64,000 nt of DNA, from positions 1 to 64,000 of the forward strand of contig CALZGM010000020.1 in assembly GCA_945787015.1 (NCBI GenBank), read 5' to 3'. The position numbers and the translations under genes are program-made. Origin of the DNA: an uncultured Roseburia sp. GTDB taxonomy: Bacteria; Bacillota; Clostridia; Lachnospirales; Lachnospiraceae. The notes under the pieces are model-generated. The model did not search any database. It was not told the origin of the DNA and was given only the letters and a program-made list of their open reading frames with translations. Positions 1 to 64,000 of this stretch are shown piece by piece. Positions within the stretch are counted from its first letter, which is position 1. Every line of letters starts with the position of its first letter.

Positions 1-112
1 CGAGGATTCTGCGTAAATACTGCGGCTCCTCGCATTTTGACTGTCAAAGATGGGAATATAGGAAATATTCGATGGATGCAATATTTCATCGAAAAGAAAA
101 GGAGGAGTTTTT

Positions 113-1045
113 ATGGGTATCTTATATAGTGTACCGGATTTTAAAACATGGGGATTTATGGCGTTTGTCTTGTTGGCATTAATTGCATTTAACGAGCTTG
201 GACGTACCAAGAAATGGGGAGGAATTTTACTGTTTGTCATTGTTCCGGCTTTTTTGACCATCACTGTATGGCCGACAACAGCAGCGCCGGGAAATGAGTA
301 TGGAACGGGCAACTGGTTTAACTGGGTCAAGACCTATTCTGCACTTGCGGGATGTATCGGCTTTATGTTGATTCGTTATATTCCTAATGTGGAACACAGT
401 AAATTTGCAAAATATTTTCCGCCAATCATACTGGCAGCAAATATCTGCGAAGCAGTTTTAAGGGATTTTCAGGTATTTTCATGGGGACTTACAGAGGGCG
501 GTTATGTAGATAACCTTTGGACCATTTCAGGACCTTGGAATATCATGAATGGTATCGCAGGTATTTTTAATATTCTGCTGATTTGTGGCTGGTCAGGCAT
601 TTTTGTATCAAAGGATGATTCCAGAGACATGATGTGGCCGGATATGGACTGGATCTATATCTTAACATATGACCTTTGGAATTTTGCATATACCTATAAC
701 TGTATTTCTGATCATTCCGTTTATTGCGGTATGTTATTATTGTTATCATGTACCATTCCATCCTTCCTTATTAAGAGAGGATGCTGGTTGCAGCACAGAG
801 CACATACACTTGCACTCTGGATTATGTTTATTATGACAGTACCTACCTTTGCCGACCGCGTGGCACCTGTGCCAACAACTCATAATCCAACAGCATTCTT
901 TATCGTAAGTTTGCTTGCTCTTGTTAGTAATGCGGGATTGTTTATTTATCAGGTTTCTGTTATTATAAAAAAGAAAAAGAATCCGCTTAAGGATGAACTA
1001 TACGTGGATACAAAGCACTATAAAAAAATAGTGACACAGAACTAA
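113..1045 (+). CDS. DUF5692 family multi-pass membrane protein
   Basis: A 310-residue hydrophobic protein with about eight predicted membrane segments and a basic C-terminal tail (KKKKNPLKDE region). The sequence resembles the DUF5692 family of Clostridia; no catalytic motif is recognisable, and its role is unknown. The start is supported by an AAGGAGGAG ribosome site about 7 nt upstream. It is followed after only 14 nt by hypB and then by the Fe-S flavoprotein and hypA, so it looks like the first gene of that operon. The link suggests a membrane component (transport or redox anchoring) used together with nickel-insertion proteins, but that is inference. Confidence 0.8.
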   Translation: MGILYSVPDFKTWGFMAFVLLALIAFNELGRTKKWGGILLFVIVPAFLTITVWPTTAAPGNEYGTGNWFNWVKTYSALAGCIGFMLIRYIPNVEHSKFAKYFPPIILAANICEAVLRDFQVFSWGLTEGGYVDNLWTISGPWNIMNGIAGIFNILLICGWSGIFVSKDDSRDMMWPDMDWIYILTYDLWNFAYTYNCISDHSVYCGMLLLLSCTIPSFLIKRGCWLQHRAHTLALWIMFIMTVPTFADRVAPVPTTHNPTAFFIVSLLALVSNAGLFIYQVSVIIKKKKNPLKDELYVDTKHYKKIVTQN

Positions 1046-1059
1046 AAAGGAGAAGCTAT

Positions 1060-1728
1060 ATGGGAGAATTCAGAGTCCTTGAGGTAAAACAGAGTGTTTT
1101 TGCGGACAATGATAAAAGAGCAGATGAAGTGAGAAGTGTATTAAAAGAAAAGAAAGTATTTCTTTTAAACTTAATGTCTTCGCCAGGTTCCGGAAAAACG
1201 ACCACACTTACAAGAACGATTGAAAAATTAAAAGACGAACTTCGTATTGGAGTCATGGAAGCAGATATTGATTCCGATGTGGATGCAAAAACGATTTCTG
1301 ATTTGGGAGTGAAAGCCATCCAGCTTCATACAGGCGGCATGTGTCATTTAGACGCGGATATGACCATGCAGGGCTTAGAAGGCTTAGAAACAGGAGATGT
1401 TGATCTTGCTATTTTGGAAAATGTAGGAAATCTGGTATGCCCGGCAGAATTTGATACCGGGGCAGTGAAAAATGCCATGATTTTAAGCGTACCGGAAGGA
1501 CATGATAAACCACTGAAATATCCTCTGATGTTTTCGATTTGTGATGTGGTATTAATCAATAAGATTGATGTACTTCCATATTTTGATTTTGATATGGAAG
1601 CTTGCAAGAAATACATATTCATGCGTAATCCAAACGCGAAGATTATTCCAATTTCTGCACGCACCGGTGAAGGCGTGGAGGAATGGACAAACTGGTTGAA
1701 GGAACAAGTTTTAGAGTGGCAAAAATAA
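1060..1728 (+). CDS. hypB: Hydrogenase nickel incorporation GTPase HypB
   Basis: HypB is a cytoplasmic SIMIBI-class GTPase that, with HypA, delivers nickel to the large subunit of [NiFe] hydrogenases. The P-loop SPGSGKTT lies at residues 41-48, the metal-site Cys-His pair at C95-H96 (GGMCHLDA) with the third ligand candidate C127 (NVGNLVCP), and the guanine-specificity motif NKID at 167-170. There is no His-rich N-terminal nickel store, so this is the short form (222 residues). AAAAGGAG precedes the start. It sits 14 nt after the DUF5692 gene and 22 nt before the Fe-S flavoprotein. No hydrogenase structural gene is visible nearby, so the client enzyme is unknown. Confidence 0.93.
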   Translation: MGEFRVLEVKQSVFADNDKRADEVRSVLKEKKVFLLNLMSSPGSGKTTTLTRTIEKLKDELRIGVMEADIDSDVDAKTISDLGVKAIQLHTGGMCHLDADMTMQGLEGLETGDVDLAILENVGNLVCPAEFDTGAVKNAMILSVPEGHDKPLKYPLMFSICDVVLINKIDVLPYFDFDMEACKKYIFMRNPNAKIIPISARTGEGVEEWTNWLKEQVLEWQK

Positions 1729-1750
1729 TATAAAATCAAAGGAGAAAGTT

Positions 1751-4492
1751 ATGGCAAAAAAGGACAATAACAATGGTGAAATGCGTGAACCGATTGCCAA
1801 GTTAGGCAAAATGGTGACAAACCGTATTCCAGTCGTACTTGGGTTAGAAAAGCTTACAAAAGAGGACCCGGAATACTGGGGACTGGCAACACTTCTTACG
1901 GATGAACAGGCAGAAGTAGCATTAAAAATGAAACGTCGTGTTCCAAGAACCTTAGACGACATGGTAAGACTTACCGGTATGGAAAGAGCTCATGTAGAAA
2001 AGATTATGGAAGATATGTCTCGTCTTGGCGTGGTAGAATACAACTGGGAAAACGAGAAACACGAAAAACAGTATATTCTGCCAATGTTTGTACCAGGTAG
2101 TGCAGAGTTTACCAATATGAATGCAAAGCTTTTAGAGGAACATCCGGAAATGGGACGTTTCTTTGAAAGAATGAGTTTCTTACCATTAACAAAGGTTACT
2201 CCTATGGTGCCACCAGGGGGAGCTGGTATAGGTATGCACGTTATACCGGTAGAAAAAGCAATTGAAATGGAAAACACTTCTGTTCCGGTAGAACATATTT
2301 CTCACTGGTTAGATAAGTATGATGGAAAATATGCAAAGAGCCCATGCTCCTGTCGCCGTTCCAGAAAGACTTTCGACGAAGGCTGTGCGGATGATCCGGA
2401 AGGATGGTGTATCGCAGTTGGTGATATGGCAGATTATGTCGTAGAAACCGAAAAGGGTGGCGAATACATCACTCGTGAAGAGGCTTTAGATATCTTCAAA
2501 CAAGCAGAGGAGAACGGTTTCGTTCACCAGATTACCAATATCGATGGGGAAAATAAGATTTTTGCAATCTGTAACTGTAACGTAAACGTATGTTATGCAC
2601 TTCGTACCTCACAGTTATTTAATACTCCTAATATGTCACGTTCTGCATACGTTGCACATGTAGAAAAAGAAAAATGTGTTGCCTGCGGTCGTTGTGTAGA
2701 ATTCTGCCCAGCTGGTGCTGTAACCTTAGGACAGAAGCTTTGCAAGAAAGATGGAACTGAAGTGAAATATCCTAAGGCTGTTCTTCCTTCTGAAAAGAAG
2801 TGGGGACCAGAAATGTGGACCGAAAACTATCGTGATGTAAACCGTATCAATACTCACGAAACCGGTACTGCTCCATGTAAGACAGCTTGTCCGGCACATA
2901 TCGCTGTTCAGGGTTATATTAAGATGGCTGCTCAGGGACGTTTCACGGATGCATTAGCTTTGATAAAGAAAAACAATCCACTTCCGGCAATCTGTGGTTA
3001 TGTATGTAACCGCCGTTGTGAGGATGCTTGTACACGTGGAACCATAGATGAGGCAGTGGCAATTGATGAAATCAAGAAGTTCATTGCTATGAAGGATATG
3101 GATGCCGAAACACGTTACATACCGAAGAAGGTTGTTCCAAGCCTAAATGGAAAATTTGACGAAAAGATTGCCATTATCGGTGGTGGTCCGGCTGGTATTT
3201 CCTGTGCTTATTATCTTGCAGAAAAAGGCTACAAGCCAACTATCTTTGAAAAGAATGATAAGCTTGGTGGTATGATTGTATACGGAATTCCTTCTTTCGT
3301 ATTAGAGAAGGACATTGTAGAAGCGGAAATTGATATTTTGCGCGAAATGGGCGTTGAAATGAGAACCGGCGTTGAAGTTGGTAAGGATATTACAATTGCC
3401 GAACTTCGTGAGCAGGGCTACAAAGCATTCTACCTTGGAATCGGCTGCCAGGCAGGACGTAAGATTGGTGTTCCTGGAGAAGACTTCGAAGGTGTTATGA
3501 CTGGTGTAGACTTCCTTCATATTACAACAGATAACGAAAATTATAAATTAACAGGTGATACAGTTGTCATCGGCGGCGGTAACGTTGCAATCGATGTATC
3601 CCGTTCTGCAATCCGTTGCGGATCTCCAAAGGTACATCAGATTTCCCTTGAAACACGTGATATCATGCCTGCTTCTCCGGAAGAAATTGAAATCGCTGAA
3701 AGCGAAGGCATCTTATTACAGGGCGGATGGGGTCCTAAGGAAATCTTAGGCGAAAACGGCAAGGTGACTGGAGTGGTATTTAAGAAATGTACTTCGGTAA
3801 AGGATGCGGATGGACGTTTCAATCCACAGTATGATGAAAATGATACCATGACGGTTTCCTGCAGCAATGTGATTCTTTCCGTAGGACAGGCAATCGAGTG
3901 GGGCAACCTTCTTGATGGTGAAGATGTGGAATTCTGGCATGGAAATTATCCGGTTGCGGATAAGGTGACCTATCAGACAAGAGTGAAGGATATCTTCGTA
4001 GGCGGAGATGTTTATACCGGTCCTAAGTTTGCAATTGATGCAATTGCAGCTGGTAAAGAAGGTGCAATTTCTATCCATAGATTTGTACAGCCTCATTCAT
4101 CACTCACGATTGGCCGTGATCCGAATTATTATGTGGAACTTGATAAGGAAGATATTCTTGTTGAAAACTATGACAATTCAAAACGTCAGCGTCCTGCTAA
4201 GAAGGAAGGCATCGGAACTGACAGCTTCCGTTCTGCAGCTTCTATTCTTACAGAGGAGCAGATTAAGACAGAAACAAGCCGCTGCTTAGGCTGTGGAGCA
4301 ACCATCGTGGATGAAAATCAGTGTATTGGTTGTGGTATCTGTACTACAAAATGTGAATTTGATGCCATTCATTTAAAGAGAGATCTTCCTGAATGTAGTA
4401 CCATGAGAAAGAGTGAGGATAAATTAAAATACGTTCTTTCTTATGGAGCAAAACAGGCAATCAAGATTAAGTTTTCAAAGAAGGATAAATAA
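1751..4492 (+). CDS. Multi-cluster Fe-S/FAD NAD(P)-dependent oxidoreductase (GltD-like)
   Basis: A 913-residue fusion. Residues about 1-110 contain a winged-helix-like segment. Cys-rich patches follow at about 198-215 (PCSCRR ... EGC) and 275-280 (CNCNVNVC). A 4Fe-4S ferredoxin motif (CVACGRCVEFCP) lies near 306-317, then a GltD/DPD-type Cys-rich adaptor (CKTACPAH, CNRRCEDAC). The FAD Rossmann fold (GGGPAG, ~476) and the NAD(P) fold (GGGNVA, ~605) follow, and the tail has further clusters (CLGCG, CIGCGICTTKC, ~847-874). It resembles the small subunit of glutamate synthase and relatives that pass electrons between NAD(P)H and ferredoxin-like partners. Its substrate is not evident. It lies between hypB and hypA, 2 nt before hypA, which suggests a shared role in a nickel enzyme or electron-bifurcating pathway. 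Confidence 0.88.
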   Translation: MAKKDNNNGEMREPIAKLGKMVTNRIPVVLGLEKLTKEDPEYWGLATLLTDEQAEVALKMKRRVPRTLDDMVRLTGMERAHVEKIMEDMSRLGVVEYNWENEKHEKQYILPMFVPGSAEFTNMNAKLLEEHPEMGRFFERMSFLPLTKVTPMVPPGGAGIGMHVIPVEKAIEMENTSVPVEHISHWLDKYDGKYAKSPCSCRRSRKTFDEGCADDPEGWCIAVGDMADYVVETEKGGEYITREEALDIFKQAEENGFVHQITNIDGENKIFAICNCNVNVCYALRTSQLFNTPNMSRSAYVAHVEKEKCVACGRCVEFCPAGAVTLGQKLCKKDGTEVKYPKAVLPSEKKWGPEMWTENYRDVNRINTHETGTAPCKTACPAHIAVQGYIKMAAQGRFTDALALIKKNNPLPAICGYVCNRRCEDACTRGTIDEAVAIDEIKKFIAMKDMDAETRYIPKKVVPSLNGKFDEKIAIIGGGPAGISCAYYLAEKGYKPTIFEKNDKLGGMIVYGIPSFVLEKDIVEAEIDILREMGVEMRTGVEVGKDITIAELREQGYKAFYLGIGCQAGRKIGVPGEDFEGVMTGVDFLHITTDNENYKLTGDTVVIGGGNVAIDVSRSAIRCGSPKVHQISLETRDIMPASPEEIEIAESEGILLQGGWGPKEILGENGKVTGVVFKKCTSVKDADGRFNPQYDENDTMTVSCSNVILSVGQAIEWGNLLDGEDVEFWHGNYPVADKVTYQTRVKDIFVGGDVYTGPKFAIDAIAAGKEGAISIHRFVQPHSSLTIGRDPNYYVELDKEDILVENYDNSKRQRPAKKEGIGTDSFRSAASILTEEQIKTETSRCLGCGATIVDENQCIGCGICTTKCEFDAIHLKRDLPECSTMRKSEDKLKYVLSYGAKQAIKIKFSKKDK

Positions 4493-4494
4493 TC

Positions 4495-4842
4495 ATGCAT
4501 GAACTCGGAGTGGTATTTCATGTCATAAAGACAGTAGAAGATCTTGCCGTGGAAAATGGGTTGACTGAGGTAAAATCAGTTACTTTGGAAATCGGTGAGG
4601 TATCTACGGTCATCGAAGAATATTTACGCAAATGCTGGAAGTGGTCTGTGGAAAAGAAATCAGAATTGTTAAAGGATACAGAACTCTTAGTAGAAAAAAT
4701 TCCGGCGATTACTTTTTGCGAGGATTGTGAAAAGAATTATAGTACAGTAGAATTTGGGAAAACCTGCCCGCATTGTGGTAGCAAAAATACCTACTTACTA
4801 CAGGGAAATGAATTTAATATTAAGGAAATCGAGGCCTGCTGA
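4495..4842 (+). CDS. hypA: Hydrogenase maturation nickel metallochaperone HypA
   Basis: HypA (115 residues) binds nickel through the N-terminal Met-His (MHELG) and carries a structural zinc ribbon: C75-x2-C78 and C91-x2-C94 (CEDC, CPHC). Length and both motifs are normal for the family. It starts 2 nt after the Fe-S flavoprotein stop, so translational coupling is likely. Together with hypB it completes the nickel-insertion pair. The operon ends here, with a perfect palindrome just downstream. Related HybF/HypA proteins also serve urease in some bacteria, but no nickel enzyme is seen in this window. Confidence 0.93.
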   Translation: MHELGVVFHVIKTVEDLAVENGLTEVKSVTLEIGEVSTVIEEYLRKCWKWSVEKKSELLKDTELLVEKIPAITFCEDCEKNYSTVEFGKTCPHCGSKNTYLLQGNEFNIKEIEAC

Positions 4843-4860
4843 AAAGTCAAGGGGAAGAGT

Positions 4861-4908
4861 CAAGGGGACAGGTTCCGTGGTTCATGAACCACGGAACCTG
4901 TCCCCTTG
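4861..4908. repeat. Perfect 48-bp palindrome (REP-like) after hypA
   Basis: Positions 4861-4884 are the exact reverse complement of 4885-4908 (core CAAGGGGACAGGTTCC). A partial direct copy of the outer end (GTCAAGGGGA) precedes it at 4847-4856. No T-run of terminator quality follows, so it is not a classic intrinsic terminator. From memory, this GGGGACAGGTTCC-type hairpin resembles REP-like palindromes scattered in Clostridia, sometimes associated with Y1 (TnpA-REP) transposases; that link is not shown here. Confidence 0.75.
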
Positions 4909-5047
4909 TAACAATTTTGAAAGAGAATCTTAAGAAAAACATAATGATTCCTATCTTGCATTTTTTGGAAACTTTATATACCATTAATGTATGAAAACAA
5001 ATCATACACTTACAGGTGTGAATTGTACAGATAAACGGAGGTATCAT

Positions 5048-7519
5048 ATGAAAAAAGTGAATGGAAAGAGAGCGCTTGCAGCAGCATTGGCTGTGAGTAT
5101 GGCAGTAGGGCTGACAGCCTGTGGAGGAAATAAAGATGCGGCAGGCAGCAACGTAAAGTATTACCGCGCAAATTATCAGGAGGATTTACCGGATACATTT
5201 TGTAATTTACAAAATGACCCTATTGTAAACGGAAACGTTATATACTACGGTTCAAACAATAAAGATTATACCAAATACGGTATCTATTCTTATAATCTGG
5301 AGACAAAAGAGGAAAAGACTTATTTTGAACAGGATAACAGTGGCGGATATGATCCGCTTGCAGGCGGTATGAGTGTTGACCGCTATGCAGTCGACAGTGA
5401 AGGAAATGTTTTCCTGTATGTAAACAAATGGGAAGTAAATACAGAGGGAATGCAGGATTATTCTAATGCAACTTTTGATGATGTCATCAATTTCATGGTA
5501 GAAAACTGGGGCTATTCCGATGAAGACCAGGCAATCAGCGACTGGAATGAGTATAATGAGAAAAGTTATATTGAACAGGGATACACGTTGGAAGATGGCA
5601 GTATTGACTATGCAAGGGTGTTAACCGAGTGGAACTCTTGGAATTTAGAGCGTACTTATACTTACAATATAAAGAAACTGGATGTAAGCGGTAATGAGGT
5701 TTTTGATATCCTTATTGGCGAACAGGGTTCAAATAGTGATGTTCAAAGATATGTTCAGGATATGGAAGTCGGAAAAGATGATATGCTGTATTTGTATATC
5801 AATGAGTGGGATAATAACGGTGGCTCTGATAAGTACTATATTATTGCTTACGACGGAACGGGAAAAGAAAAAGGTAAATATGAACTGGATAACTATGGTG
5901 ACGGATTGATTCCACTGGCTGACGGAAGCATTGGTGTGCAGGCATGGAATGCTGATTACACAGGCTATGTAATCAGCGTGCTGGATCCGGCGACATTGCA
6001 GGCTGCAAAAGAAATTGAAATCGGGGAGTCTTATGTTGAGAGAATTCAGCCGGTAGATGATGAAAACTTCTTAATCAGCTCCAACGGAAGCTTGTATAAA
6101 TACAATGTAAATACGAAGGAAAAAGAAGAGTATTTAAACTGGATTGACGCGGATATTTCAAGCAACAATGTCAGAGGCTACTCAATGCTTGCAGATGGCA
6201 GACTTTTAGTTACCATGACAAACTATGATTACAATACCGGTGAAAGTACTTCTGATATTGCTATCGTAGAGGAAATTCCGGCAGAAGAGGCTGCAAAGAT
6301 TCAGACAATTACTCTGGCATGTATTTATACGGATGAGCAACTGGTAAACAAAGTCATCGAACTGAATAAAAAGAATCCTCAGACACGTATTCATGTGGAA
6401 TCATACTATGAAGATTATGGTGATATGGACTATGAGGATGCGATGGCAGGATTTGTAACAAAAATGGCATCTGATCCAAATAACGACATTATTTACTTTA
6501 ACAGTATGTATCCTTATGCAGATATGATGAATTTTGCAGCAAAGGGATTGTTAATTGACATGGGGCAGTTTATTGATTCTGATGAGGAATTAAAACGGGA
6601 AGATTTTATGGAAAGCGTTTTAAATGCCTGCACATATGATGAAAAGCTTGTCGGCATGCCAATAGGCTTCAGTGTTCGTACTGTAATCGGTAAGGCATCC
6701 GATGTAGGAAATGAGCCCGGATGGACCTTTGCAGAAATGAAGGCATTATTAGAGTCCAAAGAACCGGGGACCCAGTTATTCTACGGAAAAGACCGCGCAT
6801 GGGCACTTCAGATGTGTATGAACTTGGGATATAACCAGTTTATCGATATGGAACATGCAACCTGCAACTTTGACAGCCAGGAATTTGTGGATATCTTAGA
6901 GTTTGCAAACCTGTTCCCAGAGGAATTCCAGTGGCAGGAAGATGTGGATGAGACAGAATTGATGAATAGCGGAAAAGTTCTCCTAGCTGATTATTCGATT
7001 AATGACTTTGAACAGATCCAGATGTATACAGAGATTTTTGGCGATAAACTGACCTATATCGGATACCCGACAACAGAAGGAAACGGTGCACTCCTTGGTG
7101 TCGGATCAAGTTTCTCCATCACAAAAAACTGCAAGGATACCGATACTGCATGGAAATTGATTCGTCAGTACTTCCTTCCAACAGAAAACGAGGACAATAA
7201 TTATTATAGATATGGTAATATGTCAATCCGCAAGGATGACTTTGATAAGTTCTGTGAAAAGGCTATGTCAGATGATGACAGAGGCAGCTGGGGATGGGGT
7301 AACTTTGAAGTAGAAATTAAGCCGGCAACACAAGAACAGGTGGACGAAGTAAAGGATTTGATTGCGGGTATTACAGCAGTTGATGGTGCGATGTCCTCCG
7401 AAATGATGAACATTATTAATGAAGAAGCGGCAGCATACTTCTCAGGCCAGAAGAGTGCAGAAGAAGTGGCAAAAATTGTTCAGAGCCGTATGCAGGTATA
7501 TTTGAGTGAAACAAACTAA
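5048..7519 (+). CDS. Extracellular solute-binding lipoprotein with large N-terminal extension
   Basis: The start at 5048 follows CGGAGG with good spacing and gives a lipoprotein signal (MKKVNGKRALAAALAVSMAVGLTAC, lipobox LTAC); a longer in-frame start at 4991 would spoil it. Mature residues to about 410 are rich in short beta-strand repeats with W/Y-G-D turns, suggesting a beta-propeller-like domain. From about 420 onward the sequence fits a family 1-type ABC substrate-binding protein (ACIYTDEQLVNKVIELNKK..., then DIIYFNSMYPYADMMNFAAKG). At 823 residues it is nearly twice the usual length. Two sugar-type permeases follow with overlap, so it is the receptor of an ABC importer. The ligand is unknown, probably a saccharide. 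Confidence 0.87.
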   Translation: MKKVNGKRALAAALAVSMAVGLTACGGNKDAAGSNVKYYRANYQEDLPDTFCNLQNDPIVNGNVIYYGSNNKDYTKYGIYSYNLETKEEKTYFEQDNSGGYDPLAGGMSVDRYAVDSEGNVFLYVNKWEVNTEGMQDYSNATFDDVINFMVENWGYSDEDQAISDWNEYNEKSYIEQGYTLEDGSIDYARVLTEWNSWNLERTYTYNIKKLDVSGNEVFDILIGEQGSNSDVQRYVQDMEVGKDDMLYLYINEWDNNGGSDKYYIIAYDGTGKEKGKYELDNYGDGLIPLADGSIGVQAWNADYTGYVISVLDPATLQAAKEIEIGESYVERIQPVDDENFLISSNGSLYKYNVNTKEKEEYLNWIDADISSNNVRGYSMLADGRLLVTMTNYDYNTGESTSDIAIVEEIPAEEAAKIQTITLACIYTDEQLVNKVIELNKKNPQTRIHVESYYEDYGDMDYEDAMAGFVTKMASDPNNDIIYFNSMYPYADMMNFAAKGLLIDMGQFIDSDEELKREDFMESVLNACTYDEKLVGMPIGFSVRTVIGKASDVGNEPGWTFAEMKALLESKEPGTQLFYGKDRAWALQMCMNLGYNQFIDMEHATCNFDSQEFVDILEFANLFPEEFQWQEDVDETELMNSGKVLLADYSINDFEQIQMYTEIFGDKLTYIGYPTTEGNGALLGVGSSFSITKNCKDTDTAWKLIRQYFLPTENEDNNYYRYGNMSIRKDDFDKFCEKAMSDDDRGSWGWGNFEVEIKPATQEQVDEVKDLIAGITAVDGAMSSEMMNIINEEAAAYFSGQKSAEEVAKIVQSRMQVYLSETN

Positions 7520-8405
7520 GTCATTACAAAAAAGAAAAAAAGTAAATAAGAAACGCAGGAAGGTGTCAGGATTGTTCCTGGCACCAAGCCTCTTGGGAGT
7601 ATTGATTTTCTTCGTACTCCCATTTCTTGTAGTCATTTATTATTCCTTTGTGGAAAACCCAATCAGTAAACGTTTTGTGGGGCTGACAAATTATATTAAT
7701 GTCTTACATAATAGTGCGTTCCGCACAGCGGTAGGAAATACCCTGCTTTTTTCACTGATTGCTGTTCCACTGGCGGTGATTTTAGGAATGATGCTTGCTT
7801 TTCTACTGGATGCGGGAATTCCGATGAGAAGCCAGCTTCGAAGTGCATTTTTAACACCGCTTATGGTTCCGATTGCATCCATTGTGTTGATTTTTCAAGT
7901 TTTATTTGACTACAATGGGGTTGTAAATGAAGTGATTATGAAATTCGGCGCGCCTCGTATCGACTGGCTAAAGTCTTCCGCAGGTCTGTTTGTTATTATC
8001 ATCCTGTTCCTGTGGAAAAATTTGGGATACAACATGATTTTGTTTTTGTCGGCAATGGGAAATATTCCAAAGGATGTAGTAGAGGTTGCACAGCTGGATG
8101 GAGCAAATCGTTTCCAGATATTCTGGCATGTAAAACTACGTTATTTGTCACCAATGGTTTTGTTTACAACGATTCTTTCCATTATCAATTCCTTTAAAGT
8201 GTTTAGGGAGGTGTATCTGCTGACGGGAGAGTATCCGTTTGGAGCACTTTATATGTTGCAGCATTATATGAACAATACCTTTGCATCCGCGGATTATCAG
8301 AAGCTTTCAACAGCAGCAATTTATATGTCTTTGGTGATGATTGTCATTATCGGACTGATGTTTTTAGCTGAAAACCGTTACGGAAAGGACTTAGAGGAAG
8401 AATGA
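7506..8405 (+). CDS. ABC transporter permease, sugar type (MalF/UgpA-like)
   Basis: A 299-residue integral membrane protein with six predicted segments. The conserved cytoplasmic loop EVAQLDGANRFQIFWHVKLRYLSP matches the EAA motif that docks the ATPase. The start (GTG) overlaps the end of the binding-protein gene by 14 nt, so translational coupling is likely; a slightly later start is possible because the first codons are only lysine-rich. The next permease overlaps its stop. No ATPase gene is in the cluster, so it probably shares a MsmX-type ATPase encoded elsewhere, as is common for Firmicute sugar importers. Confidence 0.9.
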   Translation: MKQTKSLQKRKKVNKKRRKVSGLFLAPSLLGVLIFFVLPFLVVIYYSFVENPISKRFVGLTNYINVLHNSAFRTAVGNTLLFSLIAVPLAVILGMMLAFLLDAGIPMRSQLRSAFLTPLMVPIASIVLIFQVLFDYNGVVNEVIMKFGAPRIDWLKSSAGLFVIIILFLWKNLGYNMILFLSAMGNIPKDVVEVAQLDGANRFQIFWHVKLRYLSPMVLFTTILSIINSFKVFREVYLLTGEYPFGALYMLQHYMNNTFASADYQKLSTAAIYMSLVMIVIIGLMFLAENRYGKDLEEE

Positions 8406-9298
8406 AAAAGAAGTTTAGAAAAAGAACGATTGTCTCTAAGGTATGCTTGACCTTTATAGCGGTAGTTACAGCGGCACTTTTTTTGACGCCGATTGTGTTA
8501 ACCATTACGAATTCTTTTATGTCGGCATCGGAGATTTCATCCAACTATGGTGTGATTTTTAAGAATGCGACAAGCGATAGCAAGACGTTTATCTCAGAGA
8601 CGGTCAATTTGAAATTTATTCCGGATATGGTGAGTTTTTCACAGTACATCACCACGTTATTTAAGAGTCCGGACTATTTATTAAAATTTTGGAATTCCAT
8701 AATTCTGGTTGTTCCGATTGTGGTATTCCAGCTGGTGGTGGCAGTGTTTGCAGCCTATGGATTTACAAGAACAAAGGGAAAGCTTTCCGCCATTGTATTT
8801 TTTTCCTACATTATCTTAATGATGATGCCGTATCAGGTAACACTGGTTCCAAACTATCTGGTATTGGATTGGATGAAACTGTTAAATACCAACTGGGCCA
8901 TCTGGCTGCCGGGTATTTTTTCACCATTTAGTGTGTATCTGATTACAAAATATATGAAACGAATTCCTGTGCCTCTGTTAGAAGCTGCCCGGATTGACGG
9001 AGCAAGCGAGTGGCAGGTATTTAGTAAAATATGCGTACCGATTTGTAAAGGAATTATAACTTCCTGCGCTATTTTAGTATTTATTGATTATTGGAATATG
9101 GTAGAACAGCCATTGTTGTTCTTCACAGATACGGATAAATATCCGCTTTCCATATTTTTGTCAAAGATTAATGCCAGCGAAGTTGGATTGGCATTTGCAG
9201 TAGCAACAATTTACATGGTACCGAGTCTTTTGATTTTCCTTTATGGCGAGGAGCAGCTGGTAGAGGGTATTGCCTACCAGGGCGGCGTAAAGGGCTAG
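8402..9298 (+). CDS. ABC transporter permease, sugar type (MalG/UgpE-like)
   Basis: A 298-residue membrane protein, partner of the preceding permease, with an ATGA-type 4-nt overlap. The EAA loop is LLEAARIDGASEWQVFSKICVP, the normal ATPase-docking sequence. The family usually has six membrane segments, which fits. It is followed 19 nt later by an adaptor-like protein, which is unusual for a sugar importer operon. Confidence 0.9.
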   Translation: MKKKFRKRTIVSKVCLTFIAVVTAALFLTPIVLTITNSFMSASEISSNYGVIFKNATSDSKTFISETVNLKFIPDMVSFSQYITTLFKSPDYLLKFWNSIILVVPIVVFQLVVAVFAAYGFTRTKGKLSAIVFFSYIILMMMPYQVTLVPNYLVLDWMKLLNTNWAIWLPGIFSPFSVYLITKYMKRIPVPLLEAARIDGASEWQVFSKICVPICKGIITSCAILVFIDYWNMVEQPLLFFTDTDKYPLSIFLSKINASEVGLAFAVATIYMVPSLLIFLYGEEQLVEGIAYQGGVKG

Positions 9299-9317
9299 CA
9301 GAACATAGGAATGGAGT

Positions 9318-10652
9318 ATGAACATGAGCGATAGAAAAGATAAGATTAAAAATATAGCAATTATATTCTTAAGCATTATGCTGGTGCTGACCTTTTTCTC
9401 GAATAGTATTATGAACTATTCATTGGTCGAAGTAAGCACACAGTATGTATATGGTGGTTCGATTACCACAAAGGTACGTGGCAGCGGAACTGTGGAAGCA
9501 GCGGAAGGTGTTTCTGTGGAAGCGGATTCCGGCAGAAAAATTGAAACCATCAATGTGAGAACCGGTGCCGAGGTAGAAGAAGGAGATGTACTGTTTACAC
9601 TTGGCGCAGGCGACAGTGATGCCTTAAGTGCAGCAAAGGATGCCTATGAGTCTGCAAAGACGGAATATGAGAAGGCAATTTTAACTGCAGGAATTACCGT
9701 AGAAGAGCGCAAGGTCATTGAATCCGGCAAACTTGGCTCTTTGACAGACCGGCAGAACTCTTTAGTAACGGCACAGGCTGAGCTTGAGGAGCTGCAGAAA
9801 CAGTATGATGAGATGACAGAGGATATTGCAGCAAAGAAGGCGGAAAGAGACACTGCACAGGAAGCCGGTGATACAGCTAAGGTGGCTGATATTAATTACT
9901 ATTTAGGCGAAATTTCCTGGAAGTATGAAGAAGTCAAAAAGCAACTGGACGAAGCAAAAGAATCAGGCGGCCTCACCGAAAAATACATCCAGCAGATTAA
10001 CTTAAGCGAACAGTACAAGAACCTTTGCGAATTAAGCAAAAAAGTAACGGAACTGGAAGGAAAGGGAACCGGATCAGAAGTAAAGGCACCGATGGCAGGA
10101 ACGATTACGCAGATTAATTATTATGCCGGACAGACCATAAAAGAGGATAACGTCGTAATGACCATGTCTCCGGAAAATGAGGCATTTACTTTACAGTTTA
10201 CGGTGAGTGCGGCGCAGGCGAGACGTATTAAGGCAGGAGATCCGGCAGAGGTTTTGTATAACTGGTATGGAAATGATGTCACTGCAAGAGTACAGTCTGT
10301 CCGTAAAGACCCTATGAATAAAGAGTCTTATGTAGTAATTTGTGAAATGAGCGGAGATGTATCCGTAGGGGATAACTATACCTTATCCATCGGTCAGCAG
10401 AGTTCCAACTATGACTACATTGTTCCGACCAGCTGTATCAGGGAAGATTCAAATGGTAAGTTTATCTTAATTGTAGAAGCAAAGAATACGCCATTAGGAA
10501 ACCGCTATTATGCAAGAAGAAGAGATGTGGAAGTGATTACTTCCGATGATTCCCAGTCAGCAATTGCAGGCGCTTTGGAAGGTTATGAATACGTGATCAC
10601 AACAACAACGAAGCCGGTAGAAGAAAACCAGCAGGTTCGTCTTGCAGATTAA
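9318..10652 (+). CDS. HlyD/MacA-like membrane-fusion (adaptor) protein
   Basis: A 444-residue protein with one N-terminal membrane segment (residues ~11-32). It continues with a biotinyl-lipoyl-like half motif (GSGTVEAAEGVSVEADSGRKIETI), a long helical hairpin (about 95-235, coiled-coil rich in E/K/Q), and the second lipoyl half (APMAGTITQINYYAGQTI). A beta-barrel region follows. This is the layout of periplasmic adaptor proteins, which in Gram-positives work with MacB-like ABC exporters. Two ATGs (9318 and 9324) each have a usable ribosome site. Its neighbour is a MacB-like membrane protein, but no ATPase is present. Confidence 0.85.
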   Translation: MNMSDRKDKIKNIAIIFLSIMLVLTFFSNSIMNYSLVEVSTQYVYGGSITTKVRGSGTVEAAEGVSVEADSGRKIETINVRTGAEVEEGDVLFTLGAGDSDALSAAKDAYESAKTEYEKAILTAGITVEERKVIESGKLGSLTDRQNSLVTAQAELEELQKQYDEMTEDIAAKKAERDTAQEAGDTAKVADINYYLGEISWKYEEVKKQLDEAKESGGLTEKYIQQINLSEQYKNLCELSKKVTELEGKGTGSEVKAPMAGTITQINYYAGQTIKEDNVVMTMSPENEAFTLQFTVSAAQARRIKAGDPAEVLYNWYGNDVTARVQSVRKDPMNKESYVVICEMSGDVSVGDNYTLSIGQQSSNYDYIVPTSCIREDSNGKFILIVEAKNTPLGNRYYARRRDVEVITSDDSQSAIAGALEGYEYVITTTTKPVEENQQVRLAD

Positions 10653-10661
10653 GGACCATAG

Positions 10662-11762
10662 ATGTTAGAAAAAGAAAGGGATAGATATCCTATGAAACAA
10701 TACAGAAAAGGACTGGTATTAGCGGCTTGCATATTATCTACCATTCTTTTGGCCTGCCTGCAGCGGTATCTGGTAAATGGTCTTTCTACGCAGCAGTTGG
10801 CAAAAAGGTGGTCTGATAAGGAACCATTTGCACAGGTAGCCTGCTATTTTGGAAGAGATGTCGTATTCATGCCGGAACAGATTGCGGGAATAGAGAGAAG
10901 TCTGATCACCTCATTAGAGGAGGCTGCTATTCCTGCGGAAACAGAAAACGGCGGTAGAAACTGGGTGGATGCATACTCAGCCGAAGGAGAACTGTCTGTT
11001 ACATCGAATCGAGCAACGGTACAGGTGAGAGCCTTTGGCGTAGGGGGAGATTTCTTTCAGTTTCATCCGTTGACCTTATTATCAGGCACTTATTTTGGCT
11101 CAGATGATGAAAATGGGGATGGAGTCATTTTAGATGAATTGGTGGCATGGCAGCTGTTTGGATCGAGCAATGTTGCGGGAATGGAAGTAGAGATAAACGG
11201 AGCAATCTATCCGATTCGCGGAGTGGTACGAAGCGATTCGGGTATGTTTTCAGAGGCAGTTGAAGAGGAAGCAGCAACGGTTTATGTGTCTTATTCTATT
11301 TTAGAAGCGGCATATGGCGGTTCTTATCCGGTTGACTCCTATGAAATTCTGATAGCAAATCCGGTGGATGAATTTGGAATCACTGCATTGACCAATGCGC
11401 TTTCCATGGACGAAAAAAACTATGAGATGATAGAAGTATCGGCGCGTTTTGATTTTCTTCATCGGTTAGATGTGATAAAGCATTTCGGTGTGCGTTCCAT
11501 GAACACGAAAAATATCGTCTATCCATATTGGGAGAATCGGGCGAAAGGTTATGAAGATGTATCGGCACTGCTTTTGGTATTAGAACTGCTTTTTATGTGC
11601 TATCCAATAATCTGGGCCTTAAATCAGCTTCGCATCTTGTATAAGAATCGAAAAACATGGAAACAGAAGCTGATGGAAAAAATAAAAAATTTTTGGCAAA
11701 AAGCATATCCATTATTGAAAAGAACTGTAAAAACATATAAATTAGTAAATAAGAAAAAGTGA
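10662..11762 (+). CDS. MacB/FtsX-like extracytoplasmic-domain membrane protein
   Basis: A 366-residue protein. One membrane segment lies near the N-terminus (LVLAACILSTILLACL), then an extracytoplasmic domain resembling MacB_PCD (GVGGDFFQFHPLTLLSGTYF, ILDELVAWQLFGSSNVAGMEVEI). A second membrane segment lies near residue 307-325, with a strongly basic tail. A true MacB/FtsX permease has four segments, so this looks like a shortened or divergent relative. A start at 10692 (MKQYRKG) is equally plausible. It is the last gene before a strong terminator and is probably co-transcribed with the adaptor gene. Function unknown; perhaps secretion or envelope assembly. Confidence 0.7.
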   Translation: MLEKERDRYPMKQYRKGLVLAACILSTILLACLQRYLVNGLSTQQLAKRWSDKEPFAQVACYFGRDVVFMPEQIAGIERSLITSLEEAAIPAETENGGRNWVDAYSAEGELSVTSNRATVQVRAFGVGGDFFQFHPLTLLSGTYFGSDDENGDGVILDELVAWQLFGSSNVAGMEVEINGAIYPIRGVVRSDSGMFSEAVEEEAATVYVSYSILEAAYGGSYPVDSYEILIANPVDEFGITALTNALSMDEKNYEMIEVSARFDFLHRLDVIKHFGVRSMNTKNIVYPYWENRAKGYEDVSALLLVLELLFMCYPIIWALNQLRILYKNRKTWKQKLMEKIKNFWQKAYPLLKRTVKTYKLVNKKK

Positions 11763-11763
11763 T

Positions 11764-11805
11764 AAAAAAGAGGCTGCACATGTTTTATGTGGATTGCCTC
11801 TTTTT
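11764..11805 (+). terminator. Intrinsic terminator after the ABC/adaptor operon
   Basis: The outer stem AAAAGAGGC pairs with GCCTCTTTT, with an inner CACAT/ATGTG pairing, and a run of T residues to 11805. Confidence 0.85.
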
Positions 11806-11839
11806 GCGGTTAAAAAGATGAGAAGGAAAGGATGCTTTC

Positions 11840-13000
11840 ATGAAGCGTATCGTAATGGTAATCGGTGGGGTGGAGACCTTAGAATACTTTTCTTATCAGA
11901 TGGGAAAAACCTTTGAAGAAAAAGGCTTCCTTGTCTTTTATTATGATTTGAAAAACGAAGAACAGAGTGCAAGAACACTGAAAAAGTTTATCCGTACAGG
12001 AGAAACAGCACTCTTGACTTTCAACTTCGAAGGGCTGGAAAAGGAACCCGGGGTCTATAAAGAAGGTCTTGGTTATATCTGGGATGCATATAAGATACCA
12101 TGTTACAATATTGCGGCAGACCATCCTTATTATTATCATGAGAGACTTCGGGACTTGCCAAAGCGATATTATCACATCAGCATCGACAGATGTCAGGAAC
12201 AGTATTTTAAGCAGTTCTATCCGGAATTTGAACATCTGGGATTTTTACCGTTAGCAGGAACAGAATTAAAGGCGATAACAGATGAGAGAACCATGGATGT
12301 GATTATGACGGGAAATTATACGCCGCCCTCCTTCTGTGAACCCTATATTCATTGGATTAACGAAGAATATGCAGCATTTTATCAGGGCATTATTGACGAT
12401 TTGATTGCGCATCCGTATCAGACCGTAGAGGAGGCGGCAATGGTTCATTGTGAACGGGAAATGGGCAAAGTGCCGTATGAGGAGCTAAGAATTGCTTTCA
12501 GTAAGATGATCTTTATTGATTTGTATGTGCGTAATTATTGGAGAGGCGAAGCAGTACGGGGATTGACAGATGCCGGAATCAAAGTGGATGTGTTTGGAAA
12601 AGGCTGGGAGCAGCTAACCTGCTCGCACCCGGAAAATATAACTCTGCATCCCCAGATTACATCTAACGCCTGTTTAGAGCAACTGCAGCATGCGAAGGTG
12701 TCCTTAAATGTGATGCCGTGGTTTAAAGATGGTGCTCATGACCGTGTTTTCAACTCGATTTTAAACGGTGCAGTGTGTGTATCGGACAAGAGTAAGTATT
12801 TGTGTGAAGAACTGGCGGAAGGTGAAGGTGTCTGCTATTATGATTTGCAGAACATAGAAGAACTTCCTTATATTGTGAAGGATTTACTGCAGAATGAAAA
12901 CAAAAGACAGGATATGATTCACAATGGGCGACAGAAGGTGCGAACAAAACACACCTGGGAAGCAAGAGCAAATCAGGTGATAGATTGGCTGGCGTTTTAA
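11840..13000 (+). CDS. CgeB/DUF3880-type glycosyltransferase-like protein
   Basis: A soluble 386-residue protein with no signal or membrane segment. The N-terminal half is a Rossmann-like domain (MVIGGVETLEYFSYQMGKTFEEKG). The C-terminal half matches the glycosyl-transferase 1 fold seen in CgeB/spore maturation-type proteins: VDVFGKGW, SLNVMPWFKDGAHDRVFNSILNGAVCVSDKSKYL. The family is thought to act on surface or spore glycans; donor and acceptor cannot be told. AAAGGA precedes the start, and the gene is preceded by a terminator, so it is probably a single-gene transcript. Confidence 0.75.
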   Translation: MKRIVMVIGGVETLEYFSYQMGKTFEEKGFLVFYYDLKNEEQSARTLKKFIRTGETALLTFNFEGLEKEPGVYKEGLGYIWDAYKIPCYNIAADHPYYYHERLRDLPKRYYHISIDRCQEQYFKQFYPEFEHLGFLPLAGTELKAITDERTMDVIMTGNYTPPSFCEPYIHWINEEYAAFYQGIIDDLIAHPYQTVEEAAMVHCEREMGKVPYEELRIAFSKMIFIDLYVRNYWRGEAVRGLTDAGIKVDVFGKGWEQLTCSHPENITLHPQITSNACLEQLQHAKVSLNVMPWFKDGAHDRVFNSILNGAVCVSDKSKYLCEELAEGEGVCYYDLQNIEELPYIVKDLLQNENKRQDMIHNGRQKVRTKHTWEARANQVIDWLAF

Positions 13001-13054
13001 CATTTTTTTTGTTATACTAAAAAATAAAAAGCTGGAAAGGCAAAATGAAAATAG

Positions 13055-14086
13055 ATGAATAAGAGAATTCGATATCAATATATGATAGCAGTCGTGGCAG
13101 GGGTATGTCTGCTGTCAGGCTGTTCAAAAAAAGCAGAAGAAAATAAAGCACTGTTTCGGGAAGCTGGGATTGCATGTATGGAACAGGCTGACTATGCAGG
13201 CGCAGTGGAAGCGTTTGATGCAGCGCTAAAACAGGAAATTGGAACAGTGGATGCAGATGACATTGATATCAGTTACTATAAAGCAGCAGCCCAGTATGCA
13301 AATGGTGACATGGAGGGCGCATTGGCTACCTATAGTGCCATCATTGATTTCCTTCCAAAAGAAGCAGATGCCTATTATCTGAGGGGCTGCATTTATGTGA
13401 AAAAATCTGAAATAGAAAGCGCAAAGTCCGATTATTCTAAAGCAGTTACATATAATCCCAAAGACTACGAATTATATATCCATATTTATGAGAATTTAAA
13501 AGGTGCCGGTGAGGAAGAGGCGGCAAAAGAATATTTGAACATGGCTTTTTCTATAAAGGGAAATGCGGTATCAGATATAGAATATCGTGGCAGAATATAT
13601 TGTCTTCAGGGAGAGTATGAAAATGCATTGACCGAACTTGGTGCAGCAAAGGAGCAGGGAAGTGTCACTGCAGATCTTTATCTGGCACAGGTGTATTCTG
13701 CAATGGGAGATGCAGCACAGGCAGAAGCCTGTTATGGGGCATACTTTGAGCAGAATGATGCCGATGCGGAAAGCTTAAATGCAGCAGGCGCATTTTTCTT
13801 AGAGGAAGGACGCTATGCGGAGGCAATTTCGTATCTGGAACAGGGAATTTCAGATGAAACGGCTGCGGGAAAACAGGAACTGATGCGCAATCTGGTGATT
13901 GCTTATGAGTATCATGGTAATTTTGATAAGGCATGGGAACTGATACAAAATTATGTAACACTGTATCCGAATGACGAGGAGGCACAGACGGAATATGTAT
14001 TTTTAAAGAACCGCCAGATGAAGGAAGTACCGGAGACAGAAGGGACGGAAACCGAGTCAGGGCAGACAGAGACCGGTGCTCAGTAG
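13055..14086 (+). CDS. Tetratricopeptide-repeat lipoprotein
   Basis: A lipoprotein signal (MIAVVAGVCLLSGC, lipobox LSGC at ~23-26) followed by about seven TPR-like 34-residue repeats (for example ALATYSAIIDFLPKEADAYYLRGCIYVKK and EAISYLEQGIS), ending in a low-complexity acidic/Thr tail (ETEGTETESGQTETGAQ). The protein is probably anchored on the outer face of the membrane as a protein-interaction scaffold; partner unknown. A TATACT -10-like box lies at 13013-13018 without a clear -35. hflX follows after 20 nt. Confidence 0.85.
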   Translation: MNKRIRYQYMIAVVAGVCLLSGCSKKAEENKALFREAGIACMEQADYAGAVEAFDAALKQEIGTVDADDIDISYYKAAAQYANGDMEGALATYSAIIDFLPKEADAYYLRGCIYVKKSEIESAKSDYSKAVTYNPKDYELYIHIYENLKGAGEEEAAKEYLNMAFSIKGNAVSDIEYRGRIYCLQGEYENALTELGAAKEQGSVTADLYLAQVYSAMGDAAQAEACYGAYFEQNDADAESLNAAGAFFLEEGRYAEAISYLEQGISDETAAGKQELMRNLVIAYEYHGNFDKAWELIQNYVTLYPNDEEAQTEYVFLKNRQMKEVPETEGTETESGQTETGAQ

Positions 14087-14106
14087 TATCATAGAAAGGA
14101 AGATTT

Positions 14107-15351
14107 ATGGCAGAAGCATTTGAAATAGAAACAATCGAAGAACGTGTCATTTTAGTTGGTGTCAGTGAACAGGATGGAGATGATGCGGAGGATTCCGTGT
14201 CAGAACTTGCAGAACTGGTAAAGACTGCCGGAGCCATCCCGGTGGGGACGCTGATTCAGAAAAGGGAAATGCGCCATCCCGGCACCTATATCGGGACCGG
14301 AAAGGTAGAAGAACTGGCAGAATTAATACGAAGTCTTGATGCGACAGGAATTGTCTGTGATGATGAACTTTCTCCGGCACAGCTGAAAAATTTAGAGGAT
14401 TTGCTGGATACCAAGGTGATGGACAGAACGCTTGTCATTCTTGACATTTTTGCAGCAAGGGCCAACACCAGCGAAGGAAAAATTCAGGTGGAGCTGGCAC
14501 AGCTAAAATACCGCCTGGGCAGACTGGCAGGGCTGGGACGTTCCATGTCAAGGCTTGGTGGTGGAATCGGCACCAGAGGACCCGGTGAAAAGAAGCTGGA
14601 GATGGACAGACGTCTAATTAAAGACCGTATCGCACAGTTGAATCGGGAACTAAAGGAAGTACGGATGCACCGGGAAGTAACAAGAGCGCAGCGTGAGAAA
14701 AACGGGAAGCCGGTAGCGGCAATTGTAGGATATACCAATGCAGGAAAATCTACCCTGTTGAACACCTTAACCGATGCAGGGGTTTTGGAAGAGGATAAAT
14801 TATTTGCAACCTTAGACCCGACTACGAGAGTACTGGAATTAAAGGGACGTCAGGAAATTTTACTTACAGATACGGTTGGATTTATCCGCAAGCTGCCACA
14901 TCATCTGATTGAGGCCTTCAAAAGTACTCTGGAGGAGGCAAAGTATGCAGATTACATTCTGCATGTCGTAGATGCATCGAATCCACAGATGGATAAACAG
15001 ATGCACATTGTATATGAAACCTTGTATGACTTGGATGTAAAGGACAAGACCATCATTACCCTTTTTAATAAACAGGATGCCAGAACAGAGAACAATCCGC
15101 TTTCTGATTTTAAGGCAGATTATACGCTTCGCATTTCGGCAAAAACCGGTGCCGGTCTGGAAGAATTAAAAGACCTGTTAAGCGAAGTGATGCGGGAAAA
15201 TAAGATATTGGTGGAACGGGTAATTCCGTATGAGAAAGCCGGTATCATTCAGCAGATTCGTAAAACCGGTGAACTTTTGGAGGAAGAATACCAGGCTGAG
15301 GGCATTTATGTAAAAGCCTACGTGCCGATGGACGTATACGGAAGACTATAG
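14107..15351 (+). CDS. hflX: Ribosome-associated GTPase HflX
   Basis: HflX binds the ribosome and splits stalled or stress-damaged 70S particles. The 414-residue protein shows the HflX N-terminal domain (GTYIGTGKVEEL, VCDDELSPAQ), the Gly-rich linker (SRLGGGIGTRGPGEKKLE) and the GTPase domain: P-loop GYTNAGKS (~207-214), switch II DTVGFI, and NKQD. Length is normal. AGAAAGGAAG lies before the ATG. It is 19 nt upstream of the pyrC region, so it may be co-transcribed with the pyr genes. Confidence 0.95.
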   Translation: MAEAFEIETIEERVILVGVSEQDGDDAEDSVSELAELVKTAGAIPVGTLIQKREMRHPGTYIGTGKVEELAELIRSLDATGIVCDDELSPAQLKNLEDLLDTKVMDRTLVILDIFAARANTSEGKIQVELAQLKYRLGRLAGLGRSMSRLGGGIGTRGPGEKKLEMDRRLIKDRIAQLNRELKEVRMHREVTRAQREKNGKPVAAIVGYTNAGKSTLLNTLTDAGVLEEDKLFATLDPTTRVLELKGRQEILLTDTVGFIRKLPHHLIEAFKSTLEEAKYADYILHVVDASNPQMDKQMHIVYETLYDLDVKDKTIITLFNKQDARTENNPLSDFKADYTLRISAKTGAGLEELKDLLSEVMRENKILVERVIPYEKAGIIQQIRKTGELLEEEYQAEGIYVKAYVPMDVYGRL

Positions 15352-15385
15352 AGGCTGTGTACACAGAAGAATGAGAGGAACTGTG

Positions 15386-16663
15386 ATGAAAATTGTAATT
15401 AAAAACGGACAAATTTTAAATCCTGCAACCGGGACAAATGAAGTGTTGGATTTGTTGATTGAAGATGGCATAGTGAAAAAGATGGAGAAACAGATTTCAG
15501 AAGAGACAGAGCGTGTTATTGATGCAAAGGGATGCTATGTAATGCCGGGGTTTATTGATTTGCATGTGCATTTAAGAGACCCGGGTTTCACACATAAAGA
15601 GACGATTGAAACAGGCTGTCTTGCCGCTGCACATGGCGGGTTTACCACGATTCTTGCCATGCCAAATACAAAGCCTGTGGCAGACTGCCAGGAAGTCATC
15701 CGGTATGTGCATGAAAAAGCAAAGGAGCTTGGCATTGTAAATGTATTACAAGTCGGAGCGGTTACAAAGGGACAGGCCGGAGTAGAGCTTTCTGATATCG
15801 AAGGAATGGTTGAGGCCGGTATTCCGGCTATCAGCGAGGACGGCAAATCGGTCATGAACTCAAACTTATACCGTAAGGCAATGGAGATTGCCGCAAAGCA
15901 TGATATTGCGGTACTGGCACATTGCGAGGACATCAATTTGGTAGACGGCGGTGTTATGAATGCGGACACCTGTGCCAAAAAACTTGGCCAGCGTGGTATT
16001 ACAAATTCGGTAGAGGATGTGATCGTGGCAAGAGATATAATGTTAAGCCGTGATACCTCAGCGAAACTGCATCTGTGCCATTGTTCTACAAAGGACTCTG
16101 TAGTTATGGTAAAAAAAGCGAAGGAAGAGGGCTTAAAGGTAACCGCCGAGGTCTGCCCGCATCATTTTACACTCACTTCCGCTGATATCAGAGAGGAAGA
16201 AATCACGAATTATAAAATGAATCCGCCGCTTCGAACCAGAGAAGACGTGGAAGCATTAAAGGCCGGTTTACGGGATGACATTATGGATGTTATTTCTACA
16301 GACCATGCCCCACATTCTGCAGAGGAAAAGAATGCGCCGATGGAAAAGGCACCGTTTGGTATTGTAGGATTAGAAACAGCTGCCTGCCTGACTTATACGG
16401 AACTGGTAGCAAAAGGATACTTAACCCCGATGCAGATGGCAGCAAAAATGAGCTACAATCCTGCAAGGGTGATTGGAATTGACAAGGGAGATATTGCCCC
16501 GGGAAAAGTGGCAGATATCGTCATTTTTGATCCAAACGAGTCTTATACCATTGACAAAAACGAATTCAAGAGTATGGGAAAAAATACACCATTCCACGGT
16601 TATCAGGTGACAGGTCGTGTACGCATGACACTTACCGGCGGAAAGGTTGTTTACGAACGTTAG
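15386..16663 (+). CDS. pyrC: Dihydroorotase
   Basis: Cyclises carbamoyl-aspartate to dihydroorotate in pyrimidine synthesis. This is the type I amidohydrolase form: DLHVHLRDPG (metal HxH), HCED, HLCHCS and DHAPH metal ligands are all present. The ATG at 15386 (MKIVIKNG) fits family N-termini and has GAGGAA 6 nt upstream; an ATG at 15371 would add five residues. First gene of pyrC-pyrK-pyrD. pyrB/pyrI are not in the window. Confidence 0.95.
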   Translation: MKIVIKNGQILNPATGTNEVLDLLIEDGIVKKMEKQISEETERVIDAKGCYVMPGFIDLHVHLRDPGFTHKETIETGCLAAAHGGFTTILAMPNTKPVADCQEVIRYVHEKAKELGIVNVLQVGAVTKGQAGVELSDIEGMVEAGIPAISEDGKSVMNSNLYRKAMEIAAKHDIAVLAHCEDINLVDGGVMNADTCAKKLGQRGITNSVEDVIVARDIMLSRDTSAKLHLCHCSTKDSVVMVKKAKEEGLKVTAEVCPHHFTLTSADIREEEITNYKMNPPLRTREDVEALKAGLRDDIMDVISTDHAPHSAEEKNAPMEKAPFGIVGLETAACLTYTELVAKGYLTPMQMAAKMSYNPARVIGIDKGDIAPGKVADIVIFDPNESYTIDKNEFKSMGKNTPFHGYQVTGRVRMTLTGGKVVYER

Positions 16664-16690
16664 AAAATAAACACAAGGAAGGACAATTTA

Positions 16691-17461
16691 ATGCCTGAGA
16701 AATTTGAAGAAACCGTAAAAATTATAAATCAGGAGAAACTCTCCGATGAGATTTACAGCATGTGGCTAGAAACAAAGCAGGTGGCAGCCCATGCAAAAGC
16801 AGGACAGTTTGTATCTGTTTATTGTAACGACGGAAGCAGACTGCTTCCAAGACCAATCAGTATTTGCGAGATAGACCGCGAAAAGAACGCCATCCGTCTT
16901 GTCTACCGTGTGGCAGGAAAGGGAACCGATGAATTTTCGGGCATGAGAGAAGGGGAAACACTCCGTATCTTAGGACCTCTTGGAAATGGTTTTCCAAAAC
17001 AGGAAAAGTCTGCGTTCTTAATCGGTGGCGGTATCGGTATCCCGCCAATGCTCGAACTTGCAAAAGAATTAGACTGTGAAAAACAGATGATATTAGGCTA
17101 CAGAAACAATCAGATGTTTTTATGTGATGAAATGAAAGCTTATAGCGAGGTTTATGTAGCAACGGAAGATGGAAGTGCCGGTACAAAAGGAAATGTTTTA
17201 GATGCAATCCGTGAAAATGGGTTAAAGGCAGATGTCATTTATGCCTGTGGACCGACACCGATGCTTCGGGCATTAAAGGAATATGCAAAGGAAAATGGAA
17301 TCGAATGTTGGATTTCCATGGAGGAACGCATGGCATGCGGAATCGGTGCCTGCCTTGCATGTGTATGTAAATCAAAAGAAAAGGACCATCATACAAATGT
17401 ACATAACAAACGTATCTGTAAAGAAGGTCCGGTATTTTTAGCAGAGGAGGTAGAGTTCTAA
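16691..17461 (+). CDS. pyrK: Dihydroorotate dehydrogenase B, electron-transfer subunit
   Basis: A 256-residue FAD/[2Fe-2S] protein passing electrons from PyrD to NAD+. The FAD-binding RPISI motif, the NAD-binding GGGIGIPPM segment and the C-terminal cluster ligands CGIGACLACVC ... C (residues ~216-244) are all visible. AAGGAAGG precedes the start. The stop overlaps the first base of the pyrD start, so the two subunits are translationally coupled. Confidence 0.95.
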   Translation: MPEKFEETVKIINQEKLSDEIYSMWLETKQVAAHAKAGQFVSVYCNDGSRLLPRPISICEIDREKNAIRLVYRVAGKGTDEFSGMREGETLRILGPLGNGFPKQEKSAFLIGGGIGIPPMLELAKELDCEKQMILGYRNNQMFLCDEMKAYSEVYVATEDGSAGTKGNVLDAIRENGLKADVIYACGPTPMLRALKEYAKENGIECWISMEERMACGIGACLACVCKSKEKDHHTNVHNKRICKEGPVFLAEEVEF

Positions 17462-18369
17462 TGAATATGAAGGTGGATTTATGTGGCGTAACCTTAAATA
17501 ATCCGGTTATGACTGCCTCCGGAACCTTTGGCTCAGGTGCAGAGTACTCTGAATTTGTAGATTTAAATAAGCTCGGAGCTGTTGTGACAAAGGGCGTGGC
17601 AAATGTTCCATGGCCCGGAAATCCGACACCGCGTGTGGCAGAAGTATATGGCGGTATGTTAAATGCGGTCGGTTTACAGAATCCGGGAATTGATTTATTT
17701 ATCGAGCGGGATATCCCTTTCTTGAAAAAATATGATACGAAGATTATTGTCAATGTATGCGGACATTCTACGGAAGAATATATAGAGGTAGTAGAACGCC
17801 TGCGTGATCAGCCGGTGGACTTACTGGAAATCAATATTTCCTGCCCAAATGTAAAAGAGGGTGGGATTGCATTCGGACAGGACCCGAAGGCAGTAGAGGC
17901 AATTACAAAAGAGATGAAAAAACATGCCGCCCAGCCTGTGATTATGAAGCTTTCTCCAAACGTAACGGACATTACAGAGATGGCAAGAGCAGCACAAGCA
18001 GGCGGTGCAGATGGGTTATCTTTAATTAATACGATTACCGGGATGAAGATTGATATTCATCGCCGTAGCTTTGTATTAGCAAACCGTACCGGCGGGATGT
18101 CCGGTCCGGCGATTCATCCGGTGGCAGTGCGTATGGTATATCAGACTGCACAGGCAGTAAAACTGCCGATTATCGGAATGGGAGGCATCATGAATGCAGA
18201 GGATGCCATCGAGATGATTTTGGCAGGTGCTACAGCGGTATCCGTCGGAACAGCTAACTTTACGAATCCAAGAGTGACAGAGGAAATTGTAGAGGGAATC
18301 CGCGCTTATATGGAGCGCTATCAGGTATCAGATATTAAGGAATTGGTAGGAGCAGTACACGACCGGTAA
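17461..18369 (+). CDS. pyrD: Dihydroorotate dehydrogenase B, catalytic subunit
   Basis: FMN enzyme oxidising dihydroorotate to orotate. The class 1 catalytic cysteine lies in NISCPN (~residue 130), and FMN-binding motifs (GGMSGPAIHP, GMGGI) are present. Together with PyrK this is the class 1B, NAD-dependent enzyme. The length of 302 is normal. A strong terminator closes the operon. Confidence 0.96.
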   Translation: MNMKVDLCGVTLNNPVMTASGTFGSGAEYSEFVDLNKLGAVVTKGVANVPWPGNPTPRVAEVYGGMLNAVGLQNPGIDLFIERDIPFLKKYDTKIIVNVCGHSTEEYIEVVERLRDQPVDLLEINISCPNVKEGGIAFGQDPKAVEAITKEMKKHAAQPVIMKLSPNVTDITEMARAAQAGGADGLSLINTITGMKIDIHRRSFVLANRTGGMSGPAIHPVAVRMVYQTAQAVKLPIIGMGGIMNAEDAIEMILAGATAVSVGTANFTNPRVTEEIVEGIRAYMERYQVSDIKELVGAVHDR

Positions 18370-18377
18370 GAACAGAC

Positions 18378-18416
18378 AAAAGAGCTTGTTTCTGAAAAGA
18401 AGCAGGCTCTTTTTTT
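18378..18416 (+). terminator. Intrinsic terminator after pyrD
   Basis: A 13-bp stem (18381-18393 with 18398-18410, two G-U pairs) and a T-run to 18416. Confidence 0.9.
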
Positions 18417-18439
18417 GGTCAAAACTGCTAAATAAAACT

Positions 18440-18467
18440 TTGCAAAATCAAAGATTAGTGGTAATAT
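18440..18467 (+). promoter_or_regulatory. Probable sigma-A promoter of the chemoreceptor gene
   Basis: TTGCAA (18440-18445), 16-nt spacer, TAATAT (18462-18467); about 45 nt before the start codon. Confidence 0.5.
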
Positions 18468-18512
18468 AGTCCTATAAGTTTTACTCACTGCAAATGAGAA
18501 AGGGGAAGAGTC

Positions 18513-19922
18513 ATGAGCTTCGTAAGAAAAAAAACAGACTTAGTTCAAAAAGTCGCAGAAATGAAACAGGCGGATTATTCAGGAAATCCGGAATTAGACG
18601 GGATATATAAGCGTCTGGTAAAAAACAGAGAAGAATTTGAATCCGTATATGACAAGGGACTGGATGCAGTCATGCAGATTAGTTCTTTGGATTTGATTTT
18701 ATCCAGAAGTACCGATATGCTGTTAAAGGATGCGGAAAACGCGGACCATGCCACCGGAGAAATTCTAAGTGCGGCAGAGGATTCTTCTATGGTTGCCGAA
18801 CAGGTGAATATGCAGCACGAGGATTTAACCAAGACTATCGTAGAAGCTGCCGAAGATACCAACGAGGTGTTCAAAAAGATTGAGACCAGCCAGGAAGAAC
18901 TTTCCTCAATTCGTGATTTGTCTGTAAAAACGATAGCTGAATCCAAGGAAATGCAGGGCGATATGAATGCGCTTTTAGAAGTGATTAATCATATGAATGA
19001 AGTGATTGCGGGAATTAATTCTATTTCATCCCAGACGAATCTGCTTGCATTAAATGCATCAATTGAGGCAGCCAGAGCAGGGGAAGCCGGCAAAGGATTT
19101 GCAGTGGTTGCGGAGGAAATCCGAAAACTTGCAGAAGAGACACAAATGATGACTGCAAATATGGGCGAATTTGTGGAGAGGATTAAAGATGCTTCTCACA
19201 AGAGTTCCGAAAGCGTAACCAGCACGATTGAGGCACTCGGAACCGTAACCGAAAAGATTGAAAGTGTATGGGAAATCAACAGCGAGAATCAGCAGCATGT
19301 TTCAAGAGTCAATGATTCCATCAGTTCTCTTGCTGCGGTGAGCGAAGAAATCAGCAGCTCCATGAACGAACTGGAGACTCAGGCCTCCCATATTAAGAAT
19401 CAGTGTAGTGAGTTAGACAAAAATATGACAGAGTTAAAGGGCTTTAGTATTTACATTAAGGATGCCACAAAACCGGTAGAGAGAATCGAAAAGATTTTAT
19501 CTGATGCGACAAAAGTCATGGGTAAAATGACAGACGATGCATTCTTCCGTATGGAGTATCTGGAATTTGCAAAATATATGGATAAGGCAGTAAGTGCACA
19601 TCAGACATGGCTTTCTAATCTGAAACGTATGGTGGATGAACAGACGATTATTCCGTTGCAGTTTGACCCTTCAAAATGTGGTTTTGGGCATTTCTACTAT
19701 TCTATGACGCCAAAGACACCGGAGATTCGCGCTATCTGGACCCAGGTAGAGGCAAAACACAAGAAGTTCCATGAATATGGAAGTGAGGTCAGAAAACTGA
19801 TTATGAACCAGGATTATTCGGCTGCAAAGCAGAAATATACAGAAGCGGCAAATTATTCCAAGGTGCTGCTTGCTGATTTTGAAGAAATGAAAAAAATTGC
19901 AGTGAAATTGCAGAATCAGTAA
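18513..19922 (+). CDS. Soluble methyl-accepting chemotaxis protein with C-terminal CZB zinc domain
   Basis: A 469-residue cytoplasmic chemoreceptor: no membrane segment or periplasmic domain. Residues ~80-330 are the coiled-coil signalling domain with the conserved hairpin tip ([34 protein letters not shown]), which contacts CheA/CheW. Residues ~350-465 fit the chemoreceptor zinc-binding (CZB) domain: [18 protein letters not shown], and HKKFHEYG supply the expected His/Cys/His/His ligands. CZB receptors sense cytosolic zinc or oxidants such as hypochlorous acid. The gene is monocistronic, between a pyr terminator and a terminator at 19961. No other chemotaxis gene is in the window. Confidence 0.9.
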
Positions 19923-19960
19923 GGTATGATTTCTTTAAAAATTTATTCAGTTAAAATGAA

Positions 19961-19987
19961 ATGGGGCTGTTTTACAGTCCCATTTTT
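19961..19987 (+). terminator. Intrinsic terminator after the chemoreceptor gene
   Basis: A 10-bp stem ATGGGGCTGT / ACAGTCCCAT (one G-U pair) followed by TTTTT. Confidence 0.85.
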
Positions 19988-19991
19988 GGTA

Positions 19992-20020
19992 TTGGAAAAT
20001 AGGAAAACATTTTGTATAAT
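19992..20020 (+). promoter_or_regulatory. Sigma-A promoter of the GGDEF gene
   Basis: TTGGAA (19992-19997), 17-nt spacer, perfect TATAAT (20015-20020). Confidence 0.75.
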
Positions 20021-20059
20021 GTAAAGAGCAGAGAAAGAAGCAATGAGGAGAATTTACGA

Positions 20060-21646
20060 ATGAAAAAAGTGATTCAGTATATATATTATATCTTAACAAG
20101 TATGGCAGCCATTCTTATGCTTGCAGGACTTATCTGGGGAAAAACAGATGAGTTTAGCCGGAGTAAGCAGATGGGGAAAATGCAGGTGTACCCGGAACGT
20201 GAAGTAGCTGTTTCAGAGAATATACATGAATTCTATTTAGATATAAAGAGTCCGGATGGCGTGAGCATGATGATGGAACTTTATACCAACCGGAAAGAGG
20301 TGGAAGTGTATGCGGACGAAAGCCTTATTTATGCTTTCTGGATGCCGGAGAGTATTTTTGGACACAATAGCGGTGCTAAATTTCATTTTATAGAAATCCC
20401 GGTACAGGCAGAAGAAATAAAGGCTGTGATTAAGACCATTCATGGTGAAAAGTGGAAAGATGTGCCCGAATTCTACGTGGGGGATGGACTGGCAATTTAT
20501 CAGAATCATATCATAGAGTCCCTTCCGGACATAGTGTTAAGCTTATTCTGTATTTTGGTAGGGGCTTTTTTGGTTGGTTACTGGCTCGTAGTAAAAAAGA
20601 AAAATATTACAGAACGCAGTTCTCTGTACTTTGGCCTTTTTACAGTTGTACTCGGTGCATGGACCGTTCATCAGACAGATTTTGCAACCATTGTTGTGAA
20701 TAACCGGACCGTAGCATCCTTCTGCGGCTATTTGCTGACGATGCTTATGATTGTTCCGTTTGTGCTGTTTGTGAAAAGTTTTTTGGAGGCAGAGGATGCG
20801 CATCTTGCACATGGAATTTGCTGGACTGCGATTGCAGTTACAGTTATCAATACAACCGGACATATGATGAATCTGTGGCGTTTCAATGATACTGCACCGG
20901 CGATTCACATCTGCATTGCGGCAGGATTGGTATATTTGGTGTATGCTGCAATTTGTCGAATCAAGCGGTATGGATTCGATCATAAGGTAAAGACAAGCCT
21001 CATAGGGGCTGTTATTCTGATTTTTTCTGTTATTGTTGATTTATCTGCGTATTACATGGACGGGCTCAAAGCAGATATCGTCGGAAGACTTGGTCTGTTA
21101 ATTTATATTTTATTATTAGGAAGCGAAACGACATTAGAGTTTTTCAGACAGATAGAGGAAGGAAGAAAAGCAGAGATTTATAAGGAACTGGCAGAAAAGG
21201 ATATGATGACGGGACTTTACAATCGTAATGCGTTTGATGACTGGGAATATAACTGCAAGGACCCGGAAGATGTGATGCTGACGACGTTTGACTTGAATAA
21301 TCTGAAACAATGCAATGATACGTTGGGACATGAGGCCGGTGATAAATATATTATTGATTCAGCAAATCTGATAAAGCAGATGTTTGGAGATATTGCAACA
21401 TGCTATCGAATTGGCGGAGATGAGTTCTGTGCGGTAATCGAGCATGCAAAGGATGTTGATATGAAAGCCCGTTTGGAGCAGCTTAAGAGAGCACAGGATG
21501 ATTATAATGCAAAGTCTTTGGATATCAATATGCAGATTGCATGCGGCTATGCTTCCTTTGAAGAGGCAGATTTGACGATTCAGGGAACCAGAAGCAGAGC
21601 AGATGCCAGAATGTATGTGCATAAAAAGGAATTGAAGAAGCAGTAA
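20060..21646 (+). CDS. Membrane diguanylate cyclase (GGDEF) with multi-TM sensor
   Basis: Starting at 20060 (GAGGAG upstream), the protein has an N-terminal membrane segment, an extracellular domain of ~140 residues and about seven membrane segments (~165-360), like 7TM-DISM-type sensors. The cyclase domain follows: DMMTGLYNRNAF, DLNNLKQCNDTLGHEAGD and the active-site signature RIGGDEF. The active site is intact, so it should make c-di-GMP. No RxxD inhibitory site is seen just upstream of GGDEF, so product inhibition may be absent. Monocistronic between its own promoter and terminator. A longer start at 20012 overlaps the promoter and is less likely. Confidence 0.9.
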   Translation: MKKVIQYIYYILTSMAAILMLAGLIWGKTDEFSRSKQMGKMQVYPEREVAVSENIHEFYLDIKSPDGVSMMMELYTNRKEVEVYADESLIYAFWMPESIFGHNSGAKFHFIEIPVQAEEIKAVIKTIHGEKWKDVPEFYVGDGLAIYQNHIIESLPDIVLSLFCILVGAFLVGYWLVVKKKNITERSSLYFGLFTVVLGAWTVHQTDFATIVVNNRTVASFCGYLLTMLMIVPFVLFVKSFLEAEDAHLAHGICWTAIAVTVINTTGHMMNLWRFNDTAPAIHICIAAGLVYLVYAAICRIKRYGFDHKVKTSLIGAVILIFSVIVDLSAYYMDGLKADIVGRLGLLIYILLLGSETTLEFFRQIEEGRKAEIYKELAEKDMMTGLYNRNAFDDWEYNCKDPEDVMLTTFDLNNLKQCNDTLGHEAGDKYIIDSANLIKQMFGDIATCYRIGGDEFCAVIEHAKDVDMKARLEQLKRAQDDYNAKSLDINMQIACGYASFEEADLTIQGTRSRADARMYVHKKELKKQ

Positions 21647-21655
21647 GAAATGATG

Positions 21656-21681
21656 CGCGTCCACTTTGGTGGGCGCGTTTT
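21656..21681 (+). terminator. Intrinsic terminator after the GGDEF gene
   Basis: Stem CGCGTCCAC / GTGGGCGCG (one G-U pair) followed by TTTT. Confidence 0.8.
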
Positions 21682-21762
21682 GGTATTATGGTTAAGAGGC
21701 GTATTTGAGAACTTTTTGGATTGTGATATGAAAGAATAAGTTTTATTTTACTGGAAAAAGTT

Positions 21763-22596
21763 ATGATAGTTTGCTACAATCTTTATATAGAATTCCTCTG
21801 CGAAACGGAGGAAGAGAATGGCAGAAATTGCAAAGAATTTTTAGAAATGGTATTGCAGATTCCAATTGAACGTGTGGAGATCAGCAAAGAAAAAAGTATT
21901 ATTTATCATCCCGAATATAAGGGGGTTCGTCTGGATGTGTTTGCAAAAGATGAGCATCATACCCATTATGATGTGGAAATGCAGGCGACACGAAAACCGG
22001 CAATCGGAAAACGTGCAAGGTATTATCACAGCCAGATTGATATGGAGCTATTACTATGCGGAGAGGAATATGCGAAGCTTCCGAATTCCTATGTGATATT
22101 TATCTGTGATTTTGATCCATTCGGGAAGAAAAAATACCGCTATACTTTTGCGAGCCAGTGTTTAGAAGAGCAGGAGTTAAATGAGCAGGATGGAGTTGTA
22201 AGTATTTTTCTAAGCACATACGGAGAAAATGAAAAAGAGGTGCCGGAAGGAATGGTAAAATTCTTAAAGTTTGTTAGGGCAGACCTGACAGAAAGTGAGA
22301 ATGACTTTGCGGATGCTTATGTAAGAAAGCTACAGGAGTCTGTTCGACATGTAAAGGAAAGCCGGGAAATGGAGGAACGCTTTATGTTGTTTCAGGAAAT
22401 GTTAAGAGATGAACGCGCGGAAGGAAAAGCGGAAGGAAAAGCAGAAGCAGTTATTGAACTTTTAGAAGAGTTTGGTCCTGTTTCTGATGAAGTGCGTGAA
22501 AAAATCATGACAGAAAAAAACTTGGAAACGCTTAAAAAGTGGCATAAACTGGCAGCAAAAGCAGAATCTATGGATGAATTTCTAAAAGCGATGTAG
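21763..22596 (+). CDS. Rpn-family PD-(D/E)XK nuclease (transposase-like), N-terminus doubtful
   Basis: The body matches Rpn/PDDEXK-type recombination-promoting nucleases: GVRLDVFAKD ... YDVEMQ gives the D and ExQ catalytic residues, followed by KRARYYHSQIDMELL and the repeated helical tail (ERAEGKAEGKAEAVIELLEE). Family members normally begin with a DDFMF-type segment, which is missing. The only good ribosome site (CGGAGG, ~21806) serves an ATG at 21817 in another frame that reaches a stop after eight codons (MAEIAKNF). A one-base deletion near 21827 would explain this, since restoring it gives MAEICKEFLEMV. So the gene may be decayed, or it starts without a good ribosome site at 21763. Confidence 0.65.
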   Translation: MIVCYNLYIEFLCETEEENGRNCKEFLEMVLQIPIERVEISKEKSIIYHPEYKGVRLDVFAKDEHHTHYDVEMQATRKPAIGKRARYYHSQIDMELLLCGEEYAKLPNSYVIFICDFDPFGKKKYRYTFASQCLEEQELNEQDGVVSIFLSTYGENEKEVPEGMVKFLKFVRADLTESENDFADAYVRKLQESVRHVKESREMEERFMLFQEMLRDERAEGKAEGKAEAVIELLEEFGPVSDEVREKIMTEKNLETLKKWHKLAAKAESMDEFLKAM

Positions 22597-22907
22597 AATA
22601 CAGAAAGTATTTTGCATTGTGTATTTTCGTGTTAATAGAGTGATTCGTAGACAGTCTATTGCATGAAATCTCTGGCAGATATATTTTATAGGGTATGTCT
22701 GTCGTCAAATGTAACAAGTCAACCGGTTCAGGGAGAGTACCAATAAAAATAGGCAGAGGAATTCTATAGTTGTGTGACAACGATGTTAACGAGCTGAAAC
22801 TGTTGAAAAACAAAAGGCTTTATGATAGTATTTAGAGGATAATTGAAATTTCTTGACACTGCAAAAGTGTGTAAAAATGGTGTAGTAGATTATTTTTGAA
22901 AGTGTGC
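22597..22907. other. Non-coding stretch upstream of the pyrE leader
   Basis: No credible ORF. A TTGACA box at 22853-22858 is followed by a small inverted repeat (ACACT / AGTGT) but lacks a convincing -10 at 17 nt. Nothing else recognisable. Confidence 0.5.
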
Positions 22908-23034
22908 ACAAGCCGCACCTTAAGAGCAAACTCTCTCGGTCACGGGACGAAAGCCCTATCATTTCAAAATTGCCAGAACCCTTAGAAACACAAGTGTTTC
23001 ACGGATTTACCAATTTCGAAATGGCACGGCTTGT
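22908..23034 (+). ncRNA. Candidate structured RNA leader of pyrE
   Basis: The 127-nt segment closes with an 8-bp stem ACAAGCCG (22908-22915) / CGGCTTGT (23027-23034). A 13-position stem, with one mismatch, joins 22960-22972 to 23011-23023. A 7-bp hairpin GAAACAC / GTGTTTC lies at 22985-23000. Small hairpins AGAG / CTCT (22923-22934) and GGG / CCC (22944-22956) lie on the 5' side. There is no T-run, and the pyrE ribosome site (AGGAGG) is 17 nt downstream. It is not a PyrR site or a riboswitch class I can name. Short pieces (GCAAAC, GGGACGAAAGCC) only loosely recall the c-di-GMP-I core. Confidence 0.6.
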
Positions 23035-23066
23035 AGCTTAATGAAAATGCAGGAGGTTTAGTTCAT

Positions 23067-23747
23067 ATGGAACAGTATAAGCAGGAATTTATTGAATTTA
23101 TGGTAGAAAGCGACGTGCTTAAGTTTGGTGAGTTTACGTTAAAGAGCGGACGTAAATCTCCATTTTTTATGAACGCAGGTGCCTATGTAACAGGCAGCCA
23201 GCTGATGCGCCTTGGTGAATACTATGCAAAAGCAATTCATGATAACTATGGAGATGATTTTGATGTCTTATTCGGACCGGCATACAAGGGAATTCCGATT
23301 AGTGTTGTGACAGCAGTTGCTTACAGCAAGCTGTACGGAAAGGAAATCCGTTATTGCTCTGACCGTAAAGAGGAAAAGGACCATGGAGCAGACAAGGGAA
23401 GCTTCTTGGGAAGTAGCTTAAAAGATGGCGACAGAGTGATTATGATTGAAGACGTCACCACTTCCGGAAAGTCCATGGAAGAAACGGTTCCGAAGGTAAA
23501 AGGCGCAGCAAATGTTGAGATTCTTGGACTCATGGTTTCTTTAAACCGTATGGAAGTAGGACTTGGCGGAGAAAAGAGTGCATTAGAGGAGATTCAGGAG
23601 AACTATGGTTTCAGAGCCTGCGCAATTGTATCAATGGCAGAAGTAGTGGAACACCTGTATAATCGCGAGTGTCAGGGCAGAGTGGTGATTGATGACACCA
23701 TTAAGGCCGCGATTGACCGGTATTATGAAGAATATGGCTGCAAATAA
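23067..23747 (+). CDS. pyrE: Orotate phosphoribosyltransferase
   Basis: Transfers PRPP ribose-phosphate to orotate, giving OMP. The PRPP-binding loop is IEDVTTSGKS, with KYG-like and DRKEEKDHGADKG flexible-loop residues present; 226 residues. AGGAGG precedes the start. It is separated from pyrCKD by 5 kb and has its own structured leader. The VanZ gene overlaps its 3' end. Confidence 0.95.
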   Translation: MEQYKQEFIEFMVESDVLKFGEFTLKSGRKSPFFMNAGAYVTGSQLMRLGEYYAKAIHDNYGDDFDVLFGPAYKGIPISVVTAVAYSKLYGKEIRYCSDRKEEKDHGADKGSFLGSSLKDGDRVIMIEDVTTSGKSMEETVPKVKGAANVEILGLMVSLNRMEVGLGGEKSALEEIQENYGFRACAIVSMAEVVEHLYNRECQGRVVIDDTIKAAIDRYYEEYGCK

Positions 23748-24225
23748 TAAGAAGAGCACAGGCGGCTCAAAAAAGCCGAATAGCAGAAACCGTACCTTGG
23801 CGGTTCTGCTTTTTCTGCTTTATTTTGCAATTTTGTTTTACTTCCTGTTTTTTTCGGAAAAAATGGGAAGAACTTATTCAGAACGGGAGTACCACTATAA
23901 TCTGATTCCGTTTTTGGAAATAAAGCGGTTCCTTGTGCATTATAAGGTGTTGGGAGCAGAAGCGGTTACATTAAATTTATTGGGAAATGTTCTGGCATTT
24001 ATGCCGTTCGGATTTTTCCTTCCGTTTTTTTCCAGACGCTGTCATATTTTTCTGAATACGGTGTTTTACAGCTTTGAATTAAGCCTTTTTGTAGAATTGA
24101 TTCAGTTGGTAACAAAGGTTGGAAGCTTCGATGTGGATGATATTATTTTAAATACGTTAGGTGGGGCACTTGGTTTTCTGGTATACCAGGTGTTTGCATG
24201 GATTGGAAGAAAACTAAAAAAATAA
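23725..24225 (+). CDS. VanZ-like membrane protein
   Basis: A basic N-terminus followed by four membrane segments. The motifs NLLGNVLAFMPFGFFLP and ELIQLVTKVGSFDVDDIILNTLGGALGFLVY are typical of VanZ family proteins. These are linked in one case to teicoplanin resistance, but most have no known role. Starts at 23725 or 23734 lie inside the last codons of pyrE, so translation is probably coupled. The gene is likely co-transcribed with pyrE and the next small gene. Confidence 0.85.
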   Translation: MKNMAANNKKSTGGSKKPNSRNRTLAVLLFLLYFAILFYFLFFSEKMGRTYSEREYHYNLIPFLEIKRFLVHYKVLGAEAVTLNLLGNVLAFMPFGFFLPFFSRRCHIFLNTVFYSFELSLFVELIQLVTKVGSFDVDDIILNTLGGALGFLVYQVFAWIGRKLKK

Positions 24226-24237
24226 AGGAATCGTAGT

Positions 24238-24567
24238 ATGATGAAAAAAAGACGCAGAGGGTACAAGTTTACAGAGAAGACGCAATCAAAACGTGGTATG
24301 GCAGCTTCCGGTATGGCAGCGGTATCCCTTGGTGTTTTTGTATATGTAATTTGGAATTCTTATACTCATAGGGGCGCTGGCAGCCTGTATTTGGGAAGCG
24401 CGGGGGTATCTTCTATGCTATTGTCTATGGTGGCATTTGTGGTGGCAGTTTTAAGCCTTAGGGAAGAGGATTCTTTTAAATTATTTCCATATCTGGGATT
24501 TTTATTGTCCTTTTTGGCACTGGGCTCCTGGATTGGGTTATATGTAATGGGATTTTTACTTGCTTAA
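24238..24567 (+). CDS. Small three-TM membrane protein (DUF6142-like)
   Basis: 109 residues: a basic N-terminus (MMKKRRRGYKF) and three hydrophobic segments. The sequence resembles the DUF6142 group found next to M29-type peptidase genes in Lachnospiraceae; I am only moderately sure of the family. It lies 12 nt after VanZ and 33 nt before the peptidase gene, so it is probably in the same operon. Function unknown. Confidence 0.7.
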   Translation: MMKKRRRGYKFTEKTQSKRGMAASGMAAVSLGVFVYVIWNSYTHRGAGSLYLGSAGVSSMLLSMVAFVVAVLSLREEDSFKLFPYLGFLLSFLALGSWIGLYVMGFLLA

Positions 24568-24600
24568 GTTAAACAGGCAGGAAGGAAAGGAAGAGAGAGA

Positions 24601-26625
24601 ATGAGTTATATGGAGTTTTATAAGGAGTCAAATGAGCAGGCCACAGAACGTTTTGACCTGGTGATGGAGCGGATTGCCGAAATCAAGGAAGAGACAGATG
24701 TACCGGCTGTGTATGATCCTTATTTTAGAAAAACAGCAGAATTTTTGCTTGCTGTAGCAGAGATTTTAAGAAAAAAAGAAGACGGCAGGTTAGAAAGCAG
24801 AACGCTGGAAGAATGTGAGCAGGATAATGCCGCAATGTTTCGCGATACGGTTGTAGAAAATTATGGAACAAGTTTTGCGAATCCGGCGTATGCCGTAGCG
24901 ACTCTGGGTGCAGAATACGGTCAGATTCTTTCTGCACTTCTGGTGACCTTACGTCAGGCAATTGGCGATGCTTTTGCCGGAAAAAAATTGAATGTTACGA
25001 TTCGCGCAGAGTTGTTTGTAGAAATTTATAATCACTTTGAAGCAGAGGAAATCGATAAAAAAGAAATCGAACAGAGCCTTTACTGGTTTTATCATGATTA
25101 CAGCGAAATCTTTGTGGGCGACGCAATCCGCACACAGGTATGCGCAAAAGAGGATTTTTTAAAGAATATCGTGATGAACAGTGATTTGAACGATTTACGT
25201 TATCTCTATTTAAGCGGCGATTATGTGGGAGAGAATGAATTAGGCGTTGCGTCATTTTTAAATACGCTGCCTGAGGAAGAAATTCAGGCAATGGCAGATA
25301 CCTATACCGAGGGTTACCGCATTGGTTTCGTAAATATGGGAGTGGATTTAAGCAAGAAGCTGACAGCCCAGATTATTTACCCGCTTGGGTTTGAACGTAT
25401 GGTCCGTGCGGCAATCCGCAATTTTGAAAAAATGGGGCTGGATGTGACAATGCGTATCATGAGTACGCCGGTAAATAAGCAGTACAGCTATGACCATAAG
25501 GATGACAGGGCTCTATACATGGATAAGGCATATGTGGAACGTCGCTTAGAGGTGATGAAAACCACATTTGAGGAGTATAAAAAAGAAGCAAATGGTCATG
25601 CCGGTCCGGCAGTTATCGAGACCTTTGGCGAGGTACCGTTTTCACCGGAGACGAAGGAGGAAAACTTAAAGCTAAATGAAAAACAACAGCAGTTGAGCCT
25701 TTACGAGATGAGCATGAGCGGTCAGCTTCGCAACCAGTATATCATCGGTGAGGAACGCAGTTTTACGATTATTTCCTATCCGCTTCCGGCAATCGGAGAG
25801 AAGTTTCAGGAGATTTTTGCTGAGACCGTAAAAATCAATACATTGGATTATAAATTGTATCAGGGCATCCAGCAGAAGATGATTGATGTGTTAGACACGG
25901 CCGAAAAGGTGCATATCACAGGCAAGGGAGAAAACAAGACGGACCTTTATGTATCGGTATGGCAGTTAGAGGATGGTACAAAGGAAACTGCTTTCGAAAA
26001 CTGTGTGGCAGATGTCAATATCCCGGTTGGTGAAGTATTTACCTCTCCGGTATTAAAAGGTACCACCGGCAAGCTTTTTGTAAGCCAGGTATATTTAAAT
26101 GAATTAAAATATTTGAACTTAGACATTGATTTCGAAGATGGCGTGATTAAGAACTACACCTGCACGAATTTTGAGGATGAAGCAGAGTGTAAAAAATACA
26201 TCAAGGATAATGTGCTGATGAATCATGACACCCTTCCGATGGGCGAGTTTGCTATCGGAACCAACACCACAGCGTACCGCATGGCAAGGGATTATGATAT
26301 TGCAGATAAGCTTCCAATCCTGATTGCGGAAAAGACAGGACCACATTTTGCAGTGGGTGATACCTGCTTCAGTCATCAGGAAGAAGTGGAATCTTTCAAT
26401 CCGGACGGAAAAGTAATACGAGCAAAGGAAAATGATTTCTCTATGCTTCGTAAGGAAGATATGGCAAAGGCATACTTCAACTGCCATACCGACATCACGA
26501 TTCCATATGATGAATTGGATAAGATTACAGTTATTCGTAAAGACGGAAGCAAAATTGATATCATTGCAGACGGAAGATTTGTTCTTCCGGGCACAGAAGA
26601 ACTGAATAAACCATTGGATGCATAA
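24601..26625 (+). CDS. M29-type aminopeptidase with N-terminal extension
   Basis: A 674-residue protein. The C-terminal ~400 residues resemble thermophilic metallo-aminopeptidases of family M29: NIPVGEVFTSP (metal Glu), GEFAIGTNTTA (second Glu), EKTGPHFAVGDTC (His) and CHTDITI (His and Asp). The usual Tyr seven residues after the His is replaced by Cys followed by Phe. About 210 extra residues at the N-terminus (helical, charged) have no recognised fold, and the protein is far longer than the ~410 usual for M29. It should release N-terminal amino acids from peptides in the cytoplasm. AAAGGAAGAGAGAGA precedes the start. Confidence 0.82.
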   Translation: MSYMEFYKESNEQATERFDLVMERIAEIKEETDVPAVYDPYFRKTAEFLLAVAEILRKKEDGRLESRTLEECEQDNAAMFRDTVVENYGTSFANPAYAVATLGAEYGQILSALLVTLRQAIGDAFAGKKLNVTIRAELFVEIYNHFEAEEIDKKEIEQSLYWFYHDYSEIFVGDAIRTQVCAKEDFLKNIVMNSDLNDLRYLYLSGDYVGENELGVASFLNTLPEEEIQAMADTYTEGYRIGFVNMGVDLSKKLTAQIIYPLGFERMVRAAIRNFEKMGLDVTMRIMSTPVNKQYSYDHKDDRALYMDKAYVERRLEVMKTTFEEYKKEANGHAGPAVIETFGEVPFSPETKEENLKLNEKQQQLSLYEMSMSGQLRNQYIIGEERSFTIISYPLPAIGEKFQEIFAETVKINTLDYKLYQGIQQKMIDVLDTAEKVHITGKGENKTDLYVSVWQLEDGTKETAFENCVADVNIPVGEVFTSPVLKGTTGKLFVSQVYLNELKYLNLDIDFEDGVIKNYTCTNFEDEAECKKYIKDNVLMNHDTLPMGEFAIGTNTTAYRMARDYDIADKLPILIAEKTGPHFAVGDTCFSHQEEVESFNPDGKVIRAKENDFSMLRKEDMAKAYFNCHTDITIPYDELDKITVIRKDGSKIDIIADGRFVLPGTEELNKPLDA

Positions 26626-26648
26626 AGCAAAAGAAAAGGAGACTTGTT

Positions 26649-27149
26649 ATGGCAAAAGTAGGAATTGTAATGGGCAGCGACTCAGATATGCCGGTAATGG
26701 CAAAAGCTGCAGATATTTTGGAACAGTTGGGCATTGATTACGAAATGACCATCATTTCCGCCCACCGTGAACCGGATGTTTTTTTTGAATATGCAAGGAG
26801 TGCAGAGGCAAAGGGCTTTAAGGTAATTATCGCAGGTGCCGGTATGGCAGCGCATTTACCGGGTATGTGTGCAGCAATTTTCCCGATGCCGGTCATTGGT
26901 ATTCCGATGCATACCACTTCTTTAGGAGGCAGGGACTCTCTTTATTCTATCGTACAGATGCCTTCCGGAATTCCGGTTGCAACAGTTGCTATTAACGGCG
27001 GTGCCAACGCAGGTTTGCTTGCAGCAAAAATTCTTGCGACTTCAGATGCAGAATTGTTAGAGAAGTTAAAAGCTTACTCTAAGGAATTAAAGGAGCAGGT
27101 GCAGGCAAAGGATGCCAGACTGCAGGAAGTGGGATATAAAAACTATTAG
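26649..27149 (+). CDS. purE: N5-carboxyaminoimidazole ribonucleotide mutase
   Basis: PurE moves the carboxyl group of N5-CAIR to give CAIR in purine synthesis. The protein has the family signatures GSDSDMPVM, SAHREPD, GAGMAAHLPGM and MPSGIPVATVAINGGANAG. 166 residues, normal length. AAAGGAG precedes the ATG. A strong terminator follows, separating it from the ATPase gene. The other pur genes here (purM, N, D) start 1.7 kb downstream. Confidence 0.96.
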   Translation: MAKVGIVMGSDSDMPVMAKAADILEQLGIDYEMTIISAHREPDVFFEYARSAEAKGFKVIIAGAGMAAHLPGMCAAIFPMPVIGIPMHTTSLGGRDSLYSIVQMPSGIPVATVAINGGANAGLLAAKILATSDAELLEKLKAYSKELKEQVQAKDARLQEVGYKNY

Positions 27150-27171
27150 ATTTAGAATAATGGAAAATGAG

Positions 27172-27206
27172 AACGGCTATGAATCATCCTATTCATAGCC
27201 GTTTTT
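27172..27206 (+). terminator. Intrinsic terminator after purE
   Basis: A 13-bp perfect stem AACGGCTATGAAT (27172-27184) / ATTCATAGCCGTT (27191-27203), then T residues. Confidence 0.9.
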
Positions 27207-27213
27207 GATTCAT

Positions 27214-27250
27214 GATAATAGAAAGTTCGCAGAGCGTACTTTCTATTATT
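27214..27250. repeat. Second hairpin downstream of purE
   Basis: AATAGAAAGT (27217-27226) pairs with ACTTTCTATT (27238-27247) and continues inward as CGC / GCG around an AGA loop. No T-run follows in the + direction. It may be a boundary repeat of the downstream repeat array. Confidence 0.65.
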
Positions 27251-27259
27251 GTATATTAG

Positions 27260-27341
27260 GAGAAAACGTGATAATATAAAAACAAATATCTTGAGAAAAC
27301 GTGATAATAGTGCGGATTACATATTGAGAAAACGTGATTAT
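27260..27341 (+). promoter_or_regulatory. Three direct repeats, 33-bp period, upstream of the ATPase gene
   Basis: GAGAAAACGTGATAAT occurs at 27260-27275 and 27293-27308, and as GAGAAAACGTGATTAT at 27326-27341. Unit spacing is exactly 33 bp, about three helical turns, so the sites face one side of the DNA. A -10-like TAAAAT lies at 27370-27375 without a good -35. This layout suggests activator or repressor binding sites. Confidence 0.7.
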
Positions 27342-27396
27342 GAGCGGTATAGAAGTTACTAAATAGTGGTAAAATAGAGACATAGGGGGCAACATT

Positions 27397-28740
27397 ATGG
27401 ATTTTGATAGAAAAGCATATAGTAAGTTATTGGAATGGAAGCAACAGTCAAATGGAGAATCAGCAATGTTGATTGAAGGAGCAAGGCGAGTGGGAAAGAG
27501 TTATCTTTCAAGACGTTTTGCAGAAAAGGAATATGATTCCTATATTTATTTGGACTTTGCTAATATCGCAAAAGAAATCATCGATTTATTTGAAAATGAA
27601 ATGTCAAATCTCGATATGTTTTTTCTGAAACTTCAGACTTTTTATGGTGTAAGATTAATAAAGCGTAATTCCTGTATCATCTTTGATGAAGTACAGCGTT
27701 ATCCAAGAGCCAGACAGATGATTAAATATTTAGTTGCAGATGGAAGATATGATTATATTGAAACAGGGTCACTGATTAGTATTAAGCAGAATGTCAAAGA
27801 TATTGTTATTCCTTCCGAAGAAGAAGCACTGCAATTAAATCCATTGGATTTTGAAGAGTTCCTGCAAGCCGTTGGCGAAGAAGTTTTGACAGAGTATATT
27901 AGAGATTGTTTTCATAAGAAGGTGCCTTTGGGAGAAGCATTGCATCGAAAGGCAATGAACTTGTTTCGTGTATATATGATTGTAGGTGGTATGCCTCAGG
28001 CAGTAGAAAAATATTGTGAGTCTAAAAATCTATCAGAAGTACATCGTGTGAAACAAAGAATTTTGAAATTATATCGTGAGGATATCAGTAAATTTGCAAA
28101 AGGCTATGAATCAAAAGTATTGGCAATTTATGATGAAATTCCGTCACAGTTAACAAAACATGAAAAGAAATTTTCGCTTGCCTCTTTGAATAAAAATGCC
28201 CGTTTTCGGGAATATGAAGATGCATTTATGTGGCTTAGTGAATCAAAAATAGTGAATCACTGTTTTAATTCTACTGAGCCTACATTAGGGATTAATATGA
28301 ATCTGGACAGATTAACATTGAAATGCTATATGGCGGATACCGGGCTTTTGATTGCGCATGCAATTGAGGACGGAACAGTGTTGGAGGAAGAAGTGTTAAA
28401 AGCCATTATGTTTGACCGTGTTGGAATTAATGAAGGAATGTTTTTGGAAAATGTGGTTTCACAAATGCTGACAGCATCCGGACATAAATTATTCTTCTAC
28501 TCCAGAGTGGATAAAGAGGATTATCATAATAATATTGAAATTGATTTCCTGATTCGGGATAAAAAGAAAATATGCCCAATAGAGGTAAAGTCAGGAGAAT
28601 ATAAAAAACATACATCAATTGACAGATTTTCTCGAAAATATAGTGATAAGGTGGGCACAAGCTACATTATATGTACGAAAGATGTGGCTAAAGAAGAAAA
28701 TGTAGTAGTAATACCTGTGTATATGGCATTTTGCTTATAA
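27397..28740 (+). CDS. AAA+ ATPase with DUF4143 C-terminal domain
   Basis: A 447-residue cytoplasmic protein. The Walker A is GARRVGKS (~27-34) and the Walker B is CIIFDEVQRYP (~91-101). The C-terminal DUF4143 region contains a PD-(D/E)XK-like pattern (IEIDFLIRD ... CPIEVKSG). This family is widespread and strain-variable; suggested roles include DNA handling or defence, none established. The gene sits alone between the purE terminator and the purM promoter, behind 33-bp-spaced repeats. Lower GC than its neighbours suggests it is an insertion. AGGGGG precedes the start. Confidence 0.88.
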   Translation: MDFDRKAYSKLLEWKQQSNGESAMLIEGARRVGKSYLSRRFAEKEYDSYIYLDFANIAKEIIDLFENEMSNLDMFFLKLQTFYGVRLIKRNSCIIFDEVQRYPRARQMIKYLVADGRYDYIETGSLISIKQNVKDIVIPSEEEALQLNPLDFEEFLQAVGEEVLTEYIRDCFHKKVPLGEALHRKAMNLFRVYMIVGGMPQAVEKYCESKNLSEVHRVKQRILKLYREDISKFAKGYESKVLAIYDEIPSQLTKHEKKFSLASLNKNARFREYEDAFMWLSESKIVNHCFNSTEPTLGINMNLDRLTLKCYMADTGLLIAHAIEDGTVLEEEVLKAIMFDRVGINEGMFLENVVSQMLTASGHKLFFYSRVDKEDYHNNIEIDFLIRDKKKICPIEVKSGEYKKHTSIDRFSRKYSDKVGTSYIICTKDVAKEENVVVIPVYMAFCL

Positions 28741-28821
28741 TAAACAAACAATAAATTAGAAATAATTTATAATCACTAATGGGTTATAAGAAAAACTTAT
28801 TAATGAAATTATAATATATTA

Positions 28822-28851
28822 TTGGAAAAAGATAGTGAGTGAAGTTATACT
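28822..28851 (+). promoter_or_regulatory. Promoter of purMN
   Basis: TTGGAA (28822-28827), 18-nt spacer, TATACT (28846-28851). An 11-bp inverted repeat (AAAAAGATAGT 28826-28836 / ACTATCTTTTT 28871-28881) brackets the -10 and start region and could be an operator. Confidence 0.65.
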
Positions 28852-28900
28852 ATAGGTATATCATTTGCAAACTATCTTTTTGACTTTAGGAGGAAAAATA

Positions 28901-29926
28901 ATGGATTACAAGAATTCCGGCGTTGATATTGAAGCAGGCTACAAATCAGTAGAATTAATGAAAGAACATGTAAAAAAGACAATGAGACCAGAAGTATTAG
29001 GAGGTCTTGGTGGCTTTTCCGGTGCATTTTCACTTGAAAAAATCAAGGATATGGAAGAACCTACTTTGGTATCCGGTACAGATGGATGCGGTACAAAAGT
29101 CAAATTAGCGTTTATTATGGACAAACATGATACCATCGGTATTGATGCAGTTGCCATGTGTGTAAATGACATCGCATGTGCGGGCGGAGAACCATTATTT
29201 TTCTTAGATTATATTGCTTGTGGAAAAAACTATCCGGAAAAGATTGCGACTATCGTAAAAGGAGTGGCAGAAGGATGTATCCAGTCCGGCTGTGCATTAA
29301 TCGGTGGTGAGACAGCAGAGCATCCGGGACTGATGCCTGAGGATGAATACGACCTGGCTGGTTTTGCAGTTGGTGTGGTTGATAAAAAAGACATCATCAC
29401 AGGAGAAAATTTAAAGGCAGATGACGTGATTATCGGTATGGCATCTACCGGTGTTCATTCCAACGGATTTTCTTTAGTTCGTAAGATTTTCAAAATGGAT
29501 GCCGAAACTTTAAATACATACCATGAAGAATTAGGAAAGACACTTGGAGAAGCATTACTTGCTCCGACCAGAATTTATGTAAAAGCATTGAAATCCATCA
29601 AAGAAGCCGGTGTTACTGTGAAAGCCTGCAGCCACATTACAGGCGGCGGTTTCCAGGAAAATGTTCCGCGTATGCTTCCGGAAGGAAAACGCGCAGTTAT
29701 TGAGAAAAACAGCTATGAAGTACCGGCAATTTTTAAGATGCTTGCAAGAGAGGGCCAGGTAGAAGAAGAAATGATGTACAATACCTATAACATGGGTATC
29801 GGTATGATGGTTTGTGTAGACCCGGCTGATGTAGACAAAGCAATGGAAGCAATTAAAGCAGCAGGTGATACACCATATGTCATCGGTAAGATTGTCGATG
29901 GAGAAAAAGGAGTAACATTATGCTAA
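28901..29926 (+). CDS. purM: Phosphoribosylformylglycinamidine cyclo-ligase (AIR synthetase)
   Basis: Converts FGAM to AIR with ATP. The start at 28901 follows AGGAGG; a track-style start 36 nt earlier overlaps the 5' UTR. Motifs: [40 protein letters not shown], and [15 protein letters not shown] near the C-terminus. 341 residues, normal. It overlaps purN by 7 nt. Confidence 0.96.
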
Positions 29927-30546
29927 AAATAGCGGTATTAGTATCCGGCGGCGGTACCAATCTGCAGGCAATTATTGATGCAATAGAGAGCGGTAAGATA
30001 ACCAATACAGAAATTGCAGTTGTTATTAGCAATAATAAAAATGCATATGCATTAGAGCGTGCAAAAAAACATGGAATTGAAGCACTTTGCATCTCTCCAA
30101 AGGATTACGAAAACAGAGCAGACTTTAATGAGGATTTCCTTAACAGACTAAATTCTTACAACGTGGATCTGGTAGTTTTGGCAGGCTTTTTAGTAGTACT
30201 TCCGGAAAAAATGATAAAGACATATCAGAACCGTATTATTAATATTCATCCATCCTTAATTCCATCGTTCTGTGGAACCGGTTTTTATGGATTGAAGGTG
30301 CATGAAGGAGCCTTAGCCCGTGGTGTAAAAATAACAGGTGCAACCGTTCATTTTGTGGATGAAGGAACGGATACCGGTCCGATTATTTTGCAGAAAGCAG
30401 TCGAGGTACAGGAGGGCGATACGACGGAGGTATTACAGCGCCGTGTCATGGAGCAGGCAGAATGGGTAATTTTGCCGCAGGCGATTGACTTGATTGCAAA
30501 CGGGCGCGTTTCTGTTGTAGATGGGCATGTGTTAATTACAGAGTAA
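29920..30546 (+). CDS. purN: Phosphoribosylglycinamide formyltransferase
   Basis: Formyl-THF-dependent conversion of GAR to FGAR. The catalytic motif is [18 protein letters not shown] with the downstream [18 protein letters not shown] (catalytic Asp). 208 residues, normal. Its ATG overlaps the purM stop (7-nt overlap). An intrinsic terminator separates it from purD. Confidence 0.96.
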
Positions 30547-30562
30547 AAAATGAATCGAAGCA

Positions 30563-30597
30563 GGGCGTAGGACAATATTTTTGCATACGCCCTTTTT
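30563..30597 (+). terminator. Hairpin/terminator between purN and purD
   Basis: GGGCGTA (30563-30569) / TACGCCC (30586-30592), then TTTTT. It lies only 19 nt before purD, so it is probably leaky or attenuating. Confidence 0.7.
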
Positions 30598-30615
30598 ATA
30601 GAAAGGACGTCAGAT

Positions 30616-31893
30616 ATGAAAGTACTTATTGTAGGCAGTGGCGGGCGTGAGCATGCAATTGCAACAGCAGTTGCAAAGAGTCCGCGTGTAGATAAAATTT
30701 ATTGTGCACCGGGAAATGCAGGAATTGCGGCATTGGCAGAGTGCGTAGCTATCGGTGCCATGGAATTTGACAAGCTGGTTGCTTTTGCAAAGGAAAAGGC
30801 AATTGATTTTACGATTATCGGAATGGACGACCCGTTAGTAGGTGGTATCGTAGATGTATTTGAGGCAGAGGGCTTAAAGGTATTTGGCCCTAGAAAGAAT
30901 GCAGCTATTTTAGAGGGCTCAAAAGCATTTTCCAAGGATTTGATGAAAAAATACCACATCCCGACTGCTGCTTATGAGAACTTTACTGATCCGGCAGCAG
31001 CTCTGGCATATTTAGAGACTGCCAAGTTCCCAATTGTGTTAAAGGCAGATGGTCTTGCTTTGGGAAAGGGCGTATTAATCTGCAACACCTTAGAGGAAGC
31101 AAAAGCCGGTGTAAAGGAAATCATGGAAGATAAGAAATTCGGTTCTGCCGGTAACACCATGGTAATCGAAGAATTCATGACCGGGCGTGAGGTGTCTGTA
31201 TTATCTTTTGTGGATGGAAAAACAATCCGCATTATGTCCTCTGCACAGGATCATAAACGTGCAAAGGATGGTGATGAGGGATTAAATACAGGCGGAATGG
31301 GGAATTTTTCTCCAAGCCCGTTCTATACAGCAGAAGTGGATGAATTCTGTAAAAAATATATTTATCAGGCAACGGTTGATGCGATGGCGGCAGAAGGCAG
31401 ACCATTTACCGGTGTGATTTTCTTTGGATTAATGCTGACACCGGACGGACCGAGGGTGTTAGAGTACAATGCCCGATTTGGCGACCCGGAAGCCCAGGTA
31501 GTGCTCCCAAGAATGAAAAATGATATTATTGATGTGATGGAAGCCTGCATCGAAGGAAAGTTAGACACCATCGATTTACAGTTTGAAGAGAATGCAGCAG
31601 TCTGTGTCATCTTAGCATCAGATGGTTATCCGGTAGCTTACGAAAAAGGTTTTGAAATTACCGGATTAGAAAACTTTGACGGAAAAGAGGATTACTTCTG
31701 TTTCCATGCAGGAACGAAGTTTAACGAAACCGGAAAGATTGTGACAAACGGCGGTCGTGTGCTTGGTATCACAGCAACCGGAAAAGATTTAAAGGAAGCC
31801 CGTGCAAAAGCATATGAAGCAACCGAATGGGTAGACTTCGCAAACAAATATATGCGTCATGATATTGGAAAAGCGATTGACGAAGCAAAATAG
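30616..31893 (+). CDS. purD: Phosphoribosylamine-glycine ligase
   Basis: ATP-grasp enzyme making GAR from phosphoribosylamine and glycine. It starts with the MKVLIVGSGGREHAIA Rossmann motif, and LKADGLALGKGV and EYNARFGDPEAQ are the ATP-grasp signatures. 425 residues. GAAAGGAC precedes the ATG. A strong terminator follows. Confidence 0.96.
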   Translation: MKVLIVGSGGREHAIATAVAKSPRVDKIYCAPGNAGIAALAECVAIGAMEFDKLVAFAKEKAIDFTIIGMDDPLVGGIVDVFEAEGLKVFGPRKNAAILEGSKAFSKDLMKKYHIPTAAYENFTDPAAALAYLETAKFPIVLKADGLALGKGVLICNTLEEAKAGVKEIMEDKKFGSAGNTMVIEEFMTGREVSVLSFVDGKTIRIMSSAQDHKRAKDGDEGLNTGGMGNFSPSPFYTAEVDEFCKKYIYQATVDAMAAEGRPFTGVIFFGLMLTPDGPRVLEYNARFGDPEAQVVLPRMKNDIIDVMEACIEGKLDTIDLQFEENAAVCVILASDGYPVAYEKGFEITGLENFDGKEDYFCFHAGTKFNETGKIVTNGGRVLGITATGKDLKEARAKAYEATEWVDFANKYMRHDIGKAIDEAK

Positions 31894-31897
31894 ATGA

Positions 31898-31934
31898 AAA
31901 ATCCCCGAATGGCACCGCCATACGGGGATTTTCA
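31898..31934 (+). terminator. Intrinsic terminator after purD
   Basis: AAAATCCCCG / CGGGGATTTT outer stem with an inner ATGGC / GCCAT stem. Confidence 0.85.
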
Positions 31935-31970
31935 CTCTCAGAAGAGAATAAAAACAGAAGAAAATTAGAG

Positions 31971-31999
31971 TAGACAAACGAGGAGCAAGTTGCTACAAT
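31971..31999 (+). promoter_or_regulatory. Promoter of the GGDEF-EAL gene
   Basis: TAGACA (31971-31976), 17-nt spacer, extended -10 TGCTACAAT (TACAAT at 31994-31999). Confidence 0.65.
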
Positions 32000-32063
32000 A
32001 GTACTATATACTTAATTTTTGTGACCGGATGTGGTACATAACAAATAGAGAGAAGGACAAAAC

Positions 32064-34346
32064 GTGAGAGGTATATATGCAATAGCTTTTTCTGTAACGG
32101 CATTGGTATTGCTATTTTGTGTTGGGAAACTTGAGGAAAATAAATCATCGCTTGCAAAAGCAATGCAAAAGCTTCTGCTGGTGGCGGATTTTGAGGTGCT
32201 TCTTCATATCGGATTGATGCATTCTACAGATATGACATTCAGCTTGGTCTTATTTGGATTGTTCTATGCGGCTATGGACTGGCTTTTATTTTTCCTGTTC
32301 GAGTTTGATATGACGTTTGTAGGAAACCGGATGGAAGATTATGTGAAGATGCCACTCATGTATGCCGTACTTATTTGTGATTCTGTGTTGGTATTTTTAG
32401 GTGGAATTTTTGGTTATTCTTATGTATGTGTAGAACAGACGATGTCAGATGGCAACTTGTACATCGGAGCGCGTCATTTACCGTTCTTTAATGTACATTT
32501 AGCTGTTTCCTATATGTTGTTGGTGTTTGCCTTTTGCACACTTATTTATAGGGCAGTGAAAGCGCAGGCATTCTATCGGAAAAAATATTTAATTGTAATA
32601 GCATTATTATTATTGGTAGCAGTCGCGGATGCTATTTATATGCTGACCGAAAGCAGTATTGATATTTCTGTTCTGGGATATGCCATTAGTGCAGTTTTGA
32701 TATATTACTATGCACTTATTTATGAGCCACAGCAGTTGACGAATCGTACCTATCAGCTGATGGTTCATGACATGGCGGAAGGTGTCATATTACTGGATGC
32801 AGACGGTAAGGTGGTACGTGCTAATAAGAGCGCATACGAAATATTTGGTCGTGAAGAACGTGCTGTCGGGACTATAGTTGCCCCGGATTTTTGGACTAAT
32901 GCAGAAGAGATGAAGAAATTCGATGGGAAAACATGGGAGTGGGCCAAAGAAAAGGAAGATGGGACACATTATTTGGAAGCAACGTTCCAGTGCCTTATGG
33001 ATAAAAAAGAGCGCTTTATCGGCGGCTTCTTTGTCGTCCGGGATTGTACACATGAGAAGGAGCAGCTGAAAAAGGAACATTATCGTGCGGCACATGATTT
33101 GCTGACCGGAATTTATAATAGAGAGCATTTCTTTGATAAAGTAGCACAAACCCTTCAGGAGAATCCGGATGAGGAATATCTGCTTATCTGTTCGGACGTT
33201 AAGGATTTTAAATTTTTAAATGATATTTTTGGAACAGAGGCGGGAGATAAGGTATTAAAACGAATTGCGGAATTAATTGAAGAGGGAGCAAAACCGGGTG
33301 AGGTGTATGGCCGTATTGAAAATGACCATTTTGGCTTTTTGATGAAGAAATGTTTATTTGCGGAAGGAATGTTCAGTGAGGGACCGCGAGAGATGATTTA
33401 CGTGGATCATGAAAGCTCCTATTCGGTGAATATTCATGTAGGCATCTATGAAATAAAAGATAGAACAATACCGGTTTCTATTATGTGTGACCGTGCATTT
33501 ATGGCAATTCGGACGATTAAAGATAATTATCATCAGAAGGTTGCTTATTATACGGAAGAAATGAGGGAAGGTGTAATCAAAGAGCAGGAACTGTGCGGTG
33601 AGCTTGATACCGCAATAAGAGAGGGGCAGATTCAGATTTACCTGCAGCCTCAGATTACAGAAAAGGGAAGCGTACCGGGGGCAGAAGCATTGGTACGCTG
33701 GCTGCATCCAACAAAGGGAATGATTATGCCGGGAGAATTTATTGAAGTATTCGAAAAGAACGGCATGATTGTTAAGCTTGACCAGCATATCTGGGAGCTC
33801 GCCTGCAAGCAGCTGAAAAAGTGGAAGGATGCAGGGATGGAGGACAAGTATATTTCTGTAAATATCTCGCCAAAGGATTTTTACCTGACTGATATTTATA
33901 TAACCTTTACAGAGCTGGTTGCAAAATATGAGATTAAGCCAAAGAACTTAAAACTGGAAATCACGGAAACCGCCATTATTATGGATTTAGAGCGTCAGCT
34001 GGAGTTGATTAAAAAACTTCGGGATGCAGGATTTGTGGTAGAGATGGATGATTTTGGCAGTGGCTATTCTTCTTTAAATATGCTAAAAGATATTCAGGTA
34101 GATGTTCTGAAAATTGACATGGCATTTTTGAGACATAGTGCAAATGAAGAGCGAAGCAGGAAGATTCTTAGGACAATGATTGATTTGTCTCATTCACTTG
34201 ATATGTTCTCCATTACAGAAGGAGTGGAGACCGAGGAACAGAAGCAGTTTTTGGCAGAGATTGGCTGCCGCATGTATCAGGGTTATTATTTTGCAAAACC
34301 AATGCCGATATCTGAGTTTGAACAGAAATATATGCAGACATGCTAA
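32064..34346 (+). CDS. Membrane PAS-GGDEF(degenerate)-EAL protein, c-di-GMP phosphodiesterase
   Basis: A 760-residue protein. Residues 1-225 form about seven membrane helices (His-kinase N-terminal 7TM type). A PAS domain (~230-340) is followed by a GGDEF-fold domain (~345-495) whose signature is replaced by ENDHF, so it should not make c-di-GMP and may instead bind GTP or act as a regulator. The EAL domain (~510-755) keeps EALVRW, NISPKDF, KLEITETA, DDFGSGYSS and ITEGVET, so the phosphodiesterase site is intact. Start codon is GTG or ATG-poor: the chosen codon (GTG at 32064) follows GAGAAGGAC. Monocistronic, with its own promoter and terminator. It should lower c-di-GMP, opposing the GGDEF protein at 20 kb. 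Confidence 0.9.
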   Translation: MRGIYAIAFSVTALVLLFCVGKLEENKSSLAKAMQKLLLVADFEVLLHIGLMHSTDMTFSLVLFGLFYAAMDWLLFFLFEFDMTFVGNRMEDYVKMPLMYAVLICDSVLVFLGGIFGYSYVCVEQTMSDGNLYIGARHLPFFNVHLAVSYMLLVFAFCTLIYRAVKAQAFYRKKYLIVIALLLLVAVADAIYMLTESSIDISVLGYAISAVLIYYYALIYEPQQLTNRTYQLMVHDMAEGVILLDADGKVVRANKSAYEIFGREERAVGTIVAPDFWTNAEEMKKFDGKTWEWAKEKEDGTHYLEATFQCLMDKKERFIGGFFVVRDCTHEKEQLKKEHYRAAHDLLTGIYNREHFFDKVAQTLQENPDEEYLLICSDVKDFKFLNDIFGTEAGDKVLKRIAELIEEGAKPGEVYGRIENDHFGFLMKKCLFAEGMFSEGPREMIYVDHESSYSVNIHVGIYEIKDRTIPVSIMCDRAFMAIRTIKDNYHQKVAYYTEEMREGVIKEQELCGELDTAIREGQIQIYLQPQITEKGSVPGAEALVRWLHPTKGMIMPGEFIEVFEKNGMIVKLDQHIWELACKQLKKWKDAGMEDKYISVNISPKDFYLTDIYITFTELVAKYEIKPKNLKLEITETAIIMDLERQLELIKKLRDAGFVVEMDDFGSGYSSLNMLKDIQVDVLKIDMAFLRHSANEERSRKILRTMIDLSHSLDMFSITEGVETEEQKQFLAEIGCRMYQGYYFAKPMPISEFEQKYMQTC

Positions 34347-34352
34347 AGAGAT

Positions 34353-34385
34353 CCCGGAGACAGTTGAAATGGTCTCCGGGTTTTT
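34353..34385 (+). terminator. Intrinsic terminator after the EAL gene
   Basis: A 9-bp perfect stem CCCGGAGAC / GTCTCCGGG followed by TTTTT. Confidence 0.9.
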
Positions 34386-34417
34386 GTGCCTGATGATGAT
34401 TTTTTTTGCGGAAAAGA

Positions 34418-34445
34418 TTGCATATTTGCCGGAAATCGGTATAAT
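34418..34445 (+). promoter_or_regulatory. Promoter of minCDE
   Basis: TTGCAT (34418-34423), 16-nt spacer, TATAAT (34440-34445). Confidence 0.65.
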
Positions 34446-34501
34446 TACAATAGACTGTTTACTTATAAGATACTTAGTAAGGGAGTAAATGGAGGGATTA
34501 C

Positions 34502-35209
34502 ATGTCACAGACAGTAATAATAAAAAGCAATAAGTATGGAATTAACCTGGTTTTAGATCCGGATATCAATTTTGACGAGCTTCTTTCTGCGATTATCCGG
34601 AAGTTTGAAGAATCAGAGAAGTTTTTTAAAAATGCGAAAATGGCTATTTCTTTTGAGGGGAGAAAACTTTCTGCCGAGGAAGAACAAAAGATTATCGATG
34701 CGATTTCGGAGCATACAAGTATTGAGATTTTGTGTGTAATAGATAATGACGAGGAACACACGGAAAAAACAAAGCAGCAGATAGATGCTCATTATGAAGC
34801 AGTGCAAAAAGAATATGCAAAGGCAATGAGTTCACAGGGAGAATTCTACCGCGGGACACTTCGTTCCGGGCAGGTGCTTGAAAGTGAGTCCAGTATCACA
34901 ATCATCGGTGATGTAAATCCGGGAGCTAAGGTTGTTTCGGGCGGTAATATTGTGGTACTTGGTGCATTAAAAGGAAATGCGCAGGCAGGTATCTATGGAA
35001 ATAGTGAGTGCTTTATTCTAGCATTGGAGATGGACCCGATTCAGATTCAGATAGGTGATTTGATTGCAAAAAGTCCGGATAAGCAGAAAACAAGGAGACG
35101 CATCAGCCGTAAAGAGAAGACAGAATCAAATGAATTACAGATTGCGATTGCCAGAGAGGGCAATATTTATATTGAACCAGTTTCAAAGAAGATTTTAAAT
35201 AATATTTAA
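34502..35209 (+). CDS. minC: Septum site-determining protein MinC
   Basis: Inhibitor of FtsZ polymerisation. The N-terminal domain is divergent (residues 1-110), and the C-terminal beta-helix is clear: GTLRSGQVLESESSITIIGDVNPGAKVVSGGNIVVLGALKGNAQAG. 235 residues, near normal. GGAGGG precedes the start. It is followed directly by minD and minE, so the complete Min system is present. Confidence 0.93.
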   Translation: MSQTVIIKSNKYGINLVLDPDINFDELLSAIIRKFEESEKFFKNAKMAISFEGRKLSAEEEQKIIDAISEHTSIEILCVIDNDEEHTEKTKQQIDAHYEAVQKEYAKAMSSQGEFYRGTLRSGQVLESESSITIIGDVNPGAKVVSGGNIVVLGALKGNAQAGIYGNSECFILALEMDPIQIQIGDLIAKSPDKQKTRRRISRKEKTESNELQIAIAREGNIYIEPVSKKILNNI

Positions 35210-35230
35210 ACGTAGGAGGAACGTTAAGAA

Positions 35231-36022
35231 ATGAGCGAAGTAATTGTAATTACATCCGGTAAGGGTGGTGTAGGTAAGACTACTACAACAGCAAATGTTG
35301 GTACAGGTCTTGCACAGTTAAATAAAAAAGTGGTTATGATAGATACCGATATCGGACTTCGTAACTTAGATGTAGTTATGGGATTAGAGAACCGTATCGT
35401 TTACAATTTAGTGGATGTCATCGAAGGAAAATGCCGTTTAAAGCAGGCGTTAATTAAGGATAAAAAATATCCGGAACTTTGTCTTTTGCCATCAGCTCAG
35501 ACAAGGGATAAGGATGCCGTAACACCGGAACAGATGAAGGAGTTGATCGAAGAATTAAGAGGTGAGTTTGATTATATCCTTTTAGATTGTCCGGCAGGTA
35601 TTGAGCAGGGCTTTAAGAATGCAATCGCAGGTGCTGACAGAGCTCTTGTTGTTACCACACCGGAGGTTTCTGCCGTGCGTGATGCAGACCGTATCATCGG
35701 TTTACTGGAAGCAAATGAAATTGGCCGCATTGATTTAATCGTAAACAGACTTCGTATGGATATGGTAAAACGCGGAGATATGATGAATGTGGATGATGTG
35801 ACAGAAATTCTTGCTGTAAACTTAATCGGTGCAGTTCCGGACGATGAGCAGATTGTCGTTTCAACCAATCAGGGTGAGCCATTGGTAGGTTCAAGCGCTC
35901 TTGCAGGTCAGGCTTATGCAAACATCAGCAGACGTATCATTGGGGAAGAAGTTCCATTTTTGGATTTAGAAGCAAAGCAGGGAGTATTTTCAAAATTAAA
36001 AGGCTTATTCGGAAAGAACTAA
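35231..36022 (+). CDS. minD: Septum site-determining ATPase MinD
   Basis: Membrane-cycling ParA-family ATPase that recruits MinC. The deviant Walker A is SGKGGVGKTT (~8-17), with DTDIGLRNLD and LLDCPAGIEQGF as further signatures, and the C-terminal amphipathic helix KLKGLFGKN binds the membrane. 263 residues. AGGAGG precedes the start. Confidence 0.97.
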   Translation: MSEVIVITSGKGGVGKTTTTANVGTGLAQLNKKVVMIDTDIGLRNLDVVMGLENRIVYNLVDVIEGKCRLKQALIKDKKYPELCLLPSAQTRDKDAVTPEQMKELIEELRGEFDYILLDCPAGIEQGFKNAIAGADRALVVTTPEVSAVRDADRIIGLLEANEIGRIDLIVNRLRMDMVKRGDMMNVDDVTEILAVNLIGAVPDDEQIVVSTNQGEPLVGSSALAGQAYANISRRIIGEEVPFLDLEAKQGVFSKLKGLFGKN

Positions 36023-36034
36023 GGAGGATGCATC

Positions 36035-36310
36035 ATGGGATTGATGGATTTATTCAAGAAGAAAAGCTCCGGTGATGTGGCAAAGGACCGTTTGAAACTT
36101 TTACTGGTTTCTGACCGGGCAAACTGCTCTCCGGAAGTAATGGAAATGATTAAGAATGACATTATTGCAGTTATTTCGAAATATATGGATATTGATACAG
36201 AGGCATTGAATATCCAGATTACACAGACCGAATCAGAAAGCAATAATGGTACGGTACCGGCACTGTATGCAAATATTCCGATTAAGGATATGAAACATAA
36301 GCCGAATTAA
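36035..36310 (+). CDS. minE: Cell division topological specificity factor MinE
   Basis: A 91-residue protein that stimulates MinD ATPase and sets pole-to-pole oscillation. MGLMDLFKKK (membrane-targeting), AKDRLKLLLVSDRANCSPE (MinD contact helix) and the topological domain with DIDTEALNIQIT are typical. It is spaced 12 nt after minD, with AGGAGG. Having MinE rather than DivIVA/MinJ alone is normal for many Clostridia. Confidence 0.95.
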   Translation: MGLMDLFKKKSSGDVAKDRLKLLLVSDRANCSPEVMEMIKNDIIAVISKYMDIDTEALNIQITQTESESNNGTVPALYANIPIKDMKHKPN

Positions 36311-36315
36311 AAAAG

Positions 36316-36365
36316 GGACGCTTCTTTTGTCTTGGTTTTTCAAGACAAAAGAAGCGTCCTTTTTT
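36316..36365. terminator. Long hairpin terminator after minE
   Basis: A 19-bp perfect stem (36316-36334 with 36341-36359) flanked by A-run and T-run, so it could work in both directions. It insulates minCDE from the amylase gene. Confidence 0.9.
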
Positions 36366-36445
36366 GTAGCGATATACAAATAATGGTACTTTTTTCATGG
36401 AAGATTTGTATAAAAAATGCGTGAAAAATTCTATGCTTGTCACAA

Positions 36446-36475
36446 TTGCTAAAAGCGCTTTCAATATATTATAAT
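36446..36475 (+). promoter_or_regulatory. Promoter of the giant amylase gene
   Basis: TTGCTA (36446-36451), 18-nt spacer, perfect TATAAT (36470-36475). A cre-type operator overlaps the spacer. Confidence 0.65.
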
Positions 36476-36525
36476 TTTTTTAATGCGTTGGAAACGTTTT
36501 CGGTAATGTTGCCGGAAATGTTTTC
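36450..36525 (+). promoter_or_regulatory. Three cre/LacI-type operators at the amylase promoter
   Basis: Sites: 36450-36463 (TGAAAGCGCTTTTA on the minus strand, between -35 and -10), 36489-36502 (TGGAAACGTTTTCG) and 36514-36525 (GGAAATGTTTTC). All have the LacI/CcpA half-site pattern around a central CG or TG. They predict repression by CcpA or by a local LacI protein. The second site differs at one base from a site at 56715-56728 in the maltodextrin locus. Confidence 0.6.
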
Positions 36526-36554
36526 AACAACAAAGAAAGGGAGGAAAATAGCTT

Positions 36555-39500
36555 ATGAAGTTCTTTCAGAAAAAGGACGTTTGCAAACGTGTAATGAGCA
36601 TGTTTTTAGCAGTAGTGATGGTCTTTACAATGTTTGCAGCAGAACTGCCGGGAAGTCTTTTGACGGTAAAGGCAGGAACGACAGATACCTATGTTACACT
36701 ACATCTCAAAGTGGATGACAATATCCCAGGTGGGCAGAGTGTCTGGACAGATCCGACAATTCAGTTTTGGGGAGGAAGTTCGACAGAGGTTTCTGATAGT
36801 ACTTCACCAACAGGTGGAGAGAATATCGGTACTTGGGGAGTAAAGGGATACAAACTTACTGCTGAAGTTGAAAATGCAGGCTGGTATAAAGTGACCTTGA
36901 AAGGTGACTTTACAGGGTTCCAGTTTGTGAATGATATGACTAATCCGGATGGAGGAAAAACGGTAAAATTTGATCCTATCTCCAAGTATAGTATTGATTC
37001 ATTTAAAGGAGATTCCCCGACAGATATTTACTGTATTTGTGATACAAATAATCAAGGTGCTTGGTATAAGGATAGGGAAGGCAATGACATTCTTACGGTA
37101 CAAGCACCTACTAATGTGACTTTGCACATCAAAGTGGATGAAAATATCCCTGGAGGAACTGCTTTATGGACAGCACCAGCGATTCAGTTCTGGGGAGGAA
37201 GTTCGACAGAGGTTTCTGATAGTGCTTCACCAGCAGGTGGAGATACAATTCAAGGATGGAATGTACAGGGATACAAACTTGTTGCTGATACGGAAAATGC
37301 AGGTTGGTATTATATAACACTTAAGGGTGATTTTTCAGGATTCCAATTTTTGAACGATATGAGTAATCCGGATGGAGGAAAAACGGTAAAATTTGATCCT
37401 ATTTCTGCTTCTGGCATTAACTTGTATACTGATACATATCCAACAGATTTGTATTGTATCTACAAAAATAATAAATGGGCTTTTTATAAGGATAAAGATG
37501 GATTGGTAGGTGCAAAACCTGCAAACATCACAATGCATATCCGCGTGGATGAGAATATCCCTGGAGGAACTGCTTTATGGACAGCACCTGCAATTCAGTA
37601 CTGGGGTGACGATTCAACTGTGGCTTCAAATGGTGAGACACTATTAAGTAGCGAGGCTATTAATGGTTGGGGAGTAAACGGATACAAGCTTATTGCAGAG
37701 GATGATAATTGGTATAAAATTACCTTAAAAGGTAATTTTACGGGATTTCAGTTTTTAAATGACATGAGCAGCCCTGACGGTAGCAAGACAGTAAAATTTA
37801 ATTCGTCTGCAGAAGCCGGTATTCGGCAGTATATGGAAGACGCTCCAAAAGATGTATATTGTATTTGGAAAGATAATAAATGGGCATTTTACACAGATAA
37901 TATGGGAGAATATCCTGTATTGGGCAACTCTGAAGAACAGGAACCAGATTTTACAACGGCTACAATTACCATGCATTTTAAGAATACTGGAAACTGGGAG
38001 GATGTTTATGCATATATCACTCGGGGTTCTTCATGGTATGCAATCGAAGGATATGGCTATGCCGGTGCTTATCCGGGTGCAGAAGTAAATCCTGATAGCA
38101 ATAATGAAGGCTGGTATAGTTTTACCATTACGATGCCAGTAGATCAGTTTAACTGTGTTTTTAATAATAGCCTTTCTGAATCAGATGAGGTAAAGACTGG
38201 TGATATTAAATTTACACCAACAAAGGAAAATACGGAAAAATGGGTTGTCTTTACAACACATGAAGGCACTCCAACGATTACGGAGACGGCTCCTTCCGGC
38301 TGGGTTACATCAACAAGCGGAGCACCGGTAAAACCTTCTACAGGGATTACAAGCCCAATTGTGAATGAGGATAATATTGTAACGGTTCATTTGGACGCAA
38401 CGGGAACATATGCAAATGCGGAGTCTGTCAACCTGATGGGAACTTTAAAAGGTACTGACTGGAGTACCGGTTTACCAATGAGCTTAAGCTCAGATGGAAA
38501 AACATATACGGCTACTACACCGGTACAGACACCGGGTGTGTATGGATATAAGTTTAAGATTAATGGAAGTACCTGGATTACAGATCCATCCAATGATGCT
38601 TTTACAGCAGATGGTAACAGCAAAGTTGTTATTTCCGGTCTTGAAAATAAACAAATTGACGCAAAACGCGGTGAGGCAACTGTCCTTCCAAAGTTGAACT
38701 ACTATGATGCAGAGGGAACTGTTACAGAAGAAACGCCGGTATATGCAGTAAAAGATGCAACATTGGCAGATGTAGTAACAATCGCAGATGGTAAGATTAC
38801 CGTTGCAACAGGAACAACCATGGACAAGGTTGTTTTGACAGCAAGTGCAAAGGGAACCACATCAGAAGTAACCGTAAATGTAAAAGATTTTGTATGCAAC
38901 TATACGGTTTACTATTATGATTATAATGAAGAACACAGAACTGCGACGGCAGCAGATGTTCATGTATGGGAAGACGGAGGCGGAGATATTGGTGACTTCA
39001 AATTTGAAGAGGTTGTAACAAATTTGGGTGATGGTAACGAGTGGTTAAAGGCAACTTTTACCACATCTGCAACTAAGATTGGATTGATTCCAAGATCCGC
39101 GGGATCATGGGCTTGGCAGACAGGAAACCATTACTATGAGAATTCTGCAAAAGCAGAAAATGTAACAATCTACATTGTATATGGCGATGATGCCAATACA
39201 TATACTTCTCTTCCGGAGATTAAGGAAGTAAGAGATCGCTTCGCAGTAATTGAATATGAGCGCAGTGATTCTGATTATACCGGTTGGAATATTTATACCT
39301 GGAACAGCGGATTTGGAAGCGAAGTTTCCAAAGAAATCAAGGACAATAATGGAAAACAAGATGCCATTATTCCGGTATATGATGTTTCAACAGACTTTAC
39401 CTTAGCCTTCTGTATGAGAAAATCAGAAGCTGACAATAAATGGGCAAAAAAGGATGGTGGAGATCATTATCTTCTGATTCCGGCAGACCAGCTTGTTGTG

Positions 39501-42500
39501 AAAGCTAAATTTATTCAGGATAAGGGGATTGTAGAAGTTCTTCCATACAATACCGGATATGAGATGGATGCAGCAAATGACCAGATTCATTTCTACTATC
39601 GTGATGATGAACTGTTCAAGGATAATAAAGAGGCGACATTGGAAGGCAAGGTTCAGGTAGTCATTGATGGACAGGCTTACGCTATGGCATATGATGCTGC
39701 AAGCGAGCGTTACTATTATGATGCAAAAGGTCTTGTGACCGGCAACCATGAGTATTACTATGTGGTAGACTTAGAGAAAAAGCTGGATGCATTCAATACA
39801 AAGACAAATGCGAACGAAACAGCTTCTGTTTTGACCTATAAGAAGTTTGATAATCTTGGAATTTCAGCAACCATGTATTACCCGACCATGACCTACAATG
39901 ATAATAATGTGGTTATGGTAAAATTAATCGGTGAGGATGCAGCGAATCTTACAAAATCAGAAATTGCTTCTGTTAAGGTCGACTGTTCAGCACTTGGCAC
40001 AGATACACTTGACATTGTTCCACAGCTGATGGAGGGAACGATTTCGTGCCTTAGCACAGTTAAGGCAGGTGTTAAGACATTACCTGTCACTGTAAAGGAT
40101 ATTTACGGAAATGTATGTAACACAACCGTTGATGTTACCGTAACGGACAGAACAGCATCAACAGGTGATTTTGACTGGGATCAGTCGGTAATCTATTTTA
40201 CAGTAACAGACCGTTTCTTTGACGGAAGCACTGCAAACAATTCCGGTGTAGATAAAGAGGGTTCTTTGAGCTATCATGGTGGAGATTTTGCAGGTTTACA
40301 GGCAAAACTTGACTACTTGCAGGATCTTGGTATTAACACAATCTGGATTACACCGATTGTAGCAAACTCAGACACTGTTACAAAGAAGGAAGGCAAGGAA
40401 ATCGAGTCTACCGGATACCATGGATATTGGGCAAGCGATTTCACAAAATTAAATTCCCATCTTGGAACAGAGGAAGAATTCGCAGCACTTATTAAAGAAG
40501 TTCATGCCCATGGCATGAGGCTTATGGTAGACGTTGTAGTGAACCATGCAGGATACAACACGGAGTCATATTTTAACAACATTCTCATAGATGATGCTAC
40601 CGGAAAGAGTATTGCAATGATTCGTGACGCCAGCAATTCAGTAACCGGAAGCGATGTTTACGGAAGCCTGGCAGGTCTTCCTGACTTTGTAACAGAGAAT
40701 GAGGAAGTACGTAATCAGCTTGTAGAATGGCAGGTTGACTGGATTACCAAGTATGATATTGATTATTTCCGTGTAGATACAGTAAAACATGTTGACACGG
40801 CAACATGGAAGGCATTTAAGAATGCCCTTACCAAGCAGAACCAGGATTTCAAGATGATTGGTGAAGAAGCAGGAAGTGGATACGCAAGCAATTCCGTAAA
40901 TCTTGGAACAGGTTCTATGGATGCTTTACTTGATTTTGATACCAATGGATGGATGGCTGATTACCTGACAGGAAATATTTCCACTGTAGAATCGTTCATG
41001 GTAAAGAGAAACGGGGCAATCAACAACACCAAGACATTAGGACAGTTCTTAAACAGCCATGATGAGGATGGACTTTTGTATACGCTTCAAAAGGAGAAGA
41101 AGCTGACTGAGCAGCAGGCAGCAGATTTGATGAAGGTAGCTGCCACCATGACTCTGACAGCCAAGGGAATTCCGGTAATCTATTACGGTGAAGAACTTGG
41201 ACTTTACGGACAGAATAACTATCCATATCAGACAAACCGCTATGATATGGATTGGGCATTGGCAACAAAACAGCAGACAGATGCATCAAGCGTTTACAAC
41301 CACTATAAGACAATGCTTGATATTCGTAAGGAATATTCACAGCTTTTTGCAAAGGGTAACCGTGTAACGGTGAAAGCTTCAAATAAGGAAGGCTATGATG
41401 TATTCTCAAGAAGCTACGGTGATACCACACTTTATATCGGAACAAACATTAAATCCGAGGCAAAAACAGTTCAGATTCCGGTTGGTGGAGATAAAAATAC
41501 TGCATACACAGATTTGTATAGTAACACCCTTTATGCCGTAAATGAAGATGGAATGCTTGACATTACAATTCCGGCAGCAAAAAATGGTGGTACCGTTGTA
41601 CTTGTAAAATCAGATGATATTAGATACGTTATTCCTGTAAGCGGAAATGATTTTACGGAAGTTGTCTCAACAATTGAGGCTGTTCAAGCAGGCGAGACCA
41701 TTGCGATTATTCCGGCAGATACAGAGGTTATTCCAGGTTCTGTATTTGAAGCAATGAGGAATAAGGATGTCAATGTAATCATTCGTTTAGAGGACGGATA
41801 TTGGCAAATAAATGGTAAATCAATTACAGCTATTAAGGACAGCATTAACTTCAACATTCAACTTGGTTCAAATGCAGTTCCGGCTGACAAGGTAACAACA
41901 ATCGCCGGTGGCAGAAAGACACTTCAGTTGTCTTTGGCTCATGATGGTGAGTTTGGAATGAAAGCAGACCTGTATGTGAGTGTTGGAACAGATTATGCAG
42001 GCAAGTTTGCAAATCTCTATTACTACAATGAGAGCAAGAAGGAATTAGAGCACTCACAGAGCGTGAAAGTAGATGAAAATGGAACTGCTGGATTTAGTTT
42101 TGTACATGCTTCTGACTATGTAATTGTATTTAGCGATACAAGTATGGCTCCGGAACCGGAGATTCAGGAACCGGAGATTCAGGAACCGGAGAACCAGGAA
42201 CCGGAGAAGCAGGAAACGGTAATTGCTAAGAAGGAAACTACCAAAAAGGAAAATCAGAAGAAGGATAATTCGAAACCGGAAAATCAGGAGACTGAGAATC
42301 TATTGGCAGAAAATCCGGAAACGGAGAATACCAAGTCAGAAAACCAGGCACCGGAGAAACAGGAATCTAAGGATACGGTATCTGAGGAAGGGGTTAATAA
42401 CGTAGATGAAACAGGAGAAGCAGAAAGTAATGTTTCATGGCTCATTATCGTGATTGTTTTGGTTCTTTTAGCAGCAGGTATTATTGCAGTCGTATACGGC

Positions 42501-42521
42501 ATGAAAAAGAAAAAACGGTAA
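36555..42521 (+). CDS. Cell-surface multi-CBM GH13 amylase/pullulanase (Amy13K-like)
   Basis: A 1988-residue secreted enzyme. Signal peptide ~1-40. Three tandem, very similar starch-binding-like repeats start near 45, 187 and 323, then a CBM26-like module near 469 and a CBM48/E-set-like module near 608. An Ig-like stretch occupies ~700-775, two pullulanase-type CBM41-like modules sit near 779 and 894, and a further N-module near 1010. The GH13 barrel runs ~1205-1600: DVVVNHA; FRVDTVKH with nucleophile D1408; MIGEEAG with acid/base E1437; NSHD with D1503. A Pro/Glu repeat linker (~1864-1942), one membrane helix (~1961-1982) and a KKKKR tail anchor it to the cell. It attacks starch outside the cell. 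The overall plan recalls Eubacterium rectale Amy13K; amylase versus pullulanase specificity is not certain. Confidence 0.92.
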   Translation: MKFFQKKDVCKRVMSMFLAVVMVFTMFAAELPGSLLTVKAGTTDTYVTLHLKVDDNIPGGQSVWTDPTIQFWGGSSTEVSDSTSPTGGENIGTWGVKGYKLTAEVENAGWYKVTLKGDFTGFQFVNDMTNPDGGKTVKFDPISKYSIDSFKGDSPTDIYCICDTNNQGAWYKDREGNDILTVQAPTNVTLHIKVDENIPGGTALWTAPAIQFWGGSSTEVSDSASPAGGDTIQGWNVQGYKLVADTENAGWYYITLKGDFSGFQFLNDMSNPDGGKTVKFDPISASGINLYTDTYPTDLYCIYKNNKWAFYKDKDGLVGAKPANITMHIRVDENIPGGTALWTAPAIQYWGDDSTVASNGETLLSSEAINGWGVNGYKLIAEDDNWYKITLKGNFTGFQFLNDMSSPDGSKTVKFNSSAEAGIRQYMEDAPKDVYCIWKDNKWAFYTDNMGEYPVLGNSEEQEPDFTTATITMHFKNTGNWEDVYAYITRGSSWYAIEGYGYAGAYPGAEVNPDSNNEGWYSFTITMPVDQFNCVFNNSLSESDEVKTGDIKFTPTKENTEKWVVFTTHEGTPTITETAPSGWVTSTSGAPVKPSTGITSPIVNEDNIVTVHLDATGTYANAESVNLMGTLKGTDWSTGLPMSLSSDGKTYTATTPVQTPGVYGYKFKINGSTWITDPSNDAFTADGNSKVVISGLENKQIDAKRGEATVLPKLNYYDAEGTVTEETPVYAVKDATLADVVTIADGKITVATGTTMDKVVLTASAKGTTSEVTVNVKDFVCNYTVYYYDYNEEHRTATAADVHVWEDGGGDIGDFKFEEVVTNLGDGNEWLKATFTTSATKIGLIPRSAGSWAWQTGNHYYENSAKAENVTIYIVYGDDANTYTSLPEIKEVRDRFAVIEYERSDSDYTGWNIYTWNSGFGSEVSKEIKDNNGKQDAIIPVYDVSTDFTLAFCMRKSEADNKWAKKDGGDHYLLIPADQLVVKAKFIQDKGIVEVLPYNTGYEMDAANDQIHFYYRDDELFKDNKEATLEGKVQVVIDGQAYAMAYDAASERYYYDAKGLVTGNHEYYYVVDLEKKLDAFNTKTNANETASVLTYKKFDNLGISATMYYPTMTYNDNNVVMVKLIGEDAANLTKSEIASVKVDCSALGTDTLDIVPQLMEGTISCLSTVKAGVKTLPVTVKDIYGNVCNTTVDVTVTDRTASTGDFDWDQSVIYFTVTDRFFDGSTANNSGVDKEGSLSYHGGDFAGLQAKLDYLQDLGINTIWITPIVANSDTVTKKEGKEIESTGYHGYWASDFTKLNSHLGTEEEFAALIKEVHAHGMRLMVDVVVNHAGYNTESYFNNILIDDATGKSIAMIRDASNSVTGSDVYGSLAGLPDFVTENEEVRNQLVEWQVDWITKYDIDYFRVDTVKHVDTATWKAFKNALTKQNQDFKMIGEEAGSGYASNSVNLGTGSMDALLDFDTNGWMADYLTGNISTVESFMVKRNGAINNTKTLGQFLNSHDEDGLLYTLQKEKKLTEQQAADLMKVAATMTLTAKGIPVIYYGEELGLYGQNNYPYQTNRYDMDWALATKQQTDASSVYNHYKTMLDIRKEYSQLFAKGNRVTVKASNKEGYDVFSRSYGDTTLYIGTNIKSEAKTVQIPVGGDKNTAYTDLYSNTLYAVNEDGMLDITIPAAKNGGTVVLVKSDDIRYVIPVSGNDFTEVVSTIEAVQAGETIAIIPADTEVIPGSVFEAMRNKDVNVIIRLEDGYWQINGKSITAIKDSINFNIQLGSNAVPADKVTTIAGGRKTLQLSLAHDGEFGMKADLYVSVGTDYAGKFANLYYYNESKKELEHSQSVKVDENGTAGFSFVHASDYVIVFSDTSMAPEPEIQEPEIQEPENQEPEKQETVIAKKETTKKENQKKDNSKPENQETENLLAENPETENTKSENQAPEKQESKDTVSEEGVNNVDETGEAESNVSWLIIVIVLVLLAAGIIAVVYGMKKKKR
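36687..37920 (+). repeat. Tandem DNA repeat encoding three CBM modules
   Basis: Units start near 36687, 37113 and 37523, about 410-425 nt each. Units 1 and 2 share long nearly identical stretches (for example the GGAGGAAGTTCGACAGAGG and GGAAAAACGGTAAAATTTG blocks), indicating recent duplication. Unit 3 is more diverged. Confidence 0.8.
42151..42210 (+). repeat. 15-bp tandem repeats encoding EPEIQ-type linker
   Basis: Repeated CCGGAGATTCAGGAA units, encoding Pro-Glu-(Ile/Asn/Lys)-Gln-Glu, form a stiff wall-spanning linker before the membrane anchor. Confidence 0.75.
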
Positions 42522-42529
42522 ATAAAAAT

Positions 42530-42556
42530 GGAGCATCGTAAGATGCTCCGTTTTTT
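42530..42556. terminator. Bidirectional terminator between the amylase and DUF4317 genes
   Basis: GGAGCATC / GATGCTCC with TTTTTT on one side and AAAAA on the other. It serves both convergent genes and overlaps the last codons of the DUF4317 gene. Confidence 0.85.
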
Positions 42557-43817
42557 ATATCGTAGTATTTACCCCATTAATGGCAGCGTGCTCATCGTCC
42601 CCCATTGGTATGACGAGGCATTTCTGTCCATTGATAATCTCGGAATGAATCTGAGTCGCCTTTTCAGGTTTTACACGGAGAATCACATCGTAGGTCTTTA
42701 CAGCAGGAACGTCATCCTCATCGCCCTCTTCGGTAACAGGAAGAGAGCGGGTAGCTTCTAACTGCTGCTTTAAATTTTCAACCTGACCGATTAATTCCAA
42801 ACGATCTTTCCGTTTTGCATTGGCTTCGACAAGCTTTTGGTCCGCAAGATAATCTGCGGTTGGAAGGTCCTCCGGAGAGAAAGCTTCCTCATAATGTTTT
42901 TTGATTTCGGCGGTTTGTTCCTCGTTAAGTCCGCTTTCCGTCAGTACTTCTTCAATAGTAGAAGGCGTCATAATCACCGGAACCGGTTCGACATCTTCTT
43001 CTACCGGAATATCGATGCGGTCAAAAATATTTTCATGGATGTCCATATATAAGGCATCACTTTCTTCGTCTTCGCTTCCGATAACATCACGGACAATATC
43101 CTGAAACGTTAATTTTTTCTCTGTAGCAGTAAGACGTGTATTGCAGCCAAGACCGCTTTCCATAAATTCAGAATGAGGAGTTTTGGTATCTCTGGTATAG
43201 AACATGACAGAGTGAATATCGCTGCTTCTGTCCGTAAAAGCAGGAAATACAAAACCTGTATCAGGAACACCAACGACCCAGTCACGTACACGCGGACCGA
43301 TACGGTTATCCTCTGCAAGGTAACCCAGCCCTGGTTTGGTCAGGTTTACCGGGCAGATGGCACAAAGAAGATATTCGTATACTTCCTCGGATTCATCTAA
43401 TTTATCGTTATCTGTGGTCTTGGTGATAACGTCATAAACGTCATGGAATAGTAAAATCAGGTAATTGCCGACATAGTCATAGTTTTCAATCACCTGGTCA
43501 TAGAATGCGTCCAACAGGTCATCATTTTTTAACTTGCTTTCACGAAGTCCCATTAAAAACTGCTGTCTGCCGCCGGCTGCTTCCTCTGCAAGCGGAAATT
43601 CCAGTTCAAGAATATTATTTCCAATGGTTCCGGAGAGCACTTTTTTTGCAATGTCTAAGTATTTAAAAAATTCTTCATCCTCTAAATTAAGAAAGGTTTC
43701 CGCGATTTTTGTTACCTTGTTATGGTCTGCATCTACGTAACAGCCGCATACACGGGTAAAGGTACAGCCATTCTTACTAAGACGCCGTTTAAGTTCTAAG
43801 ATATCTTTTTTGTTCAT
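42555..43817 (-). CDS. DUF4317 family protein
   Basis: A soluble 420-residue protein beginning MNKKDILELKRRLSKNGCTF, a DUF4317 signature; the sequence also contains GYVDADHNKV-like and NYLILLFHDVYDVITKT segments of that family. It is common in Lachnospiraceae and Clostridia and of unknown function. No catalytic motif, signal or membrane segment is seen. On the minus strand an AGGT-type ribosome site precedes the start; the gene is monocistronic and convergent with the amylase gene. Confidence 0.85.
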   Translation of the reverse strand: MNKKDILELKRRLSKNGCTFTRVCGCYVDADHNKVTKIAETFLNLEDEEFFKYLDIAKKVLSGTIGNNILELEFPLAEEAAGGRQQFLMGLRESKLKNDDLLDAFYDQVIENYDYVGNYLILLFHDVYDVITKTTDNDKLDESEEVYEYLLCAICPVNLTKPGLGYLAEDNRIGPRVRDWVVGVPDTGFVFPAFTDRSSDIHSVMFYTRDTKTPHSEFMESGLGCNTRLTATEKKLTFQDIVRDVIGSEDEESDALYMDIHENIFDRIDIPVEEDVEPVPVIMTPSTIEEVLTESGLNEEQTAEIKKHYEEAFSPEDLPTADYLADQKLVEANAKRKDRLELIGQVENLKQQLEATRSLPVTEEGDEDDVPAVKTYDVILRVKPEKATQIHSEIINGQKCLVIPMGDDEHAAINGVNTTI

Positions 43818-43931
43818 GTAAATACCTCACTTCATTATACTTCTTGAACCATTATAATCAGATTTTTTGCCACACGCAAGAAGTAGATTTTTATAAATAA
43901 TGAAATCTTTATGAAATAAATGGAAGTGGCA

Positions 43932-43960
43932 TTGCGAAATCAGAATACCGATGCTATAAT
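43932..43960 (+). promoter_or_regulatory. Promoter of the GNAT gene
   Basis: TTGCGA (43932-43937), 17-nt spacer, extended -10 TGCTATAAT (TATAAT 43955-43960). Confidence 0.75.
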
Positions 43961-43991
43961 CGTTAAATGCTTGGAGAAACGGAGGTTTGTT

Positions 43992-44537
43992 ATGCAACTT
44001 GTAAAGGCAACAACAAGAGCACAATGGAAAGAAATACATGCGCTTTATGAAAGTGCATTCCCGGAATGTGAGAAAAAGCCTTTTTGGCTCATTCGAATCA
44101 AGAATAAACAGGGAAAAGCAGATATGTGGTATCTGAAGGAGAATGATACCTTTGCAGGTCTTGCAATTACGATGAATGCAAAAAATCTGGTGCTGTTAGA
44201 TTACTTTGCTATTGATGATAAACTGCGTGGAAAGGGTGTTGGCTCCGAGGCACTGAAAGCATTGCAGACATATTATTCGGGCCGGCAGTTCTTTTTAGAA
44301 ATCGAGAGCGTATATGAGGATTGCGAGAACCTTAATCAAAGACAGCGGAGAAAACAGTTTTATGAAAAAAATGGCATGACGGAAATGAAACTGATGGTAC
44401 ATCTGTTTGGTACTAATATGGAAGTGCTAGGGTATGGATGCAGACTGGACTTCGAGGAATATCGCAGTGTTTACCGGCATGCTTATGGAAAAAGGCTTGC
44501 CAACAAGATAAAAAGAGTCTATAATAGCACTCAGTAA
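43992..44537 (+). CDS. GNAT family N-acetyltransferase
   Basis: Starts at 43992 behind CGGAGG; a longer ORF start at 43920 lies upstream of the predicted promoter. 181 residues with the acetyl-CoA binding pattern YFAIDDKLRGKGVGSEAL (R-G-K-G-V-G). Substrate unknown. A small membrane-protein gene follows after 21 nt. Confidence 0.88.
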   Translation: MQLVKATTRAQWKEIHALYESAFPECEKKPFWLIRIKNKQGKADMWYLKENDTFAGLAITMNAKNLVLLDYFAIDDKLRGKGVGSEALKALQTYYSGRQFFLEIESVYEDCENLNQRQRRKQFYEKNGMTEMKLMVHLFGTNMEVLGYGCRLDFEEYRSVYRHAYGKRLANKIKRVYNSTQ

Positions 44538-44558
44538 ATATGATGAAGGAGATTTCTT

Positions 44559-44798
44559 ATGAGTCAGTCAAAGGTAGATCGATATAAAGAAGAAAAAAAG
44601 AATCGTAAAGCGATTATAGCAAAAGAAAAAAGAAAACATGCTCTTAGTGTAGCTGCTGCCGTTTTAGTAGCAGTAGCAGTACTCGGATGGGCCGGTGTTT
44701 CCGGATATCAGGCATATCAGAACAATAAGCCGTTAGAGACTATCTATACAGATATTTCTGCAATTGATGATTATATGACAAGCTTGGATGCTGAGTAA
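44559..44798 (+). CDS. Small single-TM membrane protein
   Basis: 79 residues: a highly charged N-terminus (SQSKVDRYKEEKKNRKAIIAKEKRKH), one hydrophobic helix (~30-50), and an acidic C-terminus predicted outside. AAGGAG lies upstream. Probably co-transcribed with the GNAT gene. No family recognised. Confidence 0.75.
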   Translation: MSQSKVDRYKEEKKNRKAIIAKEKRKHALSVAAAVLVAVAVLGWAGVSGYQAYQNNKPLETIYTDISAIDDYMTSLDAE

Positions 44799-44811
44799 GG
44801 GAAAAGATAAG

Positions 44812-44848
44812 GCCATCCATTTCTGTAAAGGAAATGGATGGTCTTTTT
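44812..44848. terminator. Terminator after the small membrane protein gene
   Basis: GCCATCCATTTC / GAAATGGATGGT stem followed by CTTTTT. It lies between convergent genes. Confidence 0.85.
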
Positions 44849-44860
44849 ATGTACTCGCAT

Positions 44861-45310
44861 TCATTTGCCGGTATCAACTGCGATGGAGGCTTTTTCTAAG
44901 GCACTTTCAATTGCATTTAGGAGCATCTGCGAGGTGTATTGACTGCTGGCAGAATAGGAAATGTTTTCTAAGGATTGTTTTTCCACAATCTGACTGGTCA
45001 ATTCTTCTAAAGCCGGTTCTACAAGTGGGTACATGGCGGTTACGGATTCATCAAGGTTTACAAGTGAAATAGAATGAATGCGGGATTCGTCTACGATTAC
45101 CTGCACATCAAGGGCGCTATTTTGAAATAAGATGGAGGAGGTATAGACTCCTGCAGTATATTTCATGGTTTCGGTACTGTCTTTTGTGCCGGGTTTTGGC
45201 AGGAACATATAAAGCAAAAGCAGTACTAGTAAAATAGTCAGTCCTGCAAAGACGATAGTATAGATAACTTCTTTCATATGAAGGACAATAATTTGGGTTT
45301 TGGCACTCAC
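44861..45310 (-). CDS. Membrane-anchored FMN_bind-like protein (degenerate)
   Basis: 149 residues: one N-terminal membrane helix (~13-36), then an extracytoplasmic domain whose pattern (AGVYTSSILFQNSALDVQVIVDESRIHSISLVNL ... SYSASSQYTSQMLLNAIESALEKA) resembles FMN-binding domains of RnfG/NqrC type. The flavin-attachment consensus SGATxTS is altered to SASSQYTS, so covalent flavin binding is doubtful. The start is uncertain: an internal Met at residue 12 (MKEVIYT) is also possible. Function unknown. Confidence 0.6.
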   Translation of the reverse strand: MSAKTQIIVLHMKEVIYTIVFAGLTILLVLLLLYMFLPKPGTKDSTETMKYTAGVYTSSILFQNSALDVQVIVDESRIHSISLVNLDESVTAMYPLVEPALEELTSQIVEKQSLENISYSASSQYTSQMLLNAIESALEKASIAVDTGK

Positions 45311-45387
45311 GAAAATTCCTCCGGTTACTGATTATTATATTGTATGAGGTGAAAAAAAGAACATTCCAAAATTTTTGAAAAAAAGTG

Positions 45388-45416
45388 TTGACAAAATAAA
45401 TGTCTGATAGTAGAAT
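45388..45416 (+). promoter_or_regulatory. Strong sigma-A promoter of the tRNA-Gly genes
   Basis: Consensus TTGACA (45388-45393), 17-nt spacer, TAGAAT (45411-45416), ending about 28 nt before the first tRNA. Confidence 0.85.
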
Positions 45417-45444
45417 ACTATTTGTGTCTGACACAAAAACAAAT

Positions 45445-45517
45445 GCGCGAGTGGCTCAGTTGGTGGAGCACGACCTTGCCAAGGTCGGGGTCGCGGGTTC
45501 GAGTCCCGTCTCGCGCT
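45445..45517 (+). tRNA. tRNA-Gly(GCC), copy 1
   Basis: 73 nt. The acceptor GCGCGAG pairs with CTCGCGC, the D-arm, T-arm (GGTTCGAGTCC) and anticodon loop CTTGCCAAG (anticodon GCC) are all present. The 3' CCA is not encoded. Confidence 0.97.
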
Positions 45518-45562
45518 CTCATCTTAAAAGGTTTAAGATGTAATACAATTATATATTGATAT

Positions 45563-45635
45563 GCGCGAGTGGCTCAGTTGGTGGAGCACGACCTTGCCAA
45601 GGTCGGGGCCGCGGGTTCGAGTCCCGTCTCGCGCT
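45563..45635 (+). tRNA. tRNA-Gly(GCC), copy 2
   Basis: 73 nt, identical to copy 1 except one base in the variable region (T to C at the position after GGGG). 45-nt spacer between copies; no encoded CCA. Probably one transcript from the promoter at 45388. Confidence 0.97.
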
Positions 45636-45640
45636 CTTAT

Positions 45641-45681
45641 TATAGAAAAAAGGATATCCTATGGATATCCTTTTTTCTATA
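45641..45681. terminator. Terminator of the tRNA-Gly transcript
   Basis: A 19-bp perfect stem (45641-45659 / 45663-45681) with a TAT loop and a T-run inside the 3' arm; symmetric, so it may act in both directions. Confidence 0.85.
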
Positions 45682-45683
45682 AT

Positions 45684-45777
45684 CGAGCCCTGACAGGGCT
45701 CGAAGGTTCGAGTTTCTCCGTTCCACTAAGGTCGGCGCATAAGGTCCACCGGACCTTATGCGCCGTCTCGCGCTCTT
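45684..45777 (+). pseudogene. Scrambled third tRNA-Gly remnant with inserted hairpins
   Basis: Hairpin CGAGCCCT / AGGGCTCG (45684-45702), then a T-arm-like GGTTCGAG (45705-45712), an AAGGTCGG fragment matching the anticodon 3' side (45728-45735), and a 14-bp perfect hairpin (45734-45747 / 45751-45764). It ends with GTCTCGCGCTCTT (45765-45777), identical to the 3' end of the real tRNA copies. It cannot fold as a tRNA. It looks like the remains of recombination or integration at a tRNA gene. Confidence 0.6.
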
Positions 45778-45834
45778 GTCACATGGTCAAATAAAATAAT
45801 AATTAAAATTTAAATTAAAATAATAATAAAAGTA

Positions 45835-45863
45835 TTGCAATAAATTATGTGTGCATATATAAT
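45835..45863 (+). promoter_or_regulatory. Promoter of the toxin-antitoxin operon
   Basis: TTGCAA (45835-45840), 17-nt spacer, TATAAT (45858-45863). The AT-rich symmetric sequence around the -10 (ATTAT ... ATAAT) is a plausible autoregulatory operator. Confidence 0.7.
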
Positions 45864-45892
45864 GAAATTAACTTAGAGAAGGAGTTGATAAG

Positions 45893-46243
45893 ATGAGTTT
45901 AGCATTAGCGGAATTTACAGAGAATCTTGTTTCTATTTCAGATTTCAGTCAGGGGAAAGCAGGAAAGATATTTAGTGATGTTGCGGAGAATAATCGTGAG
46001 TATATCGTTTTGAAAAACAATCAACCAACAGCAGTTGTCATTTCGATAGAAAATTATAAGGATACACAACGGAGAATTGCGAGGTTAGAAGCTATGTTAG
46101 AAAAATTGGAGAATATCAGATTAGAACAGCTTGCAAAAAGCCGGGCTAATAATAATACAACATCATTTAGTGACCTTGTTAGAGAAGAGGGATTTACTAT
46201 GGATGAATTAGAAAGGGTAGCAGAAAGTATTGATTTTGAATAA
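45893..46243 (+). CDS. Phd/YefM-type antitoxin
   Basis: 116 residues. The N-terminal half is the Phd/YefM DNA-binding fold (SISDFSQGKAGKIFSDVAENNREYIVLKNNQPTAVVISIENY). The C-terminal half is charged and helical, as expected for the toxin-neutralising tail. AGAAGGAG precedes the start. It is transcribed with, and overlaps, the RelE-like toxin gene, and probably represses their shared promoter. Confidence 0.88.
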   Translation: MSLALAEFTENLVSISDFSQGKAGKIFSDVAENNREYIVLKNNQPTAVVISIENYKDTQRRIARLEAMLEKLENIRLEQLAKSRANNNTTSFSDLVREEGFTMDELERVAESIDFE

Positions 46244-46607
46244 TAACTGGCAGATACGGATTGCTGATGAAGCTAAAAAAGACTATTTTAAATTAGATGG
46301 CTCTGTACGAAAGCAAGTGCTGGCAGGCATTCTAAAAGTGTCAGAAGCACCATTACCTAGTCCTAATGGATACGGAAAACCATTAGGAAATAAAAGTGGG
46401 AATAATCTTACAAAATTTCTGAAGATTAAATTCCGAAAAATAGGAATAAGGATAGTATATACTTTGGTATTGGAAGAACATATTATGAATGTCTTGGTAA
46501 TATGTGAGCGAGATGAGAATTTTTGCTATGATATGGCAATAAGGCTATATCAGAAATATGGAGACAAAATTTTTAACAACATATTTGGAGATTTCTATGA
46601 TAAATAA
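46230..46607 (+). CDS. RelE/ParE-type toxin
   Basis: 125 residues, beginning with TTG (46230 or 46236) inside the antitoxin gene; no ATG exists in frame near the N-terminus. The pattern WQIRIADEAKKDYFKLDGSVRKQVLAGI ... GKPLG ... KIKFRKIGIRIVYTLV ... VLVICERDE is typical of RelE/ParE ribosome-dependent RNases or gyrase poisons. The weak start and overlap should keep toxin below antitoxin. The pair lies in an AT-rich island behind tRNA-Gly. Confidence 0.85.
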   Translation: MILNNNWQIRIADEAKKDYFKLDGSVRKQVLAGILKVSEAPLPSPNGYGKPLGNKSGNNLTKFLKIKFRKIGIRIVYTLVLEEHIMNVLVICERDENFCYDMAIRLYQKYGDKIFNNIFGDFYDK

Positions 46608-46739
46608 ACTGTAGGTAAAGAAACAAATTTTTCCCCTGCAGTTTTCTTTTATTTTGCGCCTCTTGAATTCTCCCTATAAATTCGATACAATTAATTACTA
46701 GTAAGCAAAACGATACCCCACATGAAAGGAAGAAAAGAA

Positions 46740-47588
46740 ATGAGTCTTGCAGATCAGATTTTTGTGAACATGTGTAAAGATATTTTGGAGAACGGTACAA
46801 GCACGGAAGGAGAAAAGGTGCGTCCGCATTGGGAAGATGGTACAAGCGCCTATACGATTAAAAAATTCGGTGTGGTAAACCGCTACGATTTATCAAAAGA
46901 GTTCCCGGCGATTACCTTGCGTAAAACGGCAATCAAGACCTGTACGGAAGAAATGCTTTGGATCTGGCAGAGGAAGTCAAACAATATTCATGATTTAAAC
47001 AGTACGGTCTGGGATGAATGGGCAGATGAAACAGGTTCCATCGGAAAAGCATATGGCTATCAGCTTGGGGTAAAGCATCAGTACAAAGAGGGCATGATGG
47101 ACCAGGTAGACCGCGTGATTTACGATTTGAAACATAATCCGTTCAGCCGCCGCATTATGACAAATATTTATGTACATCAGGATTTGCATGAAATGCATCT
47201 ATATCCTTGCGCATATAGTATGACCTTTAATGTGACCAGTAAACCGGGAGACGACAAGCTGACCTTGAATGCAATCTTGAATCAGCGTTCTCAGGATGTG
47301 CTAGCGGCAAACAATTGGAATGTATGTCAATATGCTGTGCTTATGCATATGCTGGCGCAGGTATGTGACATGAAAGTTGGAGAACTGGTTCATGTGATTG
47401 CGGATGCGCATATTTATGACAGACATGTGCCGATTATTAAGGAATTGATTGAAAGAGAACAGCATCCGGCTCCGAAATTCACTCTGAATCCGGAAATTAA
47501 GGACTTTTATCAGTTTACAACAAAGGATATCACAATTGAGGACTATGTAACGGGCCCGCAGATTAAGGATATTCCAATCGCCATATGA
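46740..47588 (+). CDS. thyA: Thymidylate synthase
   Basis: Methylates dUMP to dTMP using methylene-THF. 282 residues from ATG 46740 (AGGAAG at 7 nt); an ATG at 46722 is less likely. Catalytic C157 lies in LYPCAYS, the PCxY form also seen in Bacillus subtilis ThyA rather than the PCH of ThyB. NQRSQDVLAANNWN and HIYDRHVP are the nucleotide-binding motifs. It precedes folA, the usual partner that regenerates THF, but an unusual inverted-repeat element lies between them. Confidence 0.95.
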   Translation: MSLADQIFVNMCKDILENGTSTEGEKVRPHWEDGTSAYTIKKFGVVNRYDLSKEFPAITLRKTAIKTCTEEMLWIWQRKSNNIHDLNSTVWDEWADETGSIGKAYGYQLGVKHQYKEGMMDQVDRVIYDLKHNPFSRRIMTNIYVHQDLHEMHLYPCAYSMTFNVTSKPGDDKLTLNAILNQRSQDVLAANNWNVCQYAVLMHMLAQVCDMKVGELVHVIADAHIYDRHVPIIKELIEREQHPAPKFTLNPEIKDFYQFTTKDITIEDYVTGPQIKDIPIAI

Positions 47589-47594
47589 GCGATA

Positions 47595-47715
47595 AGCGAC
47601 GAGAGTATTCCGGCAGGCAGTTCTTCCTCCTGCTTGCAGAAAGGAAGAACTGCCTGCCGGAATATTAGAGTGCAACGGACAGCAAGAAACCTATGGTTTA
47701 TTGCTGCTCGTCGCT
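47595..47715. repeat. Three-way-junction inverted-repeat element between thyA and folA
   Basis: The outer stem AGCGACGAG (47595-47603) / CTCGTCGCT (47707-47715) encloses a 22-bp perfect hairpin (47606-47627 / 47643-47664) and an 11-bp hairpin (CAGCAA 47680-47685 / TTGCTG 47701-47706 with inner AAACC / GGTTT). No T-run. It could be an RNA processing/attenuation structure or a small palindromic mobile element. Confidence 0.75.
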
Positions 47716-47750
47716 CGCTACAAGATGAATCAGAAAGGAAATGATATTTT

Positions 47751-48251
47751 ATGAACTTAATAGCAGCAGTAGATAAAAATTGGGCAATCGGTAATAAAAA
47801 TAAGCTTTTAGTCCGGATACCGGATGACCAGAAATTTTTCCGTGAGACAACTACGGGAAAGGTAGTGGTAATGGGAAGAAAGACATTGGAAAGCTTCCCA
47901 AATGGATTGCCATTAAAAAACAGAACGAATATCGTGTTGACACATGATAAAAACTATCAGGTAAAAGATGCCATTGTTCTGCATTCCTTAGAGGAGTTGC
48001 ATGTAGAACTGCAAAAGTATCCAAGCGAAGATATCTATGTGATTGGAGGAGAGACGATTTATCGCCAACTGCTTGATGAATGTGATGTAGCGCATATCAC
48101 AAAGATTGAATACGCTTATGATGCGGATGCATACTTCCCGAATCTGGATGAACTGCCGGAATGGAAGATTACCGCAGACAGCGAGGAACAGACTTATTTT
48201 GACCTGGAATATTACTTTTATAAATATGAACGAGTCAAACAGAAAGATTAA
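47751..48251 (+). CDS. folA: Dihydrofolate reductase
   Basis: NADPH-dependent reduction of dihydrofolate. MNLIAAVDKNWAIGNKNKLLVRIPDDQKFF (Trp20 loop and catalytic Asp in PDDQKFF), VVMGRKTLESFP, and IYVIGGETIYRQLL are diagnostic. 166 residues. AGAAAGGAAA precedes the start. Probably co-transcribed with thyA through the structured spacer. Confidence 0.96.
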   Translation: MNLIAAVDKNWAIGNKNKLLVRIPDDQKFFRETTTGKVVVMGRKTLESFPNGLPLKNRTNIVLTHDKNYQVKDAIVLHSLEELHVELQKYPSEDIYVIGGETIYRQLLDECDVAHITKIEYAYDADAYFPNLDELPEWKITADSEEQTYFDLEYYFYKYERVKQKD

Positions 48252-48347
48252 AAAACATCAAACTTTAAGTGGTTAAATTATATCATAGAAAAAACGAGAG
48301 AAATCATCTATAATGACTGGAAATTAGATGATTGGGAAGTGACAGAA

Positions 48348-49301
48348 ATGGAAAACTTTATTTACAGCATCAATGTTACGCTGCCAATTTTTCTGGTAAT
48401 GGTGATTGGTTATATTTTAAAACAGATAGGAATGCTGAATGACAACTTTGTTACAGTTGCGAACAAATTTAATTTTAAAGTGACATTGCCGTTTATGCTG
48501 TTTAAGGATATTTCCAGAGTAGATATCAGAGCGGTTTTTGACATTCGATATGTGCTGTTTTGCGCCTTGGTGAGTACAGCATGTTTTTGGCTGATTTGGG
48601 GCGGTACGAAACTGTTCGTGAAAGACAAGAGCATTCGGGGGGCTTTTGTACAGGCATCCTTCCGTGGAAGTGCTGCTGTGATGGGACTGGCTTTTATCCA
48701 GAATATCTATGGGGAATCTGCCATGGGACCACTTATGATTGTCAGCGCTGTGCCGCTTTATAATATTTTTTCTGTGTTGGTGCTGACCTTCGAATCCAAT
48801 GAGGCAGAAAGCTTAGACAAGCGGAAAAAAATAAAGCAGGCATTTATCAATATCGCAAAAAATCCAATTATTATCAGTATTTTGTTGGGACTGATTGTCG
48901 GACTTATCGGTATTGATTTTCCGGAGCTTATAGACAAGACAGTGAACAGTGTTTCACAGATGGCGACTCCGCTTGCACTGATTACAATTGGCGCCGGTTT
49001 CGAAGGAAGAAAAGCTCTGGCAAAAATGAAACCGACAATAGCTGCATCCTTGATAAAGCTGGTAATACAGCCGCTTCTTTTTTTGCCGGTGGCTGCCTGG
49101 ATGGGGTTTGCAGGAGAGAAGATGATTGCAATTTTAATTATGCTTTCATCACCGACGACACCAAGCTGCTATATTATGGCAAAAAGCATGCACAATGACG
49201 AAGTGTTGACTGCCAGTGTGGTTGTGGTCACAACACTGCTTGGAGCCGTTACGCTGACGATGTGGATTTTTGTTTTGAAAACTGTTGGACTGATAGGGTA
49301 A
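48348..49301 (+). CDS. AEC (auxin efflux carrier) family transporter
   Basis: About ten membrane segments in two halves typical of AEC/PIN-like carriers; SPTTPSCYIMAKSMHND is a family motif in the C-terminal half. The start at 48348 follows GGGAAG; GTG at 48339 is possible. Bacterial AEC proteins export malate, malonate or other organic acids; substrate here unknown. A TATAAT box lies at 48309-48314. ilvB starts 5 nt after its stop. Confidence 0.87.
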   Translation: MENFIYSINVTLPIFLVMVIGYILKQIGMLNDNFVTVANKFNFKVTLPFMLFKDISRVDIRAVFDIRYVLFCALVSTACFWLIWGGTKLFVKDKSIRGAFVQASFRGSAAVMGLAFIQNIYGESAMGPLMIVSAVPLYNIFSVLVLTFESNEAESLDKRKKIKQAFINIAKNPIIISILLGLIVGLIGIDFPELIDKTVNSVSQMATPLALITIGAGFEGRKALAKMKPTIAASLIKLVIQPLLFLPVAAWMGFAGEKMIAILIMLSSPTTPSCYIMAKSMHNDEVLTASVVVVTTLLGAVTLTMWIFVLKTVGLIG

Positions 49302-49306
49302 AGAAT

Positions 49307-51028
49307 ATGGATATTACAGGAAGAAAATTATTTGTAAAAGCATTGATGGAAGAGGGAGTAGATACTATTTTTGGTTATCCGGGCGGTACGGTTACGGATC
49401 TCTTTGATGAATTATACAAGCAGGGAACCATTGATGTGGTGCTCCCGCGACATGAACAGGGACTCATTCATGCGGCAGAAGGCTATGCGAAATCAACCGG
49501 AAAGGTAGGAGTATGTCTTGTGACAAGCGGACCGGGTGCGACAAACATCATAACAGGGCTGGCAGATGCACATTATGATAATATTCCGTTGGTTTGTTTT
49601 ACCGGGCAGGTTCCGCTGGGACTGATTGGAAATGATGCATTCCAGGAGGTAGATATCGTTGGTATGACCAGAAGCATCACGAAATATGGTGTGACGGTCC
49701 GTAAACGGGAGGACCTTGGAAAAATCATTAAAATGGCATTTTATATTGCAACCACAGGAAGACCTGGACCGGTCTTAATTGACCTTCCCAAGGATATACA
49801 GACAGCATTAGGTCCGGCTGAGTATCCCAAAAATGTGCAGATTCGCGGATATAAGCCGAATGAAAGCGTACATATCGGACAGTTAAAAAAGGGCTATAAA
49901 TTATTAAAAGCAGCGAAACGCCCACTGATTCTTGCAGGAGGAGGAATTAATGCTGCAGGGGCACGGGAAGAATTTAGGGCTTTTGTGGAGAAAGTGCAAG
50001 TGCCGGTTGTAACGACCATTATGGGAAAAGGAGCACTCCCAACAGACCATCCTTTGTATATAGGAAACACCGGAATGCATGGAAAGTTTGCTTCCAATAA
50101 AGCGGTCAGTGAATGCGATGTGCTGTTTTCCATTGGTACTCGTTTTAATGACCGCATTACAGGAGATTTAAATGAATTTGCACCAAAAGCGAAGATTGTT
50201 CACATTGATGTAGATACGGCATCTATTTCACGAAATGTAGTAGTAGACGTTCCTATTGTATCGGATGCAAAATTAGCGCTTACGCATTTGGTTGAATGGG
50301 CAGAGCCTAAAAATACGACGGCATGGCAGGAGAGAATAAAAACCTGGGATAGTGCAAATCCGCTTGAAATGCGCAGGGATCGTGGCATCACACCACAGAT
50401 GATCATGGAAGGCATCAATAAGACCTTTGAGGAAGCAATTTATGTGACTGATGTAGGTCAGAATCAGATGTGGGCGACTCAGTATCTGGATTTAAACGAA
50501 AATCATCGGATGATTACCTCCGGAGGTCTTGGAACGATGGGATTTGGCTTCCCGGCAGCCATAGGTGCTAAAATTGGTAATCGTGATAAAAACGTTGTCT
50601 GCGTTACCGGTGACGGCGGCTTTCAAATGAATATGCAGGAGATGGCGACTGCTGTGATACAGGAAGCACCGGTAGTGGTATGCCTTTTAAATAATCAGTA
50701 CTTAGGAATGGTACGCCAGATGCAGCAGCTGTTTTACGGAAAACGTTATGAAGCGACTTGCCTGCGCCGCAGAAGAAGCTGTCCGGATAACTGCAAGGGA
50801 CCAAGTGGTGCCTGCCCGCCGTATGAACCGGATTTTGTAAAGTGGGCAGAAAGCTATGGCGCCCATGGTATTCGTGTTGAAAAAGCGGAAGATATTGAGG
50901 CAGCTTTACTGCAGGCAAAGGCATATAAGGATGCACCGACGGTGATTGAGTTTATGATTTCGTCAGAAGAAATCGTTCTTCCAATGGTAAAGGGCGGTAA
51001 TCCAATGAGTGAGATGATTTTAAAATAA
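49307..51028 (+). CDS. ilvB: Acetolactate synthase, large (catalytic) subunit
   Basis: ThDP enzyme making acetolactate or acetohydroxybutyrate for valine, leucine and isoleucine. Start 49307 (MDITGRKLF). Catalytic Glu in PRHEQGLIHAAEGYA, the GPGATN motif and the ThDP signature GDGGFQMNMQEMATAV ... NN are all present. A Cys-rich insertion (CLRRRRSCPDNCKGPSGACPP) near residue ~480 is unusual compared with enterobacterial enzymes and might bind metal. No T-box or peptide leader is seen upstream. Confidence 0.94.
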   Translation: MDITGRKLFVKALMEEGVDTIFGYPGGTVTDLFDELYKQGTIDVVLPRHEQGLIHAAEGYAKSTGKVGVCLVTSGPGATNIITGLADAHYDNIPLVCFTGQVPLGLIGNDAFQEVDIVGMTRSITKYGVTVRKREDLGKIIKMAFYIATTGRPGPVLIDLPKDIQTALGPAEYPKNVQIRGYKPNESVHIGQLKKGYKLLKAAKRPLILAGGGINAAGAREEFRAFVEKVQVPVVTTIMGKGALPTDHPLYIGNTGMHGKFASNKAVSECDVLFSIGTRFNDRITGDLNEFAPKAKIVHIDVDTASISRNVVVDVPIVSDAKLALTHLVEWAEPKNTTAWQERIKTWDSANPLEMRRDRGITPQMIMEGINKTFEEAIYVTDVGQNQMWATQYLDLNENHRMITSGGLGTMGFGFPAAIGAKIGNRDKNVVCVTGDGGFQMNMQEMATAVIQEAPVVVCLLNNQYLGMVRQMQQLFYGKRYEATCLRRRRSCPDNCKGPSGACPPYEPDFVKWAESYGAHGIRVEKAEDIEAALLQAKAYKDAPTVIEFMISSEEIVLPMVKGGNPMSEMILK

Positions 51029-51046
51029 TACGGAGGAAATACGGCT

Positions 51047-51556
51047 ATGAAAAACAGATGGATTGCGTTATACGTAGAAAATGATGTCGGTGTGTTAGCA
51101 AAAGTTGCCGGACTTTTTTCCGGAAAATCATACAATATGCAAAGTCTCACGGTAGGTACAACAGAGGATGAAACGGTTTCCCGCATGACAATATGTGTGA
51201 CCAGCGATGATGTGACTTTTGAGCAGATAAAAAAACAGCTTAATTGTATGGTAGAGGTCATTAAAGTGATTGATTTGACGGATGTGCCGATTCACATGAA
51301 GGAAATCTTGTTTGTAAAGGTTATGAAATTGGATATCCAGCAGAAAGCGGAGGTATTTCAGATTGCGAAAACCTTTGATGAGCATGGACATGTGAGAATT
51401 GTGGACGTAGGACCGGATAGTGTGTTGTTGGAGTGCATGCTGACGGAGAGTAAAAACAACGATTTGATAAAGCTGCTCCGCAAAAATTTTAAGCGAATAG
51501 AAGTCGTGCGTGGCGGCGCGGTTGCGATTGAATCCATCAGCACAGGTAATCGCTAG
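51047..51556 (+). CDS. ilvN: Acetolactate synthase, small (regulatory) subunit
   Basis: 169 residues: an N-terminal ACT domain (WIALYVENDVGVLAKVAGLFSGKSYNMQSLTVG) that binds valine and a C-terminal ALS-type domain. CGGAGG precedes the start; 18 nt after ilvB. Together they form the feedback-inhibited holoenzyme. Confidence 0.94.
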   Translation: MKNRWIALYVENDVGVLAKVAGLFSGKSYNMQSLTVGTTEDETVSRMTICVTSDDVTFEQIKKQLNCMVEVIKVIDLTDVPIHMKEILFVKVMKLDIQQKAEVFQIAKTFDEHGHVRIVDVGPDSVLLECMLTESKNNDLIKLLRKNFKRIEVVRGGAVAIESISTGNR

Positions 51557-51576
51557 AATGGATAGAAAGAATTAGT

Positions 51577-52257
51577 ATGTTAGGAACGATTGTAAATACG
51601 ACGACTATCATGATAGGAAGTGTGATTGGAAGTGTCGTAAAAAAAGGAATTAATGAGAAATACCAGCAGGCACTATTTAATGCTATGGGACTGGCGGCTA
51701 CAGCGATTGGTATCAATGCTGTTGTAAACAATATGCCAAAGAGCCGGTATCCGGTTTTATTTATTGTAAGTTTAGCCATCGGTTCCTTGTTTGGAAGCGT
51801 TATGGACATTGACGGAAAATTTCAGGGACTTGTAGCTAAGTTTTCAAAATCCAATTTAGGTGAGGGACTTGGGACAGGAATTTTACTTTACTGTATTGGT
51901 ACACTATCTATTTTGGGACCGGTAATGAGTGCGGTGTATGGAGATCATACCTATCTGTTTACCAATGCAACACTTGACTTGGTAACATCTATGGTTTTGG
52001 CATCTACTTATGGAATTGGCATGATTTTGGCAGCTCCGGTATTGTTTTGCTGGCAGGGAGTGATTTATTTTGTAGCATCTTATTTGTCTGCGTCTTTTTT
52101 CTCTCAGGATTTGTTGACAGAATTATCGGTTGTCGGAGGTATTTTGATTGCCAGTTCGGGAATTGGGATTTTGAAAATTAAGGATATAAAGACAATGAAT
52201 ATGTTGCCGGCATTGCTGGTGCCGATTATATTCTTTATCATCAAAGGCTTCCTATAA
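51577..52257 (+). CDS. DUF554 family membrane protein (YdfK-like)
   Basis: 226 residues with seven to eight membrane segments; MLGTIVNTTTIMIGSVIGSVVKKGI and GSLFGSVMDIDGKFQGL are DUF554 hallmarks. A transporter of unknown substrate is suggested for the family. It lies 20 nt after ilvN and so may be in the ilv operon. Its stop is 10 nt before the 522-bp palindrome. Confidence 0.87.
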   Translation: MLGTIVNTTTIMIGSVIGSVVKKGINEKYQQALFNAMGLAATAIGINAVVNNMPKSRYPVLFIVSLAIGSLFGSVMDIDGKFQGLVAKFSKSNLGEGLGTGILLYCIGTLSILGPVMSAVYGDHTYLFTNATLDLVTSMVLASTYGIGMILAAPVLFCWQGVIYFVASYLSASFFSQDLLTELSVVGGILIASSGIGILKIKDIKTMNMLPALLVPIIFFIIKGFL

Positions 52258-52266
52258 ACAGGGCCA

Positions 52267-52788
52267 CTGCTAAATTATTTTTGCTTCGTATTATTTTTCA
52301 TTGAAATTTCGTATGTATTTATTTTTCCTTTAGAAAGAAGTTGCTGTCCGTGAAGAAAAACGTGAAATACTACTTTTCTTTCTATGGAAATATGATATTT
52401 TATGTTCGCTAAAGGTTTGACAAAAATAAAATGTCATCCGTATAGATACGGACATCTCCTTTTGCAACTTCCTTAGAAACGCTTGCAGGCTCATTTGGGC
52501 AAAACGTAATCCGGCGGACGACACCCATTTTCGGGAGCCGGATTTTATATCGATTTTGTCAAAATGAGCCTGTTAGCGTTTCTTAGGAAGCTGCAACGGG
52601 ATGTTCGTACTATGCGGATGACATTTTATTTTTGTCAAAGCCGTCAGCGGACACAAAATGTTATTCCATAGAAAGAAAAGAGTATTTCTACGTTTTTCTT
52701 CAAAGAACACAACTTCATTTTCAAAGAAAAATAGATACACACAAAATTTCAGTAAAAAGCTAATACGAAACACAATACAATTTAGCAG
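52267..52788. repeat. 522-bp imperfect palindrome (foldback) in convergent gap
   Basis: The whole gap between DUF554 (+) and PAP2 (-) is one inverted repeat with arms of about 250 bp. The ends are CTGCTAAATT (52267-52276) and AATTTAGCAG (52779-52788). Matched blocks include GAAGAAAAACGT, TTTCTTTCTATGGAA, TTTGACAAAAATAAAATG, CTTCCT.AGAAACGCT and AGGCTCATTT, each found reversed on the other arm. The centre is near 52523-52543. The arms differ by small substitutions and indels, estimated 15-20% by eye. No ORF. It may act as a terminator/RNA hairpin or be a MITE-like foldback. Confidence 0.8.
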
Positions 52789-52797
52789 AATCCTTTT

Positions 52798-53448
52798 TTA
52801 TATCTGCCGCAACCGCTGCACCATATGTTTTTTTCTGGCGTGTACCGGTTGAAGGTAATATACATAACCGATGGTAAATGCTGCCAAGGCAAGCCCTGTA
52901 ACTACATCAAATACAGAATGCTGTTTTAAAAACATCGTTGAAAGGACGATGCTTGTAGATAAGATTCCGGAACCGTAACGAATCAGACGGTTATTTGCAA
53001 AATCATTACAATGCCAGATGACATAGTTGACAGCGATGGAATTATAAACATGAATACTAGGAAACAGATTCGTAGCGGTATCGGTTGCGTAAAGAGTACG
53101 CACCATATCTACAAAAATATTATTATGTTTAAATACGGTAGGCCGTAAGTAATGCCCATTTGGATAGATAGTTGAAACCACCAAAAAGAGCGTCATTCCA
53201 AAGAACAATATTTTGCACAGGTTGAAATATTCCTGCTTATCTTTTATGGCAAAGTAAATAATTGCTGCCGCGATATATACAAACCACAGCAGGTAGGGGA
53301 CAATAAAGTATTCACAAAATGGAATATAATCGTCAAGCGCTACATGCACAATGTGAAAACGTGTGGTTACGGTACGTTCCAAGTATGCAAACCATGGCAA
53401 ATAAAGGAACCAATATAGTTGTAGTAAAAGATGTTTGTACTTTTTCAT
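52798..53448 (-). CDS. PAP2-superfamily membrane phosphatase/transferase
   Basis: About six membrane segments with PAP2 motifs: NGHYLRP-like first motif, FPSIHVYNS (PSxH) and KQHSVFDVVTG (HxxxD). The closest type is inositolphosphorylceramide-synthase-like / lipid phosphatase PAP2. Start at 53448 (MKKYKH) is preferred over GTG at 53457 because of ribosome-site spacing. Likely substrate: polyprenyl or lipid phosphate in the membrane. Monocistronic, convergent with DUF554. Confidence 0.85.
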   Translation of the reverse strand: MKKYKHLLLQLYWFLYLPWFAYLERTVTTRFHIVHVALDDYIPFCEYFIVPYLLWFVYIAAAIIYFAIKDKQEYFNLCKILFFGMTLFLVVSTIYPNGHYLRPTVFKHNNIFVDMVRTLYATDTATNLFPSIHVYNSIAVNYVIWHCNDFANNRLIRYGSGILSTSIVLSTMFLKQHSVFDVVTGLALAAFTIGYVYYLQPVHARKKHMVQRLRQI

Positions 53449-53680
53449 ATTCGTCACACCCTTCTATAAATACGTCTGCGATTATAGCACACGTGATTTA
53501 CTGAAACAATACACTTTTGATTTTCTTAAGAAACCTTCTGAAAATGTTAAGAATTTGTAAAAATTGTAGCAAAAAATTAATTCTTTTGTGGACTTCTGCG
53601 ATTGACAAATGAAGGGGTCTTTTTTACCATATTATTTAAAGAAGAGGAATTTATAAAATGAAATAGAATGTGAGGAAATT

Positions 53681-55324
53681 ATGTCGGAACAGGTGCAGAA
53701 AAAACAAAAACTGAATAGACCGCTTGTTATAACCGCAGGAGTTATGCTTGCAGTAGCAGTTTTTTATATAGTGGCGGCGGTTTTTTGTCAGAGTCACTTT
53801 ACATTCGGCACTACAATAAACGGACTTAGTGTTGGTGGAAAAAGTGCTGCGCAGGTGGAAAAATTATTAAAAAAAGAAACAGAGTCTTATGTGCTGAATG
53901 TTATAGAAAGAGAAGATAAGGTGGAAGAAATCGCCGGAAGTGATATAGGTCTAAAACTGAAGCTAAACGGCGAAGTGGAAGCCTTGCTAAAGGAGCAGAA
54001 CGGATGGCTCTGGATTGGCGATATTTTTAAAAAGCCCGCTCTAGTGTTAGAACAGAATGCAACTTATGATGAGAGTGCATTAAGAAGAGAAGTGGCTTCG
54101 CTAAATGCATTAAAATCTTCTAATCAGCGTGAACCGGTGAATGCCGGTTATTCGGAATATAACGGAAATGGCTATGAGCTTGTGCCGGCAGATTACGGGA
54201 CAACATTAATTGAGGAAAAAGTAGTGAAAGCAGTTGCGGGGGCAGTAGAAAAACTAACTGCAAGCGTTGATTTGGCGGAGTGTGACTGCTATGTGAAACC
54301 GGAAATAGAGGACGATAATAAAAAACTGTTGGAATTGCTAAAGACGTTAAATACTTATACTGCAACAGAGATTCATTATCAGTTTGGCGAAAAAGAGGAA
54401 GTGCTTGCCGGAGACCGTATATCAGAGTGGCTGTCTGTGGACGAAGACATGATGGTGAACGTGGATTCAGATGGTGTGTTAGCTTATGTAAAAGAACTTG
54501 CAAAAAAACATAACACTGCATTTTCACCCAAAAATCTGATGACGAGCTACGGCGTGGAAGTGACGATAGCAAATGGCTCCTATGGCTGGTGGATTGATAA
54601 TGCCGGAGAAAGAGATCAGATTATTGCGGATTTGGCAGCTGGTGAGAAAATAGAGAGAGAACCGGTTTATCTTGCTAAGGCCAATAGCCATGAGGAAAAT
54701 GATTATGGTGATTCTTATGTAGAGATTAATCTTACGGCACAGCACCTGTTTTTGTACGTGGACGGAGAATTGATTGTAGAGTCTGATTTCGTTTCGGGCT
54801 GTATTATCAAAGGTTATGGAACGCCGGGTGGCGCCTTCCCTATTACATATACGACAAAGGATGCAGTATTACGAGGCGCTGACTATGCGACACCTGTTAA
54901 TTACTGGATGCCTTTTAATGGTAATATTGGTATGCATGATTTGACATCTCGAAAAGCCTTTGGCGGGGACATTTATGTGACAAACGGCTCTCACGGCTGC
55001 ATTAATCTTCCGTACAATGCAGCAAAGACGATTTATGAAAACGTAGAAAAAGGATTTCCGGTTTTGGTATATAAGCTCCCGGGAAGTGAAAGTGACACCG
55101 TAAAGGCCAGAGCAGTGCCCCGCGTAGTTGATGCGATTAATGCAATCGGACCGGTAACGGAACTAAGCGGTCCACCGATTCATGCGGCCAGATACCTGTA
55201 TGATGCTTTAGACAGTACGCAGAAAGCCCAGGTCTCAAATTATAGTGTGCTTGTAGAAGCTGAGAGTATTTTCGCAGCAATAGAGGCCGAGATACAGGCA
55301 GCAGCACAGGAAATGGAACAATAA
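53681..55324 (+). CDS. L,D-transpeptidase (YkuD) with PG-binding domain
   Basis: 547 residues: a membrane anchor (~17-37), an extracytoplasmic peptidoglycan-binding PG4-type region (~45-330), then the YkuD catalytic domain with SHGCINLP (catalytic His 438, Cys 440) that makes 3-3 cross-links or anchors proteins in the wall. About 80 residues of Ala-rich helical tail follow. Start follows GAGGAA. A strong terminator follows. Confidence 0.9.
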   Translation: MSEQVQKKQKLNRPLVITAGVMLAVAVFYIVAAVFCQSHFTFGTTINGLSVGGKSAAQVEKLLKKETESYVLNVIEREDKVEEIAGSDIGLKLKLNGEVEALLKEQNGWLWIGDIFKKPALVLEQNATYDESALRREVASLNALKSSNQREPVNAGYSEYNGNGYELVPADYGTTLIEEKVVKAVAGAVEKLTASVDLAECDCYVKPEIEDDNKKLLELLKTLNTYTATEIHYQFGEKEEVLAGDRISEWLSVDEDMMVNVDSDGVLAYVKELAKKHNTAFSPKNLMTSYGVEVTIANGSYGWWIDNAGERDQIIADLAAGEKIEREPVYLAKANSHEENDYGDSYVEINLTAQHLFLYVDGELIVESDFVSGCIIKGYGTPGGAFPITYTTKDAVLRGADYATPVNYWMPFNGNIGMHDLTSRKAFGGDIYVTNGSHGCINLPYNAAKTIYENVEKGFPVLVYKLPGSESDTVKARAVPRVVDAINAIGPVTELSGPPIHAARYLYDALDSTQKAQVSNYSVLVEAESIFAAIEAEIQAAAQEMEQ

Positions 55325-55331
55325 ATAATAG

Positions 55332-55360
55332 AAAGATTGCGCAAAGCGCAATCTTTTTTT
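55332..55360 (+). terminator. Terminator after the L,D-transpeptidase gene
   Basis: AAAGATTGCGC / GCGCAATCTTT stem with an AAA loop, then T-run. The stem contains TTGCGCAA, the same core as the LacI-site candidates just downstream. Confidence 0.9.
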
Positions 55361-55400
55361 GATGAAATTTAAAGTTTTAGTTGCTTTTTTTGATAAATCA

Positions 55401-55460
55401 TATAATAATGAGAATATAGTTGCGCAAAAGAACACATAAAGTAGCGCAAAAAAGCGCAAT
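55401..55460 (+). promoter_or_regulatory. Promoter/operator region of the lacI-type gene
   Basis: TATAAT at 55401-55406 (weak -35). Operator-like TTGCGCAA at 55420-55427 and the pair AGCGCAAAA/AAGCGCAAT at 55443-55460, overlapping or just after the start of transcription; suggests autoregulation. Confidence 0.65.
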
Positions 55461-55489
55461 GTTTAGTGAAATATGGGGGATTTATTAAG

Positions 55490-56500
55490 ATGGAGCAACA
55501 GAAAAAAATTACGATTGCAGATGTGGCAGATGCGCTCGGTGTATCCAGAACAACAGTATCCAGGGCGATTTCCGGAAAAGGAAGAATCGGGAAGGAAACC
55601 AGAGCAAGGGTGATGGAGTATATAGAAGCACATGATTACAAACCGAATGTCATTGCAAAAAGTCTTGCGCAATCGAAAACCTATAATATTTGTGTTGTCA
55701 TGCCCGGAGAATATGACGTGATTGACCTGCATTTTTTTCAGGAGTGTCTGTTTGGGATTCAGGAGATTGCAGGAGCCATGGAATACGATTTGTTGTTAGC
55801 GATTTGTAAAAATAATGATGTGTCATCCTTAGACCGCGTCATATCGAATCAGAAAGTAGATGGGACAATCCTGATGCGCACTTTTGTCGAAGATGCGCAG
55901 GTGGAGTATTTGCAGAGTAAGAAAACACCGTTTGTTGCAATTGGCAGCTCGAATTATCAGGGAGTGGTTCAGGTAGATCATAATCACAGGAGTGCATGCA
56001 GGGAACTGACTTCGATTCTGTTAATGAAACAGATGAAAAAAATCGCCCTTATCGGCGGGGACGAAGGCCATGTGGTAAACCAGAGTAGAATTATGGGATT
56101 TCGAGAGGCTTATGAGGCAGTAGGTGCACAGGTAGATGAGGACTTGCTTTACCTAAATCTGGAAAATAATGTGATGGTTGATAAAAAAGTAGATGAAATC
56201 ATAGAAAAGGGAGCAGACTGCATTCTCTGCCTTGATGATGCAGTATGCAGCAGAGTGTTACGAAAGCTGCGGGAAAAGGAAATAAATGTCCCGGAACAAA
56301 TTCGTGTGGCATCTTTTTATAACAGTACCGTGCTGGAAAATAATGTACCGTCTATTACTTCATTGAATTTTGGTGCGAAAGAAATCGGAATGGTAGCATG
56401 TCAGACCTTACTGGATATGATTGAAGGAAAGGAAGTATCACCGCGGACACTGCTTCCTTATCAGGTTGTTTTAAAAGAATCAACGGCTTGGAACGGCTAA
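55490..56500 (+). CDS. LacI-family transcriptional regulator
   Basis: 336 residues. The N-terminal helix-turn-helix (ITIADVADALGVSRTTVSRAISGKGRIG) and hinge (YKPNVIAKSLAQSKT) are intact; the rest is a periplasmic-binding-like sugar-sensing domain. Start at 55490 (GGGGGA upstream). Its own promoter, the binding-protein promoter and the promoter at 62643 all contain TTGCGCA-type palindromes, so these are the probable operators. The inducer is probably a maltodextrin, by location. Confidence 0.92.
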   Translation: MEQQKKITIADVADALGVSRTTVSRAISGKGRIGKETRARVMEYIEAHDYKPNVIAKSLAQSKTYNICVVMPGEYDVIDLHFFQECLFGIQEIAGAMEYDLLLAICKNNDVSSLDRVISNQKVDGTILMRTFVEDAQVEYLQSKKTPFVAIGSSNYQGVVQVDHNHRSACRELTSILLMKQMKKIALIGGDEGHVVNQSRIMGFREAYEAVGAQVDEDLLYLNLENNVMVDKKVDEIIEKGADCILCLDDAVCSRVLRKLREKEINVPEQIRVASFYNSTVLENNVPSITSLNFGAKEIGMVACQTLLDMIEGKEVSPRTLLPYQVVLKESTAWNG

Positions 56501-56522
56501 AACAAATGGATAAAAATGCTTG

Positions 56523-56570
56523 ATTTTCCCGGGTTTTAGGCTGCTAAAATCTGGGAAAATGTTCGTTTTT
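56523..56570 (+). terminator. Terminator after the lacI-type gene
   Basis: A 17-bp stem with two G-U pairs (56523-56539 / 56544-56560), followed by a T-rich stretch. Confidence 0.8.
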
Positions 56571-56642
56571 GAGAAAAAATAGTAGAAAAGTCCTTGTGCA
56601 AAAATACTAAAAATGACTTGGATTTATTATAAATCATGCACA

Positions 56643-56671
56643 TTGACACAAAAGGAAAACAAGGCTATACT
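56643..56671 (+). promoter_or_regulatory. Promoter of the maltodextrin transport genes
   Basis: TTGACA (56643-56648), 17-nt spacer, TATACT (56666-56671). A nearly identical promoter lies at 62643. Confidence 0.9.
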
Positions 56672-56690
56672 TTTAAACATGGAACAACCG

Positions 56691-56771
56691 ATTGCGCAAT
56701 AGTGCGCACAAGGGTGGTAACGTTTTCGAACAAGTATTTGCATGGAAGAAAATGGTGCGCAAAGTTGCGCA
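56691..56771 (+). promoter_or_regulatory. LacI/cre operators in the maltodextrin leader
   Basis: ATTGCGCAAT (56691-56700), TGCGCA (56703-56708), a cre-type site TGGTAACGTTTTCG (56715-56728) and a TGCGCA pair at 56756-56761 and 56766-56771. All lie in the ~145-nt 5' leader just after the promoter. Confidence 0.7.
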
Positions 56772-56822
56772 TACGAATTGGGTGTTTACATATTTTTCTA
56801 TCATAATAGGGAGGAATTAAAA

Positions 56823-58403
56823 ATGAAGAAAAAAGTTTTAAGCTTATTGCTTGCTGCAGCTATGGTAGTAAGCATGACAGCATGTGGAGCTAAAAATGAT
56901 GCTCCGGCAAACACAGATACTCCTTCAACAGAGCAGAATGCTTCTAATGCAGGAGATTCAGACCTTTCAGGTACCTATGACATCGTTGTTTGGGTATCAG
57001 AGTCTGATGGCGTTGCTCCGTTGACAGAGAAACAGATTGATGCTTTCGAGGAAGCTAACCCTGGAATCGTTATCAACGCAACTGTTGAAGGTATTACAGA
57101 AGCTGATTCCGCATCAAAAATGATTGCAGACGTTGCAAGTGGTGCAGATCTTTTCTGCTTCGCACAGGATCAGTTAATCAGACTTGTAGAGGCAGGAGCC
57201 GTTGCAAAGCTTGGTACAGGTGCTTCTGCAATTGTTACAGAACAGAACGATGCTACTTCTCTTAAAGCAGCTACCGTTGGTAAAGATATTTACTGCTACC
57301 CACTTACATCAGACAATGGTTATTTCATGTTCTATGATAAGAGCGTAGTTCAGGAGAGCAGCCTTTCAGATTTAGCAGCAGTTGTTGCTGACTGTGAAGC
57401 AGCCGGAAGAACCATTTGTATGGAAACAGATACATCCGCTTGGTATCTTGCATCTTTCTTCTTCGCAACAGGATGTCATTCTGACTGGACAATGGGTGAA
57501 GGCGGATCTTTCACATCAGTAGATGATGACTTCAATTCAGAAGCAGGTCTTATTGCATTAAAAGGTATGCAGCAGATGGTTAAATCTGATTTATATGTTT
57601 CTTCATCAAATACAGGTGAGTTTGCATCAGCTATTCCGGCAGGTATCGTAGTATCCGGTACATGGGGTGCTAAGGCTGCACAGGAAGCACTTGGTGATAA
57701 TTATGCAGTTGCAGAGCTTCCTTCATTCACTGTTGACGGACAGACCTATCATATGGGATCTTACTCAGGATGTAAGTTGATGGGTGTTAAACCACAGGAT
57801 GATGCTAAAAAGACAGCAGTTCTTCATAAATTAGCTCAGTATCTTACAAGCGCAGAGTGCCAGCTTGAGAGATTTGAACTTGTTGAATGGGGTCCATCTA
57901 ACTTAGAAGCTCAGAAGTCTGATGCAGTTCAGGCAAACCCTGCACTTTCAGCACTTGCAGCACAGAGTGCATACGCTACACCTCAGGGACAGATTCATGG
58001 TTCTTGGTGGGATATTGCGAAGTTACTTGGTGTTGTTGCTGAAACAGCTACAACAGATGAAGAACTTCAGAAAGGTCTTGATGATTACAAGGCTTCTATC
58101 GATGGATTATTTACAATGGATGAAGCTACTTTGAAAGCATTCACCTTAATCGGTTCATTCGGTGGTTATAACTGGGATACAGACGTTGCAATGACAGAAG
58201 ATCCTGCAGGAACATGGACAGCTACTGTTGACTTCAAAGCTGGAGATGAATTCAAAGTTCGTCAGGGACTTAGCTGGGATGTGAACTTTGGTGTTGACGG
58301 TGCGCCAGGTGGAGACAATGTTAAAATCGAAGCTGATGGTACTTATGTTGTAACATTAGTGTATGATGGAACAAATGCTACACTTACTTGCGTAGCTCAG
58401 TAG
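56823..58403 (+). CDS. Maltodextrin-type solute-binding lipoprotein with C-terminal SusE-like domain
   Basis: Start 56823 (AGGGAGGA upstream); lipoprotein signal MKKKVLSLLLAAAMVVSMTAC. Residues ~40-440 form a family 1 binding protein (DIVVWVSESDGVAPLTEKQIDAFEEANPGIVI). The last ~90 residues add a beta-rich module (FTLIGSFGGYNWDTDVAMTEDPAGTWTATVDFKAGDEFKVRQGLSWDVNFG), resembling repeats of Bacteroides SusE/SusF. This extra module is not part of ordinary MalE proteins and may bind starch chains. Located after lacI and before two permeases; likely the E. rectale-type maltooligosaccharide receptor. Confidence 0.92.
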   Translation: MKKKVLSLLLAAAMVVSMTACGAKNDAPANTDTPSTEQNASNAGDSDLSGTYDIVVWVSESDGVAPLTEKQIDAFEEANPGIVINATVEGITEADSASKMIADVASGADLFCFAQDQLIRLVEAGAVAKLGTGASAIVTEQNDATSLKAATVGKDIYCYPLTSDNGYFMFYDKSVVQESSLSDLAAVVADCEAAGRTICMETDTSAWYLASFFFATGCHSDWTMGEGGSFTSVDDDFNSEAGLIALKGMQQMVKSDLYVSSSNTGEFASAIPAGIVVSGTWGAKAAQEALGDNYAVAELPSFTVDGQTYHMGSYSGCKLMGVKPQDDAKKTAVLHKLAQYLTSAECQLERFELVEWGPSNLEAQKSDAVQANPALSALAAQSAYATPQGQIHGSWWDIAKLLGVVAETATTDEELQKGLDDYKASIDGLFTMDEATLKAFTLIGSFGGYNWDTDVAMTEDPAGTWTATVDFKAGDEFKVRQGLSWDVNFGVDGAPGGDNVKIEADGTYVVTLVYDGTNATLTCVAQ

Positions 58404-58443
58404 TTCAAACAAATTTTTAAAACTAGATACACATATTAATGAC

Positions 58444-58477
58444 GGAGCTATTCTGGAAATTTTTCCGGAATAGCTCC
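58444..58477 (+). promoter_or_regulatory. Intercistronic hairpin between binding protein and first permease
   Basis: A 10-bp stem GGAGCTATTC / GAATAGCTCC without a T-run. It probably protects the 3' end of the binding-protein message and limits permease expression, as seen in other sugar ABC operons. Confidence 0.65.
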
Positions 58478-58505
58478 TACTAAATAATAAGTAAAGGGAA
58501 ACACT

Positions 58506-60026
58506 ATGAAGGAACTCTCTTATCTTGAATATCAGGGCTTAAGTAATGGCCAGAAATTTATTTATAAACTGAAAAAGTTTTTCTGTGCTTTTGGAGGCTT
58601 TTTCGCCAGAATTGGAAGCGCAATTGCAAGTATCGTAAAAACAATTGTTTTTGGTACGATTAATGGAACAAAAAATCTTTTTGCAGATTTAATTAAGGGT
58701 TCATGGAGAACCAAACTTTCATTTATTATCATGGGATTTGGCAGCTTGTCTTGCGGACAGATTGCCCGTGGTCTTTTATATTTGGCATTTGAAGTAATTT
58801 TCTTTGGTTATACAGCTACTACAGGTATAACATGGTTATCTAAATTAGACAATTTGGGCGACGCCGCTGCTGTTGAAGTATACGACGCTGTTTTAGATAC
58901 ATATAAGACAGTTCACTATGATGACTCTTTCAAGATTCTTTTATATGGTGGACTATCACTTTTCTTCATTCTCGTATTTTTAGCGGTATGGAGAATGAAC
59001 ATTAAGAATAGTAGAGAAAATGATATCTTAAAGGCAGAAGGTAAGCATATTCCGAAACTTAAGGATGACATTCACGAACTTGTCGACGGAAAATTCTATA
59101 AGACATTGCTTGCTGTTCCTCTTACCGGAATTATTTGCTTTACGGTTCTTCCAATGATCTTTATGATTGCAGTCGCTTTTACAAGCTATGACGGTGCGCA
59201 TGATGGATATAGCAATCTGTTTACCTGGGTAGGCTGGCAGAACTTTGCAGAACTGTTTAACACAACGGACAGCAATCTTGGATATGCTTTTAAAAATATC
59301 CTTGGATGGACATTAGTGTGGGCATTTTTTGCTACCTTCTCGAACTACTTCCTTGGAATTATCGTTGCTCTTCTTATTAATAAGAAGGGAATCAAGTTCA
59401 AGAAAATGTGGCGTGGAATTTTTGTGCTTACCATTGCGATTCCACAGTTTATTTCTTTGCTGTATGTATCAAAGCTTTTTTCAAAGAGCGGACTTGTGAA
59501 TTCGCTCCTTATGAATATTGGTTTGCTTTCCGCTCCATATGATTTCTGGGGCAATACGATGTCGGCAAGAATCCTTGTTATTTTGATAAACATATGGATT
59601 GGTATTCCGTATCTAATGTTGATGTGTACGGGTATTCTTATGAATATTCCGGAAGATTTGTATGAATCTGCAAGAATTGACGGAGCTAATGCAGTACAGC
59701 AGTTCTTTAAGATTACACTCCCGTATATGTTATTTGTAACAGGTCCATATCTGCTTACAAGCTTTATCGGAAATATTAACAACTTCAATGTTATCTTCCT
59801 TCTTACCGGCGGTGCAAAGGCTAATCCGCTGCTTACTACTTCTGGTGGATCGGCAACGGACGTGGATTTGTTGATTACCTGGCTGTATAAGATTACCACC
59901 GGAACCGAAAGTAATTACAAGTTAGCATCGGTTGTCGGAATATTAATCTTTATTGTAGTTGCCACATTATCTGTTATTGTATATAACATATTACCATCAA
60001 ATAAGAATGAGGAGGATTTCCAATAA
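58506..60026 (+). CDS. Maltodextrin ABC permease, MalF type
   Basis: 506 residues, longer than the usual ~290-430 because of an N-terminal extension with extra membrane segments and a soluble loop (~1-200). The canonical permease core follows, with the EAA loop YESARIDGANAVQQFFKITLPY. AAAGGG precedes the start. It overlaps the next gene by 1 nt. The ATPase is not encoded here. Confidence 0.9.
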   Translation: MKELSYLEYQGLSNGQKFIYKLKKFFCAFGGFFARIGSAIASIVKTIVFGTINGTKNLFADLIKGSWRTKLSFIIMGFGSLSCGQIARGLLYLAFEVIFFGYTATTGITWLSKLDNLGDAAAVEVYDAVLDTYKTVHYDDSFKILLYGGLSLFFILVFLAVWRMNIKNSRENDILKAEGKHIPKLKDDIHELVDGKFYKTLLAVPLTGIICFTVLPMIFMIAVAFTSYDGAHDGYSNLFTWVGWQNFAELFNTTDSNLGYAFKNILGWTLVWAFFATFSNYFLGIIVALLINKKGIKFKKMWRGIFVLTIAIPQFISLLYVSKLFSKSGLVNSLLMNIGLLSAPYDFWGNTMSARILVILINIWIGIPYLMLMCTGILMNIPEDLYESARIDGANAVQQFFKITLPYMLFVTGPYLLTSFIGNINNFNVIFLLTGGAKANPLLTTSGGSATDVDLLITWLYKITTGTESNYKLASVVGILIFIVVATLSVIVYNILPSNKNEEDFQ

Positions 60027-60910
60027 TGAGTAAGAAAACTTCCGAAAAAAAATATGCCAGTTTAAAGGCAAAACAGACTGCAGGAAATATTATTGTATAT
60101 ATTATCCTTACACTGATGGCCATTATTTGGCTTGCTCCATTTGTTCTCATTGTCTTAGAGTCTTTCCGATGTGAGACAACGATGCAGGTAGGATATGTGC
60201 TTCCAAAGCAGTGGGGACTTGATAATTACAAATGGCTGTTTGAGAATGGTCAGTATAATTTCCCACGGTGGTATATGAATACCTTTATCATTGCACTCTT
60301 TGTTGCAGTGATACAGACTTTCATGGTTCTTTGTATGAGTTATACCCTTTCTAGAATGAGATTTAAAGGACGTAAGTTCTTAATGAACTTTATGCTTGTA
60401 CTCGGTATGTTCCCGGGATTCCTCGGAATGATTATTATGTACAAGGTACTGAGTGGCTGGGGCATGACAGGTGTAGGATCTGTACCGGGCTTGATTCTTG
60501 TATATACCGCAAGTTCAGCTATGGGTTATTACGTATCCAAAGGATTCTTTGATACCATTCCAAAGTCTTTGGATGAAGCGGCACGAGTGGATGGTGCTAC
60601 CAGAGCACAGGTTTTGTTCCATATTACAATTCATATGGCAAAACCAATTATCATTTATACCGTACTTACGGCATTCATGGCACCTTGGGGAGACTTTATG
60701 TTTGCAAGCTATATCGCACACAATACAGGTGATGGAATGAACGTAGCAGTTGGTTTACAGAATTTGATTGGTACGAACGCAAGCCTTGCTGCAAACTACA
60801 CACATTTCTGTGCAGGTGGTGTACTTGTTGCGATTCCTGTAACGGTTCTTTTCATGTGCTTACAGAAATATTATGTAGAAGGTGTAACCGGAGGAGCTGT
60901 TAAAGGTTAA
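60026..60910 (+). CDS. Maltodextrin ABC permease, MalG type
   Basis: 294 residues, six membrane segments, with EAA loop LDEAARVDGATRAQVLFHITIHM. GAGGAG precedes the start, inside the end of the previous gene. It completes the importer with the binding protein. A terminator follows. Confidence 0.92.
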   Translation: MSKKTSEKKYASLKAKQTAGNIIVYIILTLMAIIWLAPFVLIVLESFRCETTMQVGYVLPKQWGLDNYKWLFENGQYNFPRWYMNTFIIALFVAVIQTFMVLCMSYTLSRMRFKGRKFLMNFMLVLGMFPGFLGMIIMYKVLSGWGMTGVGSVPGLILVYTASSAMGYYVSKGFFDTIPKSLDEAARVDGATRAQVLFHITIHMAKPIIIYTVLTAFMAPWGDFMFASYIAHNTGDGMNVAVGLQNLIGTNASLAANYTHFCAGGVLVAIPVTVLFMCLQKYYVEGVTGGAVKG

Positions 60911-60925
60911 CCGTAGAATGAATTT

Positions 60926-60957
60926 AAGTCGGCAGTCAAAATGGCTGCCGACTTTTT
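60926..60957 (+). terminator. Terminator after the MalG-type gene
   Basis: A 10-bp perfect stem AAGTCGGCAG / CTGCCGACTT and T-run. Only 27 nt separate it from the amylase gene, which has no promoter of its own here, so it is probably partly read through. Confidence 0.85.
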
Positions 60958-60983
60958 AACAATAAAAAAGGGTTGAGAAAGAT

Positions 60984-62630
60984 ATGAAAAAGAAGATTAT
61001 CAGTACGATTCTTATAATAGGTATGCTGGCATCGCTTTTGGGCGGATGCGGCGGTTGGAATGAGGTTTCTTTGGGTACTGAGACAGTAGAAAATGTAGGA
61101 GTATCCACAGAAACAGATAACTATAAGTATGAACAGGAATTAAATATCATTGATGATAATTATCGTAACTATTACGAAATCTTTGTGTATTCCTTTTATG
61201 ATACCGATGGTGATGGCATCGGAGATATCAACGGTGTAACGGAGAAATTGGACTACATAAAGGATATGGGATTTAACGGCATCTGGCTGATGCCGATTAT
61301 GCCATCCACTACCTACCATAAATATGATGTGGTTGATTATTGCAATATTGACAAACAGTATGGTACGTTAGAAGATTTCAAGAATCTTTTAAAAGAAGCG
61401 CATGCCAGAGGTATTCGTGTAACCATTGATTTTGTAATGAATCATTCCTCTTCTCAAAATCCTTGGTTTTTGGATGCTTGTTCTTACTTAAAAACCCTTG
61501 GAGAAAATGAGGAACCTGATGCAAGTGTGTGCCCATATGTAGATTATTATCATTTTTCAAGACAGGGAAAAGATGGATATAAAATCGTGACCGGAACAAA
61601 TTGGTATTATGAAGCATGGTTTGACTACATTATGCCGGATTTAAACTGGGAGAGTGATGCACTGAAAGAGGAATTCAAAAAGATTGCAGACTTTTGGATT
61701 GACCTTGGTGTAGATGGTTTTCGAATGGATGCAGCAATGCATTTTGAAGAGAATGATGTGGACTTCAATACAGAGGTTTTGAATTGGTTTTATAATTACT
61801 GTCTTTCTAAAAATCCTGACTTTTACATGGTATCAGAAGTCTGGTCAGACAAATCAACCATTGCAAATTACTATGCGAGCTTAACACCAAGTATGTTTAA
61901 TTTCTCTGTTTGCGGTGCAGAAGGTCCGATTATAAAAGCAGCCCGCAGTGGAAAGAGTGCCTCTAAGTTTGTAGATGCAATGATTGACTATCAGAACACG
62001 TATTCCGTGAAGAATCCGGATTTTATTGATGCACCGTTTTTGAGCAACCACGATCAGGTACGAGTGGCGAACAGTATGCCGGGGAATACGAACAGCCTTA
62101 AAATGGCGGCAGGTCTTCTTCTTACTATGAATGGAAGCCCCTTTGTCTATTATGGAGAAGAAATCGGTATGATGAGTACCGGGCAGAAGGATGAGAATAA
62201 GAGACTTCCAATGGTATGGTCTAAGACAGATTTAAATGGAATGACGAACGGACCATTCAATTCGGATAAAGAATTTGAGTCTGTAAAATTAGGAGTAGAT
62301 GAGCAGGAACAGGATCCGGACTCTCTCCTCAATTTCTACAAAAGAGCACTTCGCATACGAAATGAGAATCCGGAAATTGCGAGAGGCACCGTCGAAAAAA
62401 TAAATTCACTTTGCAATGGCAGTCAGGCAGCTATTACAAAAACCTATGAGGGAAGTGTGATTGGAATTGTATATAATACGTCTTTGGAAGAGGCGATTTC
62501 CGTTGACCTGACAGGAACTGCTCTGGAAGGAATGGATATTCGTGGATATCTGTCGACAACCGGAGCAGAAGTAACCATAGACGAACAAATCCTTGATATG
62601 CCGGCAGGTACGATTTGCATTTTAAAATAG
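60984..62630 (+). CDS. Lipoprotein GH13 alpha-amylase (Amy13B-like)
   Basis: 548 residues. Lipobox LGGC (MLASLLGGC) places it on the outer face of the membrane. GH13 regions: DFVMNHSS; GFRMDAAMHF with nucleophile D249; MVSEVWS with acid/base E285; SNHDQ with D357. It should cut maltodextrins to sizes the importer takes. The position matches the lipoprotein amylase of E. rectale's transport locus (inference from memory). It lies after a terminator, so expression may depend on read-through. Confidence 0.93.
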   Translation: MKKKIISTILIIGMLASLLGGCGGWNEVSLGTETVENVGVSTETDNYKYEQELNIIDDNYRNYYEIFVYSFYDTDGDGIGDINGVTEKLDYIKDMGFNGIWLMPIMPSTTYHKYDVVDYCNIDKQYGTLEDFKNLLKEAHARGIRVTIDFVMNHSSSQNPWFLDACSYLKTLGENEEPDASVCPYVDYYHFSRQGKDGYKIVTGTNWYYEAWFDYIMPDLNWESDALKEEFKKIADFWIDLGVDGFRMDAAMHFEENDVDFNTEVLNWFYNYCLSKNPDFYMVSEVWSDKSTIANYYASLTPSMFNFSVCGAEGPIIKAARSGKSASKFVDAMIDYQNTYSVKNPDFIDAPFLSNHDQVRVANSMPGNTNSLKMAAGLLLTMNGSPFVYYGEEIGMMSTGQKDENKRLPMVWSKTDLNGMTNGPFNSDKEFESVKLGVDEQEQDPDSLLNFYKRALRIRNENPEIARGTVEKINSLCNGSQAAITKTYEGSVIGIVYNTSLEEAISVDLTGTALEGMDIRGYLSTTGAEVTIDEQILDMPAGTICILK

Positions 62631-62642
62631 TATAAAAAAGCA

Positions 62643-62671
62643 TTGACACAAACAAAAAACTGGTCTATACT
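62643..62671 (+). promoter_or_regulatory. Second copy of the maltodextrin promoter
   Basis: TTGACA (62643-62648), 17-nt spacer, TATACT (62666-62671), overlapping the region right after the amylase stop. Confidence 0.9.
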
Positions 62672-62689
62672 CTATACATAGGACAACCG

Positions 62690-62770
62690 ATTGCGCAACA
62701 AGAAAATAAAGGGATAGTGGCGTTTTAAACGCGTATTTGCACGAAAAATATGGTGCACAAAGTTGCGCAC
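62690..62770 (+). promoter_or_regulatory. LacI-type operators in the second leader
   Basis: ATTGCGCAAC (62690-62699), a palindrome GCGTTTTAAACGC (62720-62732) in the place of the cre-type site, and GTGCACAAAGTTGCGCAC near 62753-62770. Layout matches the leader at 56643 base for base over most of its length. Confidence 0.7.
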
Positions 62771-62818
62771 ACAAATTTGGTGGTTCCATATTTTTCTATC
62801 ATAAGGGAGAAAAGAAAA

Positions 62819-64000
62819 ATGGATAAATTTGTATTGAATCTGATTCATCGTCCTGAGATGGTTCCGGAATATGCCGAAAAAGTGACCGGCCATGGCAAGA
62901 CAGAGGATATCGGAAGAAAAGCACTCTTAACAGAGTCCTTGGACATTTTTAAGACACAGCAGCGTATTGCCCATGAAAATGGTTTAAAAACAACCATTCA
63001 GATGACTTATGCAGCACTCTTCAACGATGAAGCTGTTGCACTCGCAAAAGCTGACCACGAAACATATGGCGATGAGATTTCCTTATCATTATTGGGACTT
63101 CCTTGTAAGGAATTCCGTGAGAAATACAAAACAAAGGATTTTTGTATCTGGATGTTTTCCATGGAAGACAAAAAGGAAATCGTAAATGATGTATTCGAAA
63201 AGTTCCATGAAAGATTTGGTTTCTATCCGGAATCAACAGGTTCTTATTATATGGATGCGGAACTTACGAACTTCATCAAAGAAAAATATCCGATGGTAAA
63301 ATGTGCAGTTGCAACCTGTTGGGAAGAGGGACCAAAGGCTTACCATACTTGTAATAATTCCTGGTATACCTTATTTGATGGCGGCCCATGGGCACCATGG
63401 ATTCCTTCCAAACAGAATACGCACGCACCGGCTGCCAACGAAGCAGAAGATAGTGGTATTGTTGCAATCCCACATTTATCTCGTGATTTGATTGCATGCT
63501 ATGACGGAAATGGTTCTAACTTTGGTACGCATCCACAGAACGTTTTACGCGGTATGATTTATGACTCCAAGACTTGGGAAATGCCATACTTCTACAACTT
63601 AGTAGATCAGTATCGCGACCTTGAAAAATACAACAATGGCTATGCATACAACATGATGTTTGTTGGACCTGGCTGGATGAATAAAATGGGACGTTGGGAA
63701 GCTCCATATGAGCTACTTTTAAAATCCTACGAGGATGGTTGTGCATATTATGGCAAGCTGAAAAAAGAAGGCAAGCTTGTTGATATGACCATGTCAGAGT
63801 TCGCAGATTATTATCGTGAAAAGAAACATTATACCGAACCGGAATGTGCACTATGGAGAGACATTTTATATGGTTCAGAGAAGCAGGTATTCTGGTACTG
63901 CGACCCATATATGAGAGCTTGTGTAAACATGGATCAGGGCGGTGCGATTGTAGACCTTCGTCCATACGCTGCAAAGCTGAAATGGGAAGTTGGTATCGGT
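62819..64000 (+). CDS. Unidentified conserved protein, 3' end beyond window
   Basis: Open from ATG 62819 (GGGAG nine nt upstream) to the window edge: at least 394 codons. No signal peptide, so probably cytoplasmic. Segments such as TTIQMTYAALFNDE, FGFYPESTGSYYMDAELTNFIKE and CAVATCWEEGPKAYHTC suggest a beta/alpha barrel of the glycoside hydrolase/deacetylase type. Many Trp, Tyr, Gly and Pro residues (GGPWAPWIPSKQNTHAP) suit a carbohydrate-active enzyme. I do not recognise a named family. Its promoter and operators duplicate those of the binding-protein gene, so it should be co-induced with maltodextrin uptake. Confidence 0.75.
   Translation, partial: MDKFVLNLIHRPEMVPEYAEKVTGHGKTEDIGRKALLTESLDIFKTQQRIAHENGLKTTIQMTYAALFNDEAVALAKADHETYGDEISLSLLGLPCKEFREKYKTKDFCIWMFSMEDKKEIVNDVFEKFHERFGFYPESTGSYYMDAELTNFIKEKYPMVKCAVATCWEEGPKAYHTCNNSWYTLFDGGPWAPWIPSKQNTHAPAANEAEDSGIVAIPHLSRDLIACYDGNGSNFGTHPQNVLRGMIYDSKTWEMPYFYNLVDQYRDLEKYNNGYAYNMMFVGPGWMNKMGRWEAPYELLLKSYEDGCAYYGKLKKEGKLVDMTMSEFADYYREKKHYTEPECALWRDILYGSEKQVFWYCDPYMRACVNMDQGGAIVDLRPYAAKLKWEVGIG

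Follow-up and report, generated by a model that had tools for sequence, protein, structure and literature searches.

What does a palindrome of more than 500 bp do between the ends of two convergent genes? The question is raised by a locus in a 64,000-nucleotide stretch of an uncultured Roseburia genome, the whole of which we call the window (G000 denotes the host genome carrying it, other G numbers denote related genomes, and L numbers denote loci). A sequence-only reading of the window had described a near-complete palindrome with short hairpins in its arms, exactly filling the gap between a DUF554 gene and a PAP2 gene, and had proposed either a foldback mobile element or a long double-stranded RNA that couples the two genes.

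The palindrome and its copies in the host genome

We aligned the two arms with each other and found that they were identical in 211 of 271 columns (78%), or in 84% of the ungapped columns, whereas the best of 200 mononucleotide shuffles reached 52% with the same aligner. The palindrome therefore stands, above the arm identity of about 60% that had been named as its lower limit. The predicted energy of the RNA fold was −266.3 kcal/mol, compared with a shuffle mean of −102.9 (z = −29.9; none of 100 shuffles was as good), the DNA fold gave z = −22.3, and fold energies were extreme on both strands of the element. Complementarity was uneven along the arms: it was highest in the inverted repeat at the core ends (Table 1) and was 76–83% in the other facing segments found. 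Short hairpins were indeed present, one inside the left arm (52437–52452) and one at the tip (52530–52542). The flanking genes are convergent, Pfam confirmed their names, and the interval between them is non-coding; 9 bp are free on either side between the palindrome and the stop codons (52257 and 52798). Our hairpin scan counted loops of 3–8 only, and the candidate terminator end of the element was therefore not listed by it.

Table 1. Parts of the window copy and its flanking genes, in window coordinates.
Feature	Position	Strand	Basis or remark
Complete palindromic element, window copy	52267..52788	.	self alignment, folds, DNA similarity to five other G000 places
Outer left arm	52267..52416	.	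pairs with outer right arm; 48–92% identity per 25-bp bin versus six copies
Core	52417..52641	.	contains blocks CTTAG, CAAAACGTAA, TATATCGATTTTG
Core-end inverted repeat, left	52416..52445	.	97% complementary to 52610–52639
Core-end inverted repeat, right	52610..52639	.	partner of 52416–52445
Outer right arm	52642..52788	.	pairs with outer left arm; 50–92% identity per bin versus six copies
Candidate terminator end: outermost stem end, then T run (GCAGAATCCTTTTTT)	52785..52799	+	overlaps PAP2 stop; read by eye
DUF554 flanking gene (PF04474)	51577..52257	+	ORF and Pfam
PAP2 flanking gene (PF01569)	52798..53457	-	ORF and Pfam

No open reading frame of at least 80 amino acids lies inside the window element. 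Other copies are crossed by stop-to-stop frames of 72–98 amino acids, which look incidental. Being coding-free and inverted repeat throughout, the element resembles MITE and foldback elements in both respects. Promoter-like matches within it were not above those in shuffles (4 versus 2.5, sd 1.7), which rules out a clear internal promoter. A known RNA was also rejected: the Rfam matches in the window were two tRNAs only, both elsewhere, and the element gave no match above the gathering score, five loci being covered by a permissive search. The two tRNA genes (RF00005) are close together, at 45445–45517 and 45563–45635.

A palindrome unique to this locus was ruled out by other copies in G000. 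DNA similarity identified six places with E below 1e-15, the window copy included, and the next-best match had an E of 0.12. The further places are L002 (contig C5), L003 (C9), L004 (C1), L005 (C22) and L010 (C2), and a seventh, L182, downstream of C1:30497, consists of outer arms only. G000 thus carries five full copies, one without the centre (L010) and one arms-only remnant (L182). Window positions 52417–52566 are 100% identical to L002 and L003, and positions 52567–52641 are 88–100% identical per 25-bp bin to the same two copies, which carry a 2-bp insertion there. The core is near-identical in L001–L003, and identity falls at a similar distance on either side, dropping to 48–92% in the outer arms when six copies are compared. 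At different loci, the outer arms share only a skeleton (TATTAT..GAATTTT) and arm-specific bulges, and pairing is kept within each copy; the outer ends, which vary between copies, are the least conserved part of the element. In L004 (about 1414–1439 and 1986–2006) and L010 (about 1415–1430 and 1763–1785), the palindrome reaches into the coding ends of the two flanking genes, taking in their last codons.

Relatives, gene context and element-free sites

A covariance model of the core, built from seven copies, identified relatives in five of 62 genomes of the genus, namely G000 itself, G012, G017, G021 and G048. DNA searches also matched five of the 62; the matches in G010 and G037 were of 22 and 40 bp only, and we rejected them as copies, given that no palindrome of the family was seen around them. 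In a sample of genomes from the family, searched with stricter filters, one of 397 matched, this being the host's own, and none of the 396 others did. The window copy and a G012 copy (L101) had no match among phages and plasmids, and no viral contig was found with two exact patterns, so that a phage- or plasmid-borne element was rejected for these queries.

With E up to 0.01 allowed, 24 distinct places were found in G012, the weakest of them a 56-bp match; eight of the 24 reach contig ends, and pairs of these may be the two halves of one copy. Its core-model matches scored 73–85 bits on one strand, with the other strand not listed at E 0.01, and the G000 copies scored on both strands; the model scores together with shared blocks support a true relationship between the two groups. 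The G012 core is 181–190 bp long; compared with that of L097, it is at least 97.8% identical in all but one of the 11 remaining model matches, the exception being L110 with 93.7%. Its outer helices differ between copies yet match between both arms. Most full-armed G012 copies have their own hairpin at each end with A and T runs, in the form of a putative bidirectional terminator. These end hairpins are both GGGAC/GTCCC in L103, and GGGGC/GCCCC in most other copies. L112 combines two arm types, with mismatches there, which suggests a recombinant between copies. The single match in G021 is weaker (E 4e-8) and lies within a 545-bp palindrome showing the blocks around the core.

Several copies in G012 and G017 are at or near contig ends. 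In G017, pieces of the element occur at or within about 25 bp of the ends of contigs C45, C16, C49, C29, C22 and C54, and the copy number in this genome is therefore probably underestimated. Autonomous half-copies were also considered and rejected: those on C7 and C27, fetched with wider flanks, stop at contig ends.

We also analyzed the genes next to the element. Both neighbors could be read at 23 places, a set that omits contig-end copies, L030, L097, L110 and the core-less L149 and L182 and in which the left neighbor of L151 is uncertain; 17 of these places are convergent, six have genes in the same direction and none is divergent. The background was eight convergent among 85 adjacent ORF pairs, based on simple ORF calls that include the window and six G012 stretches containing or ending in elements. 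Most neighbors are housekeeping genes, such as those for FtsH protease, FtsX permease, MatE, glutamine synthetase, PyrI, NAD synthase, ScpB and others. A transposase next door was rejected, as no transposase, integrase or recombinase family was found in the 44 neighbor proteins scanned (of 46; the two beside L151 were left out), four of which had no family match of any kind. The same FtsX-permease gene precedes the element in two species, at L133 in G012 and at L003 in G000, with different helices, and the gene on the far side also differs (GDPD at L133 and MatE at L003).

Sites without the element were found in relatives. In G017, the PAP2 gene is followed by a short hairpin in place of the palindrome (L056). 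A palindrome-free gap in relatives, combined with the lack of any other copy, had been named as grounds for giving up the sequence-only reading; the former does occur, but other copies exist. At the 3' end of the FtsX-permease gene upstream of L003, the element is present in two of 18 loci (G000 and G012) and other 3' ends in 16, in a survey that took in 18 of the 29 matching genomes. Between this permease gene and MatE, G048 has a short hairpin with both stop codons inside its stem, and a T run accompanies the short hairpin at the L005 locus of G017. Thus, a short hairpin resembling a terminator occupies three orthologous sites that lack the element, in a comparison made between species rather than strains. 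In L153 of G048 (about 2390–2435), both convergent genes have their stop codons inside a 14-bp perfect hairpin stem, and the last codons of the two proteins therefore match. Immediately downstream of the FtsX-permease gene, L155 (G016) and L157 (G015) have a different hairpin with a near-identical loop (CGCTGT.CT.GCG.AAGGC.TC), each loop being carried on a long stem of its own sequence.

Two shorter forms were compared with fuller ones. L010 is without 214 columns of L030 (G048), bounded by GGTTT repeats, and the rest is nearly identical, the palindrome of L030 being uncertain at its contig-start end. L182 is without the core and inner arms of L181 (G048), and has the form of a putative bidirectional terminator. 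Both would be losses from full copies rather than earlier states. The idea that the outer arms are flanking DNA copied at insertion was abandoned, because the shared skeleton and the deletion-like L010 make loss of the tip more likely; the runs of palindrome into coding ends in L004 and L010 are not accounted for by loss of the tip. When the flanks were read by eye, the ends of the element varied and no clear target-site duplication was recognized. The search for other copies and empty sites that had been suggested from the sequence yielded both: copies in G000 and related species, and orthologous gene ends without the element at the L056, permease and L005 loci. This supports a foldback element that is probably mobile, as judged by comparison between species, no insertion having been caught within one species.

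Arms that change in step

We counted pairs in which both sides had changed. In nine G012 copies (alignment A3), 72 of 205 pairs showed such double-sided changes, compared with 23.3 in shuffles (none of 500 as high) and 14–22 in a slid control; in seven copies (A2), the count was 15 of 69, compared with 8.1 in shuffles and 0–2 when slid. The shuffle tests are inflated by relatedness, the slid control is fairer, and the structures counted were derived from the same sequences. Further pair types in A2 were not above the shuffles (25 versus 26.8). Alignment A5 consists of seven G012 copies, and no count was taken from A4, which has some copies on both strands.

If these changes reflected selection on one RNA strand, which favors G.U, then G.U mismatches should exceed A.C mismatches. 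The unbiased count, made by plain arm alignment of nine copies, gave 63 G.U and 60 A.C, and this equality argues against such selection. At pairs with a Watson-Crick majority in eight G012 copies, the counts were 31 and 29 (34 and 38 with L133). Two counts pointed the other way: a wider G012 set gave 32 and 20, and the pairs chosen by RNAalifold in the G000/G048 core gave 24 and 5 cells; an excess obtained with RNAalifold is biased, because it admits G.U and not A.C. The proposed long double-stranded RNA coupling both genes finds no support in the unbiased count, nor in the neighbors of the copies, which are unrelated and mostly housekeeping genes, nor in their placement, as six of 23 copies do not lie between convergent genes.

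The types and positions of the changes were also recorded. Double changes were of transition type in 20 and of transversion type in 15 cases inside the end hairpins of eight G012 copies, in 48 and 29 cases over all nine copies, and in 12 and 5 cases in the G000/G048 core. Among the eight G012 copies, columns varied about equally whether unpaired (11 of 57) or paired (47 of 296), as arm copying predicts; the counts with the ninth copy, L133, which were 21 of 57 and 128 of 296, speak against it. In three type II copies, invariant columns were more frequent among unpaired (78 of 104) than paired positions (140 of 240; p = 0.003), and across the full set of seven copies the counts were 51 of 100 and 104 of 240 (p = 0.23). 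The idea that helices vary while loops stay constant was set aside, since on counting it held for the three type II copies only. Diverged copies keep certain arm-specific mismatches at identical positions (T.T next to CTT; AAAACGTAA opposite ATCGATATAAAA), which argues against pure arm copying, given that it should erase them. On balance, the evidence favors arm-to-arm DNA copying; template switching homogenizes the arms of inverted repeats, according to the available text of PMC8604942 and PMC8794818. In view of the evidence for copying and of the kept mismatches and blocks, we think that both copying and some constraint act.

Possible explanations and known systems

What has to be explained is a multicopy family with gene-end, mostly convergent placement, element-free orthologous sites, tip-less forms and arms in step. 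From these observations we infer the cause of the covariation, the role in termination and the means of movement. In our judgment, this is probably a non-autonomous, non-coding foldback family (MITE- or REPIN-like) of about 0.45–0.6 kb, which settles at gene 3' ends in a few species of the Roseburia group. It would be spread by a putative enzyme acting in trans. Its arms would stay alike and complementary mainly because one is copied onto the other as DNA, through template switching at the hairpin when it is replicated, and some sequence blocks would be under additional constraint. Once in place, it would serve as a bidirectional transcription end, and the tip-less forms would be deletions that leave an ordinary terminator. 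The element sequence does contain the hairpin-then-T-run form of a candidate terminator. The scattered palindromes of about 500 bases thus seem to be small, non-coding mobile elements of a kind not named before, which may also end transcription. Among the open-licence PMC papers listed in our searches, none was found to report this palindrome family.

We also considered that the element might move in folded, single-stranded form, a mode proposed for REPINs and attC sites, with selection on the fold rather than arm copying keeping it complementary and a protein recognizing the conserved internal loops. Several points would fit: diverged groups (G000/G048, G017 and two types of G012 copy) have conserved blocks and mismatches in common although the intervening helices differ, the three type II copies show invariance more often in unpaired than in paired columns, and neither strand is preferred in the unbiased mismatch count. 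However, the type II difference is not significant over all seven copies, and many double changes are of transversion type. In addition, the Y1 transposase domain (PF01797) was found in one G000 gene only (L187, G000:C16:26252-26572), that is, in one of seven genomes searched and one of five carriers, and this gene is not linked to the element: no long palindrome surrounds it, and the only element match near it is weak (score 40, with ten shuffles reaching up to 31). The domain was not found in G012, G017 and G048, genomes that are 68–84% complete, or in G021, which makes a RAYT partner doubtful in G012, the carrier with most copies. We regard movement and selection of this kind as a real possibility, although an unlikely one. 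A related speculation, which we hold to be somewhat less likely still, is mobile DNA inherited as a shape of about 500–600 nt, in which conserved blocks are recognized and free helices differ by copy, both arms being rewritten together, possibly through copying or moving as a folded single strand, so that any copy, on entering a gene pair, finishes as a new bidirectional terminator for it. A functional RNA made from both strands, with a bidirectional terminator and a stable double-stranded RNA or RNase III substrate selected as RNA, would account for the extreme fold energies on both strands, the terminator-like ends, the placement between convergent genes and the G.U excess in two counts (the G000/G048 core and the wider G012 set). 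It seems improbable to us, given that the unbiased count has no such excess, that promoter-like matches are at shuffle level, and that no Rfam family reached the gathering score in the element, the best permissive matches in five loci being two miRNA models (E 0.25 and 0.53) far below it.

A classical MITE of a DDE transposase, with terminal inverted repeats that happen to make up the entire element, would likewise be multicopy, non-coding, palindromic and intergenic, and could explain the highly complementary 30-bp repeat at the core ends. This is a doubtful reading, since the outer ends vary between copies, no target-site duplication was recognized, the neighbors, which are what the scan covered, include no transposase among 44 proteins, and the two half-copies with wider flanks terminate at contig ends. 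Each palindrome might instead have arisen locally, from template switching at a terminator, with a mobile core alone sitting in the tip. The near-identical core of L001–L003 with its symmetrical fall in identity, the outer arms that differ by locus and in places extend over the final codons of both genes (L004), and the G048 element-free site, a hairpin stem holding both stop codons, are consistent with such local birth; but the outer arms look related through their skeleton and arm-specific bulges, and L010 resembles a deletion between short repeats, which makes this quite improbable. Assembly artefact is next to negligible. The G048 contig C302 starts inside a palindrome whose outer arm is perfect, as might result from the assembler, and copies near contig ends in G012 and G017 would agree with it, but six G000 copies, that in the window included, are inside contigs with different genes on either side, and their arms differ at many positions.

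The family provides natural replicate sets of very long hairpins, with 24 places in one genome, contig-end pieces included. Arms that change together without an RNA-type G.U excess in the unbiased count offer a test of DNA copying against selection in long stems. It also suggests mobile palindromes as a possible source of the bidirectional terminators of convergent gene pairs. Although the general view is that long palindromes are unstable, this bacterium offers a setting in which they persist.

Finally, we compared the element with known systems. Integron attC sites keep their structure and extrahelical bases while the stem sequence varies; the likeness lies in the kept structure and variable stem, but attC sites are far shorter and are tied to an integron integrase. 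Intrinsic bidirectional terminators have an A run, a stem and a T run between convergent genes, which is the same layout, but the element has a stem of about 250 bp and belongs to a multicopy sequence family. REPINs are of the order of 100 bp, whereas the element is about 500–600 nt. Both are dispersed and extragenic, and the whole unit is predicted to fold as a hairpin. By analogy, REPINs may be called the nearest system in behavior, compensatory changes included: as described in the available text of PMC3116915, they are REP doublets forming hairpins, are linked to RAYT Y1 transposases, and fold as single-stranded DNA or RNA hairpins in which compensatory changes on both sides are common. 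REPINs have conserved REP sequences at their ends, whereas the ends of the element are its least conserved part, and no two conserved short REP sequences were found there. ERIC, YPAL and other stem-loop families are palindromic intergenic repeats like the element and are taken as mobile (available text of PMC2267715 and PMC2229807). In the stem-loop survey, as far as its available text goes, 67 of 92 models are 31–200 bp and the rest larger, so that most are shorter than the element, in a comparison by size only (PMC2267715). Repeats homogenized by template switching are similar in that their arms are corrected toward each other with multi-base compensatory changes, but this is a mutation process in stems and short repeats, and is not described as a mobile family in the available text (PMC8794818; PMC8604942). 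Palindromic non-autonomous repeats are thus known, and what is new in this family is its unusual length, its wholly palindromic build, its place at convergent gene ends and its arms that change together.
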